This document shows, piece by piece, positions 1-64,000 of a stretch of DNA of 64,000 nucleotides (within the stretch, counting starts at the first letter, position 1; each line of letters begins with the position of its first letter). The translations under genes and the position numbers were made by a program. This DNA comes from Maribacter sp. HTCC2170. Lineage in GTDB: Bacteria > Bacteroidota > Bacteroidia > Flavobacteriales > Flavobacteriaceae. Below the pieces are notes generated by a model that was not told the DNA's origin, did no database searches, and saw nothing but the letters and a program-made list of their open reading frames with translations. The stretch lies in NCBI RefSeq assembly GCF_000153165.2, contig NC_014472.1, positions 2,105,501 to 2,169,500 of the forward strand, given 5' to 3'.

Positions 1-311
1 ACAACCTCATCCAATGCCTGGGCATCTTCTTGGAGTGTAATATTGATTGTAGATTGTCCATTCACGGCAACTTCTGTAGTGCTGTAGCCAATATAGCTAA
101 TAACCAAAGTCGCATTGTCACTAACAGTTATGGTGAAATTCCCATCAAAGTCAGTTTGAGTTCCATTTGTGGTTCCTTTTTCCACAACACTAGCTCCCGG
201 TAAGGGACCATTTGCATCAGAAACGGTTCCTGATACTTCTTGAGCTTGAGCAATACCAAAGCATAAAAATGCTCCGAAAAGCATAAAGCTTTTTAGCAAT
301 GTAATCTTCAT
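1..311 (-). CDS. susC: SusC/RagA-type TonB-dependent receptor, N-terminal part (cut by window edge)
   Basis: Reading leftwards from an ATG at 311, about 103 codons are open to the window edge. The protein begins with a signal peptide ending near FGIAQAQ, followed by a carboxypeptidase-D-regulatory-like beta-sandwich (EVSGTVSDANGPLPGASV, FDGNFTITV, LVISYIGY) and then ALDEVV, which normally precedes the TonB box and plug domain. This layout is that of SusC-like outer-membrane importers of glycans in Bacteroidota. The gene is divergent from a LacI regulator and maltose-phosphorylase genes, so a role in importing maltodextrin-like sugars is inferred. The plug and barrel lie outside the window. 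Confidence 0.9.
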   Translation of the reverse strand, partial: MKITLLKSFMLFGAFLCFGIAQAQEVSGTVSDANGPLPGASVVEKGTTNGTQTDFDGNFTITVSDNATLVISYIGYSTTEVAVNGQSTINITLQEDAQALDEV

Positions 312-404
312 AAAGAGTTAATTTTAGTTGAGTTAAATTTAATTCCAAGTTTTAAAAATATATAAAAAAATGTTAACACACACGTTTGAACCTGTTAATA
401 CCTT

Positions 405-420
405 ACGAAAACGGTTTCGT
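405..420. promoter_or_regulatory. Putative LacI-family operator
   Basis: The sequence ACGAAAACGGTTTCGT is a near-perfect palindrome with a central CG. ACGAAA and TTTCGT are exact complements around ACGG. This is the usual form of LacI/PurR-family operators. It lies between susC and a lacI-family gene, about 95 bp upstream of the susC start, and just downstream of a possible susC -7 box, so a bound repressor could block susC transcription. Assignment to the adjacent regulator is inferred from position. Confidence 0.65.
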
Positions 421-455
421 GTTAATAAAAACCAAACATTCATGTAAGAATTTCA

Positions 456-463
456 CAAAAATA
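456..463 (-). promoter_or_regulatory. Possible -7 box for susC
   Basis: On the minus strand this reads TATTTTTG, a match to the Bacteroidota -7 consensus TAnnTTTG. No TTG lies at the expected -33 distance (the trinucleotide there reads TTA). Its position between the putative operator and the regulator gene fits a repressible susC promoter, but the call rests on one element. Confidence 0.35.
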
Positions 464-543
464 TGCCAATATTACTTGTGATTAAAATCGTATTTTGTCA
501 AAAACTGATATGATTTTAGGGCTATTATTTACAAGCTCCGGTA

Positions 544-573
544 TTGAAAGTTGAATTGTAGAGCATATCTTTG
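544..573 (+). promoter_or_regulatory. Promoter for the lacI-pgmB-GH65-GH13 operon
   Basis: TTG at 544-546 is followed after exactly 19 bp by TATCTTTG at 566-573, which matches the Bacteroidota -33/-7 consensus. Transcription would start near 580, giving a leader of about 110 nt before the lacI start. Confidence 0.65.
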
Positions 574-690
574 CATTCAATTCTCATGGTTCATTGAGAT
601 GGAGTACATTTACTGATATATGTAATATATCCAGTTTGGAAAGAATGCTCATTCTTCGATTATTGAGGTGTATTCAAATAATAGAAAAGG

Positions 691-1725
691 ATGATGAAAA
701 GAAAAATAACGTTAAAACACATAGCAAGAGAGTTGGATGTATCTATTTCAACGGTTTCCAAAGCACTTAAGAATAGTCCAGAAATAAGTGTTGATACAAA
801 AGAAAAAGTTCAAGCCTTTGCAAAACTTTATAATTATAAGCCCAATAATGTAGCGATTAGTCTTAAAAACAAGCGTACCAAAAACATTGGGGTTATTATT
901 CCGGATATTGTACATCACTTTTTCACCACGGTATTTAGGGGAATAGAGCAATACGCGAATAAACTTGGTTACAATGTTGTTGTTTGCGTCTCAGATGAAT
1001 CTTTTGACAAAGAGGTAATAAATATGGAGATGTTGGCCAATGGGAGTGTTGATGGTTTTATCATGTCATTGTCCGCAGAAACACAAAGGCTAAACGACTA
1101 TAATCATTTAAAGGAAGTTACCGATCAAGGAATACCTTTAGTATTGTTTGATAGGACTACCGATGTCATACAATGTGACAAAGTAATAATAGACGACAAA
1201 GAAGGAGCCAAATTAGCGGTTAAAAAGTTCATTAACAATGATAAAAAAAGAATTGCCCTTGTTACCACTGAGAATTATTTTAGCGTAAGCAATGAACGTG
1301 AAGCTGGGTATAGAGAAGCACTAGGTGAGGCGAAAATTAAAATAAACGAAAATCACATATTAAAGTTGCCAAATATGGAGGTTGATGAAAATGCGATACA
1401 GGAATTTTTCAACACTCAAGAAGTTGATGCAGTACTTTGTGTAAATGAGATTTTTGCAATACACTGTATGAATTTAGTACAAAATATGGCAAAGAATATC
1501 CCCGGGGATATTTCATTTATAGGATTCACCGATGGTATTTTATCGAAATACGCGAATCCAGGTTTAACATCAATTGCCCAACATGGAGAAAAAATGGGTG
1601 AAGTCGCTGCTCGCATGCTCATAGAGAAAGTAGAATATGAAACTGAAGATGAAGAAGAACAAGAAGTTTATCATACTGAGGTAATCAACTCTACTATAAT
1701 AGAACGAGGCTCAACAATCAATTAA
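691..1725 (+). CDS. LacI family transcriptional regulator
   Basis: This is a 344-residue DNA-binding regulator with the standard LacI/GalR layout. The N-terminal helix-turn-helix is ITLKHIARELDVSISTVSKAL, with hinge YNYKPNNVAISLK. A periplasmic-binding-protein-like sensor domain follows (IGVIIPDIVHHFFTTVF, FDRTTDV, ISFIGFTDGILSKYANPGLTSI). Two ATG codons sit at 691 and 694, and either could be used. It precedes pgmB, a GH65 phosphorylase and a GH13 enzyme and is divergent from susC, so it probably controls an alpha-glucan locus in response to a maltose-like ligand. The ligand cannot be read from sequence. Confidence 0.93.
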   Translation: MMKRKITLKHIARELDVSISTVSKALKNSPEISVDTKEKVQAFAKLYNYKPNNVAISLKNKRTKNIGVIIPDIVHHFFTTVFRGIEQYANKLGYNVVVCVSDESFDKEVINMEMLANGSVDGFIMSLSAETQRLNDYNHLKEVTDQGIPLVLFDRTTDVIQCDKVIIDDKEGAKLAVKKFINNDKKRIALVTTENYFSVSNEREAGYREALGEAKIKINENHILKLPNMEVDENAIQEFFNTQEVDAVLCVNEIFAIHCMNLVQNMAKNIPGDISFIGFTDGILSKYANPGLTSIAQHGEKMGEVAARMLIEKVEYETEDEEEQEVYHTEVINSTIIERGSTIN

Positions 1726-1736
1726 TTTACTGTTAA

Positions 1737-2387
1737 ATGCATAAAATTGGATTTATTTTCGATTTGGATGGTGTCATAGTGGATACAGCCAAATATCACT
1801 ACCTCGCATGGAAAAAACTTGCAAGTGATTTGGGATTTGAATTCACCCATGAACAAAATGAACTGTTTAAAGGAGTGAGTCGAAAACGATGCCTTGAAAT
1901 ATTACTCGATATAGGTAAAATCAAAGCTACCAAGGAACAATTTGATAAATGGATGGTTGACAAGAACAAAGATTATCTTGAATATATAGATAGGATGGAT
2001 GATTCTGAAGTTTTACCTGATGTTCAAAGAATACTTGATTTTCTGAAAGAACGAGGCATCCCAATAGCTTTGGGCTCTGCAAGCAAAAATGCCAGGCCAA
2101 TATTGGAAAAGGTTAATTTGTTACCCTATTTTGACAGTATTGTAGACGGCAATAATGTGACAAAGGCAAAACCTGACCCTGAGGTTTTTTTGATTGCAGC
2201 TAAAAATTTGAATGTAGAACCAAACAACTGTGTCGTTTTTGAAGATGCCTTGGCAGGCATAGAGGCTGCAAACAATGCTGGCATGACAAGTATTGGGATC
2301 GGTGATGCCAATGTGCTTACCCATGCCGATTTCAATTTTAAAGATTTCACTGAGATTAAACAGGGTTTTTTAAAAGAATTAGTATAG
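1737..2387 (+). CDS. pgmB: Beta-phosphoglucomutase
   Basis: This is a 216-residue HAD-superfamily enzyme that interconverts beta-glucose 1-phosphate and glucose 6-phosphate. The N-terminal FDLDGVIVDTAKYH carries the nucleophile and acid/base aspartates of the HAD loop. KGVSRKRCLE matches the substrate-binding cap motif of the Lactococcus enzyme, and LGSASKNA, AKPDPEVF and FEDALAGIEA give the remaining core motifs. It sits 11 bp after lacI and 6 bp before a GH65 phosphorylase whose product, beta-glucose 1-phosphate, is its substrate. That pairing strongly supports the assignment. Confidence 0.95.
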   Translation: MHKIGFIFDLDGVIVDTAKYHYLAWKKLASDLGFEFTHEQNELFKGVSRKRCLEILLDIGKIKATKEQFDKWMVDKNKDYLEYIDRMDDSEVLPDVQRILDFLKERGIPIALGSASKNARPILEKVNLLPYFDSIVDGNNVTKAKPDPEVFLIAAKNLNVEPNNCVVFEDALAGIEAANNAGMTSIGIGDANVLTHADFNFKDFTEIKQGFLKELV

Positions 2388-2393
2388 ATAAAT

Positions 2394-4700
2394 ATGAATC
2401 AAGAATATATAAAAGCGGATAGTTGGTCCATTATTGAGGAAGGGTTTGATCAAGAAACGGTCAAATCTTCCGAGAGTTTGTTTAGCCTAGGAAATGGTGC
2501 TATGGGTCAGCGCGCGAATTTCGAGGAAACCTATTCAGGCCCTACATTTCAAGGTAGTTATATTGCAGGTGTTTATTATCCAGACAAAACACGAGTAGGC
2601 TGGTGGAAAAATGGTTACCCAGAATATTTTGCCAAAGTTTTGAATGCACCAAATTGGATTGGTATAAAAGTATTGATAAACGGTGAGATGTTAGATTTGT
2701 TCACTTGTTCAAAAATTACAGATTTTCGTCGGGAATTAAACATGAAGGAAGGTTGGTATCAACGAACATTTAAGGCAACCTTGCCAAATAAAATTGTTCT
2801 GGAGGCTAAGATCACTAGGTTTTTAAGCCTTGATTTGGATGAATTGGGAGCCATAAAATATGAGGTTCGTTTAGTCAATACGGATGCCGAAATAACATTT
2901 ATTCCGTATTTGGACAGTTCCATCACAAATGAAGACAGTAACTGGGATGATAAGTTTTGGAATACAACTTCGGTAAGTTCAGAGGGTAGCAAAGCTTTTA
3001 TAGAGGCCCATACCATGAAGACGAATTTTGAGACCTGCACTTATATGGATTCTCAGTTATTTCTTGATGGAGAAAAAATGGAAACCCCTAGAGAGGAAAT
3101 AAAAAAAGATAGTTGGATTGGCCATTCTTATTCATATTTAGTGAAAAAAGGACAGACTTTATCACTATGCAAGTATGGCGGCTATACTGTTTCAATAAAT
3201 CATAAATCAAGTGAGTTGATAAGTGCATCGAAGAATGTGCTTACAAAGGCTTTGAATATGGGCTTTGAAACCTTGTTGGAAAACCAGAAAGAGGCATGGA
3301 AGTCTATTTGGGACATGAGCGACATTACCATTGAAGGAGATGTAAAAGCCCAACAAGGTATTCGTTTCAATATTTTTCAATTGAATCAAACTTATTTAGG
3401 GAAAGATTCTCGATTGAATATTGGGCCAAAAGGGTTCACGGGAGAAAAATATGGTGGTAGTACGTATTGGGATACCGAGGCTTATTGTATTCCATTCTAT
3501 ATGGCTACCAAGGATCAAAAAGTGGCAAGAAACTTATTGAAGTATCGCTACGAGCATTTGGAAAAAGCAATGGAAAATGCCCAAAAATTGGGATTTGGTA
3601 ATGGAGCAGCTCTTTATCCAATGGTGACCATGAATGGTGAGGAATGTCATAACGAGTGGGAAATCACCTTTGAAGAGATACATAGGAACGGAGCAATTGC
3701 ATTTGCAATTTATAATTATTACCGGTTTACAGGTGATTATTCATACATCCCGGATATGGGATTGGAAGTTTTAATAGGAATTTCCCGGTTTTGGCATCAG
3801 AGGGCCAACTATTCTGAACAAAAAGAAAAGTTTGTAATACTTGGTGTTACTGGACCTAATGAATATGAAAATAATGTGAATAATAACTGGTACACTAATT
3901 ATCTGGCCAAATGGTGTATTGAGTATACTATAGAACAATTACAAAAGGTTAAAGATGGTTATCCTGATGATTATGCGCGAATAATTGGTCATACCAATTT
4001 AACGTCTAATGAAACTGATGAATGGAACAACGTTGCGAAAAAAATGTATTTCCCCTATTCAGAAAACTATGATGTTTATTTACAGCAGGACGGTTTTTTG
4101 GATAAGGAACTTACTACGGTTGAGAACTTGGAAAAATCTGAACGACCAATCAATCAAAAGTGGAGTTGGGACAGAATCCTTAGATCCCCTTATATAAAAC
4201 AGGCGGATATTCTTCAAGGCTTTTACCTTTTTGAAGACCGCTTCACCTTGCCTGAGCTACAAAAACATTTTGATTTTTATGAACCTTTTACGGTCCATGA
4301 ATCCTCGCTTTCACCATGTGTTCATAGTATACAGGCTGCTAAGTTAGATAGGATGGAACAGGCCTATCAGTTTTACCTTAGAACTTCAAGGTTGGATCTA
4401 GATGACTATAACAAGGAGGTTGAAGAGGGACTTCATATTACTTCAATGGCAGGTACTTGGATGAGTATAGTCGAAGGCTTTGGAGGAATGCGGGTTCTTG
4501 AGGATAAACTATCATTTACTCCGAGAATTCCCAAGGAATGGGACTCTTACTCTTTTAAGGTGAACTTCAGGAATAGAATACTTAGAGTCAGTGTTACTCC
4601 AAAAGAGACCAAATTTGAATTAGAAGGCAGAGAGGAGATGTCAATACGTCTCAATGGCAAACGATTGGAATTACGACCGCATGAGGAAATTTCAGCTTAA
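2394..4700 (+). CDS. GH65 glycoside phosphorylase, probably maltose phosphorylase
   Basis: This 768-residue protein has full family-GH65 length: an N-terminal beta-sandwich, an (alpha/alpha)6 barrel and a C-terminal domain. The barrel holds GGSTYWDTEAYCIPFY and ECHNEWEITFEEIHRNGAI (residues about 417-435), which contains the catalytic glutamate. KQADILQGFY lies in the phosphate-binding part. The enzyme would split an alpha-linked glucose disaccharide with inorganic phosphate into glucose and beta-glucose 1-phosphate, the latter feeding PgmB. Maltose is the likeliest substrate given the GH13 neighbour. Trehalose, kojibiose or nigerose phosphorylases share the fold, so specificity is inferred. 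Its stop codon overlaps the next start by one base. Confidence 0.88.
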   Translation: MNQEYIKADSWSIIEEGFDQETVKSSESLFSLGNGAMGQRANFEETYSGPTFQGSYIAGVYYPDKTRVGWWKNGYPEYFAKVLNAPNWIGIKVLINGEMLDLFTCSKITDFRRELNMKEGWYQRTFKATLPNKIVLEAKITRFLSLDLDELGAIKYEVRLVNTDAEITFIPYLDSSITNEDSNWDDKFWNTTSVSSEGSKAFIEAHTMKTNFETCTYMDSQLFLDGEKMETPREEIKKDSWIGHSYSYLVKKGQTLSLCKYGGYTVSINHKSSELISASKNVLTKALNMGFETLLENQKEAWKSIWDMSDITIEGDVKAQQGIRFNIFQLNQTYLGKDSRLNIGPKGFTGEKYGGSTYWDTEAYCIPFYMATKDQKVARNLLKYRYEHLEKAMENAQKLGFGNGAALYPMVTMNGEECHNEWEITFEEIHRNGAIAFAIYNYYRFTGDYSYIPDMGLEVLIGISRFWHQRANYSEQKEKFVILGVTGPNEYENNVNNNWYTNYLAKWCIEYTIEQLQKVKDGYPDDYARIIGHTNLTSNETDEWNNVAKKMYFPYSENYDVYLQQDGFLDKELTTVENLEKSERPINQKWSWDRILRSPYIKQADILQGFYLFEDRFTLPELQKHFDFYEPFTVHESSLSPCVHSIQAAKLDRMEQAYQFYLRTSRLDLDDYNKEVEEGLHITSMAGTWMSIVEGFGGMRVLEDKLSFTPRIPKEWDSYSFKVNFRNRILRVSVTPKETKFELEGREEMSIRLNGKRLELRPHEEISA

Positions 4701-6574
4701 TGATAAATTTCAAAGTATACCCCCTAATTTTTACAGTCTTGATTCTTCAAGGATGTAATTCCATTAAAGAAGATTCCAACATGACATACCAGAAAGTAAA
4801 AAAGAAAAAAGATGTTATTTATCAGGTGTTTCCAAGACTCTTTGGTAATACCAATACAACCAATAAACCTTGGGGAACAATTGAGGAAAACGGAGTGGGG
4901 AAGTTTTCTGATTTTTCAGAAAAAGCGCTAAACGAAATTAAGGACTTGGGTGTAACCTATATTTGGTATACCGGTGTGCCCCATCATGATGTGATTACTG
5001 ATTATTCGGCAATCGGGATTTCAAATGACGATCCTGATATTGTTAAAGGAAGGGCTGGGTCACCTTATGCAGTAAAGGACTACTATAATGTAAATCCCGA
5101 TTTGGCAGATAATCCAAAAAATAGGTTGGCCGAGTTCAAAGATCTAATACAGCGAACGCATAATGCCGGTTTAAAATTACTTATTGATATTGTTCCAAAC
5201 CATGTTGCAAGAAATTATGAAGGCAAGACAACCCCAGACGGTTTTTTGCCATTTGGTGTAAATGATGATACGACATTGGAATATGAGAGGAACAATAATT
5301 TCTATTACATTCCAAATGAGCAATTCAGGGTTCCTGAATGGCAAAATAGCTACAAGCCTTTAGGAGGCAATCCACATAAACTGTCCGACGGTGAATTCGA
5401 TGAAAATCCTGCAAAATGGACAGGAAACGGCTCTCGTTTGGCACAGCCCAATATGAATGATTGGTATGAAACTGTAAAAATCAATTATGGCGTTCGACCT
5501 GATGGTTCCTATGATTTTGATACCTTGCCCAATGACTTTACAAGTAAGGATTATAATGAACACTTCACTTTTTGGTCAAACAAAGACGTGCCAAATTCAT
5601 GGGTAAAATTCAAAGATATTGCCCTTTATTGGCTTGATATTGGTGTAGATGGCTTTCGTTTTGATATGGCCGAAATGGTTCCCGTTGAGTTCTGGAGTTA
5701 CATGAATTCGAATATTAAAATGAAAAACGCTGATGCATTTCTATTGGCTGAGGTTTATAATCCTCAACTATATCGTGACTATATACATAAAGGAAAAATG
5801 GACTATCTCTATGATAAGGTTGAGATGTATGATTCTTTAAAACATATAATGCAGGGGCATGGGTGGACAGATCATATTCCCGTTGTGAAGAAAGGTCTAA
5901 AAGATATTGAACATCATATGCTTCATTTCCTCGAAAATCATGACGAACAGCGAATAGCCAGTGAGGATTTTGCCGGTAATGCGAAAAAAGGGAAACCGGC
6001 AATGGTGGTTTCGGCAACCATGAGCACTTCACCGACCATGATTTATTTTGGACAGGAGGTAGGAGAGCCAGGAAACGAAAATGCTGGATTTGGACAACCT
6101 ACGCGTACATCAATTTTTGATTATGTCGGGGTACCGCATCACCAACGTTGGGTAAATGACAAGAAGTTTGATGGAGCCCAATTGTCAACTGAGGAACAAG
6201 AACTTCGCGATTTTTACAAAAGACTACTAAATTTCACCATTAATAGTGATGCCTTAATGGGCAGTTATGAAGATATTCATTACTATAATAAAGATAATAC
6301 CCAAAATTATAATCACCGAGTACTGTCATATGTTAGATGGTCAGGAAATGAAAAACTTATCATTGTCTCCAACTTCGATTCGAATGACAGCTATACATTT
6401 GATTTGAAGATTCCTCAAGGGATTATTTCAAAATGGAAGTTGAAAGACGGGTCCTATGAAACAACGGATCAATTGTATAAGGTGAACAATAAAACCTTGA
6501 CCGTGACAAATGGTATTGGTAAAATGAATGTTGAAATTAAACCTTTAAAATCTTTTATATTCAAACTTAAGTAA
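4700..6574 (+). CDS. GH13 alpha-amylase-family lipoprotein
   Basis: This is a 624-residue alpha-glucan hydrolase. The N-terminus is a lipoprotein signal peptide ending ILQGC (Cys19), which implies an envelope location. GH13 motifs appear in order: LLIDIVPNHVA (region I), GVDGFRFDMAE with the nucleophile Asp near 321 (region II), LLAEVYNP with the acid/base Glu near 350 (region III) and FLENHDEQR with the transition-state Asp near 414 (region IV). A C-terminal beta domain follows. It is translationally coupled to the GH65 gene (one-base overlap) and probably releases maltose or short maltodextrins for the phosphorylase. Subfamily and exact bond preference are not determinable here. Confidence 0.9.
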   Translation: MINFKVYPLIFTVLILQGCNSIKEDSNMTYQKVKKKKDVIYQVFPRLFGNTNTTNKPWGTIEENGVGKFSDFSEKALNEIKDLGVTYIWYTGVPHHDVITDYSAIGISNDDPDIVKGRAGSPYAVKDYYNVNPDLADNPKNRLAEFKDLIQRTHNAGLKLLIDIVPNHVARNYEGKTTPDGFLPFGVNDDTTLEYERNNNFYYIPNEQFRVPEWQNSYKPLGGNPHKLSDGEFDENPAKWTGNGSRLAQPNMNDWYETVKINYGVRPDGSYDFDTLPNDFTSKDYNEHFTFWSNKDVPNSWVKFKDIALYWLDIGVDGFRFDMAEMVPVEFWSYMNSNIKMKNADAFLLAEVYNPQLYRDYIHKGKMDYLYDKVEMYDSLKHIMQGHGWTDHIPVVKKGLKDIEHHMLHFLENHDEQRIASEDFAGNAKKGKPAMVVSATMSTSPTMIYFGQEVGEPGNENAGFGQPTRTSIFDYVGVPHHQRWVNDKKFDGAQLSTEEQELRDFYKRLLNFTINSDALMGSYEDIHYYNKDNTQNYNHRVLSYVRWSGNEKLIIVSNFDSNDSYTFDLKIPQGIISKWKLKDGSYETTDQLYKVNNKTLTVTNGIGKMNVEIKPLKSFIFKLK

Positions 6575-6606
6575 GAAGTCATAATAGTCGATATGATTTT
6601 TGTAAG

Positions 6607-6655
6607 TACTATCCTTTTCTGATTATTAATAAAGGGATAGTATTGGTTTTTTCGC
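6607..6655 (+). terminator. Probable terminator of the alpha-glucan operon
   Basis: TACTATCC (6607-6614) pairs with GGATAGTA (6635-6642). Flanking T and A bases extend the stem, with a run of T residues shortly after (6647-6652). It lies just downstream of the GH13 gene. The stem has one bulged G and the T-tract begins a few bases after it, so strength is uncertain. Confidence 0.55.
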
Positions 6656-6740
6656 CCTTTTAGCATATATCATATCTAGTTTTGTTCGTTTATTCTCAGC
6701 TCTGTGTTTTATTGAATTTTCAAGATTATTATTCCCTTTG

Positions 6741-6748
6741 TATATTTG
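6741..6748 (+). promoter_or_regulatory. -7 box upstream of the glycerophosphodiesterase gene
   Basis: TATATTTG matches TAnnTTTG exactly, 19 bp before the ATG at 6768. No well-spaced -33 TTG is visible. It follows the upstream terminator, which supports a new transcription unit here. Confidence 0.5.
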
Positions 6749-6767
6749 ACCTTAATTTAATTAAAAT

Positions 6768-7526
6768 ATGAAAAATCCTACAAAAATAATTATAGTTTTG
6801 CTTTCCTTTTTTTTATTTCAAAACTGTGAAATGATGAATAAAAAACCTTTAGTGATAGGCCATCGCGGTGCTATGGGTCATGAAACTGAAAATACATTGG
6901 CATCAGTTCAAAAAGCACTTGATTTAGGTGTTGATATGATCGAGATTGATGTTTTCAAGATAAAGAGTGGAGAGATTGTAGTTTTTCATGATGAACTGGT
7001 AGATCGTTTGGCTAATGCCACTGGTAAAATTGAAGAATATGACATTTACTATGTCAAGCAAATGGTGCTCGATGGCAATCATTCGATTCCGCTTCTTCAA
7101 GATGTTTTGAAACTTATTGATAATAAAGTTCGATTGAATATTGAATTGAAAGGGGCAGGGACAAGTGATAGGGTCAATCACATTCTTAAATATTATATAG
7201 ATAAAAAAGGATGGACCTTGGATAATTTTTTGATTTCAAGTTTTAAATGGGATGAATTAAGGGAATTTAGAAAATTGAACAAAGAGATTCCAATTGCCAT
7301 ATTAACAGAAGATAATCCTTTGGATGCTATTGAGGTGGCGGAGGAGTTGAATGCAGAAGCCGTTAATCCCAATTTTAATAAAATTGATTTGGAAATCGCA
7401 GAAAAAATCAAAGATGCGGGATTTAAATTGTATACATGGACCGTTAATGAACCGGAAGATATTGAAAAGGCCAAATCGTGGTCAGTAGATGGCATAATCA
7501 CTAATTTTCCAGAACGCGTGAATTAA
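6768..7526 (+). CDS. Glycerophosphodiester phosphodiesterase lipoprotein
   Basis: This 252-residue TIM-barrel hydrolase converts glycerophosphodiesters to glycerol 3-phosphate plus alcohol. A lipoprotein signal ends FQNC (Cys20). The catalytic core GHRGAMGHETENT starts at residue 31 with the general-acid His, followed by EIDVFKIKSGEIVVFHDE with the metal-binding Glu/Asp and second His. INFP-type ends (DGIITNFPERV) are also typical. The protein should be anchored in the envelope and take part in phospholipid-headgroup turnover. The next gene starts at its stop codon, so they are probably co-transcribed. Confidence 0.93.
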   Translation: MKNPTKIIIVLLSFFLFQNCEMMNKKPLVIGHRGAMGHETENTLASVQKALDLGVDMIEIDVFKIKSGEIVVFHDELVDRLANATGKIEEYDIYYVKQMVLDGNHSIPLLQDVLKLIDNKVRLNIELKGAGTSDRVNHILKYYIDKKGWTLDNFLISSFKWDELREFRKLNKEIPIAILTEDNPLDAIEVAEELNAEAVNPNFNKIDLEIAEKIKDAGFKLYTWTVNEPEDIEKAKSWSVDGIITNFPERVN

Positions 7527-8806
7527 TGTTTGATGTAATTATTGTAGGAGGCGGAGCATCGGGATTTTTTGCGGCAATTAATATAGCGGAAGCTGATCCA
7601 AGTCTAAAAATCGCAATTTTAGAGAAAGGTAAAGAAGTGCTTCAAAAAGTCAGGATTTCAGGAGGTGGTCGTTGTAATGTAACAAATGGAGAACCTGATC
7701 CGCTAGAACTGGTTAAGAACTACCCACGTGGTGAAAAAGAACTTTTAGGTCCACTTTACACCTATGGCAGTCAAGATGCCATTCATTTTTTTGAGAGTAG
7801 AGGCGTAAAGCTGAAAATAGAAAAAGACAACAGGGTTTTTCCAGTATCAAATTCTTCTCAGACTATCGTGGATTGTTTTTTGAATGAAGCAGAGCGATTA
7901 GATATTAAGATATTGAGGCAAAGTTCAGTAACAGCAATTGAAATCCTGAGCAATAATGATTATAATTGGAAAATAACTACAATTAAAAGCACATATATTT
8001 GTAAAAAGGTTCTGATGGCAGCCGGAAGTAGTCCGAAGATTTGGAAGCTCATGAATAGTTTAGGCCATAAGATTATTCCTCCTGTAGCATCTCTATTTAC
8101 TTTTAAAATTAAGGATGAACGAATTTCGGGTATCCCAGGCGTCAGTTCGTATGTAAAAGTAGATATTCTCCCTAAGCACAGGTTTAGACCGGAAATTACT
8201 CTAAAGTTAAAAAGCGAACAGGCTGAAAAAACTTTGCTGAGTGCAGAAGGACCTTTATTGATTACGCATTGGGGATTGAGTGGTCCTGCAATTTTAAAAT
8301 TATCTGCATGGGGAGCGATCTTGTTGAATGATTTTAAATATCACTTTCCTATTCGAATAAATTGGCTACCAGACTATCATAAGGGTTCTATTTTTTCCTT
8401 GTTGATGGAGATAAAAGAGATTGAAGCAAAGAAAACGGTGTTAAGGACCAAAGCAGTAGAAATACCAAGACGACTTTGGACTAATTTGGTAAAAGCTTCC
8501 GGCATAGCAAAAGACGAGAAATGGGCAGATGTCACAAAAGAGAAACTTCAAAATCTTGCACATGAGTTGACCAGCGGTAAATATATGGTCGAGGGGAAAA
8601 GTACTTTTAAGGAAGAATTTGTAACCGCAGGCGGAATCGATCTTAAAGAAATTAACTTCAAGACGTTTGAAAGCAAACTGCATAAAAATTTATTTTTTGC
8701 AGGAGAAGTAATAAACGTTGATGCTATTACAGGAGGGTTCAATTTTCAAAATGCTTGGACCAGTGGTTATATTGCGGCTCAAGGAATAGCCAACAACGAA
8801 ACGTAG
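7526..8806 (+). CDS. YhiN/HI0933-like FAD-dependent flavoprotein
   Basis: This is a 426-residue two-domain flavoprotein. The N-terminal dinucleotide-binding motif is IIVGGGASGFFAAINIAE. VRISGGGRCNVTNGE is the diagnostic HI0933/YhiN family motif. THWGLSGPAILKLSAWGA and the C-terminal AGEVINVDAITGGFNFQ are also conserved in the family, whose members include BaiN-type reductases. The physiological substrate of flavobacterial members is not known, so function remains general (NAD(P)/FAD oxidoreductase-like). It overlaps the upstream stop by one base and abuts the DUF1697 gene. Confidence 0.88.
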   Translation: MFDVIIVGGGASGFFAAINIAEADPSLKIAILEKGKEVLQKVRISGGGRCNVTNGEPDPLELVKNYPRGEKELLGPLYTYGSQDAIHFFESRGVKLKIEKDNRVFPVSNSSQTIVDCFLNEAERLDIKILRQSSVTAIEILSNNDYNWKITTIKSTYICKKVLMAAGSSPKIWKLMNSLGHKIIPPVASLFTFKIKDERISGIPGVSSYVKVDILPKHRFRPEITLKLKSEQAEKTLLSAEGPLLITHWGLSGPAILKLSAWGAILLNDFKYHFPIRINWLPDYHKGSIFSLLMEIKEIEAKKTVLRTKAVEIPRRLWTNLVKASGIAKDEKWADVTKEKLQNLAHELTSGKYMVEGKSTFKEEFVTAGGIDLKEINFKTFESKLHKNLFFAGEVINVDAITGGFNFQNAWTSGYIAAQGIANNET

Positions 8807-9349
8807 ATGACTACTTATATAGCGCTTTTAAGAGGAATAAACGTAGGTGGCCACAAGAAGATTAAAATGGCAGACCTAAGGTCTATTCTGGAAGATTCTG
8901 GTTTGGAGAGGGTTAGGACCTATATTCAAAGCGGTAATGTTGTTTTCGATTCGGAAGAAAAAAACACGCAAAACCTTGAAATACAAATTTCTGAAACCAT
9001 AAAAGAGCATTACGACTTTGAAGTGCCCGTATTGATAAAAACGAGAAATGAAATTTTACGTGTTTTAGAAGATAACCCGTATACGGACAGGAATGAACTT
9101 TCTGAAAACAAAATATACTTTGTACTCCTTCAGGATTCACCTGAGGAGGATAAGGTAAAAGAATTGTCAAATTACAAATTCGAGAACGAGACATTTACCT
9201 ACACTCCCAATTGTGTTTATCTAAGATGTGCATTAGGCGCGGGTAAGGCTAAGTGTGGTATTGGTTTTTTTGAATCAAAACTAAAAGTCTCGGCAACTTC
9301 TAGAAATTATAGAACTTTGCAAAAGTTAATTGAATTATCGTCCAATTAA
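8807..9349 (+). CDS. DUF1697 family protein
   Basis: This 180-residue soluble protein begins MTTYIALLRGINVGGHKKIKM, the signature of DUF1697, followed by LRSILEDSGLERVRTYIQSGNVVF, also highly conserved. No enzymatic activity is established for the family. Its ATG follows the previous TAG directly, giving a three-gene operon with the glycerophosphodiesterase and flavoprotein. Its 3' end overlaps the convergent TspO gene by 4 bp. Confidence 0.9.
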   Translation: MTTYIALLRGINVGGHKKIKMADLRSILEDSGLERVRTYIQSGNVVFDSEEKNTQNLEIQISETIKEHYDFEVPVLIKTRNEILRVLEDNPYTDRNELSENKIYFVLLQDSPEEDKVKELSNYKFENETFTYTPNCVYLRCALGAGKAKCGIGFFESKLKVSATSRNYRTLQKLIELSSN

Positions 9350-9819
9350 TTCAACTCCCAGATCTTATAATTCAGTATCGTGGCAAAACACACCCAAAGA
9401 ATATAGGGCAAAAGAAGCCATGCGGCGGTTTGGCTCACAATTTTGAACCATCTAAAGGTTAAGCATAGAAGTATCAAAAGACAGAGAATTACCATTAAGG
9501 CCCAAAAAGGTTCCTTTAAGCCAAAAAACACCATACTCCACGAAGCATTCAATAGCAATTGAAAGACAAAATGATATAAAGCTGTTTTTACCCAAAGGTG
9601 ATGAAAACCTTTTGCCCAAACAATTCCGGCCGAAATTCCCATTAAGATGTAGAGTATGGTCCAAACCGGAGCAAAGATCCAATTAGGAGGATTAAAACTT
9701 GGTTTGTTCAATGTAAAGAACCAATCATTTACCGAACTTTGGGTTGCGAAGCTGGATAAAAAGCCAATGACCAAACAAACGCTTACAGATATAACGATTT
9801 TTACTAGTTTCTTTTTCAA
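9346..9819 (-). CDS. tspO: TspO/MBR family tryptophan-rich sensory protein
   Basis: This 157-residue integral membrane protein has five predicted helices. It shows TspO hallmarks: SSVNDWFFTLNKPSFNPPNWIFAPVWTILY, LLNASWSMVFFGLKEP and WLLLPYILWVCFATILNYKIW. The family binds porphyrins and related ligands, and bacterial members affect tetrapyrrole or stress responses. The start used is TTG at 9819, because no in-frame ATG lies upstream before a stop and the next Met is deep inside the protein. It is convergent with DUF1697 and divergent from the mevalonate operon. Confidence 0.9.
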   Translation of the reverse strand: MKKKLVKIVISVSVCLVIGFLSSFATQSSVNDWFFTLNKPSFNPPNWIFAPVWTILYILMGISAGIVWAKGFHHLWVKTALYHFVFQLLLNASWSMVFFGLKEPFWALMVILCLLILLCLTFRWFKIVSQTAAWLLLPYILWVCFATILNYKIWELN

Positions 9820-9888
9820 AGGTTTGGTGATTATCTTTCTAAAGTAATGAATAAATACAATGAGAGGTATACTAAACCACTTAAAAAC

Positions 9889-9896
9889 TATCTTTG
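9889..9896 (+). promoter_or_regulatory. -7 box of the mvaD operon
   Basis: TATCTTTG is an exact Bacteroidota -7 element, 15 bp before the ATG at 9912. A TTG at 9894-9896 that could be read as an upstream start codon lies inside this promoter element. The mRNA leader would be only about 10 nt. Confidence 0.6.
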
Positions 9897-9911
9897 CAAA
9901 AATTCTGTTTA

Positions 9912-10994
9912 ATGACGATTAATGATTTTCTTCCAACTAAATATAGCCAACAGGTAGAAGAAGGTAAGGTAACTTATAAAGCGCCAAGTAATATTGCTTT
10001 AGTAAAATATTGGGGGAAAAAGGAAGACCAGATTCCTGCCAATCCATCAATCAGTTTTACATTGGATGCCTGTGCCACAACCACCACAATATCCTATTCA
10101 AAACTTAAGGAAGAAGCAAAATCATTCTCTTTTGAATTGCTTTTTGAAGGCAAATCCAAGGAAAGTTTTAAACCCAAAATCCGAACTTTTTTTGAGCGCA
10201 TTGCAAAGTATATGCCTTTTTTGAGGGACTATCATTTAAAAATTGTAACATCAAATTCTTTTCCGCACAGTAGTGGTATTGCATCTTCGGCAAGCGGAAT
10301 GTCCGCAATGGCATTGTGTCTCATGCATATTGAAAGTGAATTGAACCCAGAAATCGACAAAGAATACTTTAATAGAAAGGCATCATTCTTGGCCCGTTTG
10401 GGATCAGGTAGTGCTTGTCGTAGTATAGAGGGCGATTTAATCCAATGGGGAAGCCATGGGCCAACAAAAGGAAGTTCCGATTTATTTGCAATAAAATATC
10501 CATATAACGTTCATAACATATTTCAAAAATATCATGACACGATATTATTGGTAGATAAAGGTCAAAAGCAAGTAAGTAGTACGATAGGTCATGATTTAAT
10601 GCATGGTCACCCTTTTGCGGAACAGCGTTTTACCCAAGCCAACGACAATCTGTCAAAACTTAAGAATGTCTTTGCCTCAGGTGATTTAGTGGAGTTTATA
10701 AAAATTGTGGAGAGTGAGGCTCTGACACTTCACGCAATGATGATGGCAAGTATGCCCTATTTTATTTTAATGAAACCAAATACGCTCCAGATCATTAACA
10801 AAATCTGGGAGTTTAGGAAAACGTCCAATACCCATGTTTGTTTTACCCTAGATGCAGGTGCCAATGTTCATGTACTTTATCCAGAAAATGAGAAAGAGAC
10901 GGTTTACCAATTTATTAAGGATGAGTTGGTTGCATTTTGTGAAAACGGACAGTATATTTGCGACAGAATTGGTTTCGGGGCTAAAAAAGTGTAA
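9912..10994 (+). CDS. mvaD: Diphosphomevalonate decarboxylase
   Basis: This is a 360-residue GHMP-superfamily enzyme that makes isopentenyl diphosphate from mevalonate 5-diphosphate using ATP. KAPSNIALVKYWGKKEDQ and NPSISFTLD form the N-terminal substrate region. FPHSSGIASSASGMSAMAL is the phosphate-binding loop characteristic of MvaD, and GSGSACRSIEGD is also family-specific. I use ATG 9912 rather than the TTG six codons upstream, because that TTG is part of a promoter box. It leads an operon with a mevalonate-kinase-like gene and a prenyltransferase. Confidence 0.94.
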   Translation: MTINDFLPTKYSQQVEEGKVTYKAPSNIALVKYWGKKEDQIPANPSISFTLDACATTTTISYSKLKEEAKSFSFELLFEGKSKESFKPKIRTFFERIAKYMPFLRDYHLKIVTSNSFPHSSGIASSASGMSAMALCLMHIESELNPEIDKEYFNRKASFLARLGSGSACRSIEGDLIQWGSHGPTKGSSDLFAIKYPYNVHNIFQKYHDTILLVDKGQKQVSSTIGHDLMHGHPFAEQRFTQANDNLSKLKNVFASGDLVEFIKIVESEALTLHAMMMASMPYFILMKPNTLQIINKIWEFRKTSNTHVCFTLDAGANVHVLYPENEKETVYQFIKDELVAFCENGQYICDRIGFGAKKV

Positions 10995-11056
10995 CTTTTA
11001 ATCATAATTTGATGTTTAGAACGTTTCATTAACAGTTCTGAATCTTTAAAAAACCT

Positions 11057-11995
11057 ATGAAAGGACCTTTATTTTATTCTAAAATTTTACTTTTTGGTGA
11101 ATATGGCATCATTAAGGATTCTAAAGGACTCTCAATACCCTATAATTTTTATAAAGGAGCATTAAAAAAGGATGAAAACCTTTCTCAAGTGGCAAAAAAG
11201 TCGAATTCTTATTTACAGGATTTTGTTAGTTATTTAGAGGATTTAGAAGTTGAGGAGCCAAATCTGGTCTCTTTTGATTTTGACTCTTTAAAGAATGATG
11301 TAAATGCCGGAATGTACTTTGATAGTTCTATTCCCCAAGGTTACGGGGTGGGTAGTAGTGGAGCTCTAGTAGCAGCAATTTATGACAAGTATGCTCTTGA
11401 GAAAATTACGGTTTTAGAAAACCTTACCCGTGAAAAGCTATTGAAATTGAAATTCGTTTTTGGAAAAATGGAATCTTTTTTTCATGGTAAATCTTCAGGA
11501 CTTGATCCTTTGAACAGTTATTTGAGTTTACCCATTTTAATAAATTCACAGGACAATATTGAGTCAACAAGTATTCCTTCACAAAATATGGAGGGAAAAG
11601 GGGCTGTCTTCTTATTGGATAGTGGTTCGACTGGTGAAACTGCGCCTATGGTCCAATTGTTCATGGAAAAGATGAAACAGGAAGGTTTTAGACAAATGTT
11701 GAAGAACCAATTCATAAAGCATACCGATGCTTGTGTTGAAGATTTCATTAATGGAAATGTCAAATCTCTTTTTGGAAATCTAAAACAACTTTCCCATGTG
11801 GTTCTGGATAATTTTAAGCCCATGATACCAGCTAAGTTTCATCAACTATGGAAACAGGGTATCGAAACCAATGACTACTATCTAAAACTCTGCGGTTCTG
11901 GTGGAGGAGGTTATATTCTTGGGTTTACACAGGATATTGACAAGGCGAGGAATGTACTCAAGGAATATAATTTAGAAGTAGTTTATAACTTCTAG
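11057..11995 (+). CDS. GHMP kinase, probable mevalonate kinase
   Basis: This is a 312-residue GHMP kinase. Motifs in order: YSKILLFGEYGIIKDSKGLS (N-terminal motif 1), PQGYGVGSSGALVAAIYD (glycine/serine-rich ATP loop) and a C-terminal LKLCGSGGGGYILGF. SSGLDPLNSYLSLP is a conserved active-site segment. The gene follows mvaD by 62 bp and precedes a UbiA prenyltransferase, so the substrate is most likely mevalonate. A second GHMP kinase at 55862-56770 could provide the next phosphorylation. Which of the two acts on mevalonate and which on phosphomevalonate is not settled by sequence. Confidence 0.82.
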   Translation: MKGPLFYSKILLFGEYGIIKDSKGLSIPYNFYKGALKKDENLSQVAKKSNSYLQDFVSYLEDLEVEEPNLVSFDFDSLKNDVNAGMYFDSSIPQGYGVGSSGALVAAIYDKYALEKITVLENLTREKLLKLKFVFGKMESFFHGKSSGLDPLNSYLSLPILINSQDNIESTSIPSQNMEGKGAVFLLDSGSTGETAPMVQLFMEKMKQEGFRQMLKNQFIKHTDACVEDFINGNVKSLFGNLKQLSHVVLDNFKPMIPAKFHQLWKQGIETNDYYLKLCGSGGGGYILGFTQDIDKARNVLKEYNLEVVYNF

Positions 11996-12005
11996 AATTT
12001 CACAA

Positions 12006-12911
12006 ATGCTTAGCAGAAAGAACAAGCTCAAACTATTAAAGATATTGAGCCTATTTTCAATTGTTAGGGGTTACAATGTATTGATGATTGCCTTGGCCCA
12101 GTACTTGGCGTCAATTTATATTCTGGCACCTGATCTGCCTTTGAGAAAAGTAGTTCTTGATCTCAACTTGTTTTTTATAGTCCTATCCTCCACTTTGGTA
12201 ATTGCCAGTGGTTATATAATCAACAATTTTTACGATTCTGAAAAGGATTTGATAAACAAGCCCAGGAAAAGTATGTTGGATCGGTTGGTAAGCCAGCGAA
12301 CCAAGTTGTCTGCTTATTTTGTTCTTAATTTCCTAGCAGTTTTTTTTGCTAGTTATGTATCCTTTAGGGCAGTTTTCTTTTTCTCAGCATACATATTTGG
12401 TATTTGGTTCTATTCCCATAAACTGAAAAAAGTACCGTTTTTAGGTAATTTTATTTCAGCAACCTTGGCCATCGCTCCTTTCTTTGCGGTATTTGTGTAT
12501 TACAAGAATTTTGAAACGGTAATTTTTGTACATGCTATGTTCCTATTTCTTTTGATTTTAGCACGTGAAATGATTAAGGATTTGGAGAATATCGTGGGTG
12601 ATATGGCCCAAGATTACAAGACCATTCCGATATTGTATGGGGCAAACTTCTCTAAAATATGTATTACAATTTTAGTTGCTCTAACACTAATTCCCTCTAT
12701 ACTTCTAATCGAAAAATTTGATATTGGGTATATGAATTTCTATTTTATGGGAAGTATAGTATTACTCGTGGTTTTTCTTGTTTTGCTTTGGAGGTCAAAC
12801 GTCAAATTGCATTATGTAGGACTTCATAATATCCTGAAAATGATAATAATTTTGGGGGTTTTTAGTATTTTACTGATTAATGTCGATCTTGTTTTAAATC
12901 GAATCTTATAA
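12006..12911 (+). CDS. UbiA-family prenyltransferase (geranylgeranylglycerol-phosphate geranylgeranyltransferase-like)
   Basis: This 301-residue protein has about eight membrane helices. The two metal/diphosphate-binding motifs of UbiA enzymes are visible: NNFYDSEKDLINKP near residue 75 and DLENIVGDMAQDYKTIP near residue 195. Flavobacterial homologues are often named geranylgeranylglycerol-phosphate geranylgeranyltransferase, but the acceptor is not proven from sequence. Other UbiA members prenylate quinone, haem or sugar acceptors. Its position directly after mvaD and the mevalonate kinase links it to isoprenoid use. It overlaps the next gene by one base. Confidence 0.78.
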   Translation: MLSRKNKLKLLKILSLFSIVRGYNVLMIALAQYLASIYILAPDLPLRKVVLDLNLFFIVLSSTLVIASGYIINNFYDSEKDLINKPRKSMLDRLVSQRTKLSAYFVLNFLAVFFASYVSFRAVFFFSAYIFGIWFYSHKLKKVPFLGNFISATLAIAPFFAVFVYYKNFETVIFVHAMFLFLLILAREMIKDLENIVGDMAQDYKTIPILYGANFSKICITILVALTLIPSILLIEKFDIGYMNFYFMGSIVLLVVFLVLLWRSNVKLHYVGLHNILKMIIILGVFSILLINVDLVLNRIL

Positions 12912-13861
12912 TGGAAAATCTATTAAAAGTGGCACTGGCCCAAATTGCCCCAGTTTGGTTGAATAAATCGGCAACGATTGAAAAAATAGAATCGGCTATC
13001 AAAGAAGCGGCAAGTGAGAATGCAGATTTAATCGTTTTTGGCGAAGCACTACTACCGGGTTATCCTTTTTGGCTGGCTTTGACCAACGGTGCCGAGTGGG
13101 ATTCCAAGGTCAATAAAGAGCTGCATGCTCATTACGTTCGAAATTCCATTCAAGTTGAAGCAGGGGAATTAAATTCAATTTGTAAATTGGCAAGGGAGTA
13201 TAAAATCGCCATTTATTTAGGTATAATTGAGCGAGCCAAAGATCGTGGTGGCCATAGCATTTACTGTTCCTTAGTTTATATTGATGAAACTGGCAAAATT
13301 CAATCCGTACATCGAAAATTACAACCAACTTATGATGAACGTTTAACTTGGGCTCCTGGTGATGGCAACGGTCTACAAGTGCACGCCTTAAAACAATTTA
13401 CCATTGGCGGACTCAATTGTTGGGAAAATTGGATGCCTCTTCCAAGAACGGCCTTATATGGCTTAGGAGAGAATCTGCACATTGCAGTATGGCCGGGAAG
13501 TGAGCATAATACCAAGGATATTACTCGGTTTATTGCTAGAGAATCTCGAAGCTTTGTAATATCGGTTTCTTCTTTGATGAAAAAAGAAGATTTTCCATTG
13601 AATACACCCCATTTAAAAAGTATTCTAAAAAAAGCACCCGAGGTATTGGCGAATGGAGGTTCCTGTATTGCTGGTCCAGACGGAGAATGGTTGTTAGAAC
13701 CAGTTCTTGATGAAGAAGGTTTGATATACCATATATTGGATTTTAATCGTGTGTACGAGGAGCGTCAGAATTTTGACCCTGTTGGCCATTATTCAAGGCC
13801 CGATGTTACCAAACTTACCGTAAATAGAGAGCGACAATCCATTGTAAACTTTAAAGATTGA
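12911..13861 (+). CDS. Nitrilase-superfamily carbon-nitrogen hydrolase
   Basis: This 316-residue enzyme has the nitrilase triad: Glu45 in IVFGEALLPGYPFW, Lys near 136 in SVHRKLQPTYDERLTW and Cys near 170 in GGLNCWENWMPLPR. The CWENWMP form is typical of branch-1 nitrilases (nitrile to acid plus ammonia) rather than amidases. ESRSFVISVSSLM and GGSCIAGPDGEWL are further family segments. It is coupled to the prenyltransferase gene by a one-base overlap. No isoprenoid-related role for a nitrilase is known to me, so the linkage may only be transcriptional. Confidence 0.88.
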   Translation: MENLLKVALAQIAPVWLNKSATIEKIESAIKEAASENADLIVFGEALLPGYPFWLALTNGAEWDSKVNKELHAHYVRNSIQVEAGELNSICKLAREYKIAIYLGIIERAKDRGGHSIYCSLVYIDETGKIQSVHRKLQPTYDERLTWAPGDGNGLQVHALKQFTIGGLNCWENWMPLPRTALYGLGENLHIAVWPGSEHNTKDITRFIARESRSFVISVSSLMKKEDFPLNTPHLKSILKKAPEVLANGGSCIAGPDGEWLLEPVLDEEGLIYHILDFNRVYEERQNFDPVGHYSRPDVTKLTVNRERQSIVNFKD

Positions 13862-13902
13862 TTTTTATTACTCATTCCTTCAAGGGCGGGTTTTCAATTC
13901 AT

Positions 13903-13910
13903 TACATTTG
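13903..13910 (+). promoter_or_regulatory. -7 box of the pseudouridine synthase gene
   Basis: TACATTTG is an exact TAnnTTTG match, 17 bp before the ATG at 13928. No clear -33 TTG lies at 19 bp spacing. Confidence 0.5.
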
Positions 13911-13927
13911 CAAAAAATTACGAAACA

Positions 13928-14764
13928 ATGGGGAGGTCAGATTCTAACAAGGACAGAAAAGGAAATTCTAGAGGAAAATATAAAAAACAGGATTTTAAAA
14001 AAGGTAAAGCCCCTTTTAAAAAGAGAACTGAACCTCAAAAACCTTCAAATCCGGATTTGATTCGTTTGAACAAGTATGTGGCCAATTCTGGAGTCTGTTC
14101 ACGTAGAGATGCCGATATTTATATTTCCGCAGGAAATGTTACCGTGAATGGCAAGCCTATTACTGAAATGGGTTATAAGGTCAGGAAGACAGATGAGGTA
14201 AAATTTGATGGCAGGTTGCTGAACCCTGAAAAGAAAGAATATGTACTTCTAAATAAACCAAAGGATTTTTCCACTACAATTCGGGATGAACGTGGAAAAC
14301 GCAATGTTAATGGTTTAATATCCAGTGCATCCAATTCAAAACTATTGCCAGTTGATAAAATGGATAAGAATGCCACTGGCCTTCTTCTATTTACCAATGA
14401 TGGTGATTTAACCAGAAGACTGAAAAGTCCAAAGAACGGACTTCGTAAAATCTACCATGTAGTTTTAAACCGGGATTTGCGCAGTGCTGATCTAAAGAAA
14501 ATTCAAGAAGGGGTTGTGTTAGATGAAAAGCCGGTACGCGTACAGGAAGTAAGTTTTATAGACAATGCTCCAAAACGAGAGGTCGGAATAGAAATTTACA
14601 GTTCAAAAAATAAGGTTGTCGAGCGTATTTTTGAAGAACTGGAGTATGAAGTTGCCAAAATAGATAGAGTTTCTTACGCCGGACTTACCAAGAAAGATCT
14701 TCCTCGTGGTCATTGGCGTTTTTTGACTGAACAAGAGGTTATTAATTTGGGTATGATCCGTTAA
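13928..14764 (+). CDS. RluB/RsuA-like pseudouridine synthase
   Basis: This 278-residue RNA-modification enzyme starts with a basic, low-complexity tail of about 40 residues rich in Lys, Arg and Gly. An S4 RNA-binding domain follows (IRLNKYVANSGVCSRRDADIYI), then the catalytic domain. VDKMDKNATGLLLFTNDGDL contains the family catalytic Asp region, although the usual RLD is replaced by KMD. KIYHVVL and the C-terminal GLTKKDLPRGHWRFLTEQE are typical of the RsuA/RluB/RluE branch. The target would be rRNA, probably 23S, but the exact uridine cannot be read. Confidence 0.88.
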   Translation: MGRSDSNKDRKGNSRGKYKKQDFKKGKAPFKKRTEPQKPSNPDLIRLNKYVANSGVCSRRDADIYISAGNVTVNGKPITEMGYKVRKTDEVKFDGRLLNPEKKEYVLLNKPKDFSTTIRDERGKRNVNGLISSASNSKLLPVDKMDKNATGLLLFTNDGDLTRRLKSPKNGLRKIYHVVLNRDLRSADLKKIQEGVVLDEKPVRVQEVSFIDNAPKREVGIEIYSSKNKVVERIFEELEYEVAKIDRVSYAGLTKKDLPRGHWRFLTEQEVINLGMIR

Positions 14765-14778
14765 TCAATGTTGTTTGT

Positions 14779-16368
14779 TTAATGCTCAAATAATAACCAA
14801 TAGTTGGGGTCTAAAAGAACAGATGAGGGTTTCTCCACAGTTTTAAATTTAAAAATTTCATTTGCGGATTCTACATTGACTTTTTTTACTATCAACTCAT
14901 CGTCCTGAAGCAAACCAATTTCCAAAGGAAATTGAAAAACATGATGGTTTTGGATTTGATTTAGATTGATGATTACATCCCCTTTCCGATATTCCCAATT
15001 CCATTTTATTTCTGGATGCCCTTTGGTAAATAGCCATTGGTTAAAGAATTGACCTAAGTTTTTCCCTGATACTTCCTCCATAACCTGACGAAAATCTTTG
15101 GTCATGACATTTGAATCCCGATAGGTTTTATAGTAGTTTCTTATCCCTTTCCAAAAAACAGCATCACCCAATTCATGACGAAGCATATTCAAAACCCAAC
15201 CTCCTTTTTGATAGCTGTTTGGGCTCAAAACCTTCATGGGGTCTTCGATGGTTAAATCAACGATTGGTGATGGATTTTGTTTGTAATAGTCAATGACTTG
15301 TTTTCTATCTAATGCTAACTCGTCCTTGCGTTTCTCATTGCCATATATATGCTCTAAGTATAAGATTGAAAAATAAGTGGCAAAGCCTTCACTGAGCCAT
15401 ACATGGTTCCAATTGTTCTCGGTGGCCGAATTACCAAACCATTGATGGGCAATCTCATGGGCAATTAACCCTTCGACCGTATTCTTACCCGTGACCGAAT
15501 CTTCAAAATACGCGATGGTGCCAGCGTTTTCGAGACCGCCCCACTGTGTTTTAGCCTGCATATTTGCCAATTTGGCAAAAGGGTATGGACCAATATTTTC
15601 AATGAAATAATTAAGGACTTTTGAAGCCACGTTATAATCGGAAAAACCATCCAATCTATTTTCGGGATATACCCAAGCGGTAACGGGAATATCATGTACT
15701 ACATCCAATAATTTACTGGCAAATTTTGTAACTCCAATAGTTACCACTTTCATGGCAACAGGAGTATTTTCCTTGTAAGTGGTTATCTTAATGCCATTTC
15801 CTAGATTACTTTCCTCAATTTTCTTGCCGGTGGCAACAACATCGTAGTCTTCCGGCGCTGTAACCCTAAATTCTATTGATGCTTTATCGTATGGGTGGTC
15901 TATTGAAGGCAACCAATGCCTAGCCAAGTTGGGCCAATTATCCCCGAAAAAAGAACGACGGCCAAATTTTGTGGTATCTATTACCAGTCCTTTACGGGGA
16001 ACACCTTTGTAAACCACTTTAAATGTCCTGGATGATGTGTCATTGTTCGATAGAGGGATAACTATTTTGTTATTTAAATGCGTGTAATTCGTAATACTAT
16101 CCCCTTCATAAACTTGGGAAACAGACATCCCAAAATCACCTGATTTGCCGATTAGGTCCAATACAAATTTTTGTGTCGAGGATTTGAAATCAACATTGAT
16201 GATGGTTTCACCTTTTATTTCATTGCTCTCGTCGTTTAAGGTGAGGTTGAATATGTACCCTTTTATATCAACAGATTCTTGTTTTTGATATTGGTCTTGG
16301 GCGTATCCAATTGAAATAAAAAGAAATATGATATGACATAACTTATTTCCAAATAATTGATTCTTCAT
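14779..16368 (-). CDS. M1 family zinc metallopeptidase (secreted aminopeptidase)
   Basis: This is a 529-residue gluzincin. An N-terminal signal peptide ends near SIGYAQD. An aminopeptidase-N-like beta-sandwich precedes the catalytic domain. The exopeptidase motif is GGLENAGTIAYF, and the zinc site HEIAHQWFGNSATENNWNHV (near residues 305-325) is followed by WLSEGFATYF with the third zinc ligand Glu. The protein is shorter than full aminopeptidase N because it lacks the large C-terminal helical domain, which is common for Bacteroidota M1 proteins. It should act in the periplasm or outside the cell. It is in the same orientation as argH upstream but separated by 45 bp. Confidence 0.92.
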   Translation of the reverse strand: MKNQLFGNKLCHIIFLFISIGYAQDQYQKQESVDIKGYIFNLTLNDESNEIKGETIINVDFKSSTQKFVLDLIGKSGDFGMSVSQVYEGDSITNYTHLNNKIVIPLSNNDTSSRTFKVVYKGVPRKGLVIDTTKFGRRSFFGDNWPNLARHWLPSIDHPYDKASIEFRVTAPEDYDVVATGKKIEESNLGNGIKITTYKENTPVAMKVVTIGVTKFASKLLDVVHDIPVTAWVYPENRLDGFSDYNVASKVLNYFIENIGPYPFAKLANMQAKTQWGGLENAGTIAYFEDSVTGKNTVEGLIAHEIAHQWFGNSATENNWNHVWLSEGFATYFSILYLEHIYGNEKRKDELALDRKQVIDYYKQNPSPIVDLTIEDPMKVLSPNSYQKGGWVLNMLRHELGDAVFWKGIRNYYKTYRDSNVMTKDFRQVMEEVSGKNLGQFFNQWLFTKGHPEIKWNWEYRKGDVIINLNQIQNHHVFQFPLEIGLLQDDELIVKKVNVESANEIFKFKTVEKPSSVLLDPNYWLLFEH

Positions 16369-16412
16369 TTTACAATGTTTTACAAATAAAGATAAGTAAC
16401 TAAAGGCTATTC

Positions 16413-17687
16413 TTAACCTTTCATCTTCCTCCGAATCTCATCCAAACACAAATTGCCCAAACTACCTTCATGCGTATGGTTGATATCCCTTTTTGGGGTA
16501 AATGTACCTTCGTTGATTTCCATCCCCATTTTTTTATAGGCATCACGAAAAGGCATTCCGTTTTGTACGAGTTCATTCAAAGTATCCACACTAAAGAGGT
16601 AATCGTATTTAGGATCTTCTAAAATATTCGTATTCACTTTAGCTTCTTTTAAGCTAAATGTCAAAATTTCAATACATGCCTTTAAATCTTGAATCGCGGG
16701 AACAATTATCTCTTTTACCAATTGCAAATCTCTGTGATAGCCGCTCGGAAGATTATTGATAATCAAAGTGAGTTGACTGGGAACCGCCTGCAGTTTATTG
16801 CACTTTGCTCGAACCAGTTCAAAAACATCGGGATTCTTCTTGTGTGGCATTATACTGCTGCCAGTGGTCAATTCATCTGGGAAGGAAATAAAATCAAAGT
16901 TCTGGCTCATGTACAAACAAATATCCATGGCCATTTTAGACAGTGTTGATGCAATACTGCTCATTCCGAATGCAGTTGCTTTTTCCACTTTACCACGGCC
17001 CATTTGAGCAGCTACTACATTATATTTCATGGTTTCAAAGCCCATTTCTTTTGTTGTGAATGTCCTATCTATATTAAAAGAACTTCCATAACCGGCAGCA
17101 CTGCCCAGTGGGTTTTGGTCGGCTACTTTATAGGCTGCATCAATAAAATAAAGGTCGTCTATCAAACTTTCGGCATAGGCTGAAAACCAAAGTCCGAAAG
17201 AGGACGGCATGGCAATTTGTAAATGGGTGTAGCCTGGTAATAAAATATCTTTGTTCTTGTCTGCTAAATCCATCAAAAGATTGAATAGTTCAATCGTCTC
17301 ACTTTTTATTTCGGTCAGTTCATTTTTTAAATACAAATGCACCGCTACTAAAACTTGGTCATTTCTTGATCGAGCGGTATGTATTTTTTTTCCAGTGTCT
17401 CCCAATTTTTCAGTCAGGATAAACTCAATTTTTGAATGCATGTCTTCAAAGGAATCCTCGATGGTAAATGAACCTTCTTCGATTGTTTTGGTAATGTTGT
17501 TCAATTCATTGACCAATGCTTCAGTTTCTTCAGAAGTGAGCAATCCAATCTTCCCCAACATTTTGGCATGTGCCTTTGAGGCGATGACATCATATTTCGC
17601 TAATAATAAATCTAACTCGCGGTCGTTACCTACCGTGAAATGGTCTATTTTTTTATCTGTACTGAATCCTTTATCCCAGAGTTTCAT
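16413..17687 (-). CDS. argH: Argininosuccinate lyase
   Basis: This enzyme (424 residues from ATG 17687) splits argininosuccinate to arginine and fumarate, the last step of the pathway. It carries the fumarase/aspartase signature GSSIMPHKKNPDVFELVR, HTARSRNDQV and TGSS loops. The ATG at 17687 fits the family start MKLWDKGF. An in-frame TTG five codons upstream (17702) is less likely. It is the last gene of the arginine/proline operon and is preceded by a 75-bp gap holding a short direct repeat, the largest gap inside the operon. Confidence 0.96.
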   Translation of the reverse strand: MKLWDKGFSTDKKIDHFTVGNDRELDLLLAKYDVIASKAHAKMLGKIGLLTSEETEALVNELNNITKTIEEGSFTIEDSFEDMHSKIEFILTEKLGDTGKKIHTARSRNDQVLVAVHLYLKNELTEIKSETIELFNLLMDLADKNKDILLPGYTHLQIAMPSSFGLWFSAYAESLIDDLYFIDAAYKVADQNPLGSAAGYGSSFNIDRTFTTKEMGFETMKYNVVAAQMGRGKVEKATAFGMSSIASTLSKMAMDICLYMSQNFDFISFPDELTTGSSIMPHKKNPDVFELVRAKCNKLQAVPSQLTLIINNLPSGYHRDLQLVKEIIVPAIQDLKACIEILTFSLKEAKVNTNILEDPKYDYLFSVDTLNELVQNGMPFRDAYKKMGMEINEGTFTPKRDINHTHEGSLGNLCLDEIRRKMKG

Positions 17688-17693
17688 AGTGTC

Positions 17694-17719
17694 AAATTTC
17701 AAGTTGAAATTTCAAGTTC
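17694..17719. repeat. 13-bp tandem direct repeat in the argH/argE-like gap
   Basis: AAATTTCAAGTTG is followed directly by AAATTTCAAGTTC. The junction contains the perfect 12-bp palindrome TTGAAATTTCAA (17704-17715). It lies just upstream of the argH start. The role is unknown, and AT-rich chance similarity is possible. Confidence 0.5.
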
Positions 17720-17762
17720 AAATACAAAAGCCTTGAGTTTGTATTTGATTCTTGAGTTGAGT

Positions 17763-18830
17763 TTATTTTTTTAAAAACCCGTTTAATAATTGAATATACA
17801 AATCAATTCCTTCTTCAATTTCATGCACATAAATATATTCATCTGCAGAATGCGAACGAGTACTGTCACCAGGCCCCAATTTCATAGATTGACAAGTCAG
17901 CGCTGCTTGGTCAGATAGGGTTGGTGAGCCATAGGTTTTACGACCTAGATCGATTCCCGATTTAACCAATTCGTGATTCTTGGTTATCGAAGAAGAATTC
18001 AATCGAAGTGAGCGTTCCTGAAGTTCACAAGGTGCGTCTTTTTTCAACATTTCAGCCACTTCTTTATTAGTATAGCAATCGTTTACTCGCACGTCGATCA
18101 CCAAATCGGTATGGGCAGGAACTACATTGTGTTGCGTACCAGCATTGATTTGGGTAACAGTTAATTTCACCTTGCCCAAAGATTCAGATGTTTTGTCAAA
18201 TTTGAAATTCTTGAACCAATCCAATACCTTAATCGTTTTATAGATTGAATTATCGTCATTTGGATGTGCAGCATGGGAAGGTGTGCCTTTAACCACGGCA
18301 TCAAAAACCACAAGTCCTTTTTCTGCAATAGCCAATTGCATTAATGTAGGTTCACCTACAATAGCAACATCAATTTTTGGGAGTGAAGGTAGGAGGGCTC
18401 TAAGACTTTTAGGCCCTGCATTTTCCTCTTCGGCAGAAGCTACCATCAAAATATTATGGTTGAGGTTATCTGAGGAATAGAAATGGGTAAAAGTTGCTAA
18501 TAAAGACACTAAAGCACCACCCGCATCATTACTGCCTAGACCAAAGAGTTTCCGGTCTTCAATTTGTGGGTCAAAAGGGTCTCTGGAATAAGCTTTGTTT
18601 GGTTTCACCGTATCATGATGAGAGTTTAAAAGCAGCGTAGGTTTACTATCATCCCAATGCTTATTCTTGGCGAATACGTTGTTGTTTATTCTTTCAAAGG
18701 GAATATCAAACGCATTGAACCAATTTTCGATGACTTCTGCGGTATGATTTTCCTCTCCTGAAAAAGATTGAATGGATATCAACTCTTTTAATAAATTTAT
18801 TGCTTTTTCGGTAAGTGCTGCTATGCTCAT
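17763..18830 (-). CDS. argE: M20 family deacylase of arginine synthesis (N-acylcitrulline/N-acylornithine deacylase)
   Basis: This is a 355-residue dinuclear zinc hydrolase. Metal-site motifs are LLNSHHDTVKP, GLGSNDAGGALVS, VASAEEENAGPKS and the C-terminal RSHSADEYIY. The M20 family includes ArgE and DapE. Here the operon contains an N-acylornithine carbamoyltransferase, so the likely substrate is N-succinyl- or N-acetylcitrulline, yielding citrulline for ArgG. It sits one base downstream of argB. The exact acyl group is inferred from the transcarbamylase, not from this protein. Confidence 0.87.
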   Translation of the reverse strand: MSIAALTEKAINLLKELISIQSFSGEENHTAEVIENWFNAFDIPFERINNNVFAKNKHWDDSKPTLLLNSHHDTVKPNKAYSRDPFDPQIEDRKLFGLGSNDAGGALVSLLATFTHFYSSDNLNHNILMVASAEEENAGPKSLRALLPSLPKIDVAIVGEPTLMQLAIAEKGLVVFDAVVKGTPSHAAHPNDDNSIYKTIKVLDWFKNFKFDKTSESLGKVKLTVTQINAGTQHNVVPAHTDLVIDVRVNDCYTNKEVAEMLKKDAPCELQERSLRLNSSSITKNHELVKSGIDLGRKTYGSPTLSDQAALTCQSMKLGPGDSTRSHSADEYIYVHEIEEGIDLYIQLLNGFLKK

Positions 18831-18831
18831 T

Positions 18832-19611
18832 TTATTTTGTTATTGTGGTATATAATAATGTTTCAGAATCAATCATTGAAACATCTCCGATACACACTTG
18901 GTCTACATTCTTATCCAGTGCATGAAAGCAATTCTCTAATTTGGGAAGCATACCATCTGCAATGATCTTACTATCCAACAATTCCTTATAAATTTTTGAA
19001 TTAATATGTTTTACGACTGAGTCTTCATTTGTTATATCTCGTAAAACACCTTTCTTTTCGAAACAATAGTAAAGAGTGGTCTCGAATTGCGAACTCATTC
19101 CAATAGCGATTTCAGATGCTATTGTGTCTGCATTGGTATTCAGTAATTGCCCATTTCCATCGTGGGTCATTGCACAAAATACGGGGACCAAATCAGCATG
19201 GAGCAATGTACTAATCGTTTTATCGTTTATACCATCTACATCACCCACAAAACCATAGTCAATTTCTTTTAGCGGTCTTTTATGAGCTTGAATGGCATCG
19301 CCATCGGCACCACTTAAACCAATTGCATTTGTGCCCAAGGCTTGTAGTTTTGCCACAATGTTTTTGTTGGTGAGTCCGCCATAAACCATTGTAATAACCT
19401 TTAAACTTTCCGCATCAGTAACTCTTCTTCCATTTACCATTTTAGATTCGATACCAAGTTTGGACGCCAATTGCGTGGCCAACTTACCGCCGCCGTGCAC
19501 CAATATTTTGGCACCAGAAAGTTTTGAAAAATTGGTTAGGAATTTGCCTAACTCTGTTTGATTCTCAATCACATTGCCGCCAATTTTTATGATGGATAAT
19601 TTTTGTTTCAT
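18832..19611 (-). CDS. argB: Acetylglutamate (N-acylglutamate) kinase
   Basis: This 259-residue amino-acid-kinase-fold enzyme phosphorylates the gamma-carboxyl of N-acylglutamate. Motifs: IIKIGGNVIEN at the N-terminus, ILVHGGGKLATQLASKLGI, VNGRRVTD, MVYGGLTNKNIVAKLQ and a nucleotide-binding LLNTNADTIASEIA. Length fits ArgB. In Bacteroidota with succinylornithine carbamoyltransferase the natural substrate may be N-succinylglutamate. It is tightly packed between the SDR gene and the deacylase gene. Confidence 0.93.
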   Translation of the reverse strand: MKQKLSIIKIGGNVIENQTELGKFLTNFSKLSGAKILVHGGGKLATQLASKLGIESKMVNGRRVTDAESLKVITMVYGGLTNKNIVAKLQALGTNAIGLSGADGDAIQAHKRPLKEIDYGFVGDVDGINDKTISTLLHADLVPVFCAMTHDGNGQLLNTNADTIASEIAIGMSSQFETTLYYCFEKKGVLRDITNEDSVVKHINSKIYKELLDSKIIADGMLPKLENCFHALDKNVDQVCIGDVSMIDSETLLYTTITK

Positions 19612-19627
19612 TTCTACTGGTAATGGT

Positions 19628-20374
19628 TTAAATGTTTATTATTCCGCCATCGATGGTAATTGCACTTCCTGTAATCCAAGACGCATCCTCAGAAGTTAGA
19701 AAAAGGGCAGTTTTTGCTATATCTTCTACCGTTCCCAACCTTTTAAGAAGGGTCATGTTTTTAGCATTTTCTATTGCCTTATCTGGATTTTCAAAAGCTT
19801 TTGCTGAATCCCAAAGTAGTGGAGTGTCTACAGGACCGGGACAAATGGCATTTACCCTAACTTCAGGAGCATATTCAACTGCCATTTGTTTCATTAACGC
19901 CAATGACCCTGCTTTTGAAGCACAATAAGCTGGATGGTTGGGAAAACTCTTGAAAGCGGCAATTGAGGCATTTATTAAAATATTCCCAGAATTCGACTGC
20001 GCTAAAAATGGCAAGGCATATTTTGCTAGATAAAAAATTGAACTAAGATTGGTTTCTAAGGTTTTGTTCCATTCTTCAATACTTAAATCAACTACATTGC
20101 CAACCCCTAAGATTCCTGCATTCAATGAAATAAAATCAAGTTTTCCATACTTCTCAATGGCTTTGTTGACCAGTAATTCGTTTGTTTTAGGAATGCTAAT
20201 ATCACCCGATATAAAAACGGAATCATTTAACTGACTTTCTAACAGGTTTCCGCTTTCGATATTTCTACCTGAAAGCACCAATTTGGCCCCTTCATTGGCA
20301 AAGTTCTGAGCAATGGCTTTACCCATCCCGCTGGTGGCTCCTGTGATTATCCCGACTTTGTTTTTCAGCTTCAT
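19628..20374 (-). CDS. SDR family oxidoreductase embedded in the arginine operon
   Basis: This is a 248-residue classical short-chain dehydrogenase. TGATSGMGKAIAQNFANEGA is the cofactor-binding loop, LNAGILG the NAG motif, INASIAAF carries the catalytic Ser and YCASKAGSLALMKQMAVEYA the YxxxK pair. The C-terminal GSAITIDGG is standard. The gene overlaps argF' upstream by 4 bp (ATGA) and lies 16 bp before argB, so it is co-translated with arginine genes, yet no SDR step exists in the known pathway. The substrate is unknown. Confidence 0.9.
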   Translation of the reverse strand: MKLKNKVGIITGATSGMGKAIAQNFANEGAKLVLSGRNIESGNLLESQLNDSVFISGDISIPKTNELLVNKAIEKYGKLDFISLNAGILGVGNVVDLSIEEWNKTLETNLSSIFYLAKYALPFLAQSNSGNILINASIAAFKSFPNHPAYCASKAGSLALMKQMAVEYAPEVRVNAICPGPVDTPLLWDSAKAFENPDKAIENAKNMTLLKRLGTVEDIAKTALFLTSEDASWITGSAITIDGGIINI

Positions 20375-21309
20375 AAGTTCTCTACTATTTTCTTTAGTAT
20401 AATCTGTGCTGCAAAAGTTCTATTGTTGGCTTGTTCAATCGTTAAAGACTGGTCACAGTCCAAAACAGCATCTTCTACCACAACATTTCTTCTTACAGGT
20501 AAACAATGCATAAATTTCGCATTCCCCAACTTTTCCTTGGTCATCATCCAAGTAGGGTCTTGATTCAAAACCTGGCCGTATTCAGCATAACTACTCCAAT
20601 TTTTAACCGATATAAAATCAGCATTTTCTAATGCTTTTTCTTGATCTGTTTCGATAGTGATTCCGTCAGTTATTTCAGGATTCAATTCATATCCTTTTGG
20701 ATGTGTAATGACAAATTCAGCATCCTGTAATTTCATCATTTCCACAAAGGAATTGGCAACTGCGTGTGGTAATGCTTTTGGATGAGGAGCCCAGGATAAT
20801 ACTACTTTTGGTCTCTTTTTAGTATTGTTTTCTGCAATAGTAATGGCATCAGCTAAAGCCTGTAGTGGATGCCCAACTGAACTTTCCATATTCAAGATTG
20901 GTACAGAAGCATATTTTTTAAATCCGTTTAACACAACTTCCGACTCGTCCTTTTCTTTATCAGTTAAGCCTGCAAATGCTCTAATCCCGATAATATCGCA
21001 ATACTGGGAAATTACCTGAGCTGCTTCCTTAATGTGTTCTGAGGTTCCTTGGTTCATAATAGTACCATCACCATATTCTAAAGCCCAGCCTTCACTACCA
21101 AAATTCATAACAATAACCTCCAGCCCCAAATTCATTGCAGCTTTTTGAGTACTCAAACGGGTTCGTAATGAATTATTAAAAAACAAAAGTCCTATCGTCT
21201 TATTTGTTCCTAAATTTGAAAATGCCCTTGGATTTTCTTTAAGTGCCTTTGCCTCTTCCATCAAAGTGGTTAGTGAATCAATATCGTTTATGGAAAGGTA
21301 ATTTTTCAT
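20371..21309 (-). CDS. argF': N-acylornithine carbamoyltransferase, probably succinylornithine type
   Basis: This is a 312-residue transcarbamylase. FFNNSLRTRLSTQKAAMNLG is the carbamoyl-phosphate loop in the Bacteroides succinylornithine-transcarbamylase form (SLRTR in place of STRTR). HCLPVRRN is the second substrate loop. Residue 90 is Ser (NQGTSEH), at the position occupied by Pro90 in the B. fragilis enzyme and Glu92 in the Xanthomonas acetylornithine enzyme. Published swaps of that Glu to Ser or Pro switch preference to succinylornithine, so a succinyl substrate is predicted. It overlaps proB upstream and the SDR downstream by 4 bp each. Confidence 0.92.
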   Translation of the reverse strand: MKNYLSINDIDSLTTLMEEAKALKENPRAFSNLGTNKTIGLLFFNNSLRTRLSTQKAAMNLGLEVIVMNFGSEGWALEYGDGTIMNQGTSEHIKEAAQVISQYCDIIGIRAFAGLTDKEKDESEVVLNGFKKYASVPILNMESSVGHPLQALADAITIAENNTKKRPKVVLSWAPHPKALPHAVANSFVEMMKLQDAEFVITHPKGYELNPEITDGITIETDQEKALENADFISVKNWSSYAEYGQVLNQDPTWMMTKEKLGNAKFMHCLPVRRNVVVEDAVLDCDQSLTIEQANNRTFAAQIILKKIVENL

Positions 21310-22070
21310 GCGATTATTTTTGTAAAATTATTGGTATTATTTAAAGCATTCAGGATAAAACTGTCCTGGAGTCCGTTCACAATCCAAGTTTCTATTCCAA
21401 CCTTTTGGGCAATAGTTGCGGCTTCGATTTTGGATTGCATTCCGCCGGTACCATGACTCGATTTTCCTATGCTTACCTCGTTGCTCAGGGATGCCAAATT
21501 TTTCACAGAGGTTATGGTTTCAGGAGTGTTATTTTTAATTGAGGCTTTGGTGTAAATCCCATCAGTATTGGTGGCAATTAATAACAAATCAACTTTGAGT
21601 AAAGATGCAGTAAGTGCTGCCAATTTATCATTGTCCCCAAATTTGATTTCATCAGTGGCAACCGTGTCATTTTCGTTGATTATGGGAATGAAGTTATTGC
21701 TCACCAATACATTGATCGTGTTCTTTATATTTATTTTTGACTCTTCTTTTTCAAAGTCGGAATAGGACAATAAGCACTGAGAGGTAAATAATCCTAGTTC
21801 CCTAAAGTTTTCCTGAAAAATGCGCATTAGATGTGGTTGACCAATTGCAGCCAAGGCTTGTTTTACATTGATTTCCTCACCGTTATGTTCCAACTTCACG
21901 AACTGTTTTGCTGCAGCGATTGCCCCGGAACTCACGATAATAAACTCGTAATCATCCTTTAAATGGGCAATTTGTCGACCAATATCCTCAATCTTACCCC
22001 TAGAAATATGATTAGTTTCTTTGGTTAAGGTATTGGAACCTATTTTAAGTAAAATTCTCTTTTTCTTCAT
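21306..22070 (-). CDS. proB: Glutamate 5-kinase (catalytic domain only)
   Basis: This is a 254-residue amino-acid-kinase-fold enzyme for the first step of proline synthesis. Motifs: ILLKIGSNTLTKE, IVSSGAIAAAK, ENDTVATDEIKFGDNDKLAA and GTGGMQSKIEAA. The C-terminal PUA domain of the E. coli enzyme is absent, as in many other ProB proteins, and this may alter feedback behaviour. It lies between proA and argF' with a 4-bp overlap to the latter. Confidence 0.95.
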   Translation of the reverse strand: MKKKRILLKIGSNTLTKETNHISRGKIEDIGRQIAHLKDDYEFIIVSSGAIAAAKQFVKLEHNGEEINVKQALAAIGQPHLMRIFQENFRELGLFTSQCLLSYSDFEKEESKINIKNTINVLVSNNFIPIINENDTVATDEIKFGDNDKLAALTASLLKVDLLLIATNTDGIYTKASIKNNTPETITSVKNLASLSNEVSIGKSSHGTGGMQSKIEAATIAQKVGIETWIVNGLQDSFILNALNNTNNFTKIIA

Positions 22071-22072
22071 GG

Positions 22073-23269
22073 CTATCTAGTTTGTCCTTTTCCTAAAATG
22101 TACCATTTATTAGTTACCAAATGTTGTAACCCTATTGGCCCTCTTTGGTGTAGTTTATCTGTGCTGATAGCCAATTCTCCGCCAAGTCCAAACTGCCCGC
22201 CATCTGTGAACCGTGTTGAGGCGTTGTGATAAACCGCGGCTGCATCAACAGATTGCATAAAGGTATTAGCTTTATCTTCGTTGGAAGTGATAATAGCTGC
22301 TGAATGCCCACCACCATATTTGTTGATTTTTACAATCGCATCTTCTAAAGAAACAGTCTGACCAAGAACTATTTTATAATCCAAAAACTCTTCATACCAA
22401 GAACTTTCATCTTCAATAGGCGATGTTCCATCAAGCGTTGAAAATGCTTCATCAGTTAGTATCTCAACATCACGCTTTTTTAACTCCAAAACCAATTGTT
22501 GGATGAATTCTGGTTTTCTTGGAATATCTGAAGCAATCAGTACTTTGTCCAAAGCGTTACAAGCCGAAATCTTAGTGGTTTTTGCATTCACAATAATGTC
22601 TATTGCCATCTGAAGATCAGCCTCAGAATCAACATAGACAAAATTATTGCCTCTTCCACTGATAATCACAGGACATGTTGCATGTTGCTTAACAAAAGCA
22701 ATTAATCTTTCACCTCCTCTGGGAACAATCAAATCCACTTTTTGGGTTGGATTTTCCAAGAACTGCTGTGTCTTTTCTCTATCAAACTGCAAATAAGTGA
22801 CCCAGTCCGTACTGCAATTTTGGGATGCTAAGGCTTTATGCCATAGATCAACCAAAGCCAGATTACTGTTCAATGATTCCTTTCCACCTTTCAGTAATAT
22901 TTTGTTGCCTGATTTAAAAGCGATTCCTGCGGCCTCAATGGTCACATCTGGTCTGGATTCATATATGATCAGAATTGTACCAAATGGTGCTGTTTTATTG
23001 CTCACATTTATACCGTTCTCATGTGTAAAAGCGAATCGTTCAACACCCAAAGGGTCTTCTGCATTTGCCAATTGCTGAAGAGATAAGACCATTCCGTCAA
23101 TCTTGGATTGGTCAACTTTTAATCGGTCCCGCATGGCTAAATCATCACCAGAATATCCAGTTATATCTTTGCTATTGGCTTCCAAGAGTACTGTTTTGTG
23201 CTGTACAATTAAATCGGCCATTTTAAGCAAAACAGCGTTTCGGTCTTTTATGTTCAATAGAATGCTCAC
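22073..23269 (-). CDS. proA: Glutamate-5-semialdehyde dehydrogenase (gamma-glutamyl phosphate reductase)
   Basis: This is a 398-residue aldehyde-dehydrogenase-fold enzyme for the second proline step. The catalytic Cys lies in KTTKISACNALDKVLI. YESRPDVTIEAAGIAFKSGN and LIVPRGGERLIAFVKQ are ProA signatures, and the C-terminal RGPIGLQHLVTNKW is also diagnostic. The start codon is GTG at 23269, overlapping the TAG stop of argD by one base, so the two are translationally coupled. Confidence 0.95.
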   Translation of the reverse strand: MSILLNIKDRNAVLLKMADLIVQHKTVLLEANSKDITGYSGDDLAMRDRLKVDQSKIDGMVLSLQQLANAEDPLGVERFAFTHENGINVSNKTAPFGTILIIYESRPDVTIEAAGIAFKSGNKILLKGGKESLNSNLALVDLWHKALASQNCSTDWVTYLQFDREKTQQFLENPTQKVDLIVPRGGERLIAFVKQHATCPVIISGRGNNFVYVDSEADLQMAIDIIVNAKTTKISACNALDKVLIASDIPRKPEFIQQLVLELKKRDVEILTDEAFSTLDGTSPIEDESSWYEEFLDYKIVLGQTVSLEDAIVKINKYGGGHSAAIITSNEDKANTFMQSVDAAAVYHNASTRFTDGGQFGLGGELAISTDKLHQRGPIGLQHLVTNKWYILGKGQTR

Positions 23270-24393
23270 TATAATTCTGCTTTAAGGGCTTTAAAAAACA
23301 AATCGATATGTTCTTTGGTACAATTCAATGCTGGTAAAAAACGGAGTAGGTTTTTATTCGTTGCACCACCAGTAAACATATGTTGGTCGTAAATCATTTT
23401 TTTGCGTAATTCTCCAACTTCGAAATCAAATTCAATTCCTAGCATCAAACCTCTTCCTTTCACATTTTTGATTTCTTGTACCTCTTTGGCCTTTTCTTTA
23501 AAATATGCTCCAGCTTCTGTAGCATTTTCAATAAGGTTTTCATTTTCTAAAACCTCAAGAACGGCCATGGTTGCGGCACAAGCTAAATGATTTCCTCCAA
23601 AGGTTGTTCCTAGTTGTCCATATGAGGCTATAATGCTTTCATGAATAAGAATACCTCCAACAGGAAAACCGTTGCCCATACCTTTTGCTATGGATATGAT
23701 ATCGGGATCTATATTATGATGCTGAAAACCAAAGAATTTTCCACTTCGCCCAAAGCCACATTGTACTTCATCAGCAATCAGTAGAACCCCGTTATCTTTA
23801 CATAAACTGGCGACTAGCTGAAAAAATTCAGTAGTGGGTTCATCAAGACCTCCGACACCTTGAATAGCTTCAAGAATAACAGCACAAACATCTCCTTTTG
23901 TTATTTCTTGGGTAAATGCGGTAAAATCATTAAACGGTAAGATGGTGACATTTTGCTGTTGGTTCAGTGGTGCATTTATTTTTTCATTATCCGTTGCGGC
24001 CACTGCTGCAGAAGTTCTTCCGTGGAAACCATTTTTAAAGGAAATGACCCTGGATTTTCCAGTTTGAAAAGAGGCCATTTTCAATGCATTTTCATTGGCT
24101 TCAGCACCTGAGTTACATAAGAACAAGTTGTAATCCTCACAATGTGATAATTTTCCTAATTTGGTGGCAAGTTCAACTTGTAATGGATTTTGAACGGCAT
24201 TGCTGTAAAAACCAATTTTGTCTAATTGGCTCTTTAGCTTTTCTATATAATGTGGATGTCCATGACCAATGGAAATTACGGCATGTCCTCCATAAAAATC
24301 CAAATATTCTTGCCCCTGGTCATCTACAACCACCATTCCCTTGGCAGAAACTGGCGTTACATTGTAGAGGGGATATACATCAAACAACTTCAT
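23269..24393 (-). CDS. argD: Acetylornithine/succinylornithine aminotransferase
   Basis: This is a 374-residue class-III PLP aminotransferase. NSGAEANENALKMA binds the cofactor phosphate. LLIADEVQCGFGRSGKFFGF contains the conserved Asp, and IISIAKGMGNGFPVGGILI the Schiff-base Lys. It converts N-acylglutamate semialdehyde to N-acylornithine. It overlaps proC upstream by 4 bp and proA downstream by 1 bp, so arginine and proline genes are interleaved at the level of translation. Confidence 0.93.
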   Translation of the reverse strand: MKLFDVYPLYNVTPVSAKGMVVVDDQGQEYLDFYGGHAVISIGHGHPHYIEKLKSQLDKIGFYSNAVQNPLQVELATKLGKLSHCEDYNLFLCNSGAEANENALKMASFQTGKSRVISFKNGFHGRTSAAVAATDNEKINAPLNQQQNVTILPFNDFTAFTQEITKGDVCAVILEAIQGVGGLDEPTTEFFQLVASLCKDNGVLLIADEVQCGFGRSGKFFGFQHHNIDPDIISIAKGMGNGFPVGGILIHESIIASYGQLGTTFGGNHLACAATMAVLEVLENENLIENATEAGAYFKEKAKEVQEIKNVKGRGLMLGIEFDFEVGELRKKMIYDQHMFTGGATNKNLLRFLPALNCTKEHIDLFFKALKAEL

Positions 24394-25190
24394 AATTGGC
24401 CCTCTTTTATTTTATTTATTTTTTCATAGGAGGCGACAATTCCTTGAATCAACGAAGAACTTAACCCTTGGTGTTCCATTTCATTCAATCCTTGAATAGT
24501 ACAGCCTTTAGGGGTAGTCACCTTGTCAATTTCCTCCTCAGGGTGTCTTCCCGATTCTATTAAAAGACCTGCAGCACCATTACAGGTGTGCATAGCGAGT
24601 TCCTGCGCTTCTTTGGCATCAAACCCTAACTGAATTGCACCCTGCGTGGTAGCCCGGATTAGACGCATCCAAAATGCGATACCACTGGCACATATTACGG
24701 TTGCTGCTTGCATCTGATTCTCAGGAATCTCAAGACTATGCCCCATTCTATTGAATATAGCCTTGGCCAAATCGATCCTCGATTTTCCTTTATTGTTGCT
24801 GCAGATACAGGTCATTGATTTGCCAACTGAAATAGCCGTATTGGGCATACTGCGAATAATGTCATGGTCCTCTCCAATGATATTTTCGATCATTGAAATA
24901 CTAAAACCAGTTATGGTTGAAATCACCACATGGTTCTCAGTCAGGAGATCTTTGCAATTTTCAAGAATAGCTCCAAATTGACTCGGTTGAATGGCAAAAA
25001 TGAGAATGTCTGAATTTTTAATGGCCTCCCGATTGTCTGAAGTTATAGTTACATTCTCATATTTCGAAAAAGCGGTAATTTCTCCAGTATTCCTTTTTGT
25101 CAGATACATGCTGGTCGCTCCGTCAGAAGATAAAATTCCCTTGGCGATTGACAACCCTAAATTTCCTGCTCCTATAATTGCTATTTTCAT
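24390..25190 (-). CDS. proC: Pyrroline-5-carboxylate reductase
   Basis: This is a 266-residue NAD(P)-dependent enzyme for the last proline step. The N-terminal Rossmann motif is IAIIGAGNLGLSIAKGIL. VISTITGFSISMIENI, IRSMPNTAISVGKSMTCIC and the C-terminal VTTPKGCTIQGLNEME are ProC signatures. It is placed between argC and argD. All three proline genes are therefore in this operon. Confidence 0.95.
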   Translation of the reverse strand: MKIAIIGAGNLGLSIAKGILSSDGATSMYLTKRNTGEITAFSKYENVTITSDNREAIKNSDILIFAIQPSQFGAILENCKDLLTENHVVISTITGFSISMIENIIGEDHDIIRSMPNTAISVGKSMTCICSNNKGKSRIDLAKAIFNRMGHSLEIPENQMQAATVICASGIAFWMRLIRATTQGAIQLGFDAKEAQELAMHTCNGAAGLLIESGRHPEEEIDKVTTPKGCTIQGLNEMEHQGLSSSLIQGIVASYEKINKIKEGQL

Positions 25191-25233
25191 GTGCTTATTT
25201 TTTTGTTACTTCTTGTACTTCTAAATTCGTCTC

Positions 25234-26208
25234 TTAAAACACTCCTGCTTTCAGATTCAGTCCAGCTGTTTCTTCAAACCCGAGCATTAAATTCATGTTT
25301 TGAATCGCCTGCCCCGAAGCACCTTTTAATAGGTTGTCTACGGCAGATGTAACTAATAGCGTATTTTCATGTTCATGCAAGTGAATGTGACACTGATTCG
25401 TATTCACTACTTGTTTCAAGTGAATGGGCTCTTTCGTAACGTGGGTAAATTTGGCTTCTTTGTAAAAATCTTGGAATAACGAAAAGGCATCTTCCAAACT
25501 CCCTTTAAACGTGGTGTAGGCAGTTGCCAAAATTCCTCTAGAAAAATTACCACGAATGGGTAAGAACATTATTTTTCCTGGATTTTCTTGTAGCGAAGTC
25601 AGACTTTCATTGATTTCTCCTAAATGTTGATGGGTAAAGGGTTTGTACCAAGAAACATTATTGTTTCTCCAACTAAAATGTGTGGTTCCGGATGGGCTAA
25701 CACCAGCACCTGTGCTTCCAGTAACCGCATTTACGTGGATATCTTCATTAAGTAGTCCGGCCTTTGCCATGGGTAAAAGTGCTAATTGAATTGCTGAAGC
25801 AAAACAACCAGGATTTGCTATATATTGAGCCTTTTGAATTTTGGATTTAAAAAGCTCTGGCAAACCGTATATGAATTCTTTCCCCTGAAAAACTGCATCG
25901 TCATTAAGCCTAAAATCATTGCTTAAATCAATGATCTTCGTGTTATTTGAAAACGAGTGATCATTCAAGAAATTGGTAGAATTACCGTGCCCTAAGCACA
26001 AGAAAACCAAATCAACCGTGAGATTAACATTTTCGGTAAACTCCAGATTGGTCAACCCGGTTAAATCTGCATGCGCAGACGAAACTTGTTTGCCGGCTCT
26101 TGTGGTACTGAATACAAAATCAATCTCAGCATTCGGATGGTTCAATAGTATTCTGATGAGCTCTCCACCGGTATATCCAGAGCCTCCAATGATTCCTACT
26201 TTAATCAT
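25234..26208 (-). CDS. argC: N-acetyl-gamma-glutamyl-phosphate (N-acyl) reductase
   Basis: This is a 324-residue NADPH-dependent reductase. The Rossmann motif is VGIIGGSGYTGGELIRILLNHP. The catalytic Cys is in IANPGCFASAIQLALLPM. HQHLGEINESL and RGNFSRGILATAY are further ArgC motifs. Its start overlaps the 3' end of argG by 8 bp. Confidence 0.95.
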   Translation of the reverse strand: MIKVGIIGGSGYTGGELIRILLNHPNAEIDFVFSTTRAGKQVSSAHADLTGLTNLEFTENVNLTVDLVFLCLGHGNSTNFLNDHSFSNNTKIIDLSNDFRLNDDAVFQGKEFIYGLPELFKSKIQKAQYIANPGCFASAIQLALLPMAKAGLLNEDIHVNAVTGSTGAGVSPSGTTHFSWRNNNVSWYKPFTHQHLGEINESLTSLQENPGKIMFLPIRGNFSRGILATAYTTFKGSLEDAFSLFQDFYKEAKFTHVTKEPIHLKQVVNTNQCHIHLHEHENTLLVTSAVDNLLKGASGQAIQNMNLMLGFEETAGLNLKAGVF

Positions 26209-27391
26209 GACTTTGATTTACATGGTTTGCTATTTTACTGGAATTCGAAAGAATTTTGATAAACCCTTTTGCATCGGCAGCAGTCCAACCTTTATGCATT
26301 TCACCATAACTTCCGAAGGAGGCATTCATCAAATCGTGTTTAGATGAAATCCCATTCAATCTAAATTGAAACGGATATAAACTAACAAATACATCTCCAG
26401 ATACGTTCTTTTGGGTATCGGTTAAGAAAGCTTCAATATTTCGCATTACTTCGTCTAAATAGTTTCCTTCATGCAATAACATTCCGTAGAAATTACCTTG
26501 TTGTTCTTTCTGGTATTGCTGCCATTTACTTAGTGTGTGTTTTTCCAATAAATGGTGTGCTTTAATTATAATCAAGGCGGCAGCAGCTTCAAAGCCAACT
26601 CTTCCTTTTATTCCAATAATAGTATCGCCCACATGAATGTCTCTGCCAATGGCGTATTTAGAGGCCATTATTTCAAGCTTTTCGATATTTGCCACAGGGT
26701 TATCTTTTTTTCCGTTTATAGCAATCAGTTCTCCCTTTTCAAAAGTTAGTTTTACTTCTGAAGGTTCTTTCTCTTGTAATTGACTTGGGTAGGCGCTATC
26801 AGGCAATGGAAGGTTCGAGGTCAAGGTTTCATCACCGCCAACAGATGTTCCCCATAGCCCTTTGTTAATAGAGTATTTTGCTTTTTCCCAAGGATAGTCC
26901 ACTCCATTTTTTTGAAGATATTCTATCTCATATTCCCTAGAAAGTTTGTTGTCCCTGATAGGGGTGATGATTTCAATTTCTGGAGCGATTATTTGAAAAA
27001 TCATATCAAAACGTACTTGGTCGTTTCCTGCTCCCGTACTACCGTGAGCGATATAATCTGCACCCATTTTTTTTGCATGATTCACGATTTCAATTGCCTG
27101 CACAATTCTTTCAGCACTTACCGATAGTGGGTAGGTGTTGTTTTTTAACACATTACCAAAAATCAAGTATTTCACGACTTTGTCATAAAAGATTTGAACA
27201 GCATCAATTGAGGTATAGGTGGTTGCTCCCAATTCTATGGCTTTAGAATTAATTTCGGATATTTCTTCTTTTGAGAACCCACCAGTGTTCACACTAACTG
27301 CATGTACTTCATATCCCTTTTCTTTAGATAAATATTTTGCACAGTACGAAGTATCCAAACCTCCACTATATGCCAAGACTACTTTATTCAT
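26201..27391 (-). CDS. argG: Argininosuccinate synthase
   Basis: This is a 396-residue ATP-dependent ligase joining citrulline and aspartate. VLAYSGGLDTSYCAKYL is the PP-loop. HGSTGAGNDQVRFD is the substrate-binding motif, and GLWGTSVGGD is also conserved. The start overlaps the end of the GNAT gene by 4 bp. It is the second full-length gene of the operon. Confidence 0.95.
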   Translation of the reverse strand: MNKVVLAYSGGLDTSYCAKYLSKEKGYEVHAVSVNTGGFSKEEISEINSKAIELGATTYTSIDAVQIFYDKVVKYLIFGNVLKNNTYPLSVSAERIVQAIEIVNHAKKMGADYIAHGSTGAGNDQVRFDMIFQIIAPEIEIITPIRDNKLSREYEIEYLQKNGVDYPWEKAKYSINKGLWGTSVGGDETLTSNLPLPDSAYPSQLQEKEPSEVKLTFEKGELIAINGKKDNPVANIEKLEIMASKYAIGRDIHVGDTIIGIKGRVGFEAAAALIIIKAHHLLEKHTLSKWQQYQKEQQGNFYGMLLHEGNYLDEVMRNIEAFLTDTQKNVSGDVFVSLYPFQFRLNGISSKHDLMNASFGSYGEMHKGWTAADAKGFIKILSNSSKIANHVNQSHD

Positions 27392-28008
27392 TTTTTCTTT
27401 CTTTTTAGAAATAATTGTTCCTTGATGCTTTTTAATCGTTTATACGATTTACTATTTATTTTTTCTTTTTCTGTGTCTTTTTCCTTTTTCTTCGGGTCAT
27501 ACAACATGCCTGTACAAAGACACATTTTTTGCTCGGTTCGGGTAAGAATATCAAAGTTCTTACAAGTTTGGCAACCTTTCCAAAATTGAGGGTCATCAGT
27601 TAATTCTGAAAACGTTACTGGCTGATACCCTAATTCATAATTGATTTTCATTACAGCCAATCCTGTGGTAATTCCAAATATTTTGGCTTCAGGAAATTTT
27701 TTAATGGAAAGGTCAAAAATGGCTTTTTTGATTTTCTTCGCCATTCCTTTATGTCTATAATTGGGATGTACTATAAGACCTGAGTTGGCAACGTAGTTAT
27801 TATGTCCCCAAATTTCAATATAGCAGAACCCTACAAAATTACCCTCATCCAAAGCGATGACCGCATTACCTTTTTCAAGTTTGTTAAGGATATAATCAGG
27901 TGTTCTTTTGGCAATACCTGTTCCTCGAACCTTAGCAGATTCGGCAATGGTATCACAGATGATATCTGCGTATTTAAAATGGGATTCGTTGGCAATAACA
28001 ATTTCCAT
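27388..28008 (-). CDS. GNAT N-acyltransferase, candidate N-acylglutamate synthase (argA-like)
   Basis: This is a 206-residue acetyltransferase-fold protein. GLIVHPNYRHKGMAKKIKKAIF matches the acyl-CoA-binding GNAT motif A. The C-terminal part carries a compact cysteine set, GCQTC then MCLCTGM, which could bind a metal, followed by a lysine-rich tail. As first gene of an otherwise near-complete pathway that lacks a recognisable argA or argJ, it is the natural candidate for the N-acetyl- or N-succinylglutamate synthase. That role is inferred from context. The family fold is clear. Confidence 0.82.
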   Translation of the reverse strand: MEIVIANESHFKYADIICDTIAESAKVRGTGIAKRTPDYILNKLEKGNAVIALDEGNFVGFCYIEIWGHNNYVANSGLIVHPNYRHKGMAKKIKKAIFDLSIKKFPEAKIFGITTGLAVMKINYELGYQPVTFSELTDDPQFWKGCQTCKNFDILTRTEQKMCLCTGMLYDPKKKEKDTEKEKINSKSYKRLKSIKEQLFLKRKKK

Positions 28009-28056
28009 TGTTACTTCGATTTATAAAATTATAAGAAAAGACTTGATTGTTTTTGC

Positions 28057-28078
28057 GGAAATGGACTCACCTATTTCC
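28057..28078 (-). promoter_or_regulatory. Hairpin in the arg/pro leader, downstream of the leader ORF
   Basis: On the minus strand GGAAAT (28078-28073) pairs with ATTTCC (28062-28057) around a 10-nt loop. An overlapping alternative pairs ATGGA (28080-28076) with TCCAT (28065-28061). No U-run follows directly. A U-rich stretch begins about 15 nt later, so this is not a standard intrinsic terminator. Confidence 0.45.
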
Positions 28079-28088
28079 ATACTATATG

Positions 28089-28118
28089 ACACCCTTACGG
28101 GCGGCGACGTGTGGGTGC
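28089..28118 (-). promoter_or_regulatory. Hairpin enclosing the Arg-Arg-Arg-Pro-stop codons of the leader ORF
   Basis: GCACCC (28118-28113) pairs with GGGTGT (28094-28089), five Watson-Crick pairs plus one G-U. An inner ACG/CGT pairing is possible. The codons CGT CGC CGC CCG TAA lie entirely within the enclosed segment. A ribosome stalled there would prevent or melt this hairpin. Confidence 0.55.
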
Positions 28119-28178
28119 AAACGAACGATTGGGAGCTACTGCCCAATTAGTTGTAGATATATATAGTTCGTTTTTCAT
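28095..28178 (-). CDS. Arginine/proline-rich leader peptide of the arg/pro operon (27 residues)
   Basis: The ORF runs from ATG 28178 to TAA 28095 on the minus strand. It begins MKNELYIS and ends APTRRRP. Four of 27 residues are Arg and three are Pro. The final four sense codons (CGT CGC CGC CCG) read Arg-Arg-Arg-Pro immediately before the stop. The start lies about 8 bp after a perfect -7 box, so the mRNA leader before it is only a few nucleotides. It is followed by the operon that makes arginine and proline. By analogy with the his, trp and leu leader peptides of enteric bacteria it should sense charged tRNA-Arg and tRNA-Pro. The sequence is seen, the function is inferred. Confidence 0.8.
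   Translation of the reverse strand: MKNELYISTTNWAVAPNRSFAPTRRRP
28119..28173 (-). promoter_or_regulatory. Long hairpin within the first part of the leader ORF
   Basis: AAACGAAC (28173-28166) is an exact 8-bp complement of GTTCGTTT (28126-28119). Inside it TTGGG (28146-28142) pairs with CCCAA (28133-28129). This hairpin ends one base before the Arg/Pro-codon hairpin starts. Such stacked hairpins are the expected form of a leader whose folding follows ribosome position. Confidence 0.55.
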
Positions 28179-28185
28179 TATGAAT

Positions 28186-28216
28186 CAAATGTACAAATTA
28201 AAATGAAATAGCAAAG
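28186..28216 (-). promoter_or_regulatory. Promoter of the arginine/proline operon
   Basis: On the minus strand TTTG (28216-28213), a 19-bp spacer and TACATTTG (28193-28186) match the Bacteroidota -33/-7 consensus at every defined position. Transcription should start near 28182, just ahead of the leader peptide ATG. It lies immediately downstream of the membrane glycosyltransferase gene, which has the same orientation. Confidence 0.8.
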
Positions 28217-28224
28217 TTTGGGTC

Positions 28225-29586
28225 TTAATTTTTGCGAAATAGCTGTTTTATACTCTTTAACCTGAATATTTCGAAAAATATAAATCCGAATACAACTAAA
28301 TACTCAATAGATAGGATGCCAAGATGTTCAACGAAACTATCTTGGGAATATGCATAATAGCTCAAAACCACTACTAACGACCAAGCTAAAGAATACCTGT
28401 ATTCCGTGAATATGGTTAGCAATACCAGAAATACAATGTACCAAGGATGAACTGTGGCGGCAAGTAAAAAGTATGCTGTTAGGACCCAAAGCATTGAGGT
28501 TATCAAAACTGGTAATTTTTGATTTTTCCGAAGAAAAGTGAATAAAACAACAAGGGAGATTATTATGAATGGTGTGATTTTCCCATAGGTTTTTATCAAC
28601 TCCCATGGTTTTGCCTCAAGCTTTATAGCTATGAATTTAATGGCATTGTATATGCCCGCGTTAAACTCAAAGTTTGAGAACCAGAGAGCAATCGTACCAG
28701 TGTAATTCGAAATAAATTCGGAAGAGAAAAAGGGAGCAAATAGCAGTACTGAAACGGTTGTAACTATTGAATAAAAGAGTAAACTTTTTTTAAGCCCTAG
28801 ATGTTTATAAAATAAAGGTAGAAACATCAAAGGAACTAATTTAATCGAGATTGAACATGCCATAAGAACAGCGGCTAATTTCCACTTTTGAATGGATAGG
28901 AAATACAATGAAATGGTAAAAAATGAAAGCATAACACCTTCAAAGTGCAGGTTTCCTGTTAGTTCTAAAATTACAAGCGGGTTAAGAAAATACCAAAATA
29001 TAAGATGTGGGGAGAGGTTAAGATTTTTTAATAGTTTTCTTCCGAAATAGAATATACCAATATCAGCAAGAATTATAAAAAGGCGCATTGATACTACTGA
29101 GCCTAGGATGGTGTTATAACCAAAAGTGGTGCTTAATGCAAATATGACCTGATTCAAAGGGGGGTAATTGCTATAATTCCTTGCACTTAAATCACCCATT
29201 CCTGCAAAGGTTTCATTTAGTAAAGGAATACTGGGCACTCCATCTTTGAGAAATCCATTGGGCGTAAAGAGATAAGGGTTGATAAAATTACTGACTAATT
29301 CGCCGTCCCAAATAAACCGATAAAAGTCTTGCGACAAATGTGGTTCATGAATTAAGAAAACTAATCTAAAAAGTATACCTACAAACAAAAGGAATTTGAA
29401 GTTCCATTTTTCAAATTGAATGAGTTTGTAGCACAAAAAAAACAATGCTCCGAAAAGTGAGATTAGCCTTATAAAATCGGTTCGTTCAAGATAATAGGCA
29501 AATGTGTAGTAGAACCCAAGACTTATAATCACCAATAATATTGAAACCTTGTGTAGTTTCCAATAAGTTATGATTTGATTGGGCAT
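28225..29586 (-). CDS. Polytopic membrane glycosyltransferase (mannosyltransferase-like, GT-C fold)
   Basis: This 453-residue protein has about a dozen hydrophobic helices and few long soluble parts. The first large loop contains HEPHLSQDFYRFIWDGELVSN, an acidic motif resembling the catalytic loop of polyprenyl-phosphate-dependent GT-C mannosyltransferases. NPYLFTPNGF and FWYFLNPLVILELTGNLHFEG are also typical. It would transfer a sugar from a lipid-phosphate donor on the outer face of the inner membrane. Donor and acceptor are unknown. It ends a run of same-strand genes that includes two GT2 enzymes, one of which could make the polyprenyl-phosphate sugar. Confidence 0.75.
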   Translation of the reverse strand: MPNQIITYWKLHKVSILLVIISLGFYYTFAYYLERTDFIRLISLFGALFFLCYKLIQFEKWNFKFLLFVGILFRLVFLIHEPHLSQDFYRFIWDGELVSNFINPYLFTPNGFLKDGVPSIPLLNETFAGMGDLSARNYSNYPPLNQVIFALSTTFGYNTILGSVVSMRLFIILADIGIFYFGRKLLKNLNLSPHLIFWYFLNPLVILELTGNLHFEGVMLSFFTISLYFLSIQKWKLAAVLMACSISIKLVPLMFLPLFYKHLGLKKSLLFYSIVTTVSVLLFAPFFSSEFISNYTGTIALWFSNFEFNAGIYNAIKFIAIKLEAKPWELIKTYGKITPFIIISLVVLFTFLRKNQKLPVLITSMLWVLTAYFLLAATVHPWYIVFLVLLTIFTEYRYSLAWSLVVVLSYYAYSQDSFVEHLGILSIEYLVVFGFIFFEIFRLKSIKQLFRKN

Positions 29587-29679
29587 TGGTCTCGGCTGTT
29601 AGGAGTACTACAAATAACCGAAAAAAAGCGAAATAAAAAAGCTATTTTATTTAAACCGAGTCTCTAACAATAAAAAGGT

Positions 29680-31164
29680 TTACGCTCTTGCAGTAAGCGA
29701 TTTGTAAAAAACAAAGCCAAAACCAGCGAACAACATGAAGTGGAATGGGAATAAACCAAAATCGTTTAACGGAACTGCACTATACATTCCGAAAAGAAAG
29801 TAGCCCATAAGAGCGAATTCCAATATCATGTTACGAGATAATTTTTTCGAAAGGTATTTATTGCCTTTCCAGCTATCTGTGATATTGTTGAGGTTGAATT
29901 TTGGAGTTCTTACGAATTCACTTCTCTTGCCCATATGCCCTTCCAATACAGCGATTGAATTGTGTAAAGAGAATCCTAAGGCGACAGAGAAGAAAGTAAA
30001 GAAGAGTTTTATATAATCTACAAAATTGTCAAAGCTGCTGCCCTGAATACTTTTGTAAGTGAACCAGTAGCACACAAATAGAATTATTGTACTTAAAACA
30101 AAGAAGCTCAGCACATGGAACACCCAGTCTAATTGCGGATAGATTGCCTTAATGTACATCGCCGGAATACTCAGTAAAGAGACCAGGAAAACACAAAGGA
30201 ACATTGAGCTGTTCAACAAATGCATTACACCATGAAATTTTGTTTTAAAAGAAATGTTTTTTGCACTGACTACGCTCCAAACAGATTTTCTAAAGTTCTC
30301 GGCACCACCTTTATTCCATCGAAATTGTTGTGAACGAGCAGCACTGATTACAACAGGTAATTCCGCCGGTGTTTCAACATCTTCCAAATATTTGAATTTC
30401 CAGTTTTTCAATTGTGCTCTATAACTTAAATCCAAATCTTCGGTCAAAGTATCTCCTTCCCAGTTACCTGCATCGAGGATACAATCTTTACGCCAGATGC
30501 CGGCAGTACCATTAAAGTTGATGAAGTGGCCTTTGGCATTTCGTCCAACCTGTTCCAAAGTAAAGTGAGCATCAAGTGCAAATGCCTGTATTTTGGTTAA
30601 TGTGGAATAATCTCTATTAATATGGCCCCAACGAGTTTGAACCACACCAATTTCCTCATCTTTAAAATATATGACGGTCTTTTTCAACCAATCCGAATCG
30701 GGTAAAAAATCAGCATCAAAAATGGCAATGAAATCACCTTTGGCAGTCAATAATCCTTCTTTTAGCGCTCCGGCCTTAAATCCTTGACGATTTTCTCTTC
30801 TAATATGTTGAATATCAAGACCTGTTTCTTGTAGGGCCTTTACTCTTTTTGCAGTATCATGAACAGTATCGTCTGTAGAATCATCCAATACCTGGATTTC
30901 CAATTTACTTTTTGGGTATTCAATTTTAGCGATATTTTCCAATAAACGCTCCATTACATATTCCTCGTTGTACACGGGAAGTTGAATGGTCACAAAAGGG
31001 ATTTCCTTTGGGTCTAATAAATTAAATTTTGGGGCGCTTTGATTTTGTCTTTTATTGCCCAAATAATTCACCAATAGGTTCAATTGCGCAAGGCTGTAGA
31101 AGAAAATCAACAGCAGTGCAATGCTATAAATGGCAATGATTATATAAGAGATTATAAGACCCAT
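29680..31164 (-). CDS. Membrane-bound processive-type GT2 glycosyltransferase
   Basis: This 494-residue protein has two membrane segments at the N-terminus, a cytosolic GT-A domain and several helices at the C-terminus, the layout of cellulose-synthase/CESA-like enzymes. Motifs: VTIQLPVYNEEYVMERLLE, FDADFLPDSDWL, TEDLDLSYRA (catalytic Asp) and QQFRWNKGGAENFRK (the QxxRW motif). It lies two bases downstream of the other GT2 gene. The product, a glycolipid or a polysaccharide, cannot be told from sequence. Confidence 0.88.
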   Translation of the reverse strand: MGLIISYIIIAIYSIALLLIFFYSLAQLNLLVNYLGNKRQNQSAPKFNLLDPKEIPFVTIQLPVYNEEYVMERLLENIAKIEYPKSKLEIQVLDDSTDDTVHDTAKRVKALQETGLDIQHIRRENRQGFKAGALKEGLLTAKGDFIAIFDADFLPDSDWLKKTVIYFKDEEIGVVQTRWGHINRDYSTLTKIQAFALDAHFTLEQVGRNAKGHFINFNGTAGIWRKDCILDAGNWEGDTLTEDLDLSYRAQLKNWKFKYLEDVETPAELPVVISAARSQQFRWNKGGAENFRKSVWSVVSAKNISFKTKFHGVMHLLNSSMFLCVFLVSLLSIPAMYIKAIYPQLDWVFHVLSFFVLSTIILFVCYWFTYKSIQGSSFDNFVDYIKLFFTFFSVALGFSLHNSIAVLEGHMGKRSEFVRTPKFNLNNITDSWKGNKYLSKKLSRNMILEFALMGYFLFGMYSAVPLNDFGLFPFHFMLFAGFGFVFYKSLTARA

Positions 31165-31166
31165 AA

Positions 31167-31856
31167 TTATTTAAAACTGTATTTGAAAATCCAACCTAGG
31201 ATTTTAATGCCCGCAAATATACTACCTTTTACTGTACCTGACACTTTTGAAAATCCAATTCTTTTTTTGTAACGTACTGGTACTTCGGTATATGTCAGTT
31301 TATTTTTCAACGCCTTAAGCTGCATTTCCACTGTCCAGCCATAAGTCTTATCTTCCATTTCAAGTGTTAATAACTTGTCATACTTTATAGCCCTAAACGG
31401 GCCTAAGTCGGTAAATGTTGCCTTAAAGAGTAATTTCATAAGAAATGTGGACAGCCAATTGCCGAAAATCTGCTGAGGTGTCATGCTTCCTTCTTCTCTG
31501 AGTTCCTTTATCCTTGCTCCAATAACAAGGTCGATGTTATCATCAAGGATAGGTTGAATGACTTTGGTCAAATCTTCAGGATAATCTGAATAATCACCAT
31601 CAATAAATACGATAATATCGGGTTGTTCAGATTGCTGGGCAATGTAGTTCATGCCACAGAGACATGCATATCCGTATCCTTTTTTGTTTTCAGTTAAAAC
31701 TGTGGCTCCGGCTCTTTTCGCATTTTCAACAGTGGCATCAGTGGAATTGTTGTTTACAACAATGATTTCATTGACAAATGTAGGAATTTCATTCACCACA
31801 TGCGCAATTGAATCAGCTTCGTTAAAGGCCGGAATGATAACTTTGATTTGCGCCAT
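31167..31856 (-). CDS. GT2 family glycosyltransferase (dolichyl-phosphate sugar synthase-like)
   Basis: This 229-residue protein consists of a GT-A domain without membrane segments. KVIIPAFNEADSIAHVVNEIP and VFIDGDYSDYPEDL (DxD-like) define the family. GPFRAIKYDKLL and RYKKRIGFSKVSGT resemble polyprenyl-phosphate glucosyl/mannosyltransferases. It could make the lipid-linked sugar donor for the GT-C protein at 28225-29586. This is inference from gene order. It overlaps the MORN-protein gene by one base. Confidence 0.85.
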   Translation of the reverse strand: MAQIKVIIPAFNEADSIAHVVNEIPTFVNEIIVVNNNSTDATVENAKRAGATVLTENKKGYGYACLCGMNYIAQQSEQPDIIVFIDGDYSDYPEDLTKVIQPILDDNIDLVIGARIKELREEGSMTPQQIFGNWLSTFLMKLLFKATFTDLGPFRAIKYDKLLTLEMEDKTYGWTVEMQLKALKNKLTYTEVPVRYKKRIGFSKVSGTVKGSIFAGIKILGWIFKYSFK

Positions 31857-32338
31857 TATTTTAAATCGGATAGTTTATTTTCCCGTCGAAAACCGACAAA
31901 GCTAAACCATTCTTTGACTTTTGTGCCATTTTCATACTTTTCTGCCGAGATCAACTTTTCATTTTTATATTTTAAACAGTACCCATTTTTCTTTCCGTTG
32001 TATAGTTGACACTTATGATTGACTCTTCCTTGAGTATCATAGAATATCCACCAATTGGCCATTTCCCCATTGGAATAACCACCTTCTTTTATTCGCATTT
32101 TATTAGGATTGTAAAAATGCCAATACCTTTCTCTTACATCTTTTTTGAAATGGCCCTGTTCAGCAATTTTTCCGTTTTTATGATAGAACTTCCAATAACC
32201 ATTTTTTATTCCATTTTCTAGCCAACCCTCAGACTTTGTTCTGCCAGATTCGTAGTATTCTTTATGATATTTAGCTTCATTGTTCGAGCCAATACCCCAA
32301 AAGAGCAAAATTAAAATTGGAAGGGATTTAATCGACAT
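31856..32338 (-). CDS. MORN/YwqK-type repeat protein, exported
   Basis: This 160-residue protein has an N-terminal hydrophobic signal (LPILILLFWGIGS). About five repeats of the form YYxSGxxKSEGxxxxGxKNGxWxxYxxNG follow, as in YYESGRTKSEGWLENGIKNG. Such repeats occur in MORN and YwqK-like proteins and form a beta-sheet ribbon. No catalytic residues are visible and the function is unknown. It is coupled to the GT2 gene. Confidence 0.75.
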   Translation of the reverse strand: MSIKSLPILILLFWGIGSNNEAKYHKEYYESGRTKSEGWLENGIKNGYWKFYHKNGKIAEQGHFKKDVRERYWHFYNPNKMRIKEGGYSNGEMANWWIFYDTQGRVNHKCQLYNGKKNGYCLKYKNEKLISAEKYENGTKVKEWFSFVGFRRENKLSDLK

Positions 32339-32341
32339 TTT

Positions 32342-33931
32342 CTATTTTTTGTTCACCAATTCCATAAGGTCAACATCATTACCTAATAACACTTGAGTCG
32401 GGTTTATCCTTCCCTTTTCCGGGCCATTTTCCAATTTTAGAACTCCCCTTGGACAAACCGCTGAACAAACACCGCAACCCACACAACTAGAACGTACAAT
32501 ATTCTCTCCTTTTTGGGCATACGCACGAACATCGATACCTTGTTCACAATAAGTTGAGCAATTTCCACAAGAAATACATTGACCGCCATTTGTAGTGATT
32601 CTAAATCTTGATTTAAAACGTTGAACGAATCCTAAATAAGCAGCAAGAGGGCAACCAAAACGACACCACACACGATTTCCGAAAATTGGGTAGAAACCTG
32701 TTCCAATAACACCTGCAAAAATGGCCCCAATTAAGAAACTATAGGTGTCCATAATACTTTGGACTTTTATGCCAAGTACTGTGCCTGTTTCTGCAAAGAA
32801 TCCATATAGCGTAAAACCTGTCATTACTAAGGCAAACACGAGAACCCCATGAATCAACCATCTTTCTACTTTCCATGAAAACAATGATTTACTGGAATGC
32901 TGACGATATGGGTCGCCCAAAGTTTCGGCCAATCCCCCGCATCCGCATACCCAAGAACAGTACCATCTTTTTCCAAAGAAATATACCATTACGGGCACAA
33001 TGACCACTGTTAATAAAATTCCCCAAACAAGAATAAATATACCTAAACCACCACTAGCCATAAGTTCTTTTAAATTCCAATTGAAAAAGAAATCATAATC
33101 CAGTGGGAACGCATTTTTAAAATCATACCCTTTCGAATATGAAAGTTGCAAGCGAACCATAATCTCAGGAATAAGAAATGCGAATACAATCTGAAAGAAC
33201 AAAACCGAAGTGGTCCGTACCATTTGGTACATATTATGACGGTATTTGATATACATGCGAATGGCCATTACTGTCATTACCACACAATACATAAATCCGT
33301 ATACGAACCAATGGCCGGCAGAATTTCCACTTAAGCTTTCACTTATTGGGTCTACCAAATAAGTCCAATTAACTGCAAACTCAGATTTGAAATATAGAAT
33401 CAAATAAAAACTGACAAGAAATATAAAAACCAACCATGCGATCCAACCTCTATTGGTAGAGCTCTGGTGATAAATATGGTCGTTTTTAATTCCTTTTTCA
33501 CCAAGTGTTATCACCTGAGGAAGTATGAACATGAGTGCTCCAAAAATGCCTAATCCAAAAGTCAAAAACCACATCAAACCTTTGTTCTCGGGGATAAATC
33601 CATACCCTGATTTCTTTCGAATTGAGGTTGCCAAGTCGGAACTACTAGTATATACTTTTTTACCCCATTCTTTGTTTTTGGTATGTACCGCGTTTGCTTT
33701 TTCTTTAGATTTCTTTACTAATGGAGCCAAGGACTGAAACCCTGTAAAATCTTCATCTACAAATTTACTTTGCAAATCCTCAATGAAAATTTCACTTTTG
33801 ATTCCTTGATTGGATATCATTTCATCAAAAGTGCCTTGATCTAGTTTAAAATTTCCTAAAAAAGGTAGTGCAGTGAAAATGCCCAAACCGACTAAAAATA
33901 TGGCTATGCCAATGTTTTGAATTGTTTTCAT
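32342..33931 (-). CDS. Membrane polyferredoxin (NapH/NosR-like 4Fe-4S protein)
   Basis: This 529-residue protein has about six membrane helices. Two membrane-proximal Cys motifs, WYCSWVCGCGG and WCRFGCPLAAYLG, are of the NapH/NosR kind (the first has Gly where CP is usual). Two 4Fe-4S clusters follow: CISCGNCSTYCEQGI and CVGCGVCSAVCPRG. It should carry electrons across or along the inner membrane. It overlaps by 4 bp with an FAD/NAD(P) oxidoreductase gene, a likely electron donor. The acceptor is unknown. Confidence 0.88.
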   Translation of the reverse strand: MKTIQNIGIAIFLVGLGIFTALPFLGNFKLDQGTFDEMISNQGIKSEIFIEDLQSKFVDEDFTGFQSLAPLVKKSKEKANAVHTKNKEWGKKVYTSSSDLATSIRKKSGYGFIPENKGLMWFLTFGLGIFGALMFILPQVITLGEKGIKNDHIYHQSSTNRGWIAWLVFIFLVSFYLILYFKSEFAVNWTYLVDPISESLSGNSAGHWFVYGFMYCVVMTVMAIRMYIKYRHNMYQMVRTTSVLFFQIVFAFLIPEIMVRLQLSYSKGYDFKNAFPLDYDFFFNWNLKELMASGGLGIFILVWGILLTVVIVPVMVYFFGKRWYCSWVCGCGGLAETLGDPYRQHSSKSLFSWKVERWLIHGVLVFALVMTGFTLYGFFAETGTVLGIKVQSIMDTYSFLIGAIFAGVIGTGFYPIFGNRVWCRFGCPLAAYLGFVQRFKSRFRITTNGGQCISCGNCSTYCEQGIDVRAYAQKGENIVRSSCVGCGVCSAVCPRGVLKLENGPEKGRINPTQVLLGNDVDLMELVNKK

Positions 33932-35289
33932 TCTAGTATAGGGTAAGCGTTACTGAATATTCGTTTCCAACTTTTCTTTTTCGGCGTGATATTGGTGCCC
34001 GTTTCAGTGTTGAATCTGTTTACTATATCCTTCTCGTATTGAGCATAAAGCTCGGGATCGAAATTCGCATCCTTTAAATGTTCCATCACGTATTCAACGG
34101 TTCTGTTTTCGGTAAGCCAACGGTCAAAAATCTCATGACGCATGCGAATGCCAAACGTATTGATTCCCAAAAAAGCTTTTGTGTCTTTATGATAGGAAAC
34201 TGTAACGCATATTTTTTCTTTTGAATGACGCCAATGAAAATGGGTTTCATATTCTTTCATGCCCCGCTCACTAAATACCCATCCATAGGTTTGGTATTCA
34301 ATATCCAAAAACTTGGCAGAATTAAACCAATGCCCTGGTTTATATTCTGTTTTATTGTTGCAGATTGTCTGGGCCACAGTTTCGCCCATCATTCTACCTG
34401 TATACCAAACGGCTTCTATGGGTCTTCGATTACCAATGGCGTCATGTTGTTCAGCACAGTCACCTATGGCATAAATGTCTGGGATATTCGTTTCTAGATG
34501 ACGATTTACTTTTACTCCTCGTCCTAAGGTGATTCCGCTTTCTTTTAGAAAATCAATATTGGGCGAAACACCAGCGGTTAGTCCAACAAAATCACATTCA
34601 ATTGTATCACCTTTTTCTGTAGTAACCGCTTTTGCTTTACCATTCTCATCTGATAATATTTCTGTCAAATTCGTTGCCAAATGCAAATCAATGTGATGCT
34701 CCCTAATATGTTCATTGATCATTTCCGATTCACCGGCAGGTAAGACACCATTCCAAAAACTGTTTTCCCTAACCAGGAAAGTAACAGGAATATCACGGCT
34801 ACGAAGTATTTCGGCCAACTCAATTCCAATTAATCCGCCACCAACGATTACGGCTCTTTTGCAAATTTTGTTGTTTGGAGCGTATTTTTCTACTCCTTCT
34901 AAATCTTGTTTGGAGTACAATCCCTGAACGCCATCTAGATTTTGGCCAGGCCAGCCAAATTTGTTGGGTTTAGAGCCCGTGGCAATAATCAATTTATCAT
35001 AAGAAATGCGCTGTCCCGCTCTCAACGTTAGAATTTTTTCTTGATGATTTACATTTTCCACATACCCCTTTACGAGCTCAAACCTATTTTTTTTCCAAAA
35101 CCAATTTTCATAAGGCTGAGTGTGTTCGAACTTCATATGTCCCATATAAACGTACATCAATGCTGTGCGAGAAAAAAAGTATTCCGTCTCGGCAGAAATA
35201 ATGGTAATGCGTTTATCTGAGAGTTTGCGAATATGCCTTGCTGCGGTTACTCCAGCAATTCCATTGCCAATGATAACGATGTGCTCCAT
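33928..35289 (-). CDS. NAD(P)/FAD-dependent oxidoreductase (rubredoxin/ferredoxin reductase-like)
   Basis: This is a 453-residue two-dinucleotide-domain flavoprotein. The FAD motif is IVIIGNGIAGVTAARHIRKL. The NAD(P) motif is VVGGGLIGIELAEILRSR, and DIYAIGDCAEQHD is the second FAD motif. The C-terminal 150 residues do not resemble a standard dimerisation domain closely. It is the first gene of the minus-strand run and translationally coupled to the polyferredoxin, so it probably passes electrons from NAD(P)H to it. Confidence 0.88.
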   Translation of the reverse strand: MEHIVIIGNGIAGVTAARHIRKLSDKRITIISAETEYFFSRTALMYVYMGHMKFEHTQPYENWFWKKNRFELVKGYVENVNHQEKILTLRAGQRISYDKLIIATGSKPNKFGWPGQNLDGVQGLYSKQDLEGVEKYAPNNKICKRAVIVGGGLIGIELAEILRSRDIPVTFLVRENSFWNGVLPAGESEMINEHIREHHIDLHLATNLTEILSDENGKAKAVTTEKGDTIECDFVGLTAGVSPNIDFLKESGITLGRGVKVNRHLETNIPDIYAIGDCAEQHDAIGNRRPIEAVWYTGRMMGETVAQTICNNKTEYKPGHWFNSAKFLDIEYQTYGWVFSERGMKEYETHFHWRHSKEKICVTVSYHKDTKAFLGINTFGIRMRHEIFDRWLTENRTVEYVMEHLKDANFDPELYAQYEKDIVNRFNTETGTNITPKKKSWKRIFSNAYPILE

Positions 35290-35438
35290 AGGATTTTAGT
35301 TGATTGTCTTGACTTATGTCGTTACTAAATATAGGAACTTAACATTTAGATAAAATTTAATCCGTTATAAATATGTGATATCTTTTGTAGTAATTTGGAC
35401 TGTGAAGGAATTGTAAGCTATTCTAGGGTAACTCGACC

Positions 35439-35446
35439 TAGGTTTG
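35439..35446 (+). promoter_or_regulatory. Possible -7 box upstream of the DUF547 gene
   Basis: TAGGTTTG matches TAnnTTTG, 25 bp before ATG 35472. No -33 element is present at proper spacing. The 180-bp divergent region holds nothing else I can name. Confidence 0.35.
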
Positions 35447-35471
35447 GCAAATCATTTATAATTGGATATAT

Positions 35472-36191
35472 ATGTATAGGAAAATTTTGGTTCGAATTAC
35501 GTTTTTACTCGCTGTGGCCACTGCCTTTGGTCAAGATAAAGAATCTTTTTTTTCGGACTCGAATAGCTTTTTCAAAACCAATGTTGAAAATGGAAGGGTA
35601 AACTATAAATCAATATTGGATAACCCTTCGGAGTTGAATGCAATTTTGTTGTTGGCCAAGGAGATTAGGGTTTCGAAGGAAGATGCAGATGAATACCAGA
35701 CATTTTGGATTAATGGATACAACCTCTTAGTAATTAAAAGTATAATAGATAATTACCCGGTGAAATCACCTCTGGACAAAGCGGGTTTCTTTGATGTGAC
35801 GTCACATGATATAGGAGGGGAGCAAATCACCCTTAATGATATTGAACATAAAATGTTAAGGGCTGTTTTCCCTAATGAGCCTAGGTTTCATTTTGTACTG
35901 GTATGCGCTGGCTTGGGTTGCCCACCTATTATAAATAAGGCTTACCTGCCAAATACTTTGAATTCCCAATTGGAAGAACAGACGAAATACGCCTTAAATG
36001 ATCCAAATTTCATTCGGATAAACAAAAACAAAGTGAAGATCTCACAGATTTTCGAATGGTATAAAGGTGATTTTACTAAAGAAGGAAAGAGTTTATTAGA
36101 TTACATTAATCAATTTAGAACCAAAAAATTACCTGAAAAATCTAAGGTGTCTTACTATCCATATAATTGGGCATTGAACGAAATCAAATAA
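35472..36191 (+). CDS. DUF547 family exported protein (copy 1)
   Basis: This 239-residue protein has a signal peptide ending near VATAFGQ. DUF547 signatures: FWINGYNLLVIKSII, ITLNDIEHKML, PRFHFVLVCAGLGCPPI (paired Cys with CP), AYLPNTLNSQLEEQ and IFEWYKGDFTKEGKSLLDYI. No activity is established for the domain, though the Cys/His pattern hints at papain-like hydrolase chemistry. A clear paralogue lies at 42867-43625 in the arsenosugar-type cluster. Confidence 0.88.
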   Translation: MYRKILVRITFLLAVATAFGQDKESFFSDSNSFFKTNVENGRVNYKSILDNPSELNAILLLAKEIRVSKEDADEYQTFWINGYNLLVIKSIIDNYPVKSPLDKAGFFDVTSHDIGGEQITLNDIEHKMLRAVFPNEPRFHFVLVCAGLGCPPIINKAYLPNTLNSQLEEQTKYALNDPNFIRINKNKVKISQIFEWYKGDFTKEGKSLLDYINQFRTKKLPEKSKVSYYPYNWALNEIK

Positions 36192-36214
36192 GAAATAAAA
36201 TCAATATAACTTTT

Positions 36215-37087
36215 ATGAAGAAATCAATACACATACTCGCACTACTTTTGGCGTTCATTGGATACGCTCAGGATAATGATCAAGCTCAACCACAAAAAAG
36301 CAATATTCAGCAGTATACCCCGTCAAAATTAATAGGTGAAGGGCAATGGGATTTAAAATGGTTCAATAATCTGTATACTGAAACTAGAAGTACTTTTGAA
36401 GATGGAAGAATTCCTAGGGCGACGTTTTTTACTTCGACATTGGAAGTGTATACAGGTGTAGGTGATGGTAAAAGATGGAATATCGGAGCTATTGTCGAAA
36501 TGCGAAGTAATGTGATAAAAGACCGTAAGGCTCTTGATGTATTTAAATTTGATGGGGAGGAAGGTTCTGCCCGTTCGGGAATTACATCCATAGCACCATC
36601 GGTTAAGTTTGTTCCTATTCCAGAGGTGGGTAACTTTTCCATTCAGAGCTCATTTTTTATTCCACTAGTGGATAATGAGACTGAGAATGGCGTATTTCTT
36701 GACCAAAAAGGATATACTTGGCAGAATCGGTTTTTTTACGACCATACTTTTCCTGGTGATAAATGGCAATTGTTTACTGAGTTGAATTCGGAGCTGCATT
36801 TTGGTGAGGCAGGGGAGAGTTTTGCAAATAACAGCCTGATATTGGCACCTGGATTGTTCTTAAGTTATTTTCCAAGTTCCAAGTTTACTGTATTAGGGCT
36901 GATACAACATTCTCAGCGCTTGGACCTGGGCAATAATTTTGATCAAGATTATACGGCAATGGGCGGTGGAGCAAAATTTCAATTGACAAGTGCATTGAAT
37001 TTGGAACTGCTCTATACCAATTTCCTTAGAGGAAGTAATACGGGATTGGGGCAAACCTTTAACCTCGGTTTAAGAGCTATTTTCTAG
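36215..37087 (+). CDS. Outer-membrane beta-barrel protein of unknown function
   Basis: The protein is 290 residues from ATG 36215, where a signal peptide begins (MKKSIHILALLLAFIGYAQD). An in-frame ATG at 36167 inside the DUF547 gene would add 16 residues ahead of the signal and is unlikely. The body consists of alternating amphipathic strands (WDLKWFNNLYTETR, WQLFTELNSELHFGE, FTVLGLIQHSQRLDL) and ends in Phe (LGLRAIF), typical of barrels. It is probably a porin-like or transport barrel. It follows DUF547 by 23 bp. Confidence 0.75.
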   Translation: MKKSIHILALLLAFIGYAQDNDQAQPQKSNIQQYTPSKLIGEGQWDLKWFNNLYTETRSTFEDGRIPRATFFTSTLEVYTGVGDGKRWNIGAIVEMRSNVIKDRKALDVFKFDGEEGSARSGITSIAPSVKFVPIPEVGNFSIQSSFFIPLVDNETENGVFLDQKGYTWQNRFFYDHTFPGDKWQLFTELNSELHFGEAGESFANNSLILAPGLFLSYFPSSKFTVLGLIQHSQRLDLGNNFDQDYTAMGGGAKFQLTSALNLELLYTNFLRGSNTGLGQTFNLGLRAIF

Positions 37088-37132
37088 CTTTTCACACAAA
37101 AACAGTACATTTAATTACTTAATATCAGTTGA

Positions 37133-38134
37133 ATGAGGACATTGGGTGTATTGCTTTTCTGTTTTTTACAGTTTTCCTGTGCTAGCCAAAAGTTTGAAAA
37201 AATAAATGGCGTCAGTTTTGTTGCTTCCCGCGATAAAGTTGGTCAACATCATATAGATGAAATTTTAAAAGTGAATGCCAATCACGCTGCTGTAATGCCA
37301 TTTGGTTTTATTCGTGAAATCAATTCTCCTGATATTATTTTTGATACTGATAGACAATGGTTTGGTGAAACCAAAGGTGGTGCACGCCAGTATATTGAAA
37401 TGTTGCATAAAAATGGAGTGAAGGTAATGTTGAAGCCTCAAATTTGGATATGGCGTGGAGAGTTTACAGGAACCTTGGAAATGCAGTCAGAAAAAGATTG
37501 GCTAAAACTCGAAGCTTCCTATGAAGATTTTATTATGGCCTATGCACAATTGGCCCAAGAAACGAAAACAGACCTTTTATGTGTTGGGACCGAGCTGGAG
37601 AAATTCGTTAAAAACCGACCTGACTATTGGGCAAAACTTATCGAAAAAGTAAGAACGGTTTATTATGGCCAGATAACCTATGCAGCCAATTGGGACGAGT
37701 TTCCAAGAACTACTTTTTGGGAACAGTTGGATTATATAGGTATTGATGCTTATTTTCCCTTATCGGAGGAGCGTACACCTTCTGTTGAGCAATTAAAAAA
37801 AGGCTGGAAAAGACATAAAGAGAAAATAAACTCACTTTCTAAAGAAAAAAATAAGCCAGTTATATTCACAGAATACGGTTATCGTAGTATGGACTATACT
37901 GCGAAGAAACCATGGTTGGTAGATCGCAATGAAGAGCAGGTAAATTTTGAAGGTCAGGTAAATGCCAAGAAAGCCATTTTCGAGGAATTTTGGAACGAAA
38001 AATGGTTTGCAGGAGGGTATGTCTGGAAATGGTTCATTCATCACGACAAGGCAGGTGGGTTGAAGGATAATAGGTTTACCCCTCAGAATAAACCAGCTCA
38101 GGAAGTTATCAAAGAGTTCTATAAAATGTATTAG
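37133..38134 (+). CDS. GH113-like glycoside hydrolase lipoprotein
   Basis: This 333-residue protein has an N-terminal lipoprotein-like signal ending FSC (Cys16). The remainder is a TIM barrel of the GTA/GH113 type. The likely acid/base Glu is residue 154 in LLCVGTELEKFV, and the likely nucleophile is Glu247 in VIFTEYGYRS. YIGIDAYFPL and GGYVWKWF are further barrel-end motifs. Characterised GH113 enzymes are beta-mannanases, but activity here is not certain. It ends one base before a lipoprotein gene of unknown function. Confidence 0.8.
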   Translation: MRTLGVLLFCFLQFSCASQKFEKINGVSFVASRDKVGQHHIDEILKVNANHAAVMPFGFIREINSPDIIFDTDRQWFGETKGGARQYIEMLHKNGVKVMLKPQIWIWRGEFTGTLEMQSEKDWLKLEASYEDFIMAYAQLAQETKTDLLCVGTELEKFVKNRPDYWAKLIEKVRTVYYGQITYAANWDEFPRTTFWEQLDYIGIDAYFPLSEERTPSVEQLKKGWKRHKEKINSLSKEKNKPVIFTEYGYRSMDYTAKKPWLVDRNEEQVNFEGQVNAKKAIFEEFWNEKWFAGGYVWKWFIHHDKAGGLKDNRFTPQNKPAQEVIKEFYKMY

Positions 38135-38135
38135 A

Positions 38136-38861
38136 ATGACAAGATTTTACCTCATTTTATTGTCTATGGTTTTTGTGGGGTGTTCTGCCGACAAAGTGAA
38201 TGATACAGATGTGTTGAATGATTTTTTGAATGAAAAAGAATTGGTGTTCGACAATGTTATTGCCTGTGCTGCCAGTAATTTGAATGACCAAAAAGTTAGT
38301 GTATTTTTTTACCCAAGGACTGGAGCCATGAATTTTCAATATTTTGAAACTGAAACCTCTTTAAGTGACAAAAATGACTTGGAAAACTACATTAAGAAAG
38401 CCTATCCATTGAAAGAGATTTTTAATGGGTATTTAATGAAATTTGAAATTGAGGCTGAAACAGAAAAATGGGCGATTGTTACCTATGAGGAAGCAGGAAA
38501 AACCCATTTGTCGAATCCAATACGACTAAAGCAAATTTCTAAACCAACAGAATACTTGCCTGAAAATATAAGTATAGGCACCGCCTCTGAAATGCCATTG
38601 TTTTCTTGGCAAGATGGGGTGTATTCTGACACTAAAATTTATTTTCAAGTGGTATCGGATGTTGATGATAATTTACTTTCTGGCACTTATACTTACGATA
38701 AAATGTTTACATATTATGAGCTGGATAATGTGGTATTGAACATTACCAAAACTGTGCCGCCAATACTGAAAACAGGTGATTCATATAATTTCACATTAAT
38801 GGGTGTTAGTGAAGATAACTGGGTAAATCAGTTTTCAATAGTTGATTTTGAAATCAGGTAA
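38136..38861 (+). CDS. Lipoprotein of unknown function
   Basis: This 241-residue protein starts with a clear lipoprotein signal (LLSMVFVGC, Cys16). A conserved-looking segment reads ACAASNLND. The rest is beta-rich with Phe/Tyr-rich strands (YFETETSLSD, YFQVVSDVDDNLLSGTYTYD). I recognise no family. It follows the GH113-like gene by one base and may assist it at the cell surface, but that is only positional. Confidence 0.7.
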   Translation: MTRFYLILLSMVFVGCSADKVNDTDVLNDFLNEKELVFDNVIACAASNLNDQKVSVFFYPRTGAMNFQYFETETSLSDKNDLENYIKKAYPLKEIFNGYLMKFEIEAETEKWAIVTYEEAGKTHLSNPIRLKQISKPTEYLPENISIGTASEMPLFSWQDGVYSDTKIYFQVVSDVDDNLLSGTYTYDKMFTYYELDNVVLNITKTVPPILKTGDSYNFTLMGVSEDNWVNQFSIVDFEIR

Positions 38862-38899
38862 GAGGTTCATTTTGTGACTATTTTGTAATACTCAATATG

Positions 38900-38907
38900 T
38901 ATCTTTG
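38900..38907 (+). promoter_or_regulatory. -7 box upstream of the single-POTRA barrel gene
   Basis: TATCTTTG is an exact -7 match, 25 bp before ATG 38933. The expected -33 TTG is not at the standard spacing. Confidence 0.5.
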
Positions 38908-38932
38908 AAACCTTAAGCATATTGCTTCCATT

Positions 38933-40195
38933 ATGTCAAAGACACTTTTGTCATTTATCCTTTTATTGTTTATTGCTATTGGCTCTGCGCAGGAAACTAA
39001 GGTGAGCACTATAGAAATCAACGGGACCAAAAGGTTAAAAACATCCTTTATTAAGAGATTGATTAATACAAAATCAGGTCAAATTCTTGACTCTTTGGGA
39101 CTAGAAAAAGATGTAACACGATTGAAAAGACTGCCGGCGGTTTCAAACGCCAAGTATCAAGTTTCTGAAGCAAATAATGGGGAAGTAGATATAGTAATAA
39201 ATATTGAGGAAAATTTTACATTGATTCCTTATGCGAATCTTTTTAGTTCTTCAAATGATGATTTCGCATTTAGAATTGGATTACAAGAGTTTAATTTATT
39301 GGGCAAGAATATTAATATTGGCGCATTTTATCAATTTGATGTATTTAGCTCTTATGGATTAAATTTAAGAGCACCATATTTATTCTCAAACAAGCTTGGT
39401 TTATCATTGAGTTACAATGATTTTGAAACCCAGGAACCCATTTTTTTCAATAATACCACTGCTGATTACAAATATGGAAATCAAGGACTTGAGTTAATGG
39501 GTCTTTACGAAATTGATTTCAAGAATAGGCTCGAATTGGGATTTAGTCTGTTCAACGAAAAATATAAATATTTGGCTGGTGCAACCCAAGAAGATATACC
39601 GCAAAGTTTGAATGTAAAAAAGCATTTGTTTAAACTGATCTATAATTTTGAAGATATTCAATATCATTATCAGTATCTGAACGGATTTAGAAGTACGTTG
39701 AATTTTCAATACGTAGGGAGCTCGGATGAAAACCTTAGAAAATTCTTGATAGGTTTCAACGATTTTGTTTTTTATAAAAGAATTGGGAATAGAGGTAATT
39801 GGGCAAATAGATTTAGATTGGGTCTGGCAAGTAATTTTGAAACGCCATTCGCTCCATTTTCTGTTGATAATAACTTGAATATTAGGGGAGTTGGTAATAC
39901 AATCGATAGGGGAACCGCAGCAATTGTATTTAATACTGAATATAGGCACACTTTAATAGATAAAGACTGGTTCGTACTTCAGAGTAATGTTTTTATAGAT
40001 GGAGGGTCATGGCGTTTGGCAGGAGGAGATTTTAGTGATTTTACTGATGAGGGCAATCTTAGAGTTTATCCAGGAGTTGGTCTAAGGTTTATGCATAAAC
40101 GTATTTTCAATGCTATTTTCAGGATAGACTATGGTTATGGGGTAACTAAAAACGGATCTAATGGAATAGTATTTGGAATTGGACAGTATTTTTGA
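38933..40195 (+). CDS. BamA/TamA-like outer-membrane protein with a single POTRA domain
   Basis: This 420-residue protein has a signal peptide ending near AIGSAQE. Residues about 22-100 form one POTRA-like module: VSTIEINGTKRLKTSFIKRL, LEKDVTRLKRLPAVSNAKYQV, VDIVINIEEN. A C-terminal barrel of the Omp85 type ends in GIGQYF. Usual BamA has five POTRA domains, so this is a short form whose client or partner is unknown. The next gene starts 26 bp later and encodes an amidase-like protein. Confidence 0.78.
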   Translation: MSKTLLSFILLLFIAIGSAQETKVSTIEINGTKRLKTSFIKRLINTKSGQILDSLGLEKDVTRLKRLPAVSNAKYQVSEANNGEVDIVINIEENFTLIPYANLFSSSNDDFAFRIGLQEFNLLGKNINIGAFYQFDVFSSYGLNLRAPYLFSNKLGLSLSYNDFETQEPIFFNNTTADYKYGNQGLELMGLYEIDFKNRLELGFSLFNEKYKYLAGATQEDIPQSLNVKKHLFKLIYNFEDIQYHYQYLNGFRSTLNFQYVGSSDENLRKFLIGFNDFVFYKRIGNRGNWANRFRLGLASNFETPFAPFSVDNNLNIRGVGNTIDRGTAAIVFNTEYRHTLIDKDWFVLQSNVFIDGGSWRLAGGDFSDFTDEGNLRVYPGVGLRFMHKRIFNAIFRIDYGYGVTKNGSNGIVFGIGQYF

Positions 40196-40220
40196 TAAAA
40201 TTTGTATAAACCATCGGCTC

Positions 40221-41129
40221 GTGACTTTCAATAAAATTATTTCAGCACTTTTATTTACCTGTTTTTCAGTCTTAACCTTAATTTCCCAGGAAGTTCAAAG
40301 CACTGTCATTGCAAAAAGCGGAGACGGTATTTTCTCACTTTTACGAAATGAGGGAATAGAAATAGCTAAGTATTACGAGGAGTTTATAAAATTGAATGAA
40401 GATAATATCAAAAATGGAAGTCATCTCATCGTTGGCCAGGAATATAAAATTCCGTTTGCACCTGATTCATTCAAAAATTCGGGGGTTCGGCTTCAATTTC
40501 CAGATGAAAATGAAGAAGCTATTTTTAAAAATGAGTTGGCCTCCTTGAAGCGGATTGATAGTACAATGCGCAATACTGTTTATTATTTAATCACGAATTC
40601 CGGTGACTCAAATAATGTGCAAAATGAAATTGCCGAAAGAATGGCAAGAAAATTGCTTCAACGTAACGCAAGGGTTTATTTGATGAACTTTAAAAGGAGT
40701 GATTCGTTAGACTTATTGGATCTGACAAGTGTAATCAACAAAAAGTTTTTGAAGCACAAAGGTCATTACCAAAGAGTATTGGTGTTGAATACCAAAGGCT
40801 TGGCATCTAGTTCTAATACCAATGTAACTGTATATCATAACGCCAAAAGTAAGGAGGGCCGTGAATTGGCAGATAACTTATTGATGGTAATTGGAAAAAA
40901 TAGAATTAAACAAAAATCCTTGGACGAGTATGTTGGTGTTTTTAAAGACTTTGAGAGTGTTTCATTTGCAAAGAATCTTTTGCCAACACTGACGTTTGTC
41001 GAGATGGGAAAAAAATCAAATTCTGACACTAAGAGTTTAAAAGTGTCTTCAAATAAGAAAAATATTGCCAACCTTTTGACCAATGGTATATTATTGGATT
41101 ATTCCAAGTTAGATTTTGAAGAGAATTAA
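40221..41129 (+). CDS. Degenerate N-acetylmuramoyl-L-alanine amidase paralogue (pseudo-enzyme)
   Basis: The protein is 302 residues from GTG 40221, which starts directly with a signal peptide (MTFNKIISALLFTC). A TTG at 40173 inside the previous gene would add 16 residues ahead of the signal. It aligns along its whole length with the next gene: an N-terminal LysM-like part (VIAKSGDGIFSLLRNEGI) and an Amidase_3-like domain. Three of four active-site positions are changed: the SGHGGPDPG loop is TNSGDSNN, the second zinc-site acidic residues are Asn/Ser, and the THVDS His is LNTKG. Only the catalytic Glu region (TFVEMGK) remains. It may regulate its active neighbour. Confidence 0.82.
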   Translation: MTFNKIISALLFTCFSVLTLISQEVQSTVIAKSGDGIFSLLRNEGIEIAKYYEEFIKLNEDNIKNGSHLIVGQEYKIPFAPDSFKNSGVRLQFPDENEEAIFKNELASLKRIDSTMRNTVYYLITNSGDSNNVQNEIAERMARKLLQRNARVYLMNFKRSDSLDLLDLTSVINKKFLKHKGHYQRVLVLNTKGLASSSNTNVTVYHNAKSKEGRELADNLLMVIGKNRIKQKSLDEYVGVFKDFESVSFAKNLLPTLTFVEMGKKSNSDTKSLKVSSNKKNIANLLTNGILLDYSKLDFEEN

Positions 41130-42179
41130 ATGGGTGTATTGAAATATAAAGGTGTATTGTTTATTGTAGTGTTTTTGGCTTTTTTTATGGCTACTGCGCA
41201 AGATTCCTATATCTCTGTAAAAGCAGAAAAAGGGGATGGTATTTACTCTCTTTTGCGAAAGCAAGGAGTGAATCCGTATGAGAAATTTGATGATTTTATC
41301 ACCCTTAATCAGGGGAATTTGAGGGACAGTGTTCATTTGTATGAAGGTAGAGCTTACCTACTGCCGAGTTATGATTCCATTTTAAAAATTGATGAACCTG
41401 TTTCTGTAGAGAGCAAATTGGACATGGGAACGGCCTATGCTATTTTTGGGAAGAAGCATGCTTATGTAAAACCTAAAAGTTCAAAATTAAACAATGCAGT
41501 ATATTATCTGGTTTCGGGACATGGTGGTCCTGATCCTGGAGCTATGGCGAATTATGAAAATAAATCAATTGCGGAAGATGAATATGCCTATGACATTACA
41601 TTACGTTTGGCTAAAGAGTTATTGGCCCATGAAGCAACCGTTTATATAATCATTAGAGATGAAAATGACGGGATACGTGATGAACGCATTTTAAAAATAG
41701 ATCATGATGAAGTTGCCTATGGTGGAGAGAGAATTCCATTGAATCACCTTGCACGTTTAAAACAACGTGTTGATATTGTCAATGAGTTGCATAAAAAGCA
41801 TAGGGGACAATTCCAGAGACTGATAGTAACTCATGTTGATAGTCGTAGTATAGGCCAGAACATTGATGTGTTCTTTTACCATCATGCGAAAAGCAAGAAC
41901 GGAAAAAAATTAGCTGAAAGCATTCATAAAACTTTTCAGCAGAAATATAGGAAGTACCAACCCAACCGAACTTATACAGGAACTTTTGGAGATAGAACTG
42001 AACTTTATCTAGTAAGAAAAACCCATCCCGCGATGGCTTATATAGAAATTGGGAATATTAGAAACAGTAAGGATCAGAAACGAATATTAGTCCCAGATAA
42101 TCGCCAAGCACTCGCCAAGTGGATTTCTGAGGGTGTTATTATGGATTTTGAAAGTGGTGAGATAGGGCGTATTCGTTAA
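41130..42179 (+). CDS. N-acetylmuramoyl-L-alanine amidase (Amidase_3 type)
   Basis: This 349-residue exported enzyme should cleave the amide between muramic acid and L-alanine in peptidoglycan. The signal peptide ends near MATAQDS. A LysM-like segment (VKAEKGDGIYSLLRKQGVNPY) is followed by the catalytic domain with zinc ligands in YYLVSGHGGPDPGA, KSIAEDEYAYD and LIVTHVDS and the catalytic Glu in MAYIEIGNI. It starts at the base after the stop of its degenerate paralogue, indicating tandem duplication. It is convergent with the next gene by a 4-bp overlap. Confidence 0.88.
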   Translation: MGVLKYKGVLFIVVFLAFFMATAQDSYISVKAEKGDGIYSLLRKQGVNPYEKFDDFITLNQGNLRDSVHLYEGRAYLLPSYDSILKIDEPVSVESKLDMGTAYAIFGKKHAYVKPKSSKLNNAVYYLVSGHGGPDPGAMANYENKSIAEDEYAYDITLRLAKELLAHEATVYIIIRDENDGIRDERILKIDHDEVAYGGERIPLNHLARLKQRVDIVNELHKKHRGQFQRLIVTHVDSRSIGQNIDVFFYHHAKSKNGKKLAESIHKTFQQKYRKYQPNRTYTGTFGDRTELYLVRKTHPAMAYIEIGNIRNSKDQKRILVPDNRQALAKWISEGVIMDFESGEIGRIR

Positions 42180-42877
42180 ACAACTATTTTTCTTTTGTAA
42201 TAATCATATAGCTTATCTGGTCCTGCGCCTAAATAGTTCTTTAAGTGTATAATCCCAAAATGGTATTGAAGTTTTATAGTTCCTAGTTCATCATATTTTC
42301 TAGCTGATGTCCGTACGTATTGTGGAAGAATATTAAAACTGGTTTGTTGGTATAAACGACCAATAAATTCATTGTCTTCGAAAATAATGTAGTCCTCGTT
42401 AAAACCTTTGGTTTTATTAAACAGCTTTTTGGTAATGAACAAGGACTGATCTCCACCTCTACAAAGCTTATAATTATATCTGGTAAACCAAGCAAAGAAA
42501 TTCAAAAACCAACTTTTACTGTCAAATTTCATTTGAAAACAACCAGCTTCATATTTTGTTGAAATGGCATTCAAAATATACTTATCAAAGTCGACAGGGG
42601 GAGTAGTGTCTGCATGAAGAAAATATAGAATTTTACCTTTCGCCTTTTCTGCTCCTAGGTTCATTTGCCTTGCTCGTCCTTGAACACCATTAAAAACTTG
42701 TACTGCTTTCTGTTGGGCAATATGTACTGTAGCATCATTACTGCCACCATCAATTATTAAAAGTTCTGTATTTATTGAGTTGCTGAGGTTTGCCCTTAAG
42801 GTATCTATAAGTTGGCCAATATTAATGGCCTCATTCAAAGTAGGAATGATTATACTTAAGTCAACATTATTTTTCAT
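42176..42877 (-). CDS. TIGR04283-type arsenosugar-associated glycosyltransferase (rSAM/selenodomain-associated transferase 2)
   Basis: This 233-residue GT-A protein begins VDLSIIIPTLNEAINIGQLI. FNGVQGRARQMNLGAEKAKG and ILYFLHADTTPP are the hallmarks of this GT2 subgroup. FLNFFAWFTRYNYKLCRGGDQSLFI is a further characteristic segment. The subgroup is found with the radical SAM protein ArsS in arsenosugar-type clusters. Here its neighbours are a DUF547, a PiT transporter and an ArsM-like methyltransferase. Its start overlaps the DUF547 end by 11 bp. Confidence 0.86.
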   Translation of the reverse strand: MKNNVDLSIIIPTLNEAINIGQLIDTLRANLSNSINTELLIIDGGSNDATVHIAQQKAVQVFNGVQGRARQMNLGAEKAKGKILYFLHADTTPPVDFDKYILNAISTKYEAGCFQMKFDSKSWFLNFFAWFTRYNYKLCRGGDQSLFITKKLFNKTKGFNEDYIIFEDNEFIGRLYQQTSFNILPQYVRTSARKYDELGTIKLQYHFGIIHLKNYLGAGPDKLYDYYKRKIVV

Positions 42878-43625
42878 TCAAGCGCCAGTCGTAGGTTAGG
42901 TATTCAATATCCAGGTCATCAGAGAATTCAATATCGGAATACTTTTCAATATAATCAATTAACGAGTTTTTTTTGGTGAAATCGCCTTTGTACCATTTGA
43001 AGATTTTCGATAACGAAACAGTGTTCTGGGAAATCTTGTTTTTTGAAACATCATTTATGAATTCAAAAGTGGCCCTTTGCAATTGCTTCTCCATTTTAGA
43101 AGCCGTATAGGCTTCGTTTAATAGTTTTGGACAGGAAAAGGAAGCGCAATTTATGGCAAAATGGATTCGTGGCTCATTCATTTTCCTAAGAATGTCATGC
43201 TCAATTTCACCTAAAGAATACTTGTTATCTCCAATCACAAGCCTGTCCTTGCCCCAAGGCCTAAAAATATTTTTAATGCTCTCCAAAGGATAGTGTTCAA
43301 GAATCAACTGTACTGTTCCAGCATTATATAGGTTTATGTAATAAGCCAATCGCTCTTCTTTTTTTGCGGTTCTCGAAATAGGATTCTTGGAAAGAAAATC
43401 AATATAACCATTCAATTGCTCAGCATCTTCTTTAAAACGTTTATAATCAACATTGCCCTTATCATCTACATGCTTTTTTACAAGTTGGTCCCAAGCATCA
43501 TGATTCAATGATTGTACTAAATTACCTGAGACTTTAATCGGTTCATGTGATTGTGGTGGGCAACCCAATAACAAGAGAAAAAAGGAATATAGAAATGTTA
43601 AATATAGATTGATATTCATAATCAT
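42867..43625 (-). CDS. DUF547 family lipoprotein (copy 2)
   Basis: This 252-residue protein has a lipoprotein-like signal (LYSFFLLLLGC, Cys20 or so, depending on whether ATG 43625 or 43619 is used). DUF547 motifs are AYYINLYNAGTVQLILEHYP, YSLGEIEHDILRKM, RIHFAINCASFSCPKLLNEAY and IFKWYKGDFTKKNSLIDYI. It shares all these elements with copy 1 at 35472-36191. It lies 6 bp downstream of the PiT transporter and overlaps the TIGR04283 transferase. DUF547 members recur in arsenosugar-type loci, role unknown. Confidence 0.87.
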   Translation of the reverse strand: MIMNINLYLTFLYSFFLLLLGCPPQSHEPIKVSGNLVQSLNHDAWDQLVKKHVDDKGNVDYKRFKEDAEQLNGYIDFLSKNPISRTAKKEERLAYYINLYNAGTVQLILEHYPLESIKNIFRPWGKDRLVIGDNKYSLGEIEHDILRKMNEPRIHFAINCASFSCPKLLNEAYTASKMEKQLQRATFEFINDVSKNKISQNTVSLSKIFKWYKGDFTKKNSLIDYIEKYSDIEFSDDLDIEYLTYDWRLNEK

Positions 43626-43631
43626 ATAAGG

Positions 43632-44750
43632 TTAAACAAAAGCCTCCAATAACTTAAAAACAAGTGCACTGCTTAAGGCAGCTATTGGTAAGGTCAGAAT
43701 CCAAGATAAAACTATCTTGGAAATCATTTTAAAATCAGATTTTTTGGTAACAGAACCAATACCAAAAATAGAACCAACGGAAACATGTGTTGTTGAAACT
43801 GGTAATCCATGAATACTTGCAGTTGTAACCAGTAAACCAGTTATCATATTGGCAGTGAATCCTTGACCGGGATTCATGGGGGTTATTTTTTTACTCATTG
43901 TAATTCCCACTTTTTTGGCGTTCACTAATCCGCCGACAGCCATGACCATTGCCACAGCGATCATGCCCCATTTAATGTCTATCGTGTTTATTACTAGTAA
44001 TAGGCCTACTATTTTTGGAGTGTCATTAAGCCCTCTTGCGAAGCTGACGACCCCGGAACTCAAATAGTGCAAGGTGTCAAGAATCCTTTGTGAAGAAACT
44101 CCAAGCAAAACGCCATTATAGCTAGTGCTTATTTCATTGTTTAAAGAAGCTGTCATTACATCGTGGGAATCCATACGCATTTTATTGTCTGAAATGGATA
44201 CAAGGGAATTTTCAACCTTTTGAATGGTAAAACCATCATTTTTCGTAATGTCTAAAACTTTACGCAAGTATCTAAAAAACAAATAAGCAATAAGACTAAG
44301 AACAGCAGCCATTAGCGGACTAACAACTAAAGGTATTAGAAAGGTCTTACCCAATTTTAAAAAATTGAAATCACTCCCAACAGCCATGATACCTGCTCCA
44401 AATAAAGCTCCCACCAAACTGTGTGTAGTAGATATGGGCATACCAATTTTTGTGGCGAGGTAAACGGTTATGGCAGCACCCAATGCAATTGCAATCGCAA
44501 AATTTGGTTCAAGGATAAGTTCGTTGGGTACAAGGCCCTTACCTGAGAAATTTTTAACAAGTTCCTCTGCCAAAAATATGGCTACAACCGATCCTAAAAA
44601 GGTGGTTATTGTAGCCCAACTTATTGCTTTTTTGTAATTGGTAATACCACTTCCGAACAGAGTGGCCACTCCTTTGAAGTTGTCGTTGGCACCGTTGCTA
44701 TAAGCCAAAAAACAAGCACCCAGAATTAAAAGAACAAAAACTAAACTCAT
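43632..44750 (-). CDS. Inorganic phosphate transporter, PiT family
   Basis: This 372-residue membrane protein has about ten helices and the two PiT inverted-repeat signatures: SNGANDNFKGVATLFGSG near the N-terminus and ARGLNDTPKIVGLLLV in the second half. PISTTHSLVGALFGAG and PVSTTHVSVGSIFGIG complete the pair. PiT carriers move phosphate with a cation, and many also accept arsenate. Within an arsenosugar-type cluster an arsenate-related role is possible but not shown by sequence. It lies 81 bp downstream of the ArsM-like gene. Confidence 0.92.
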   Translation of the reverse strand: MSLVFVLLILGACFLAYSNGANDNFKGVATLFGSGITNYKKAISWATITTFLGSVVAIFLAEELVKNFSGKGLVPNELILEPNFAIAIALGAAITVYLATKIGMPISTTHSLVGALFGAGIMAVGSDFNFLKLGKTFLIPLVVSPLMAAVLSLIAYLFFRYLRKVLDITKNDGFTIQKVENSLVSISDNKMRMDSHDVMTASLNNEISTSYNGVLLGVSSQRILDTLHYLSSGVVSFARGLNDTPKIVGLLLVINTIDIKWGMIAVAMVMAVGGLVNAKKVGITMSKKITPMNPGQGFTANMITGLLVTTASIHGLPVSTTHVSVGSIFGIGSVTKKSDFKMISKIVLSWILTLPIAALSSALVFKLLEAFV

Positions 44751-44831
44751 TAAATGAACTTAAGGTTAGACCGTTCTTTTGACGTATGCTTATGCCTATG
44801 CTTACAATATTTTGGTTTTATGTATTGTAAT

Positions 44832-45797
44832 TTAACAACAGCCCCCGCCATTATAATGCCAAGTACTTTCACTAATGTGAATTTGGTCGCTGGCCTGGGC
44901 TAATTGTCTTGCAGTTTTATCACATATTGCCAAAGGCTGGTTCTGCATGAGAACGTGACCGGCATTATCGTCAAAATACTCTTCATCACCATAATAGATT
45001 GCTGTTTTGCCTGTGAAAATACATGGGCCGTCTTTCGGCATAGGGTCTTTTATTGCGGCAATCTCAATAGATTCAATAAAAACCAATTCATCGGTCGGAT
45101 AATGATTGGGAGATAAAACCCTATATGATTTTCTTGACCTTATTTCAATTGTACCAAAACCAGCATCGGTCAATGCCTTTACATAGTCTTTAATGGGGAT
45201 ACTTCCACTAAGACATAAGGCCCTAAGACTATCATCATTTCTTAAAGTTTCGTTCATGGGTTGCTCACAAGTTGGGTCACTCATCACCAATCTACCATGA
45301 GGCTTAAGTACACGGTACATCTCGCTTATTGCTTTCTTAAGGTCCTCAGTCTTAAAAATGTTGAATAAACAATTTTGTGCGGCCACATCTATACTTTCAT
45401 CCTCAACGGGTAAATTCAATGCATCACCTTTTACAAGATTAACAAATTCACTCTTGAACCAATCATTTTCTTCTTCCGCCAGTTTAAAGTTCTGTTTTGA
45501 AGCTTCCAGCATTTCATCAACTACGTCTACACCGGTTACCCCACCTTTTTGTCTTGAGAAATAGGAAAATTGCAATAGTTCCATACCGCCTCCAACACCC
45601 ACATACAATACTTTGGGGTTGTTCACAAGGTCTTGGGCAGATACTGTACTGCCACAACCGTAATTCATTTCTTGCATGATTTTTGGAATTGATAGACCTG
45701 GGAATTGCCATATGGGATTTGTTGTACAACATAAACCCACATCAGGAGTTAATGCAGCTTCTTTATATAGGTCGTTAGTGGCTTCTAAATAGCTCAT
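44832..45797 (-). CDS. arsM: ArsM-like arsenite S-adenosylmethionine methyltransferase
   Basis: This is a 321-residue class-I methyltransferase. The SAM-binding motif is VLYVGVGGGMELLQFSY. Cysteines possibly used for As(III) are at GLCCTTNP, MNYGCGST and DPTCEQP, and the protein ends in a double Cys (NGGGCC), as is usual for the arsenosugar-cluster ArsM group. The neighbours (PNP, TIGR04282 and TIGR04283 transferases, rhodanese, PiT) match arsenosugar loci. Its start overlaps the end of the PNP gene by 4 bp, so no arsS gene lies between them. Confidence 0.87.
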   Translation of the reverse strand: MSYLEATNDLYKEAALTPDVGLCCTTNPIWQFPGLSIPKIMQEMNYGCGSTVSAQDLVNNPKVLYVGVGGGMELLQFSYFSRQKGGVTGVDVVDEMLEASKQNFKLAEEENDWFKSEFVNLVKGDALNLPVEDESIDVAAQNCLFNIFKTEDLKKAISEMYRVLKPHGRLVMSDPTCEQPMNETLRNDDSLRALCLSGSIPIKDYVKALTDAGFGTIEIRSRKSYRVLSPNHYPTDELVFIESIEIAAIKDPMPKDGPCIFTGKTAIYYGDEEYFDDNAGHVLMQNQPLAICDKTARQLAQASDQIHISESTWHYNGGGCC

Positions 45798-46615
45798 ATT
45801 TCTTTTATTAATTCTTTGAAAAGTTTAATCATCTTTGGTTCGGTCTTTCCGGCGATTTCAATAATCTCCTGAATATTAACTGGTTGTAGATCCTCAGGGT
45901 CACATTCATCGGTTAAAACAGACACAGCTACGATTGGTAGTCGTAAATGATTGGCGACAATTACTTCTGGTACAGTGCTCATTCCCACGGCATCTGCACC
46001 AATAATCTTTAACATTCGGTATTCTGCTTTGGTTTCCAACTGTGGCCCTACTACTGAGGCATAAACACCTTTTTTAAGTTTAATCTCCTCCTTGGAAGCA
46101 ATTGCTTCAATCTTCTGTCTCATTTGAAGATCATAAGGTTCGCTCATATCAACAAAACGATCTCCAAAATTGGCAACATTTCCAAATGCCAGAGGAGAAC
46201 TTCCTTGTAAATTTATATGATCTTCAATAAGCATTATGTCCCCTTTTTTAAAATCAAGGTTAATGGCACCTGCGGCGTTTGAGACGAATAATTTTTTAAT
46301 TCCCAATCTATGCATTACTCGAATTGGGTAGGTCACGTCTGTAAAATCGTAGCCTTCGTATAAGTGAAAACGACCTTGCATGACCACAACTTTTTTGCCT
46401 TCAATGTTCCCATAAATCAACTTTCCAGAATGAAATTCCACTGTTGCCAATGGGAAAAATGGAATGTTATTGTAATGCGCGGTAATAGGATTTTCTATAG
46501 CTTCAACTAGTTGCCCGAGACCAGTTCCCAGTACAATTCCTATTTCAGGCTGTTCGAACCCCTTGGTTTTAAGGTAATCCGTAGATTCTTTTAATTGTTT
46601 TTCTGATAATCTCAT
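45794..46615 (-). CDS. Purine-nucleoside phosphorylase
   Basis: This 273-residue protein is of trimeric class I type. IGIVLGTGLGQLVEAI forms the phosphate loop. FHLYEGYDFTDVTYPIRVMHRLG, FVSNAAGAINLDFKKGDIML and IGADAVGMSTVPEVIVANHLRLP are PNP signatures. The usual reaction is purine nucleoside plus phosphate to base plus ribose 1-phosphate. In this cluster it may remove adenine from an adenosyl-type arsenical, an idea drawn from arsenosugar gene neighbourhoods. It is translationally coupled to both neighbours by 4-bp overlaps. Confidence 0.92.
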   Translation of the reverse strand: MRLSEKQLKESTDYLKTKGFEQPEIGIVLGTGLGQLVEAIENPITAHYNNIPFFPLATVEFHSGKLIYGNIEGKKVVVMQGRFHLYEGYDFTDVTYPIRVMHRLGIKKLFVSNAAGAINLDFKKGDIMLIEDHINLQGSSPLAFGNVANFGDRFVDMSEPYDLQMRQKIEAIASKEEIKLKKGVYASVVGPQLETKAEYRMLKIIGADAVGMSTVPEVIVANHLRLPIVAVSVLTDECDPEDLQPVNIQEIIEIAGKTEPKMIKLFKELIKEI

Positions 46616-47283
46616 AGTTTTTGTAAAAATGGCTGAAAAGCCTTTATATCCTTAATGTCATCAAAAACATCAATGTCGTTCTTTGTTTTTAAAAGATGTG
46701 TTTTTTCGATTTTAAGATCAGTCATTGTTTCATTGAAAACACTATTGGTTCCCCATTTTTTGTTTTTGAACACCGTTTCATTATAAATGTTCATTCCCAA
46801 CAAATAATATCCCCCATCTTCTGCAGGGCCAACTACAAAGTTAGATGTCTTGAGTTGAGTAAAGGCCTCGGTCAAGTCTTTTTTACTGAGGTCATACATA
46901 TCGCTTCCAATGACAATGATGTTTTCAAATCCGGATTCAAATCCTTTTCGAAAGGCAATTGACATTCGTTGTCCTAAATCTTCGCCATTTTGAAGACATT
47001 TTTCGAAAGTCTCGTTTGACCAAACGTCGTCATCCCAAACCTCTTCTGAGTAATACACCCGTTTGTGCACGTTTAGGTTGTTCGTAATTTGAGAAGTATG
47101 TTTTAAAAGAAACTTGTAAATGTTGAGGGCCACTTGATCACCAACTTTTGCTGCTAATCTGGTCTTACAAGCGCCTAGTATAGGATTTCTGGTAAATATT
47201 AATAAAAGATCTTTTGAATTGACCCTTTGGTAATGAATGACATTCTCGTCCTTTTTTGGGGAATTACTTTGTGTAATGCTCAT
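46612..47283 (-). CDS. TIGR04282-type arsenosugar-associated transferase (rSAM/selenodomain-associated transferase 1)
   Basis: This 223-residue protein has a nucleotidyl/glycosyl-transferase fold. The diagnostic N-terminus is LLIFTRNPILGACKTRLAAKVG. ENIIVIGSDMYDLSKKDL and VVGPAEDGGYYLLGM follow. The group co-occurs with TIGR04283 and ArsS. It overlaps the PNP gene by 4 bp and follows the rhodanese gene by 14 bp. Confidence 0.87.
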   Translation of the reverse strand: MSITQSNSPKKDENVIHYQRVNSKDLLLIFTRNPILGACKTRLAAKVGDQVALNIYKFLLKHTSQITNNLNVHKRVYYSEEVWDDDVWSNETFEKCLQNGEDLGQRMSIAFRKGFESGFENIIVIGSDMYDLSKKDLTEAFTQLKTSNFVVGPAEDGGYYLLGMNIYNETVFKNKKWGTNSVFNETMTDLKIEKTHLLKTKNDIDVFDDIKDIKAFQPFLQKL

Positions 47284-47297
47284 TGATTTGGAAAAAC

Positions 47298-47792
47298 TTA
47301 TTCGTAGACCTTTTCACCTTTTGTCAACAATTTCCCCCAAAGCTTATCATAGGCATGTACTTTTTCGGTCTCTTTGTTTTCTTGGTCGAAAACAGGATAA
47401 CCATCATTCTTCCATTTAAAGATGCCGCCGTAAAGATTCCTCACGTTTGAATATCCCATTTCTTGAAGCTTCTCGCCAATATCTTCAGAGCGTACTCCGA
47501 TTGAGCAGTAAACTACAATAGGCGTGGTTTTATCTGGTACCGAATCATTGATAATTTGAGAGTCAAAAGAATCATAACCCACCCAAATAGCATTTTTGAT
47601 ATGGCTTGTTTCAAACTCATTTATTTCCCTTGTATCAAGAAATGTAATACCATTTTCATTCACAGCTTTGGAATTCTCGAGGTAAGGTACTGTCTCATTG
47701 TTCAATGTTCGTAAAGTCCTGTCCAGTTTTTTTTGGGCGACAGTTGAAAAGCACAAAAAGAGCACAATATTTAATGTGAAGAGTATTCTCAT
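47298..47792 (-). CDS. Exported rhodanese-like protein
   Basis: This 164-residue protein has a signal peptide (MRILFTLNIVLFLCFSTVAQ) and one rhodanese domain: FLDTREINEFETSHIKNAIW, IVVYCSIGVRSEDIGEKL with active-site Cys and loop CSIGVRSE, and VRNLYGGIFKWKNDGYP. The active site fits sulfur-transfer chemistry. It is the first gene of the arsenosugar-type cluster and probably acts in the periplasm. Confidence 0.88.
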   Translation of the reverse strand: MRILFTLNIVLFLCFSTVAQKKLDRTLRTLNNETVPYLENSKAVNENGITFLDTREINEFETSHIKNAIWVGYDSFDSQIINDSVPDKTTPIVVYCSIGVRSEDIGEKLQEMGYSNVRNLYGGIFKWKNDGYPVFDQENKETEKVHAYDKLWGKLLTKGEKVYE

Positions 47793-47863
47793 GTAAAATT
47801 AAGATTGGGTGTAAAGATACTATTTTAGAAAATGAAGATTTGTAACCGCAGTTACTGGAAAAC

Positions 47864-47896
47864 AAAAAATCCTTATCATACGATAAGGATTTTTTT
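47864..47896. terminator. Bidirectional terminator downstream of tRNA-Phe
   Basis: The arms 47864-47877 and 47882-47895 are perfectly complementary over 14 bp around the loop ATAC, with an A-run on one side and a T-run on the other. It starts directly after the 3' end of the leftward tRNA gene, which it should terminate. Confidence 0.85.
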
Positions 47897-47897
47897 G

Positions 47898-47970
47898 TGG
47901 TGCCTCCAGGAATCGAACCAGGGACACATGGATTTTCAGTCCATTGCTCTACCAACTGAGCTAAGGCACC
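47898..47970 (-). tRNA. tRNA-Phe (anticodon GAA)
   Basis: The minus strand folds into a complete 73-nt tRNA. The acceptor arms GGTGCCT/AGGCACC are followed by discriminator A. The D arm is GCTCAGTTGGTAGAGC and the T arm is GTTCGATTC. The anticodon stem and loop TGGA-CTGAAAA-TCCA give anticodon GAA. CCA is not encoded. Confidence 0.97.
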
Positions 47971-48071
47971 ATGCCTTTTAGGCGGGTGCAAATATAATTT
48001 CAAATTTAGGATATACAAACAAAAACGAAAAAAAAGGTGATTGTTTTTTTTCATTTGTAGATCTTTGTAAC

Positions 48072-48800
48072 ATGAATCTAATTATAGATGTCGGAAATAC
48101 CTATGTAAAGCTAGCTGTTTTTGAAAAAGACAATCTTTTATTCGATGAAGTTGGTGACACGAAAAATCTGGCGGAAGAAGTAAAAAAGATTTTTAAGAAG
48201 TACACTAAAATAGACTGGGCCATAATTTCTTCAGTTGTTAGTTTGGACATTGATGATATTAAGGCATTGACCACTTTTTGTAACCTTCATGTACTTGACC
48301 ATTCATCTAAAACACCTTTCAAAAGCCAATATGCCTCTCCAACAACCTTAGGGGTGGATCGCATTGCCTTGGCTGCAGCGGGATATTTTCATAATCAAGA
48401 TAAAAACACCCTGGTCATTGATGCTGGCACATGTATAACTTATGATATGGTAACTGGCCAAGGAGATTATTTGGGAGGAGCTATTTCTCCAGGAATAATG
48501 ATGAGGTATAAAGCTTTAAACAATCAAACTTCAAAACTCCCTTTATTGGGAAAGGAACCTCCAATTGATTTGATTGGCACTACTACCGAAACAAGTATCC
48601 ACAGCGGTATTATTAATGGCGTTTGCGCAGAAATTGATGGAATAATTGAGCAATATTCATCTAGATTCGAAGATTTAACAGTTATTTTAACAGGAGGTGA
48701 CGCCCAATTTTTGTCTAAACGGTTAAAAAATACCATATTTGCCCATTCCAAATTTCTACTAGAAGGATTAAATTATTTGCTAGACTACAATAAGCGTTAA
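48072..48800 (+). CDS. coaX: Type III pantothenate kinase
   Basis: This 242-residue ASKHA-fold enzyme phosphorylates pantothenate, the first step of coenzyme A synthesis. NLIIDVGNTYVKLAVFE is the phosphate-1 motif. TLGVDRIALAAAGYFH, VIDAGTCITYDMV and YLGGAISPGIMMRYKAL are CoaX signatures. A near -7 box (GATCTTTG, one mismatch) ends at 48067, four bases before the start. The next gene begins directly after its stop. Confidence 0.95.
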   Translation: MNLIIDVGNTYVKLAVFEKDNLLFDEVGDTKNLAEEVKKIFKKYTKIDWAIISSVVSLDIDDIKALTTFCNLHVLDHSSKTPFKSQYASPTTLGVDRIALAAAGYFHNQDKNTLVIDAGTCITYDMVTGQGDYLGGAISPGIMMRYKALNNQTSKLPLLGKEPPIDLIGTTTETSIHSGIINGVCAEIDGIIEQYSSRFEDLTVILTGGDAQFLSKRLKNTIFAHSKFLLEGLNYLLDYNKR

Positions 48801-50090
48801 ATGATCAAGAAAATTGTTATCACATTAGTGTTCATGGCCTTCTTTGGCATGAATGCACAAAATGGTTCGGTGTCACCATATTCTTATTTTGGTATAGGTG
48901 AAATACAGTCTAAAGGGACCATGGAGAACCAAATGATGGGTGGTATTGGAATGTTCGCCGACAGCATTCATATTAACCTGAAAAACCCAGCAGCTTTAAG
49001 TAAATTGGGAGTAAAGTATGGGGAGGATTTTGGTATCACAGCTTATTCTGCTGGTCTATCATATAAGAGCTTAAGTCTTGAAAATAGTACTGAGAGTCAG
49101 AGTAATTCTACTACTAACCTTGAATACCTATCTGTGGCCATGTCAGTTAAAAAAGGCTTTGGTATTGGTTTTGGCTTATTGCCTTACACATCTGTCGGGT
49201 ATAATTTGGTATCGCAAAGTGTTAATGACAATGATGCTACGGTAACTAATCAATTAGCAGGTGAAGGAGGGTTGAATAAAGTGTATTTTTCCGCGGGGTA
49301 TGAATTAATAAAGGATTTAAGTCTTGGTGTTACCGCCAATTTTAATTTTGGAACTTTGAAAAATGAAAGAGTGCAAAGTGTGGAAAATGTTCAGTTTGGC
49401 ACTATAGATAAAAGAAGCTCCAAAGTAAACGGAATGGATTTTAACTACGCCCTTAATTATACACCTACTTTTAATGATAAATATAACCTGTTTGCATCTG
49501 TGAGGGTTAATACACAGGCTAACCTTACCTCCAAGAATAATAAGAAAATTGGCTCTTTCTCAACAACGACACTTCAAAATATCGAAGTTGTTGATGTGGA
49601 TTTAGATGCCTTGAACCTTAGGAATACTGAACTCAAAATACCTACGATCACTACAATTGGGTTAGGTTACGGGGAAGAAAGAAAGTGGTTTCTTGGTGCC
49701 GAGTATAGTTTTCAGGGTTTAAGCTCATTTTCGAACGATTTTATAGGCGTTGATAATTTGGAGTACGTGGACGCCAGTTCTATCGCTGTCGGTGGTTTCT
49801 TTATACCAGATAATTCAGCCTTTTCAGGCTATTTTAAGCAGATAACCTACAGGGCGGGATTTCGCTTGGATAAGACGGGTATGATAATAAATAATGAGGA
49901 GATCAATAACTTTGGCATAACTTTTGGATTTGGGTTACCAATGCGCGGAAGTTTTTCAAATCTCAACCTTGGTTTTGAACTTGGGAAAAGAGGAACAACT
50001 AAGGCTAATTTAATCGAGGAAAACTACATTAAAGTCAACGTAGGTCTATCCTTGAACGACATTTGGTTCAGAAAGCGTAGAATTAATTAA
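48801..50090 (+). CDS. Outer-membrane beta-barrel protein (FadL/OmpP1-like)
   Basis: This 429-residue protein has a signal peptide ending near FFGMNAQN. The early segment SVSPYSYFGIGEIQSKGTME and the Asn/Ala-rich INLKNPAALSKLG resemble the N-terminus of FadL-like transport barrels, and many amphipathic strands follow. The substrate is unknown. It starts at the base after coaX stop and leads into a TPR gene and lptC, an arrangement suggesting an envelope role. Confidence 0.72.
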   Translation: MIKKIVITLVFMAFFGMNAQNGSVSPYSYFGIGEIQSKGTMENQMMGGIGMFADSIHINLKNPAALSKLGVKYGEDFGITAYSAGLSYKSLSLENSTESQSNSTTNLEYLSVAMSVKKGFGIGFGLLPYTSVGYNLVSQSVNDNDATVTNQLAGEGGLNKVYFSAGYELIKDLSLGVTANFNFGTLKNERVQSVENVQFGTIDKRSSKVNGMDFNYALNYTPTFNDKYNLFASVRVNTQANLTSKNNKKIGSFSTTTLQNIEVVDVDLDALNLRNTELKIPTITTIGLGYGEERKWFLGAEYSFQGLSSFSNDFIGVDNLEYVDASSIAVGGFFIPDNSAFSGYFKQITYRAGFRLDKTGMIINNEEINNFGITFGFGLPMRGSFSNLNLGFELGKRGTTKANLIEENYIKVNVGLSLNDIWFRKRRIN

Positions 50091-50127
50091 GAAAAATTAG
50101 TACATTAACCACTTTAAACTTAATAAT

Positions 50128-51498
50128 ATGAAAACGAAACTTTACTTCACAGCTATAATGCTTTTAGGGTTCATTGGAGTAAGTAATGCACAGGCTCAAA
50201 ATCAGGAGTGCATGACCAATCTTTCTATCTACGTAGAGCATGCAAAAGTTAAAAATTATGAAGCGGCATATACGCCTTGGAAAATGGTATATGATAACTG
50301 TCCTGACATCAACTGGGCAAACTTCGCTTATGGGGAACGTATTTTAAAGGATAGGGTAAAGAACTCTTCAGGAGCCGATAAAGATGCCAACATTCAGGAC
50401 CTTCTGTCATTATATGAGAATAGTGGAAAATATTTCCCTAAGAAGGCTCCCTTGGCAGATGTGCTGATTGATCAGGTATTGTTGAAGTATAATGAAAAGA
50501 TGATTGAAAATCCTGAAATCTATGATTTGTTAAGTAGAGCATTCAAAGAAGACCTTGAGAACTTTAAAAACCCAAGAGCTTTATACCTTTATTTTTCAAG
50601 TTTAGTTGATTTACACAAAGCGGGAAGCAAAGAATTACAGGAAGTTTTTGATGTATACGATGATGTAACAGAAAAAATCGAAGATGAGAATATTAAACTT
50701 ACAGACAGGATTTCTCAGCTACTTCCAAAGGAAGAGGCTGGCACATTAACCTCTAAGGAAAAGAAACGGCTTAAGGCTGCCACTACTAATTCTAAATCTT
50801 TTGGTAAAATTGCGGGTAGTATAGATACTAAACTAGGTGATTTGGCTGATTGTGGAAACTTAATTCCATTATACCAAAAAAGTTTTGATGCTAAAAAAGG
50901 AGACCTTACTTGGGTTAAAAGAGCGGTAGGAAGAATGTTTGCCAAAGAATGTACCGATGACCCTTTATTTAGTAAAATGGTAGAGGTTCAGGCAGAACTT
51001 GATCCTTCAGCTGATGTATATGTTTATTTAGGGACTCTTAAAAATAAGAAAGGTGATACCAAAGGTGCGGTTGCTGATTTCAACAAAGCTTTGGAATTGG
51101 AAACCGATGCTAGAAAAAGATCTAACATTGCTTATAAAGTAGCAACGATTTATAGAAGAGGTAGTAAATCAACGGCAAGAAGCTATGCGCAGAAGGCCAT
51201 TAATGCAAACCCGTCTAACGGAAAAGCATATTTGTTAATTGCTAGTTTATATGCTTCAAGTGCAAACCAATGTGGTACAACTCCTTTTGAAAAAAGGGCT
51301 ATTTACTGGAGAGCAGCTGAAATGGCAAGAAAAGCAGGAAGAGTGGATCCATCATTAAGTGGAAGAGCAAATCAATCTGCGGCTAGTTATTCGGCAAAAG
51401 CGCCTTCTAAGACAGATATTTTTAATTCTGGTATGGCAGGTAAAACAGTATCATTTAAATGCTGGGTTGGTGGTAGCGTAAAAGTTCCGAACTTATAG
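50128..51498 (+). CDS. Exported tetratricopeptide-repeat protein
   Basis: This 456-residue protein has a signal peptide ending near GVSNAQAQ. The middle is helical (VTEKIEDENIKLTDRISQLL). TPR-like units occur near the C-terminus (YVYLGTLKNKKGDTKGAVADFNKALEL, ARSYAQKAINANPSNGKAYLLIASLY). A terminal beta-like segment reads GKTVSFKCWVGGSVKVP. The function is unknown, and it is likely a periplasmic scaffold. It precedes lptC by one base. Confidence 0.8.
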   Translation: MKTKLYFTAIMLLGFIGVSNAQAQNQECMTNLSIYVEHAKVKNYEAAYTPWKMVYDNCPDINWANFAYGERILKDRVKNSSGADKDANIQDLLSLYENSGKYFPKKAPLADVLIDQVLLKYNEKMIENPEIYDLLSRAFKEDLENFKNPRALYLYFSSLVDLHKAGSKELQEVFDVYDDVTEKIEDENIKLTDRISQLLPKEEAGTLTSKEKKRLKAATTNSKSFGKIAGSIDTKLGDLADCGNLIPLYQKSFDAKKGDLTWVKRAVGRMFAKECTDDPLFSKMVEVQAELDPSADVYVYLGTLKNKKGDTKGAVADFNKALELETDARKRSNIAYKVATIYRRGSKSTARSYAQKAINANPSNGKAYLLIASLYASSANQCGTTPFEKRAIYWRAAEMARKAGRVDPSLSGRANQSAASYSAKAPSKTDIFNSGMAGKTVSFKCWVGGSVKVPNL

Positions 51499-51499
51499 G

Positions 51500-52108
51500 A
51501 TGACACAAACTTTTAGATATGATTTAAAAAGCATTGCCCTGGTTTTAACTGGGGCAATGCTTTTTTTTTCATGTGCTGATAATTATAAAAGAGTGGGTGA
51601 TGAAGCATTGCCAGTAGTTTTTCCACAAGGTGTTGCCCAATATTTTTCAATGACATATACTGAAAGTGCAAAGTCTTTGGAAAATGAGGCAGTTGATACA
51701 ACAAGGGTGATTTCCGTTTTGTCCGGGCCGGTCACTAAGAATTTTGAAAATCTTGAATTTCCGTATCGTACCTTCCCCGAAGGATTGACAGTTGATATTT
51801 ACGATGAACAAAACAATAAGAATGTAATCAAGGCAGATTATGGTATTAGGTACTCTAGCACTAGCCTAATAGATTTAAGGGGGAATGTTGTAATTGAAAC
51901 ACATGATGGCAAAAAATTGGAGGCACCGCAATTATTCTATGACCAATCCAACGAATGGGTATTCACACAAAACAAGTTTAAATACACCAATCCCGAAGAA
52001 GGAACGATAATGGATGGAGAAGGAATGGACTTTAATAAAGATTTTAGTTTTTTAAATGCACATAAAACCTATGGTCTTATGACCATAAAAGAAGAAATAA
52101 ATGATTAA
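51500..52108 (+). CDS. lptC: LPS export ABC transporter periplasmic protein LptC
   Basis: This 202-residue protein has an N-terminal lipoprotein-like signal (LTGAMLFFSC). The body is the LptC/OstA-type beta-jellyroll: VEDIYDEQNNK-like strands, YGIRYSSTSLIDLRGNVVIETHDGKKLEAPQLFYDQ and VFTQNKFKY. LptC passes lipopolysaccharide from LptBFG to LptA. It overlaps the next small gene by 8 bp. Confidence 0.85.
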   Translation: MTQTFRYDLKSIALVLTGAMLFFSCADNYKRVGDEALPVVFPQGVAQYFSMTYTESAKSLENEAVDTTRVISVLSGPVTKNFENLEFPYRTFPEGLTVDIYDEQNNKNVIKADYGIRYSSTSLIDLRGNVVIETHDGKKLEAPQLFYDQSNEWVFTQNKFKYTNPEEGTIMDGEGMDFNKDFSFLNAHKTYGLMTIKEEIND

Positions 52109-52304
52109 GATTTTAAGATATACAGAATATTTGTATTTGGCAGTGGCATTTTTCTCACTCTATAGAATATATACAGATTGGAATATAGATAGACAAAGCA
52201 CTTATTTGTTCATGTTTTTTGCTGTTGTTTCCGTAGGTATGTTTGCCTTTCGAAGAAATTATAGAAAAAAATTCGAACAAAGAAAAAAGGATAACGAGCA
52301 ATAG
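52101..52304 (+). CDS. Small membrane protein, conserved position after lptC
   Basis: This 67-residue protein has two hydrophobic helices (YLYLAVAFFSLYRIY and YLFMFFAVVSVGMFAF) followed by a charged tail RRNYRKKFEQRKKDNEQ. I do not recognise a family. Overlap with lptC and a 2-bp gap to the next gene show it is a real operon member. Confidence 0.75.
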   Translation: MIKILRYTEYLYLAVAFFSLYRIYTDWNIDRQSTYLFMFFAVVSVGMFAFRRNYRKKFEQRKKDNEQ

Positions 52305-52306
52305 AA

Positions 52307-53596
52307 GTGGATACACCCCTCATAATTATAATTCTTTCCTTACTCTTTTCTGCTTTCTTTTCAGGAATGGAAATAGCCTTTGTGTCCGCGAATAAAATTC
52401 ATATAGAGATTGAAAAAAAGCAGGACGACTTTTTGGCTAAAGTCCTTTCTCGTTTAACAAAAAGACCATCAAAATTCATTGCTACAATGCTCATTGGAAA
52501 CAATATTGCATTAGTGATTTATGGGCTTTTTATGGGGGAATTATTAATGATTTGGTTTATTGGAATGCTTCCGGCAGAAAATGGTTTTGTTTCTTTGATG
52601 TTGACTGATTTTAGTTTACTTACCCAAACAATAATCTCAACCTTTATTATATTGATTACTGCCGAGTTTTTACCCAAGGTCTTGTTTCAGATTTATGCAA
52701 ATAGCCTTTTGAAAGTGCTTGCTGTACCTGCATATTTCTTCTATATATTGTTTTCGGTTATATCGGAATTTGTAATAAAAGTATCAGATTTTATCCTGAA
52801 GACCTTTTTTAAAACCGATGGGGATGAGACTCAACTGGTGTTTAGCAAAATTGAGCTAGGCGATTATATAACCGAACAAATGGAAACAGTTGAAGAAGAA
52901 GACGAGGTTGACGCGGAAATTCAAATTTTTCAAAACGCCCTTGAATTTTCTGCTGTTAAGGCTAGGGAGGTAATGGTTCCCAGAACTGAAATCACGGCTG
53001 TTGAATTGCATGAAAACCCAAAAAATCTAGCCAAGTTGTTCACCGAAACAGGGTATTCTAAAATACTTATTTATAAGGATACCATAGACAACATTATTGG
53101 GTACGTACATTCTTATGAGCTTTTTAAAAAACCTAAAACCATAAAAAGTATTCTAAGACCTGTTGAATTTGTGCCAGAAACGATGCTAATTCACGATATC
53201 ATGAACGTTCTGACGAAGAAGCGCAAAAGTATTGCCGTGGTATTGGATGAATATGGAGGTACTTCGGGTATTATGACCGTAGAGGATATCGTCGAGGAAC
53301 TTTTTGGGGAAATTGAAGATGAACATGATTCCACCGATTTATATGAAGAGCAATTGGACGCTGGTACATATAAATTTTCTGCCCGGCTTGAGGTAGATTA
53401 CGTGAATGAAAACTACAAATTGGAACTACCTGAGAACGATGAATATGAAACATTGGGGGGTCTTATAGTAAACGATACTAGTGAGATACCTGAGCAGGGT
53501 TCCGAAATAAAAATCGACAACTTTGTATTTACCGTTTTAGAGGTGTCCAACACAAAAATAGATTTGGTACAGCTTCAGGTAACCAATAATGACTAG
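52307..53596 (+). CDS. CNNM/CorC-type membrane protein with CBS pair (hemolysin family)
   Basis: This is a 429-residue protein using a GTG start at 52307. An N-terminal CNNM transmembrane domain (LSLLFSAFFSGMEIAFVSANKIHIE) precedes two CBS domains (AREVMVPRTEITAVEL and ILRPVEFVPETMLIHDIMNVL). The acidic-hinge motif KSIAVVLDEYGGTSGIMTVEDIVEELFGEI and a C-terminal CorC/HlyC domain follow. Family members are linked with magnesium or cobalt transport, and the flavobacterial gliding protein GldE belongs to the same family. The usual GldE neighbours are absent here, so that name is not applied. Confidence 0.88.
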   Translation: MDTPLIIIILSLLFSAFFSGMEIAFVSANKIHIEIEKKQDDFLAKVLSRLTKRPSKFIATMLIGNNIALVIYGLFMGELLMIWFIGMLPAENGFVSLMLTDFSLLTQTIISTFIILITAEFLPKVLFQIYANSLLKVLAVPAYFFYILFSVISEFVIKVSDFILKTFFKTDGDETQLVFSKIELGDYITEQMETVEEEDEVDAEIQIFQNALEFSAVKAREVMVPRTEITAVELHENPKNLAKLFTETGYSKILIYKDTIDNIIGYVHSYELFKKPKTIKSILRPVEFVPETMLIHDIMNVLTKKRKSIAVVLDEYGGTSGIMTVEDIVEELFGEIEDEHDSTDLYEEQLDAGTYKFSARLEVDYVNENYKLELPENDEYETLGGLIVNDTSEIPEQGSEIKIDNFVFTVLEVSNTKIDLVQLQVTNND

Positions 53597-53688
53597 GCCT
53601 TTAAGAACCTCGTTTTAAGCCCATTTTACTTTTTATTATTTCAAAAGAAAATGGTAATTTCGCAAACTGATTTTAAACATTCCACATA

Positions 53689-55809
53689 ATGGCGATTTTA
53701 GAGAATATAAGAAAGAGAACCACCGTACTGATATTGATAATAGGTATGGCACTTTTTGCATTTGTAATATCTGGTGTATTTACCAATAATGATTTTGGAG
53801 GGGGTAAAATAGGTTCTTCGGTGGCAGAGATCAATGGAAATGAAATCTCTATAGATGATTTTAAGAGAAAAGTGGAAACTGCTTCTAATAGATTTGGGCC
53901 AGCTGCCTCAACGATGCAAGTTGTTAATCAAGTTTGGGACCAAGAGGTTAGAAATTCGATATTAAGCCAACAATTTGAAGATTTGGGAATTGATATTGAA
54001 CGTGATCAAATAATGAATTTCATCAAAAATATGCCTTCCTATAGTCAAAGCCCTCAATTCCAGGATGAGAACGGGATTTTTGACGAAAATAAATTCAGGA
54101 ATTTTATCGCTGACCTTAAAGTCAATAGTCCTTCACAGTATAACCTGTGGTTGCAGGATGAACAATCAATCATTCAAAATGCAAAGCAGCAGGCGTATTT
54201 CAATTTAGTAAAAGCTGGTGTTGGCGCAACTTTGAAAGAAGGAGAATTGGATTATAAATTGGCCAACGATAAAGTTGATATTAAATACGTGAGAATACCT
54301 TACATATCTGTTCCTGATAGTACTCTTAACATAACCAAGAGCGAAATTCAATCTTACATCAATAGTCATAAAGAAGATTTCAAACAAGAGGAGGCAAGGG
54401 ATATTCAATATGTGTATTTTGAGGAAAAAGCATCCGCTGAAGACGAAAACGCAGTGAAGGATGAAACCATTAAATTACTGGAGGATACAGTTGAGTACAG
54501 AGAACAGACTGATAAAATGGATACTATAACCGGGTTTAGAACCACTTCTGACATTGCTGATTTTCTAGACAGAAAATCCGATATTAAGTTTGATACCATT
54601 TACAAGGCAAAAAGAGATTTATCTACTGTTTTTGCCGATACCTTGGTTACGCTTAAAATGGGAGAAACTTATGGGCCATATAGAGATGGAGATTTCTTCA
54701 AGGTTTCCAAAATGGTGAACAAGAAAACAAATGGTTCTGCAAAGGCGAGCCATATTTTGATTAAATGGAAAGGTGCTGAAAGAGCTGAAGCAACAGTAAC
54801 ACGAAGCAAAGAAGAAGCTGAAGAAATGGCGAAGGGTATTTTGGCGGAGACAAAGAAAAAAGACGCTGTTTTCGTGGAATTGGCACGTGATAACTCTGAA
54901 GGGCCATCGGCTCCCAATGGAGGTGATTTGGGTTATTTTCAAGAAGGTAGAATGGTTGCCGAATTCAATGATTTTGTGTTCAATAACAAGGTTGGAACAA
55001 TTGATTTGGTTGAAACTGCATTAGGGTACCACATTGTTAAGATTGATGACAAAGAAGATATTTATCAAATAGCTACATTGGCTAGAGAAATTGAGCCTTC
55101 TGAAAACACAATCAATACCTTATTTACCAATGCAACAAAATTTGAAATGGAATCTATTTCGGGCGAAAAGGCTTTTACAGATTTGGCAAAGGAAAGCGAG
55201 TATGTTGTGCGTCCTGTGAATAAAATCAAAGCAATGGATGAAAACCTACCTGGACTTACCACCCAGCGTAACATAGTTCAATGGGCGTTCAAAGGTGACA
55301 CTAAGGTTGGTGACATAAAAAGATTTAATTTAAACAATGGTTATGCTATTGTTCAAATGACGGCCGCTTATCAGGAAGGCTTAAAAACAGTTGAAGATGC
55401 TTCAACCACGGTACTTCCTATATTAAGAAAGGAAAGAAAGGCGGCAGAATTGATAGCCGCGAATAAAGGCAAGTCTATTGAGGATATCGCAAAGGATAAT
55501 AGTGTATCCGTTTCTAACGCTTCAGCTTTAACTGTGAAAGCACCAACTGTTCCAGGCGCCGGTCGTGAGCCAGCAGTTGTGGGAACGGCATTTGCAATGA
55601 ACGTAAATGACACTTCTGAACTTATCGAAGGTGAGAGTGGGGTTTTCATGATTTCTGTTACGAAGAAAGAGGAAGCGCCAAAACTGGATAATTACAGCAC
55701 TTTCGCAAATACACTTAAAACTTCAAATGCGGCTAGAGTAAACACAGCCGTTTATAATGCGTTGAAAGAAGCTTCAGAAATTGAGGATAATAGAGCAACG
55801 TTTTACTAG
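53689..55809 (+). CDS. PpiD/SurA-like peptidyl-prolyl isomerase chaperone
   Basis: This 706-residue protein has one N-terminal membrane anchor (TVLILIIGMALFAFVISGVF) and a SurA-N-like helical region (residues about 40-180, including NGNEISIDDFKRKV). A parvulin domain lies near residues 345-455 (KASHILIKWKGAERA, LARDNSEGPSAPNGGDLGYF, VETALGYHIVKID), and a second, poorly matching PPIase-like part follows. It should help fold outer-membrane proteins from the periplasmic face of the inner membrane. A good terminator follows. Confidence 0.9.
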   Translation: MAILENIRKRTTVLILIIGMALFAFVISGVFTNNDFGGGKIGSSVAEINGNEISIDDFKRKVETASNRFGPAASTMQVVNQVWDQEVRNSILSQQFEDLGIDIERDQIMNFIKNMPSYSQSPQFQDENGIFDENKFRNFIADLKVNSPSQYNLWLQDEQSIIQNAKQQAYFNLVKAGVGATLKEGELDYKLANDKVDIKYVRIPYISVPDSTLNITKSEIQSYINSHKEDFKQEEARDIQYVYFEEKASAEDENAVKDETIKLLEDTVEYREQTDKMDTITGFRTTSDIADFLDRKSDIKFDTIYKAKRDLSTVFADTLVTLKMGETYGPYRDGDFFKVSKMVNKKTNGSAKASHILIKWKGAERAEATVTRSKEEAEEMAKGILAETKKKDAVFVELARDNSEGPSAPNGGDLGYFQEGRMVAEFNDFVFNNKVGTIDLVETALGYHIVKIDDKEDIYQIATLAREIEPSENTINTLFTNATKFEMESISGEKAFTDLAKESEYVVRPVNKIKAMDENLPGLTTQRNIVQWAFKGDTKVGDIKRFNLNNGYAIVQMTAAYQEGLKTVEDASTTVLPILRKERKAAELIAANKGKSIEDIAKDNSVSVSNASALTVKAPTVPGAGREPAVVGTAFAMNVNDTSELIEGESGVFMISVTKKEEAPKLDNYSTFANTLKTSNAARVNTAVYNALKEASEIEDNRATFY

Positions 55810-55835
55810 TAGGTAAAGTCTAAAAGTATTAGGAG

Positions 55836-55863
55836 GCCCTAACGATTTGTTAGGGCTTTTTTT
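55836..55863 (+). terminator. Intrinsic terminator of the coaX-lptC-ppiD run
   Basis: GCCCTAAC (55836-55843) pairs with GTTAGGGC (55849-55856) around a 5-nt loop, followed directly by seven T. The T-run reaches the stop codon of the convergent GHMP kinase gene. Confidence 0.88.
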
Positions 55864-56770
55864 ATAAAATCATATCAGAGAATGAAATAATGGTTTTATA
55901 GCCTTTTTCATAAAAAAATTCAATTGAAGACTCATCTCCGGCTGCTAAAATAAAGTCGCCACCCCATGCTCCTAGGCTTTTAATAGCTCTAGGGTAATTC
56001 GAAAAGAGTCTAGTTTTGATAGGTGGTATTTTCAATGCCTTCGAAATCTCATTTTCATGCCTAGACATTAAGAGCTCGAAATCATTTATTGAAGTAGAAG
56101 TGATCATACTATTTGTGATTTGACTTATCGTTTTTGATAACTCCTTTCTATCAAATTCTTCACCGTAGTATTTTTTAATGGCTTCCCTACTGTTCTGTTT
56201 CTTATTTAGATATATAAAATATAATTGGTCTTTAAAGGTAGCTTCAAAATGTATTTGTTCAACAATCGGCTTTCCATTTTCAATTTCATATAAAATGGGA
56301 AAATTATTCATGGCACAGGCAATGTCATAACCGCTGCCACCAAAAGTACTATCCAATAGTTTATAGGGGCTAACATTTGCCCATTGGGCAATATTATAGA
56401 TTAGTGTAGAGGAAGTTCCAAGTCCCCATTCTTTTGGGAATGTCAATTTAGTTTCAACCTCAAATCCTGATCCATTCTTCAGGAAGTTAGGGTTCAATTT
56501 TTGTGCTTCAACAAATATTCCTAGTAATGTTTTCGAAATTTCAGAGTTGTTTGATGAAATCTGGACCATAGATTCCAAATCATAAATAGATTCAAACCAG
56601 ACTTCGTTTTTTTCGTCAAGACTAATCCATCTGATTTGTTTGGATTTATTTTCCAATACAGACAAGGATTGTCCGTATTTAGTTGGCATTGCGAAAGCCT
56701 TCGCCCCATCAAGAACAGCATATTCCCCAGTGATTAAAAGCTTCCCATTACTGTAGAAATTTTGTTTCAT
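55862..56770 (-). CDS. GYDIA-family GHMP kinase, candidate phosphomevalonate kinase
   Basis: The protein is 302 residues from ATG 56770 (a TTG one codon upstream is less likely). The GHMP fold starts FYSNGKLLITGEYAVLDGAKAFA. FPKEWGLGTSSTLIYNIAQW is the ATP loop, and GGSGYDIACAMNNFPILYE contains the GYDIA signature that names this Bacteroidota family. AWGGDFILAAG replaces the usual C-terminal GSGxGG motif. It lies directly downstream of HMG-CoA reductase, so a mevalonate-pathway step is likely. Phosphomevalonate kinase is the missing step in this window. The substrate is inferred. Confidence 0.82.
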   Translation of the reverse strand: MKQNFYSNGKLLITGEYAVLDGAKAFAMPTKYGQSLSVLENKSKQIRWISLDEKNEVWFESIYDLESMVQISSNNSEISKTLLGIFVEAQKLNPNFLKNGSGFEVETKLTFPKEWGLGTSSTLIYNIAQWANVSPYKLLDSTFGGSGYDIACAMNNFPILYEIENGKPIVEQIHFEATFKDQLYFIYLNKKQNSREAIKKYYGEEFDRKELSKTISQITNSMITSTSINDFELLMSRHENEISKALKIPPIKTRLFSNYPRAIKSLGAWGGDFILAAGDESSIEFFYEKGYKTIISFSDMIL

Positions 56771-56773
56771 CAA

Positions 56774-58090
56774 TTAGCTCCTTAACTTTTCAAAGATTTC
56801 GACAACTGCACTATGGGTCACCGGGTGATTTTTAAAATAATCGATTATCGTTTCTTTTTCTTTATCTGTCGCATGTAATTGGTTCAAGATATTCATCAAA
56901 TGCATTTTCATATGACCTTCTTGAATACCTGTTGTAACCAGAGAACTGACCGCAGCGAAGTTTTGTGCCAGACCTGCGACAGCTACTATACGCATCAATT
57001 CCTTTGCAGAAGGTCTCTGAAGAATTTCAAGTGCTAATTTTACCAAGGGATGCAAATTTGTCAACCCGCCAACGGTACCTAGTGCAAGGGGTATTTCAAT
57101 CCAGAAGCTAAATATTCCATCTATAATAGAGGCATGAGTGAGGCTCTTATAAGAGCTATTTTTAGCAGCATAAGCATGAACACCTGCCTCAACTGCTCTA
57201 AAGTCGTTACCAGTGGCAAGTACTACTGCATCAATACCGTTCATGATGCCTTTGTTGTGTGTAACCGCCCTATGGGGTTCTACATTTGCAATTTGAATGG
57301 CCCTTACAAATTTCTCCGCAAAATCTTGAGACTCAATCGTTGAGTTTACTTTTAATTCATCTACAGGACAGCTTACACTTGCCCTCACTAAGCAATTGGG
57401 AACATAGTTTGAAAGAATACTCATGACAATCTCAATCTTCTTTTCATGTTCTTCAAACTGATCAAAAACCAATGCTTTTGTTTTGAAGGTCAAAGCAAAT
57501 TGCTCAAGACACGAATTGATGAAGTTTGCACCCATGGCATCAAGTGTCTCAAAAGTGCAATGAAGTTGATAATAATTCTCTAACTCGGCAGTTTTATCTC
57601 GCAACTCAATTTTAGTGATTCCTCCCCCTCTTTTTTCCATGTTTTTGGTCAAAGGTTTAGCTTCTTCAAGTAATATAGGAAGTATATGGTTGAAGAATAG
57701 CTCCAGTTTTTTGGGATTTCCTTTAAAAATAAAGTGGACCTGTCCTATTTTTTCAGTACCAAGGACCTTCGTACTAAAACCTCCATGGTCTAACCAAAAT
57801 TTTGCGGCTTTGCTCGCGCCTGCAACAACAGAGCTTTCTTCTATTGCCATTGGTATGGCCATTAGTTGTCCATCGATTAAAAAATTAGGAGCGATGCCCA
57901 ATGGTAAATAATAATTTGAAATGGTATTTTCTATGAATTCATCGTGTAATTTTTGCACCTCTTTTTCACGGTTCCAATAACGTTTTAAAATGTTTTTGGT
58001 CTCAATAGAATTGTGAGTGTAATTCTCGGCGATCCATTCAATTTTTTCTTCTTTGGATAGTCTGGAGAAACCCGAAATGGGAGTTTTCAT
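56774..58090 (-). CDS. Hydroxymethylglutaryl-CoA reductase, class II type
   Basis: This is a 438-residue enzyme making mevalonate from HMG-CoA. Catalytic positions: Glu near 53 in EFIENTIS, Lys near 280 in AVTHNKGIMNGIDAV, Asp near 295 in ATGNDFRAVEAG and His near 390 in IQEGHMKMHLMNIL. YYLPLGIAPNFLIDG is close to the class II (P. mevalonii-type) substrate region. Class II enzymes work in either direction. With decarboxylase and kinase genes present, a biosynthetic role is likely. It is co-transcribed with the GYDIA kinase. Confidence 0.93.
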   Translation of the reverse strand: MKTPISGFSRLSKEEKIEWIAENYTHNSIETKNILKRYWNREKEVQKLHDEFIENTISNYYLPLGIAPNFLIDGQLMAIPMAIEESSVVAGASKAAKFWLDHGGFSTKVLGTEKIGQVHFIFKGNPKKLELFFNHILPILLEEAKPLTKNMEKRGGGITKIELRDKTAELENYYQLHCTFETLDAMGANFINSCLEQFALTFKTKALVFDQFEEHEKKIEIVMSILSNYVPNCLVRASVSCPVDELKVNSTIESQDFAEKFVRAIQIANVEPHRAVTHNKGIMNGIDAVVLATGNDFRAVEAGVHAYAAKNSSYKSLTHASIIDGIFSFWIEIPLALGTVGGLTNLHPLVKLALEILQRPSAKELMRIVAVAGLAQNFAAVSSLVTTGIQEGHMKMHLMNILNQLHATDKEKETIIDYFKNHPVTHSAVVEIFEKLRS

Positions 58091-58110
58091 ACCTTGTTAG
58101 TTTGGTGTTT

Positions 58111-58118
58111 CAAAGATA
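58111..58118 (-). promoter_or_regulatory. -7 box for the HMG-CoA reductase gene
   Basis: Minus-strand TATCTTTG is an exact -7 element 20 bp before the start codon at 58090. It is the same octamer as at the mvaD operon (9889-9896). The -33 position shows no TTG. Confidence 0.55.
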
Positions 58119-58243
58119 GTCAATCAACTGGTAAATAGGCATTCGTCAAAAGCCTTACAAATAGGAGGCTTTTTAACGGTAAAGTTTAATTAATTGTAAA
58201 ATATTCACTAAACTTGAAAGATTATAACATTTTTGGGAATAAT

Positions 58244-60409
58244 ATGATTAAACGACACATTCTTTTGCTTTTTTTTGTTGGTTTGGTTACCACCGTTATT
58301 GCACAACAAAAAAAAATTACTGTAGAGGAAATTTATCAGGGAACGTTTAGAACTAGCGGGTTGGAAGTATTGCGATCTATGAAGAATGGTAAACAATATA
58401 CGGTTTTAAGTCGCAACCAAGCAGATAAATCTACAAGTATTGACAAATATGATTACAAAACCTTGGAAAAGGTAGAGACGATTTTAAGTTCTGCGAATAA
58501 CGACGAAATACCGGCCTTTAGTTCGTATTCTTTCAGTAAGGATGAGAACAATATACTTCTTGCTACAGATATTGAACCGATTTTTAGACACTCAACCTTG
58601 GGTGTCTTTTATGTTTATAACATAGTTGACGGTTCGGTAACCAGAATCTCAGAGGATAAAATTCAAGAGCCATTACTTTCACCTAATGGAAAGCAAGTGG
58701 CTTTTGTCAAGAACAATAATCTTTATGTTTTTGATATTGATTCTAAGCAAACCAAACAGATTACGACCGATGGTGTAAAAAATAAAATCATAAATGGTGT
58801 GACCGATTGGGTTTATGAAGAGGAGTTTGCTTTTGTTAGGGCTTTTGAATGGAATTCAAATGGTACAAAAATTGCCTTTTTGCGTTTTGACGAAACCAAT
58901 GTTCCCGAGTTCTCAATGGATGTTTATGGAGCAGAATTATATCAAAAACAAAACGTATTCAAATACCCAAAAGCAGGAGAAGAAAATGCATTGATTACTC
59001 TTCATATGTACGATACGGCTACTGCTAGTTCCGCTAAAATAGATTTGGGAAATCCTTATTATATACCTCGTATTAAATGGATGAATAATGCCAATTCTCT
59101 AAGCGTAACAACTCTTAATCGGCATCAAAATCATTTAAAGTTGATTGAAGTAAATGCGAAGGAAAATTCAGTCCGTTTATTAATGGAAGAAAGGGATAAA
59201 AGCTATGTTGATATCACTGATAATTTAACATTTTTACCTGATGACAGCTTTATCTGGACCAGTGAACAAGACGGTTGGAACCACATATACAGGTATAGCA
59301 AAGAAGGGCCGTTGATGAATCAGGTAACTAAGGGAGCATGGGAGGTGACCAATTATTATGGCTATGACCCAAAAAAGGACAAAATATATTATCAGTCCAC
59401 CGAAAATGGCTCAATTAACCGAGGAGTCTACAGCATATCAAGCTCAGGTAAAAAGAAAAAAGAACTTGCCGTTGCGGCAGGGACAAATTCTGCTGATTTT
59501 AGTTCAGATTTCACCTATTTTATAAACACTTTCTCTAGCAATAGTACTCCTTATAGATATACTTTGAACAACACCCAAACTGGTAAAAAGATAAAGGAAA
59601 TTAAAAACAACAATGACTTGCTTAATAGGCTAAAAGGGTATGATGTTGCTTCAAGGGAATTTTCTACTATTTCAATCAACGGGAATGACTTGAACATGTA
59701 TATGCTCAAGCCTACTGATTTTGACGCAGCAAAAAAATATCCATTGTTCATGTACCAGTATAGTGGTCCCGGTTCACAGAATGTGACCAACCGTTGGATG
59801 GGAGCCAATGATTATTGGCATCAAATGCTGGTTTCAGAAGGGTACATAGTTGTTTGTGTTGATGGACGTGGTACTGGCTTAAAAGGAAGGGATTTTAAAA
59901 AAGTAACTCAAAAAGAATTAGGAAAATTCGAGGTCGAAGATCAAATATCTGCTGCCAAGAAATTAAGTGAGTTATCCTATATAGATGAAGAGAGAACAGG
60001 AATTTGGGGTTGGAGTTATGGAGGCTTTATGTCTACGAACTGTCTTTTAAAGGGGAATGATGTATTTGAAATGGCCATTGCAGTAGCTCCAGTGACCTCA
60101 TGGCGTTTTTATGATACCATTTACACAGAGCGTTATATGCAGACCCCTCAAGAAAATGCCTCTGGGTATGATGATAATTCACCTTTCAATTACCCTGAAT
60201 TGCTAAAAGGTAAATATTTGTTGATTCATGGATCTGGAGATGACAATGTACATGTACAAAACAGCATGCGAATGATTGAGGCATTGATTCAGGCGAATAA
60301 ACAATTCGACTGGGCAATTTACCCAGACCGTAATCATGGTATTTACGGCGGTAACACCAGAATACAGTTGTACAACAAAATGACCAAATTTGTAAAAGAT
60401 AATCTATAA
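58244..60409 (+). CDS. Dipeptidyl peptidase IV (S9 family)
   Basis: The protein is 721 residues from ATG 58244, which starts a signal peptide (MIKRHILLLFFVGLV). A TTG ten codons upstream is less likely. An N-terminal beta-propeller holds the double-Glu motif DWVYEEEFAF that binds the substrate amino terminus. The C-terminal alpha/beta-hydrolase has Ser near 591 in WGWSYGGFMS, Asp near 667 in HGSGDDNVHVQ and His near 699 in DRNHGIYGG. It releases X-Pro or X-Ala dipeptides in the periplasm. A peptide transporter gene follows after 16 bp. Confidence 0.92.
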   Translation: MIKRHILLLFFVGLVTTVIAQQKKITVEEIYQGTFRTSGLEVLRSMKNGKQYTVLSRNQADKSTSIDKYDYKTLEKVETILSSANNDEIPAFSSYSFSKDENNILLATDIEPIFRHSTLGVFYVYNIVDGSVTRISEDKIQEPLLSPNGKQVAFVKNNNLYVFDIDSKQTKQITTDGVKNKIINGVTDWVYEEEFAFVRAFEWNSNGTKIAFLRFDETNVPEFSMDVYGAELYQKQNVFKYPKAGEENALITLHMYDTATASSAKIDLGNPYYIPRIKWMNNANSLSVTTLNRHQNHLKLIEVNAKENSVRLLMEERDKSYVDITDNLTFLPDDSFIWTSEQDGWNHIYRYSKEGPLMNQVTKGAWEVTNYYGYDPKKDKIYYQSTENGSINRGVYSISSSGKKKKELAVAAGTNSADFSSDFTYFINTFSSNSTPYRYTLNNTQTGKKIKEIKNNNDLLNRLKGYDVASREFSTISINGNDLNMYMLKPTDFDAAKKYPLFMYQYSGPGSQNVTNRWMGANDYWHQMLVSEGYIVVCVDGRGTGLKGRDFKKVTQKELGKFEVEDQISAAKKLSELSYIDEERTGIWGWSYGGFMSTNCLLKGNDVFEMAIAVAPVTSWRFYDTIYTERYMQTPQENASGYDDNSPFNYPELLKGKYLLIHGSGDDNVHVQNSMRMIEALIQANKQFDWAIYPDRNHGIYGGNTRIQLYNKMTKFVKDNL

Positions 60410-60425
60410 CCAAACAAAATAACTT

Positions 60426-61796
60426 ATGACAGCAATTGATAAACCAGCAGAACAGAAAGAGCTTTTTGGGCATCCAGTAGGGCTTTATGTACTATTCTTT
60501 ACTGAGATGTGGGAGCGTTTCTCTTATTACGGAATGAGAGCTATCCTCGTTCTATATTTGGTAACGAAAACCACAGACTCTAATCCGGGATTAGGTTGGA
60601 CCAACAAAGAAGCACTCGTTCTTTACGGTTGGTATACTATGTTGGTTTATGTGGCCTCAATTCCAGGAGGTATTATTGCAGATAGGATACTTGGTCAAAA
60701 AAAGGCCGTAATAGTTGGGGCAATACTCTTGGTTATTGGGCACAGTGTATTGGCCATAGAGCAAATGTGGGCATTTTATACTGGTCTCGGTTTTATTATT
60801 GCCGGGGTTGGAATGCTTAAGCCAAACATTTCTACAATGGTTGGCGGACTTTATAAGAAAGGAGATATTAGGAGGGATAAAGGGTTTACCATTTTCTATA
60901 TAGGTATTAACGTTGGTGCTTTCTTGTCCAGTTTAATTGTTGGCTATGTTGGTGAAGTTTATGGATGGCATTATGGATTTGGTCTTGCTGGTATTTGTAT
61001 GCTTTTTGGTCTTATACAATTCGTTTATGGTCAAAAGTATCTCAAGGGAGTAGGTGGCTACCTAGGCAAATCAGAAAATGAGGAAGATAGAGAAGCGCTT
61101 AAAAGACCGCTCACCAAAATAGAGAAAGATAGGGTAATTGTATTGATTCTTTCCTTCCTTATGGTGATTGTGTTTTTTGGAGCTTTTGAGCAGGCAGGCG
61201 GTCTAATGAATATCTACGCTAAGGATTATACAAATAGAATGTTAATGGGATGGGAAGTTCCTGCTTCTTGGTTTCAATCATTAAATGCATTTTTTATCAT
61301 AACCTTGGGTACTGCGGTGGCGGCCTATTGGGCAAATCGCAAACTGAAAGGAAAGGAAGCTTCTTCACTCTTCAAGATGATAATGGGTCTTATAATAATG
61401 GGTATGGGCTTCTTGTTTATGACAGCTGCAACAGCTGAATACCAAGGTTCAGGTTCATCGGCTATGTATTGGTTGGTTTTAGCATACTTGTTCCATACTG
61501 TAGGGGAGTTGAGTCTTTCGCCAGTATCTCTATCGTTCGTAACTAAATTAGCTCCAGCTAAATATGCATCTTTAATGATGGGTCTTTATTTTGCAACAAC
61601 AGGTCTTGGAAACAAAGTTGCTGGTCTATTGGGAGAATCAGCGTCAGAATTTGGAGAATACACTGTTTTCACGGGTATTGCTGTTTTCTGTATTTTATTT
61701 GGTTTGCTAATATGGCTATTTATCAAAAAATTAAAGGCTTTAACGCATGGTGCTGAGGATAATGAACGAAAAATGACAAGTGAGGATTTGGCATAA
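60426..61796 (+). CDS. POT-family proton-dependent oligopeptide transporter
   Basis: This 456-residue major-facilitator protein has about 12-14 helices. ERFSYYGMRAILVLYL is the POT N-terminal motif (ExxER-type region), and KGFTIFYIGINVGAF matches the FYxxINxG signature. FEQAGGLMNIYA and the C-terminal ELSLSPVSLSFVTKLAP are also typical. It should import di- and tripeptides, fitting the dipeptidyl peptidase encoded just upstream. Confidence 0.93.
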   Translation: MTAIDKPAEQKELFGHPVGLYVLFFTEMWERFSYYGMRAILVLYLVTKTTDSNPGLGWTNKEALVLYGWYTMLVYVASIPGGIIADRILGQKKAVIVGAILLVIGHSVLAIEQMWAFYTGLGFIIAGVGMLKPNISTMVGGLYKKGDIRRDKGFTIFYIGINVGAFLSSLIVGYVGEVYGWHYGFGLAGICMLFGLIQFVYGQKYLKGVGGYLGKSENEEDREALKRPLTKIEKDRVIVLILSFLMVIVFFGAFEQAGGLMNIYAKDYTNRMLMGWEVPASWFQSLNAFFIITLGTAVAAYWANRKLKGKEASSLFKMIMGLIIMGMGFLFMTAATAEYQGSGSSAMYWLVLAYLFHTVGELSLSPVSLSFVTKLAPAKYASLMMGLYFATTGLGNKVAGLLGESASEFGEYTVFTGIAVFCILFGLLIWLFIKKLKALTHGAEDNERKMTSEDLA

Positions 61797-61806
61797 TTAG
61801 AATATG

Positions 61807-63825
61807 TTAATCAAGAAAATATGCTCCCTTTTCGCCAGTATAGTGAAAAGGGAGTTTTTTATTTATACAAGTCCTTTTCCACCGTTCAATATAGGTTTTG
61901 TAGTTGCTTCCGTCTGCTATAAGCATTTTAGGTTGGAGCGAATCTAAAATTCGGTCAAGGTTTATTTTTGGTGATTTGGTAAGAAGCAAATAATCAACAG
62001 TTTTGATGCCATTTGCAAATACTCCGGTAGAATCTATCACTAAAATTTTTTTGTTTTTATAAGAAAAGGAATTCTCAATACCTTGATGTTTGATTTGGTC
62101 AATTCTCTCAGTGATTTGATAATTGTTTACAATCCTCATTGCCGCAATACTGTCCGACGAAAACACATCCAATTCATTACCTTTTTGATGACTAAGAATA
62201 GAGTTTTTAGTTTGATGTCCAATAATCAAAGCTTCTTTATTAGATGTTTTATTTAATGTATAAATTGACCATCCTTGTAAAAGGACAATACAAGTAAGAA
62301 AAGCTGCCATTTTTCTAAAAGTTGGTTTTGTCAAAGCAATTATTAAAGAAAAAATTAGGGCATAGGTAAGTAGCAGTTGAACAAAATCGAAGGAAATATT
62401 TTTTAAAATAAAGGTTTCTTGTTGCGATACCCATGCTATAACCGAATTCATCACTCCAATCAATAAATTATAAAGCTCGATTAGAGAATTTGGAGCAAAA
62501 TCCAGTAGTATTAGGGCAATGACCATAATACCTAATCCTAGGATTAGTCCAAGAAATGGAACAATTACTAAGTTGGAAATAAAAAACAGCCCAGGAAATT
62601 GGTGAAAATAATAGAGACTTATAGGTACAACACCAATTTGTGCGGCAATACTTACTGAGAGTAATTGCCAACCTTTGTTCAACAACCAGTTTTTGGGATA
62701 CCAGAACCTTTGCAATAAGGGATAAATCCAAACTATGGCAAATACAGCAGCATAACTCATTTGAAACCCAACATCGAAGACCAAGAGGGGATTAAATACC
62801 AATAGAATGAAAAACATTGATAGGGCCAAAATGTTAAAAGTGTTTTGAGGACGGTTTAAATACATAGCATATGCGACAAAGGAGAACATGGTAACAGCTC
62901 GCACAACAGAGGCCGACAAGCCTGCCAAAAAGGCAAATCCCCAAAGAAATATCACAATCAGCATTAGTTTAATAGACTTTCCTTTTGGTAATCTTTCCAA
63001 TGGCTGTAATAGAAATTGAAGAAACAATAGTAAAATACCAATGTGAAGTCCAGATACAGCCAATATGTGAACAGCGCCCGCATCTTTGTAATTAGAATAG
63101 GTGGTTTGTGAAATATCATCCCGATGGCCAAGGAACAAGGCTTGGATAATACTTAATTCATCTTGATCAAACCCTGCAGAATTAAGTTTTAAAATTATTT
63201 TATTTCGTATCTCCGATGCCAATCCTTTTATTGTTCTTGTATTGGATTTAAGGAAAAAATGATTGTTTTGGCTTAGGTTCAATTGATGTGCTATACCCTT
63301 TTGTTCGAGATATTTTTTGTAGTTGAATTGGTGTGGATTCAGCGGGGAATTAATCTCAACAATTTCGGACAAAACCATCAATTCATCATCTACTTCAAGT
63401 GAACTGTATTTAGGATCAACTGTGCAGTTCAACAGCAATTTTCCTACGGCTTTTTTGCCCTCATAGTGTTGGACTTTTGCAATATATCGTAAAGAAAAGT
63501 CTGTAGGTTTCAGTTTCTCTTGGATTTTAAGAACTAAACTTACTTGGTTATCTATAGCATAGTTTGAGTAATGATGGGAATAACTTCCTGGTTTGGCTTG
63601 TGCTGAAATAGTAATCCCCAAAAGTATGGTCGTAAGGACAGCTAAGCTTCCAAATAGGTAGCGGCTATTGTCTTTTGTTTTCAAGAATACTAAACCTAAA
63701 GAAAGGGTGCTGATTAGTAATGCCAGAAAAGCAAATTTGAAATTTAAGTTGAAATTGTAACCTATTAGAATACCAAAAACCAATAATATGGTTAGTTTAA
63801 TGGGAACGAATTTCAACAAATTCAT
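61807..63825 (-). CDS. ComEC/Rec2 family competence-type protein
   Basis: This 672-residue membrane protein has a DUF4131-like N-terminal region with helices. The competence domain contains IIQALFLGHRDDISQTTYSNYKDAGAVHILAVSGLHIGILL. A C-terminal soluble part (from about 560) resembles a reduced metallo-beta-lactamase-like domain without a clear HxHxDH motif, as is common in this phylum. ComEC forms the channel for single-stranded DNA uptake. Its first codon lies one base after the stop of the NlpC/P60 gene. A terminator for the opposite strand lies inside its last codons. Confidence 0.88.
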   Translation of the reverse strand: MNLLKFVPIKLTILLVFGILIGYNFNLNFKFAFLALLISTLSLGLVFLKTKDNSRYLFGSLAVLTTILLGITISAQAKPGSYSHHYSNYAIDNQVSLVLKIQEKLKPTDFSLRYIAKVQHYEGKKAVGKLLLNCTVDPKYSSLEVDDELMVLSEIVEINSPLNPHQFNYKKYLEQKGIAHQLNLSQNNHFFLKSNTRTIKGLASEIRNKIILKLNSAGFDQDELSIIQALFLGHRDDISQTTYSNYKDAGAVHILAVSGLHIGILLLFLQFLLQPLERLPKGKSIKLMLIVIFLWGFAFLAGLSASVVRAVTMFSFVAYAMYLNRPQNTFNILALSMFFILLVFNPLLVFDVGFQMSYAAVFAIVWIYPLLQRFWYPKNWLLNKGWQLLSVSIAAQIGVVPISLYYFHQFPGLFFISNLVIVPFLGLILGLGIMVIALILLDFAPNSLIELYNLLIGVMNSVIAWVSQQETFILKNISFDFVQLLLTYALIFSLIIALTKPTFRKMAAFLTCIVLLQGWSIYTLNKTSNKEALIIGHQTKNSILSHQKGNELDVFSSDSIAAMRIVNNYQITERIDQIKHQGIENSFSYKNKKILVIDSTGVFANGIKTVDYLLLTKSPKINLDRILDSLQPKMLIADGSNYKTYIERWKRTCINKKLPFHYTGEKGAYFLD
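61824..61862 (+). terminator. Terminator of the dipeptidase-transporter operon, inside the comEC coding end
   Basis: CTCCCTTTTC (61824-61833) pairs perfectly with GAAAAGGGAG (61845-61854), followed by at least six T. It ends the rightward operon although it falls in the last codons of the leftward comEC gene. Confidence 0.85.
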
Positions 63826-63826
63826 C

Positions 63827-64000
63827 TTATAGGATTCTTGTAGCTTTCACGAAGGCATAATTCCAATAACCTTCTCTTAAAGAAGACACAATTACACCTC
63901 TAGATGAAGAGGCATGAATAAATTTTATTTCGTTGTTTTCGACGGTTACTACCATGCCTACATGATTTATTTTTTTTCCTCTTCTTGTGGTTTTGAAAAA
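63827..64000 (-). CDS. NlpC/P60 (C40) family peptidase, C-terminal part (cut by window edge)
   Basis: The last 57 codons are visible. The segment INHVGMVVTVENNEIKFIHASSSRGVIV contains the catalytic His and the usual FIHAS strand of C40 peptidoglycan endopeptidases, and the end reads NYAFVKATRIL. The catalytic Cys lies beyond the window. The stop codon is one base before comEC, so the two are co-transcribed. Confidence 0.85.
   Translation of the reverse strand, partial: FFKTTRRGKKINHVGMVVTVENNEIKFIHASSSRGVIVSSLREGYWNYAFVKATRIL

Follow-up and report, generated by a model that had tools for sequence, protein, structure and literature searches.

The closest precedents for a short ORF of the kind analysed here appear to be orf34-speF of Salmonella and rbfL of Staphylococcus aureus. 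In orf34-speF, consecutive Arg codons of an upstream short ORF sense arginine and alter the folding of the mRNA, and the read-out involves Rho and RNase G with no simple terminator (PMC6386406). In these respects it resembles the leader described below (the arg leader), but it controls ornithine decarboxylase and not arginine synthesis, and both the peptide and the RNA are different (PMC6386406). In rbfL, a scarcity of arginine is read from Arg codons of a single tRNA within a small leader ORF, as is proposed here, whereas rbfL acts on the initiation of rbf translation, uses AGA and AGG codons and is not connected with an arg operon (PMC13009471). Runs of codons for the end product are also shared with the actinobacterial cys and leuA (LEU element) leaders. 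The cys leader has no conserved terminator hairpins and leuA adjoins a conserved pseudoknot; both differ from the arg leader in amino acid, phylum and structure, and the accessible part of that paper describes no hairpin resembling the P2 element introduced below (PMC1262725).

Among Bacteroidota, there are hints of leader-peptide attenuation before amino-acid operons in Flavobacterium psychrophilum, with conserved elements at pheA, hisG and others; arg is not named among the structured 5' regions in the sections of that study considered here (PMC9723704). Leader-peptide-like short ORFs have been reported from Bacteroides thetaiotaomicron, with no mention of arginine in the accessible part of the report (PMC7366714), and the corresponding parts of two further studies name no arginine leader (PMC4833913 and PMC6847099). 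The titles and abstract openings of open-access articles among the matches listed likewise describe no arginine leader for Bacteroidota.

The stretch of DNA analysed (64,000 nucleotides of Maribacter sp. HTCC2170, referred to as the window) contains a candidate leader on its minus strand, with the following features.

28186 to 28215, minus strand: promoter, comprising TTTG (28215-28212), an 18-nt spacer and the sigmaA box TACATTTG (28193-28186), predicted from the sequence
28178 to 28095, minus strand: leader ORF of 27 codons, MKNELYISTTNWAVAPNRSFAPTRRRP-stop, assigned from the sequence with frame and codon evidence
28128 to 28147, minus strand: P0, a weakly supported hairpin within the ORF, ATTGGG..CTCCCAAT, seen in the window's clade only
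28090 to 28103, minus strand: P1, hairpin CGCCC-GUAA-GGGUG, overlying the last Arg codon, the Pro codon and the stop, from alignments A1 and A2 and RNAalifold
28057 to 28078, minus strand: P2, hairpin with a 6-bp stem, a bulged A (28072), 2 bp and the pentaloop UGAGU (consensus UGNGU), from covariation

The earlier note on this DNA had described a 27-codon ORF with four Arg and three Pro codons a few bases after a consensus promoter, and both parts of this description are accurate. The ORF at 28178-28095 has Arg at codons 18, 24, 25 and 26, every one of them CGU or CGC, and Pro at codons 16, 22 and 27, and ends APTRRRP-stop. The promoter element is a Bacteroidota sigmaA box with 7 nt between its end and the leader ATG. 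Since this box spans -12 to -5 relative to the start site in F. psychrophilum (PMC9723704), transcription is predicted to start near 28181, giving a 5' UTR of approximately 3 nt. The box was detected in 31 of 32 loci of the window's clade; in 28 of these the gap to the ATG is 7 nt, and it stays within 6-8 nt throughout. This near-leaderless layout is unusual, given that leaderless mRNAs account for only 5.5% in F. psychrophilum (PMC9723704). As a single sequence the ORF itself is only mildly unusual, because the window holds 435 ATG ORFs of 15-45 codons and five of them, the leader ORF included, contain at least three Arg in their last seven codons; it is conservation, and not the single sequence, that settles its reality.

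The leader is followed by a minus-strand operon with the gene order GNAT - argG - argC - proC - argD-like - proA - proB - carbamoyltransferase - SDR - argB - deacylase-like - argH-like.

27388 to 28008, minus strand: GNAT acetyltransferase, the first gene (Pfam PF13508/PF00583)
26201 to 27391, minus strand: argG (TIGR00032, above cut-off)
25234 to 26208, minus strand: argC (TIGR01850, above cut-off)
24390 to 25190, minus strand: proC (TIGR00112, above cut-off)
23269 to 24393, minus strand: argD-like aminotransferase (TIGR00707, 373.4 bits, under the cut-off of 410)
22073 to 23269, minus strand: proA (NF001221, above cut-off)
21306 to 22070, minus strand: proB (TIGR01027, above cut-off)
20371 to 21309, minus strand: N-acyl-ornithine carbamoyltransferase-like (NF003384, 279.6 bits, cut-off 288)
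19628 to 20374, minus strand: short-chain dehydrogenase (SDR) between the carbamoyltransferase and argB (Pfam search)
18832 to 19611, minus strand: argB (TIGR00761, above cut-off)
16413 to 19611, minus strand: block of argB, deacylase-like and argH-like genes

The deacylase-like and argH-like genes are presumed to be such from their translations alone. Judging by its position, the GNAT acetyltransferase is possibly the N-acylglutamate synthase of the arginine pathway; the sole NCBIfam match of this protein (28008-27388) lies far under the cut-off. The long protein encoded by the gene upstream of the leader on the same strand (28225-29586) matches nothing in Pfam, and this gene and its neighbours are presumably glycosyltransferase-like, judging by their translations.

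Of 12 genomes of the genus 11 have a GNAT orthologue, as do 131 of 199 sampled genomes of the family, and upstream regions were taken from 139 of the 140 genomes with a GNAT match, a weak match (G162, E 1.6e-4) being left out; the related genomes are non-independent samples in all of the family counts that follow. The P2 motif GGTGNGTCC is present in 121 of the 139 regions and six further regions contain it with a variant loop; a covariance model recovers ten of the remaining 18 at E < 0.001, these six included. Six loci (L121, L084, L125, L133, L134 and L138) show no model match up to E 0.1. An ORF tail ending in Arg-Pro could be anchored in 115 of the 121 P2-bearing regions, and the six regions without a strict Arg-Pro anchor were left out of the tail counts. 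The check that the earlier note had proposed, for a short ORF ending in Arg and Pro codons upstream of the orthologous genes, is borne out, with P2 and tail together in 115 of 139 regions.

The frame of this tail is conserved. Over the 12 codons before the Arg-Pro pair of the 115 leaders, Arg makes up 25.7% in frame versus 4.9% and 2.8% in the other two frames, and stop codons number zero in the coding frame versus 30 and 59. The last 14 codons contain two to six Arg, with three to five in 103 of the 115 leaders. A further Arg immediately precedes the Arg-Pro anchor in 105 leaders and a stop directly follows it in 101, while the other 14 extend 2-9 residues past it. The 55 leaders ending in RRRP use ten codon combinations, chiefly through CGU-CGC swaps in either direction. 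The N-terminal part of the peptide differs between clades, in the part of the comparison considered. In L084 and L074, inspection by eye shows degenerate-looking remnants of the RRP leader, with P2 lost or altered and an upstream Arg-rich ORF kept.

The association with arginine genes was also obtained without reference to the gene. A pattern derived from these leaders was run against a named genome collection and gave at least 119 stretches, 80 of which were examined; the first downstream gene was GNAT in 77 and argG in one, the other two lying too near a sequence edge to judge, so that the arg operon follows at every one of the 78 loci that could be evaluated. Going by their titles, the 80 loci presumably belong to Flavobacteriaceae or to unplaced Bacteroidetes/Flavobacteriales. 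Within its own genome the covariance model finds one strong match (E 2.4e-14), the next being at E 1.0. With stricter filters, under which weak matches are lost, a search at the level of the order matched 33 of 395 genomes, all of the same family, with no match in 19 genomes of one genus (g127), and a search at the level of the class matched ten of 395. Two of these ten (E 0.003 and 0.005) belong to other families, which is about what chance gives for 395 genomes. P2 was also considered as a general module of this genome and rejected as such, the sole other exact TAGGTGWGTCC lying inside a coding sequence and the model giving a single strong match. A search for the arginine repressor ArgR (PF01316) was positive in one of the 199 family genomes and negative in the Maribacter sp. 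HTCC2170 genome; the control search was positive in nine of 14 known genomes.

The choice of Arg codons changes sharply at the tail. Codons CGU and CGC, which are presumably decoded by one tRNA-Arg, make up 219 of 249 Arg codons of the tail outside its last two positions and 218 of 220 in these two positions (88-99%). Further up in these frames, at codons -15 to -28, they make up only two of 35 (Fisher p 2.6e-23 versus 219 of 249), this upstream stretch being bounded by in-frame stops and not by a start codon, so that some of its codons are perhaps untranslated. For comparison, 16 genes of the window use CGU or CGC in 49 of 171 Arg codons. The Pro codons of the leaders, in contrast, show no preferred codon. 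The strong preference for CGU and CGC need not mean sensing, because frequent and rare Arg codons acted alike in the Salmonella orf34-speF leader, which differs from the arg leader in this respect (PMC6386406).

Both P1 and P2 are predicted by RNAalifold on alignment A3 (17 of 31 regions) with no structure supplied. Alignment A1 comprises 102 of the 121 regions and alignment A2 comprises 49 anchored rows with a one-base bulge and a stem of at least five pairs, with redundancy removed, so that counts for P2 on A2 lean towards the stem. The P2 arms form at least five contiguous base pairs in 113 of 116 distinct arm pairs, compared with 49.8 on average and at most 65 when the arms were shuffled 1000 times. 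On A2, whose rows were chosen beforehand for a stem of at least 5 bp, six of the eight P2 pairs have changed on both sides. None of 500 shuffles of A2 reaches the whole-structure covariation score and one reaches the count of pairs changed on both sides; for another of the five measures, the number of further pair types, 92 of the 500 reach the value of the alignment. The P2 stem is supported by covariation on the basis of these alignments. The inner GG:CC pairs have become GA:UC in L043, L108 and L119, and one of these pairs is broken in L072. For P1, A2 contains no covarying pair and the outer pair is broken in 12 of the 49 rows, so that the conservation of CGC-CCG may partly have another cause. 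P0 has a mean z of -1.7 over 18 loci of the window's own clade, two of which lie above zero, and is possibly a pause hairpin.

The spacing between ORF and hairpin is locked. The Arg-Pro codons lie 31-36 nt from the P2 loop in all 115 anchored leaders (sd 1.3), in contrast to the distance from P2 to the gene, which ranges from 53 to 259 nt, and to the stop codon, which is shifted in 14 leaders. A search of Rfam 15 gave no match on the strand of the leader and one sub-threshold match (E 0.41) on the opposite strand. The AGGUGA of the P2 loop resembles the complement of the 3' end of 16S rRNA. The loop was therefore considered as an extended Shine-Dalgarno sequence and rejected as such, the variable base N of the loop being A in 82, U in 25 and C in eight of the 115 leaders and the inner GG:CC pairs having changed jointly to GA:UC in three loci.

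In sum, a short ORF in a conserved frame carries a cluster of codons for the end product, with a marked codon choice and at a locked distance from the P2 stem, upstream of the matching arginine operon. These observations indicate that it is probably a cis-acting arginine-sensing leader of that operon. The conserved frame argues that the ORF is translated; what follows on stalling, on the direction of regulation and on the functions of the two hairpins is a proposal. A transcript starting approximately 3 nt before the AUG would have ribosomes load at its 5' end, and a ribosome near the end of the ORF would read two to six CGU or CGC Arg codons, mostly three to five. When charged tRNA-Arg is plentiful the ribosome would finish and leave, and P1 could close over the Arg-Pro-stop codons; when it is scarce the ribosome would stall on the Arg codons and P1 would stay open. 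The fixed partner would be P2, located 31-36 nt beyond the Arg-Pro codons and folding immediately in front of a ribosome that has stalled or is terminating. Its bulged A, two pairs and conserved loop suggest a binding site, with the bulged A and the UGNGU loop as the probable points of contact for a trans factor or for the machinery of transcription or decay. Arginine shortage would raise expression of the operon, the candidate read-outs being premature termination, RNA decay or translation. Weighing against this reading are the negative terminator scan at P1 and P2 described below, the lack of covariation in P1, the further pair types that many shuffles reach, the equal performance of frequent and rare Arg codons in Salmonella, the genomes and loci that give no model match, and the rarity of near-leaderless mRNA in the family. 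More tentatively, P2 might dock a trans factor, making the leader a ribosome-gated RNA-protein switch that replaced ArgR and acts through something other than an intrinsic terminator or a blocked ribosome-binding site; on the present sequences this is conceivable and not the expected outcome.

The earlier note had cited the enteric his, trp and leu leaders, in which ribosomes stall at codons for the end product. In a classical attenuator of this type, a ribosome stalled on the Arg codons would control transcription either through a weak terminator hairpin, formed by P1 (or P2), or through mutually exclusive pairing between the stretch of Arg codons and the loop of P2. A terminator scan of the window found no U-tract terminator after P1 or P2, the sole terminator-like site in the arg leader being P0, inside the ORF. 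The same scan does find the terminator of the his leader of this genome (MRNQNTHHHFYTCSQAR-stop; L294, G000:C1:2747190), a leader that lies upstream of hisG, has three His codons in a row and is followed shortly before hisG by a terminator hairpin of 11 pairs and a T-rich tail. The his and arg leaders are alike in placing a short ORF with regulatory codons ahead of a biosynthetic operon and differ in that the latter has P1 and P2 and no such terminator. Shortly after P2, at least six T in any 8 nt occur in only ten of 115 loci. P1 is G+C-rich and overlies the Arg codons, and in 92 of 115 loci the linker after it is T-rich, with at least five T within 8 nt, although the linker of the window is not; because such linkers are common in the relatives, weak termination at P1 stays a rival. 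As to exclusive pairing, or a pseudoknot of P2 with the Arg codons like that of the LEU element, both of which stay conceivable, a 4-nt complement of the GGUG on one side of P2 lies within the last four codons of all 115 anchored leaders, which is weak evidence as it follows nearly automatically from CGY codons, and in 12 of 13 unusual leaders, including four with the variant GAUG. It is missing in L033, and the loop base N shows no dependence on the wobble position of the codon before the last (p 0.30). A classical attenuator in one of these forms is doubtful, while retaining some likelihood.

Ribosomes can also be arrested by the nascent chain, as in the tryptophan-dependent arrest at TnaC, and free arginine (or ornithine) might act in this way at RRP-stop. 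The regular presence of Arg before the anchor (105 of 115) and of a stop directly after it (101 of 115) would fit such a signal, but the remaining peptide differs between clades in the part of the comparison considered, the position of the stop shifts with the 2-9 additional residues in 14 of 115 leaders and the strong choice among synonymous codons is unexpected if the signal resides in the peptide. Conservation beyond the sensing residues combined with a fixed codon, as in TnaC, SpeFL and the fungal AAP, is not seen, and an arrest peptide is unlikely. An arginine riboswitch, with P1-P2 binding the ligand as RNA and the ORF secondary, would account for the near-invariant loop and bulged A and for the covarying stem. 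P2 is, however, small for an aptamer, and the conserved frame and the codon choice need translation, making this reading very unlikely.

The leader had originally been proposed to sense arginine and proline together. The arginine half of this proposal is supported, by conservation, frame, codon choice and the gene-blind link to the arg operon, and the proline half is not, as the mean number of extra Pro codons is alike whatever the location of proA. Of 130 loci that were classed, 45 have proA in the operon and 28 have it elsewhere, while in 57 it was undetected, where 'in operon' means on the same contig within 12 kb, a contig break therefore being scored as elsewhere, and undetected cases may include divergent genes. 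Of the anchored leaders, 106 of 115 could be classed, the other nine coming from the genus search, which had no proA search. The mean number of extra Pro is 1.35 with proA in the operon, 1.43 with proA elsewhere and 1.31 with proA undetected (Mann-Whitney p 1.0 for in operon versus the rest). The terminal Arg-Pro is present in 37/37, 21/21 and 48/48 of these classes, which carries little weight as the leaders were anchored on it. At least one extra Pro occurs in 35/37, 19/21 and 38/48, respectively, and the comparison of 35/37 in operon with 57/69 others is a non-significant lean towards dual sensing (Fisher p 0.13). Dual sensing would also fit the share of Pro (11.7%) in the 12 codons that lead up to the Arg-Pro pair and the presence of proC, proA and proB in the operon of the window. 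Against it are the equal mean Pro with or without proA in the operon, the lack of bias towards one Pro codon and the involvement of the last Pro codon in the P1 stem. Nothing positive in the sequences favours proline sensing, which is not supported, and a dual sensor is most improbable.

An arginine-sensing leader would provide a candidate arginine control for a large bacterial family in which the standard repressor was not detected, and it adds a conserved RNA element without a match in Rfam. The use of one kind of Arg codon in the tail and another upstream in the same frame would constitute a natural test of codon-specific starvation sensing. Bacteroidota mRNAs are without Shine-Dalgarno sequences, and the near-leaderless mRNA offers a test setting in such a phylum (PMC6847099).

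In many loci (L053, L059, L063, L092 and L097 among them) the RRP leader is preceded by another short, Arg-rich ORF in tandem, approximately 210-285 nt ahead of GNAT; that of L092 reads MKNLKNKIRCTIPGLPVRSRRRF-stop. Away from the anchor 49 Arg-rich ORFs were counted, some of which are the main leader of unanchored loci. In 23 of the tandem ORFs CGC or CGU makes up 96 of 109 Arg codons, and a promoter-like box lies just before the start.
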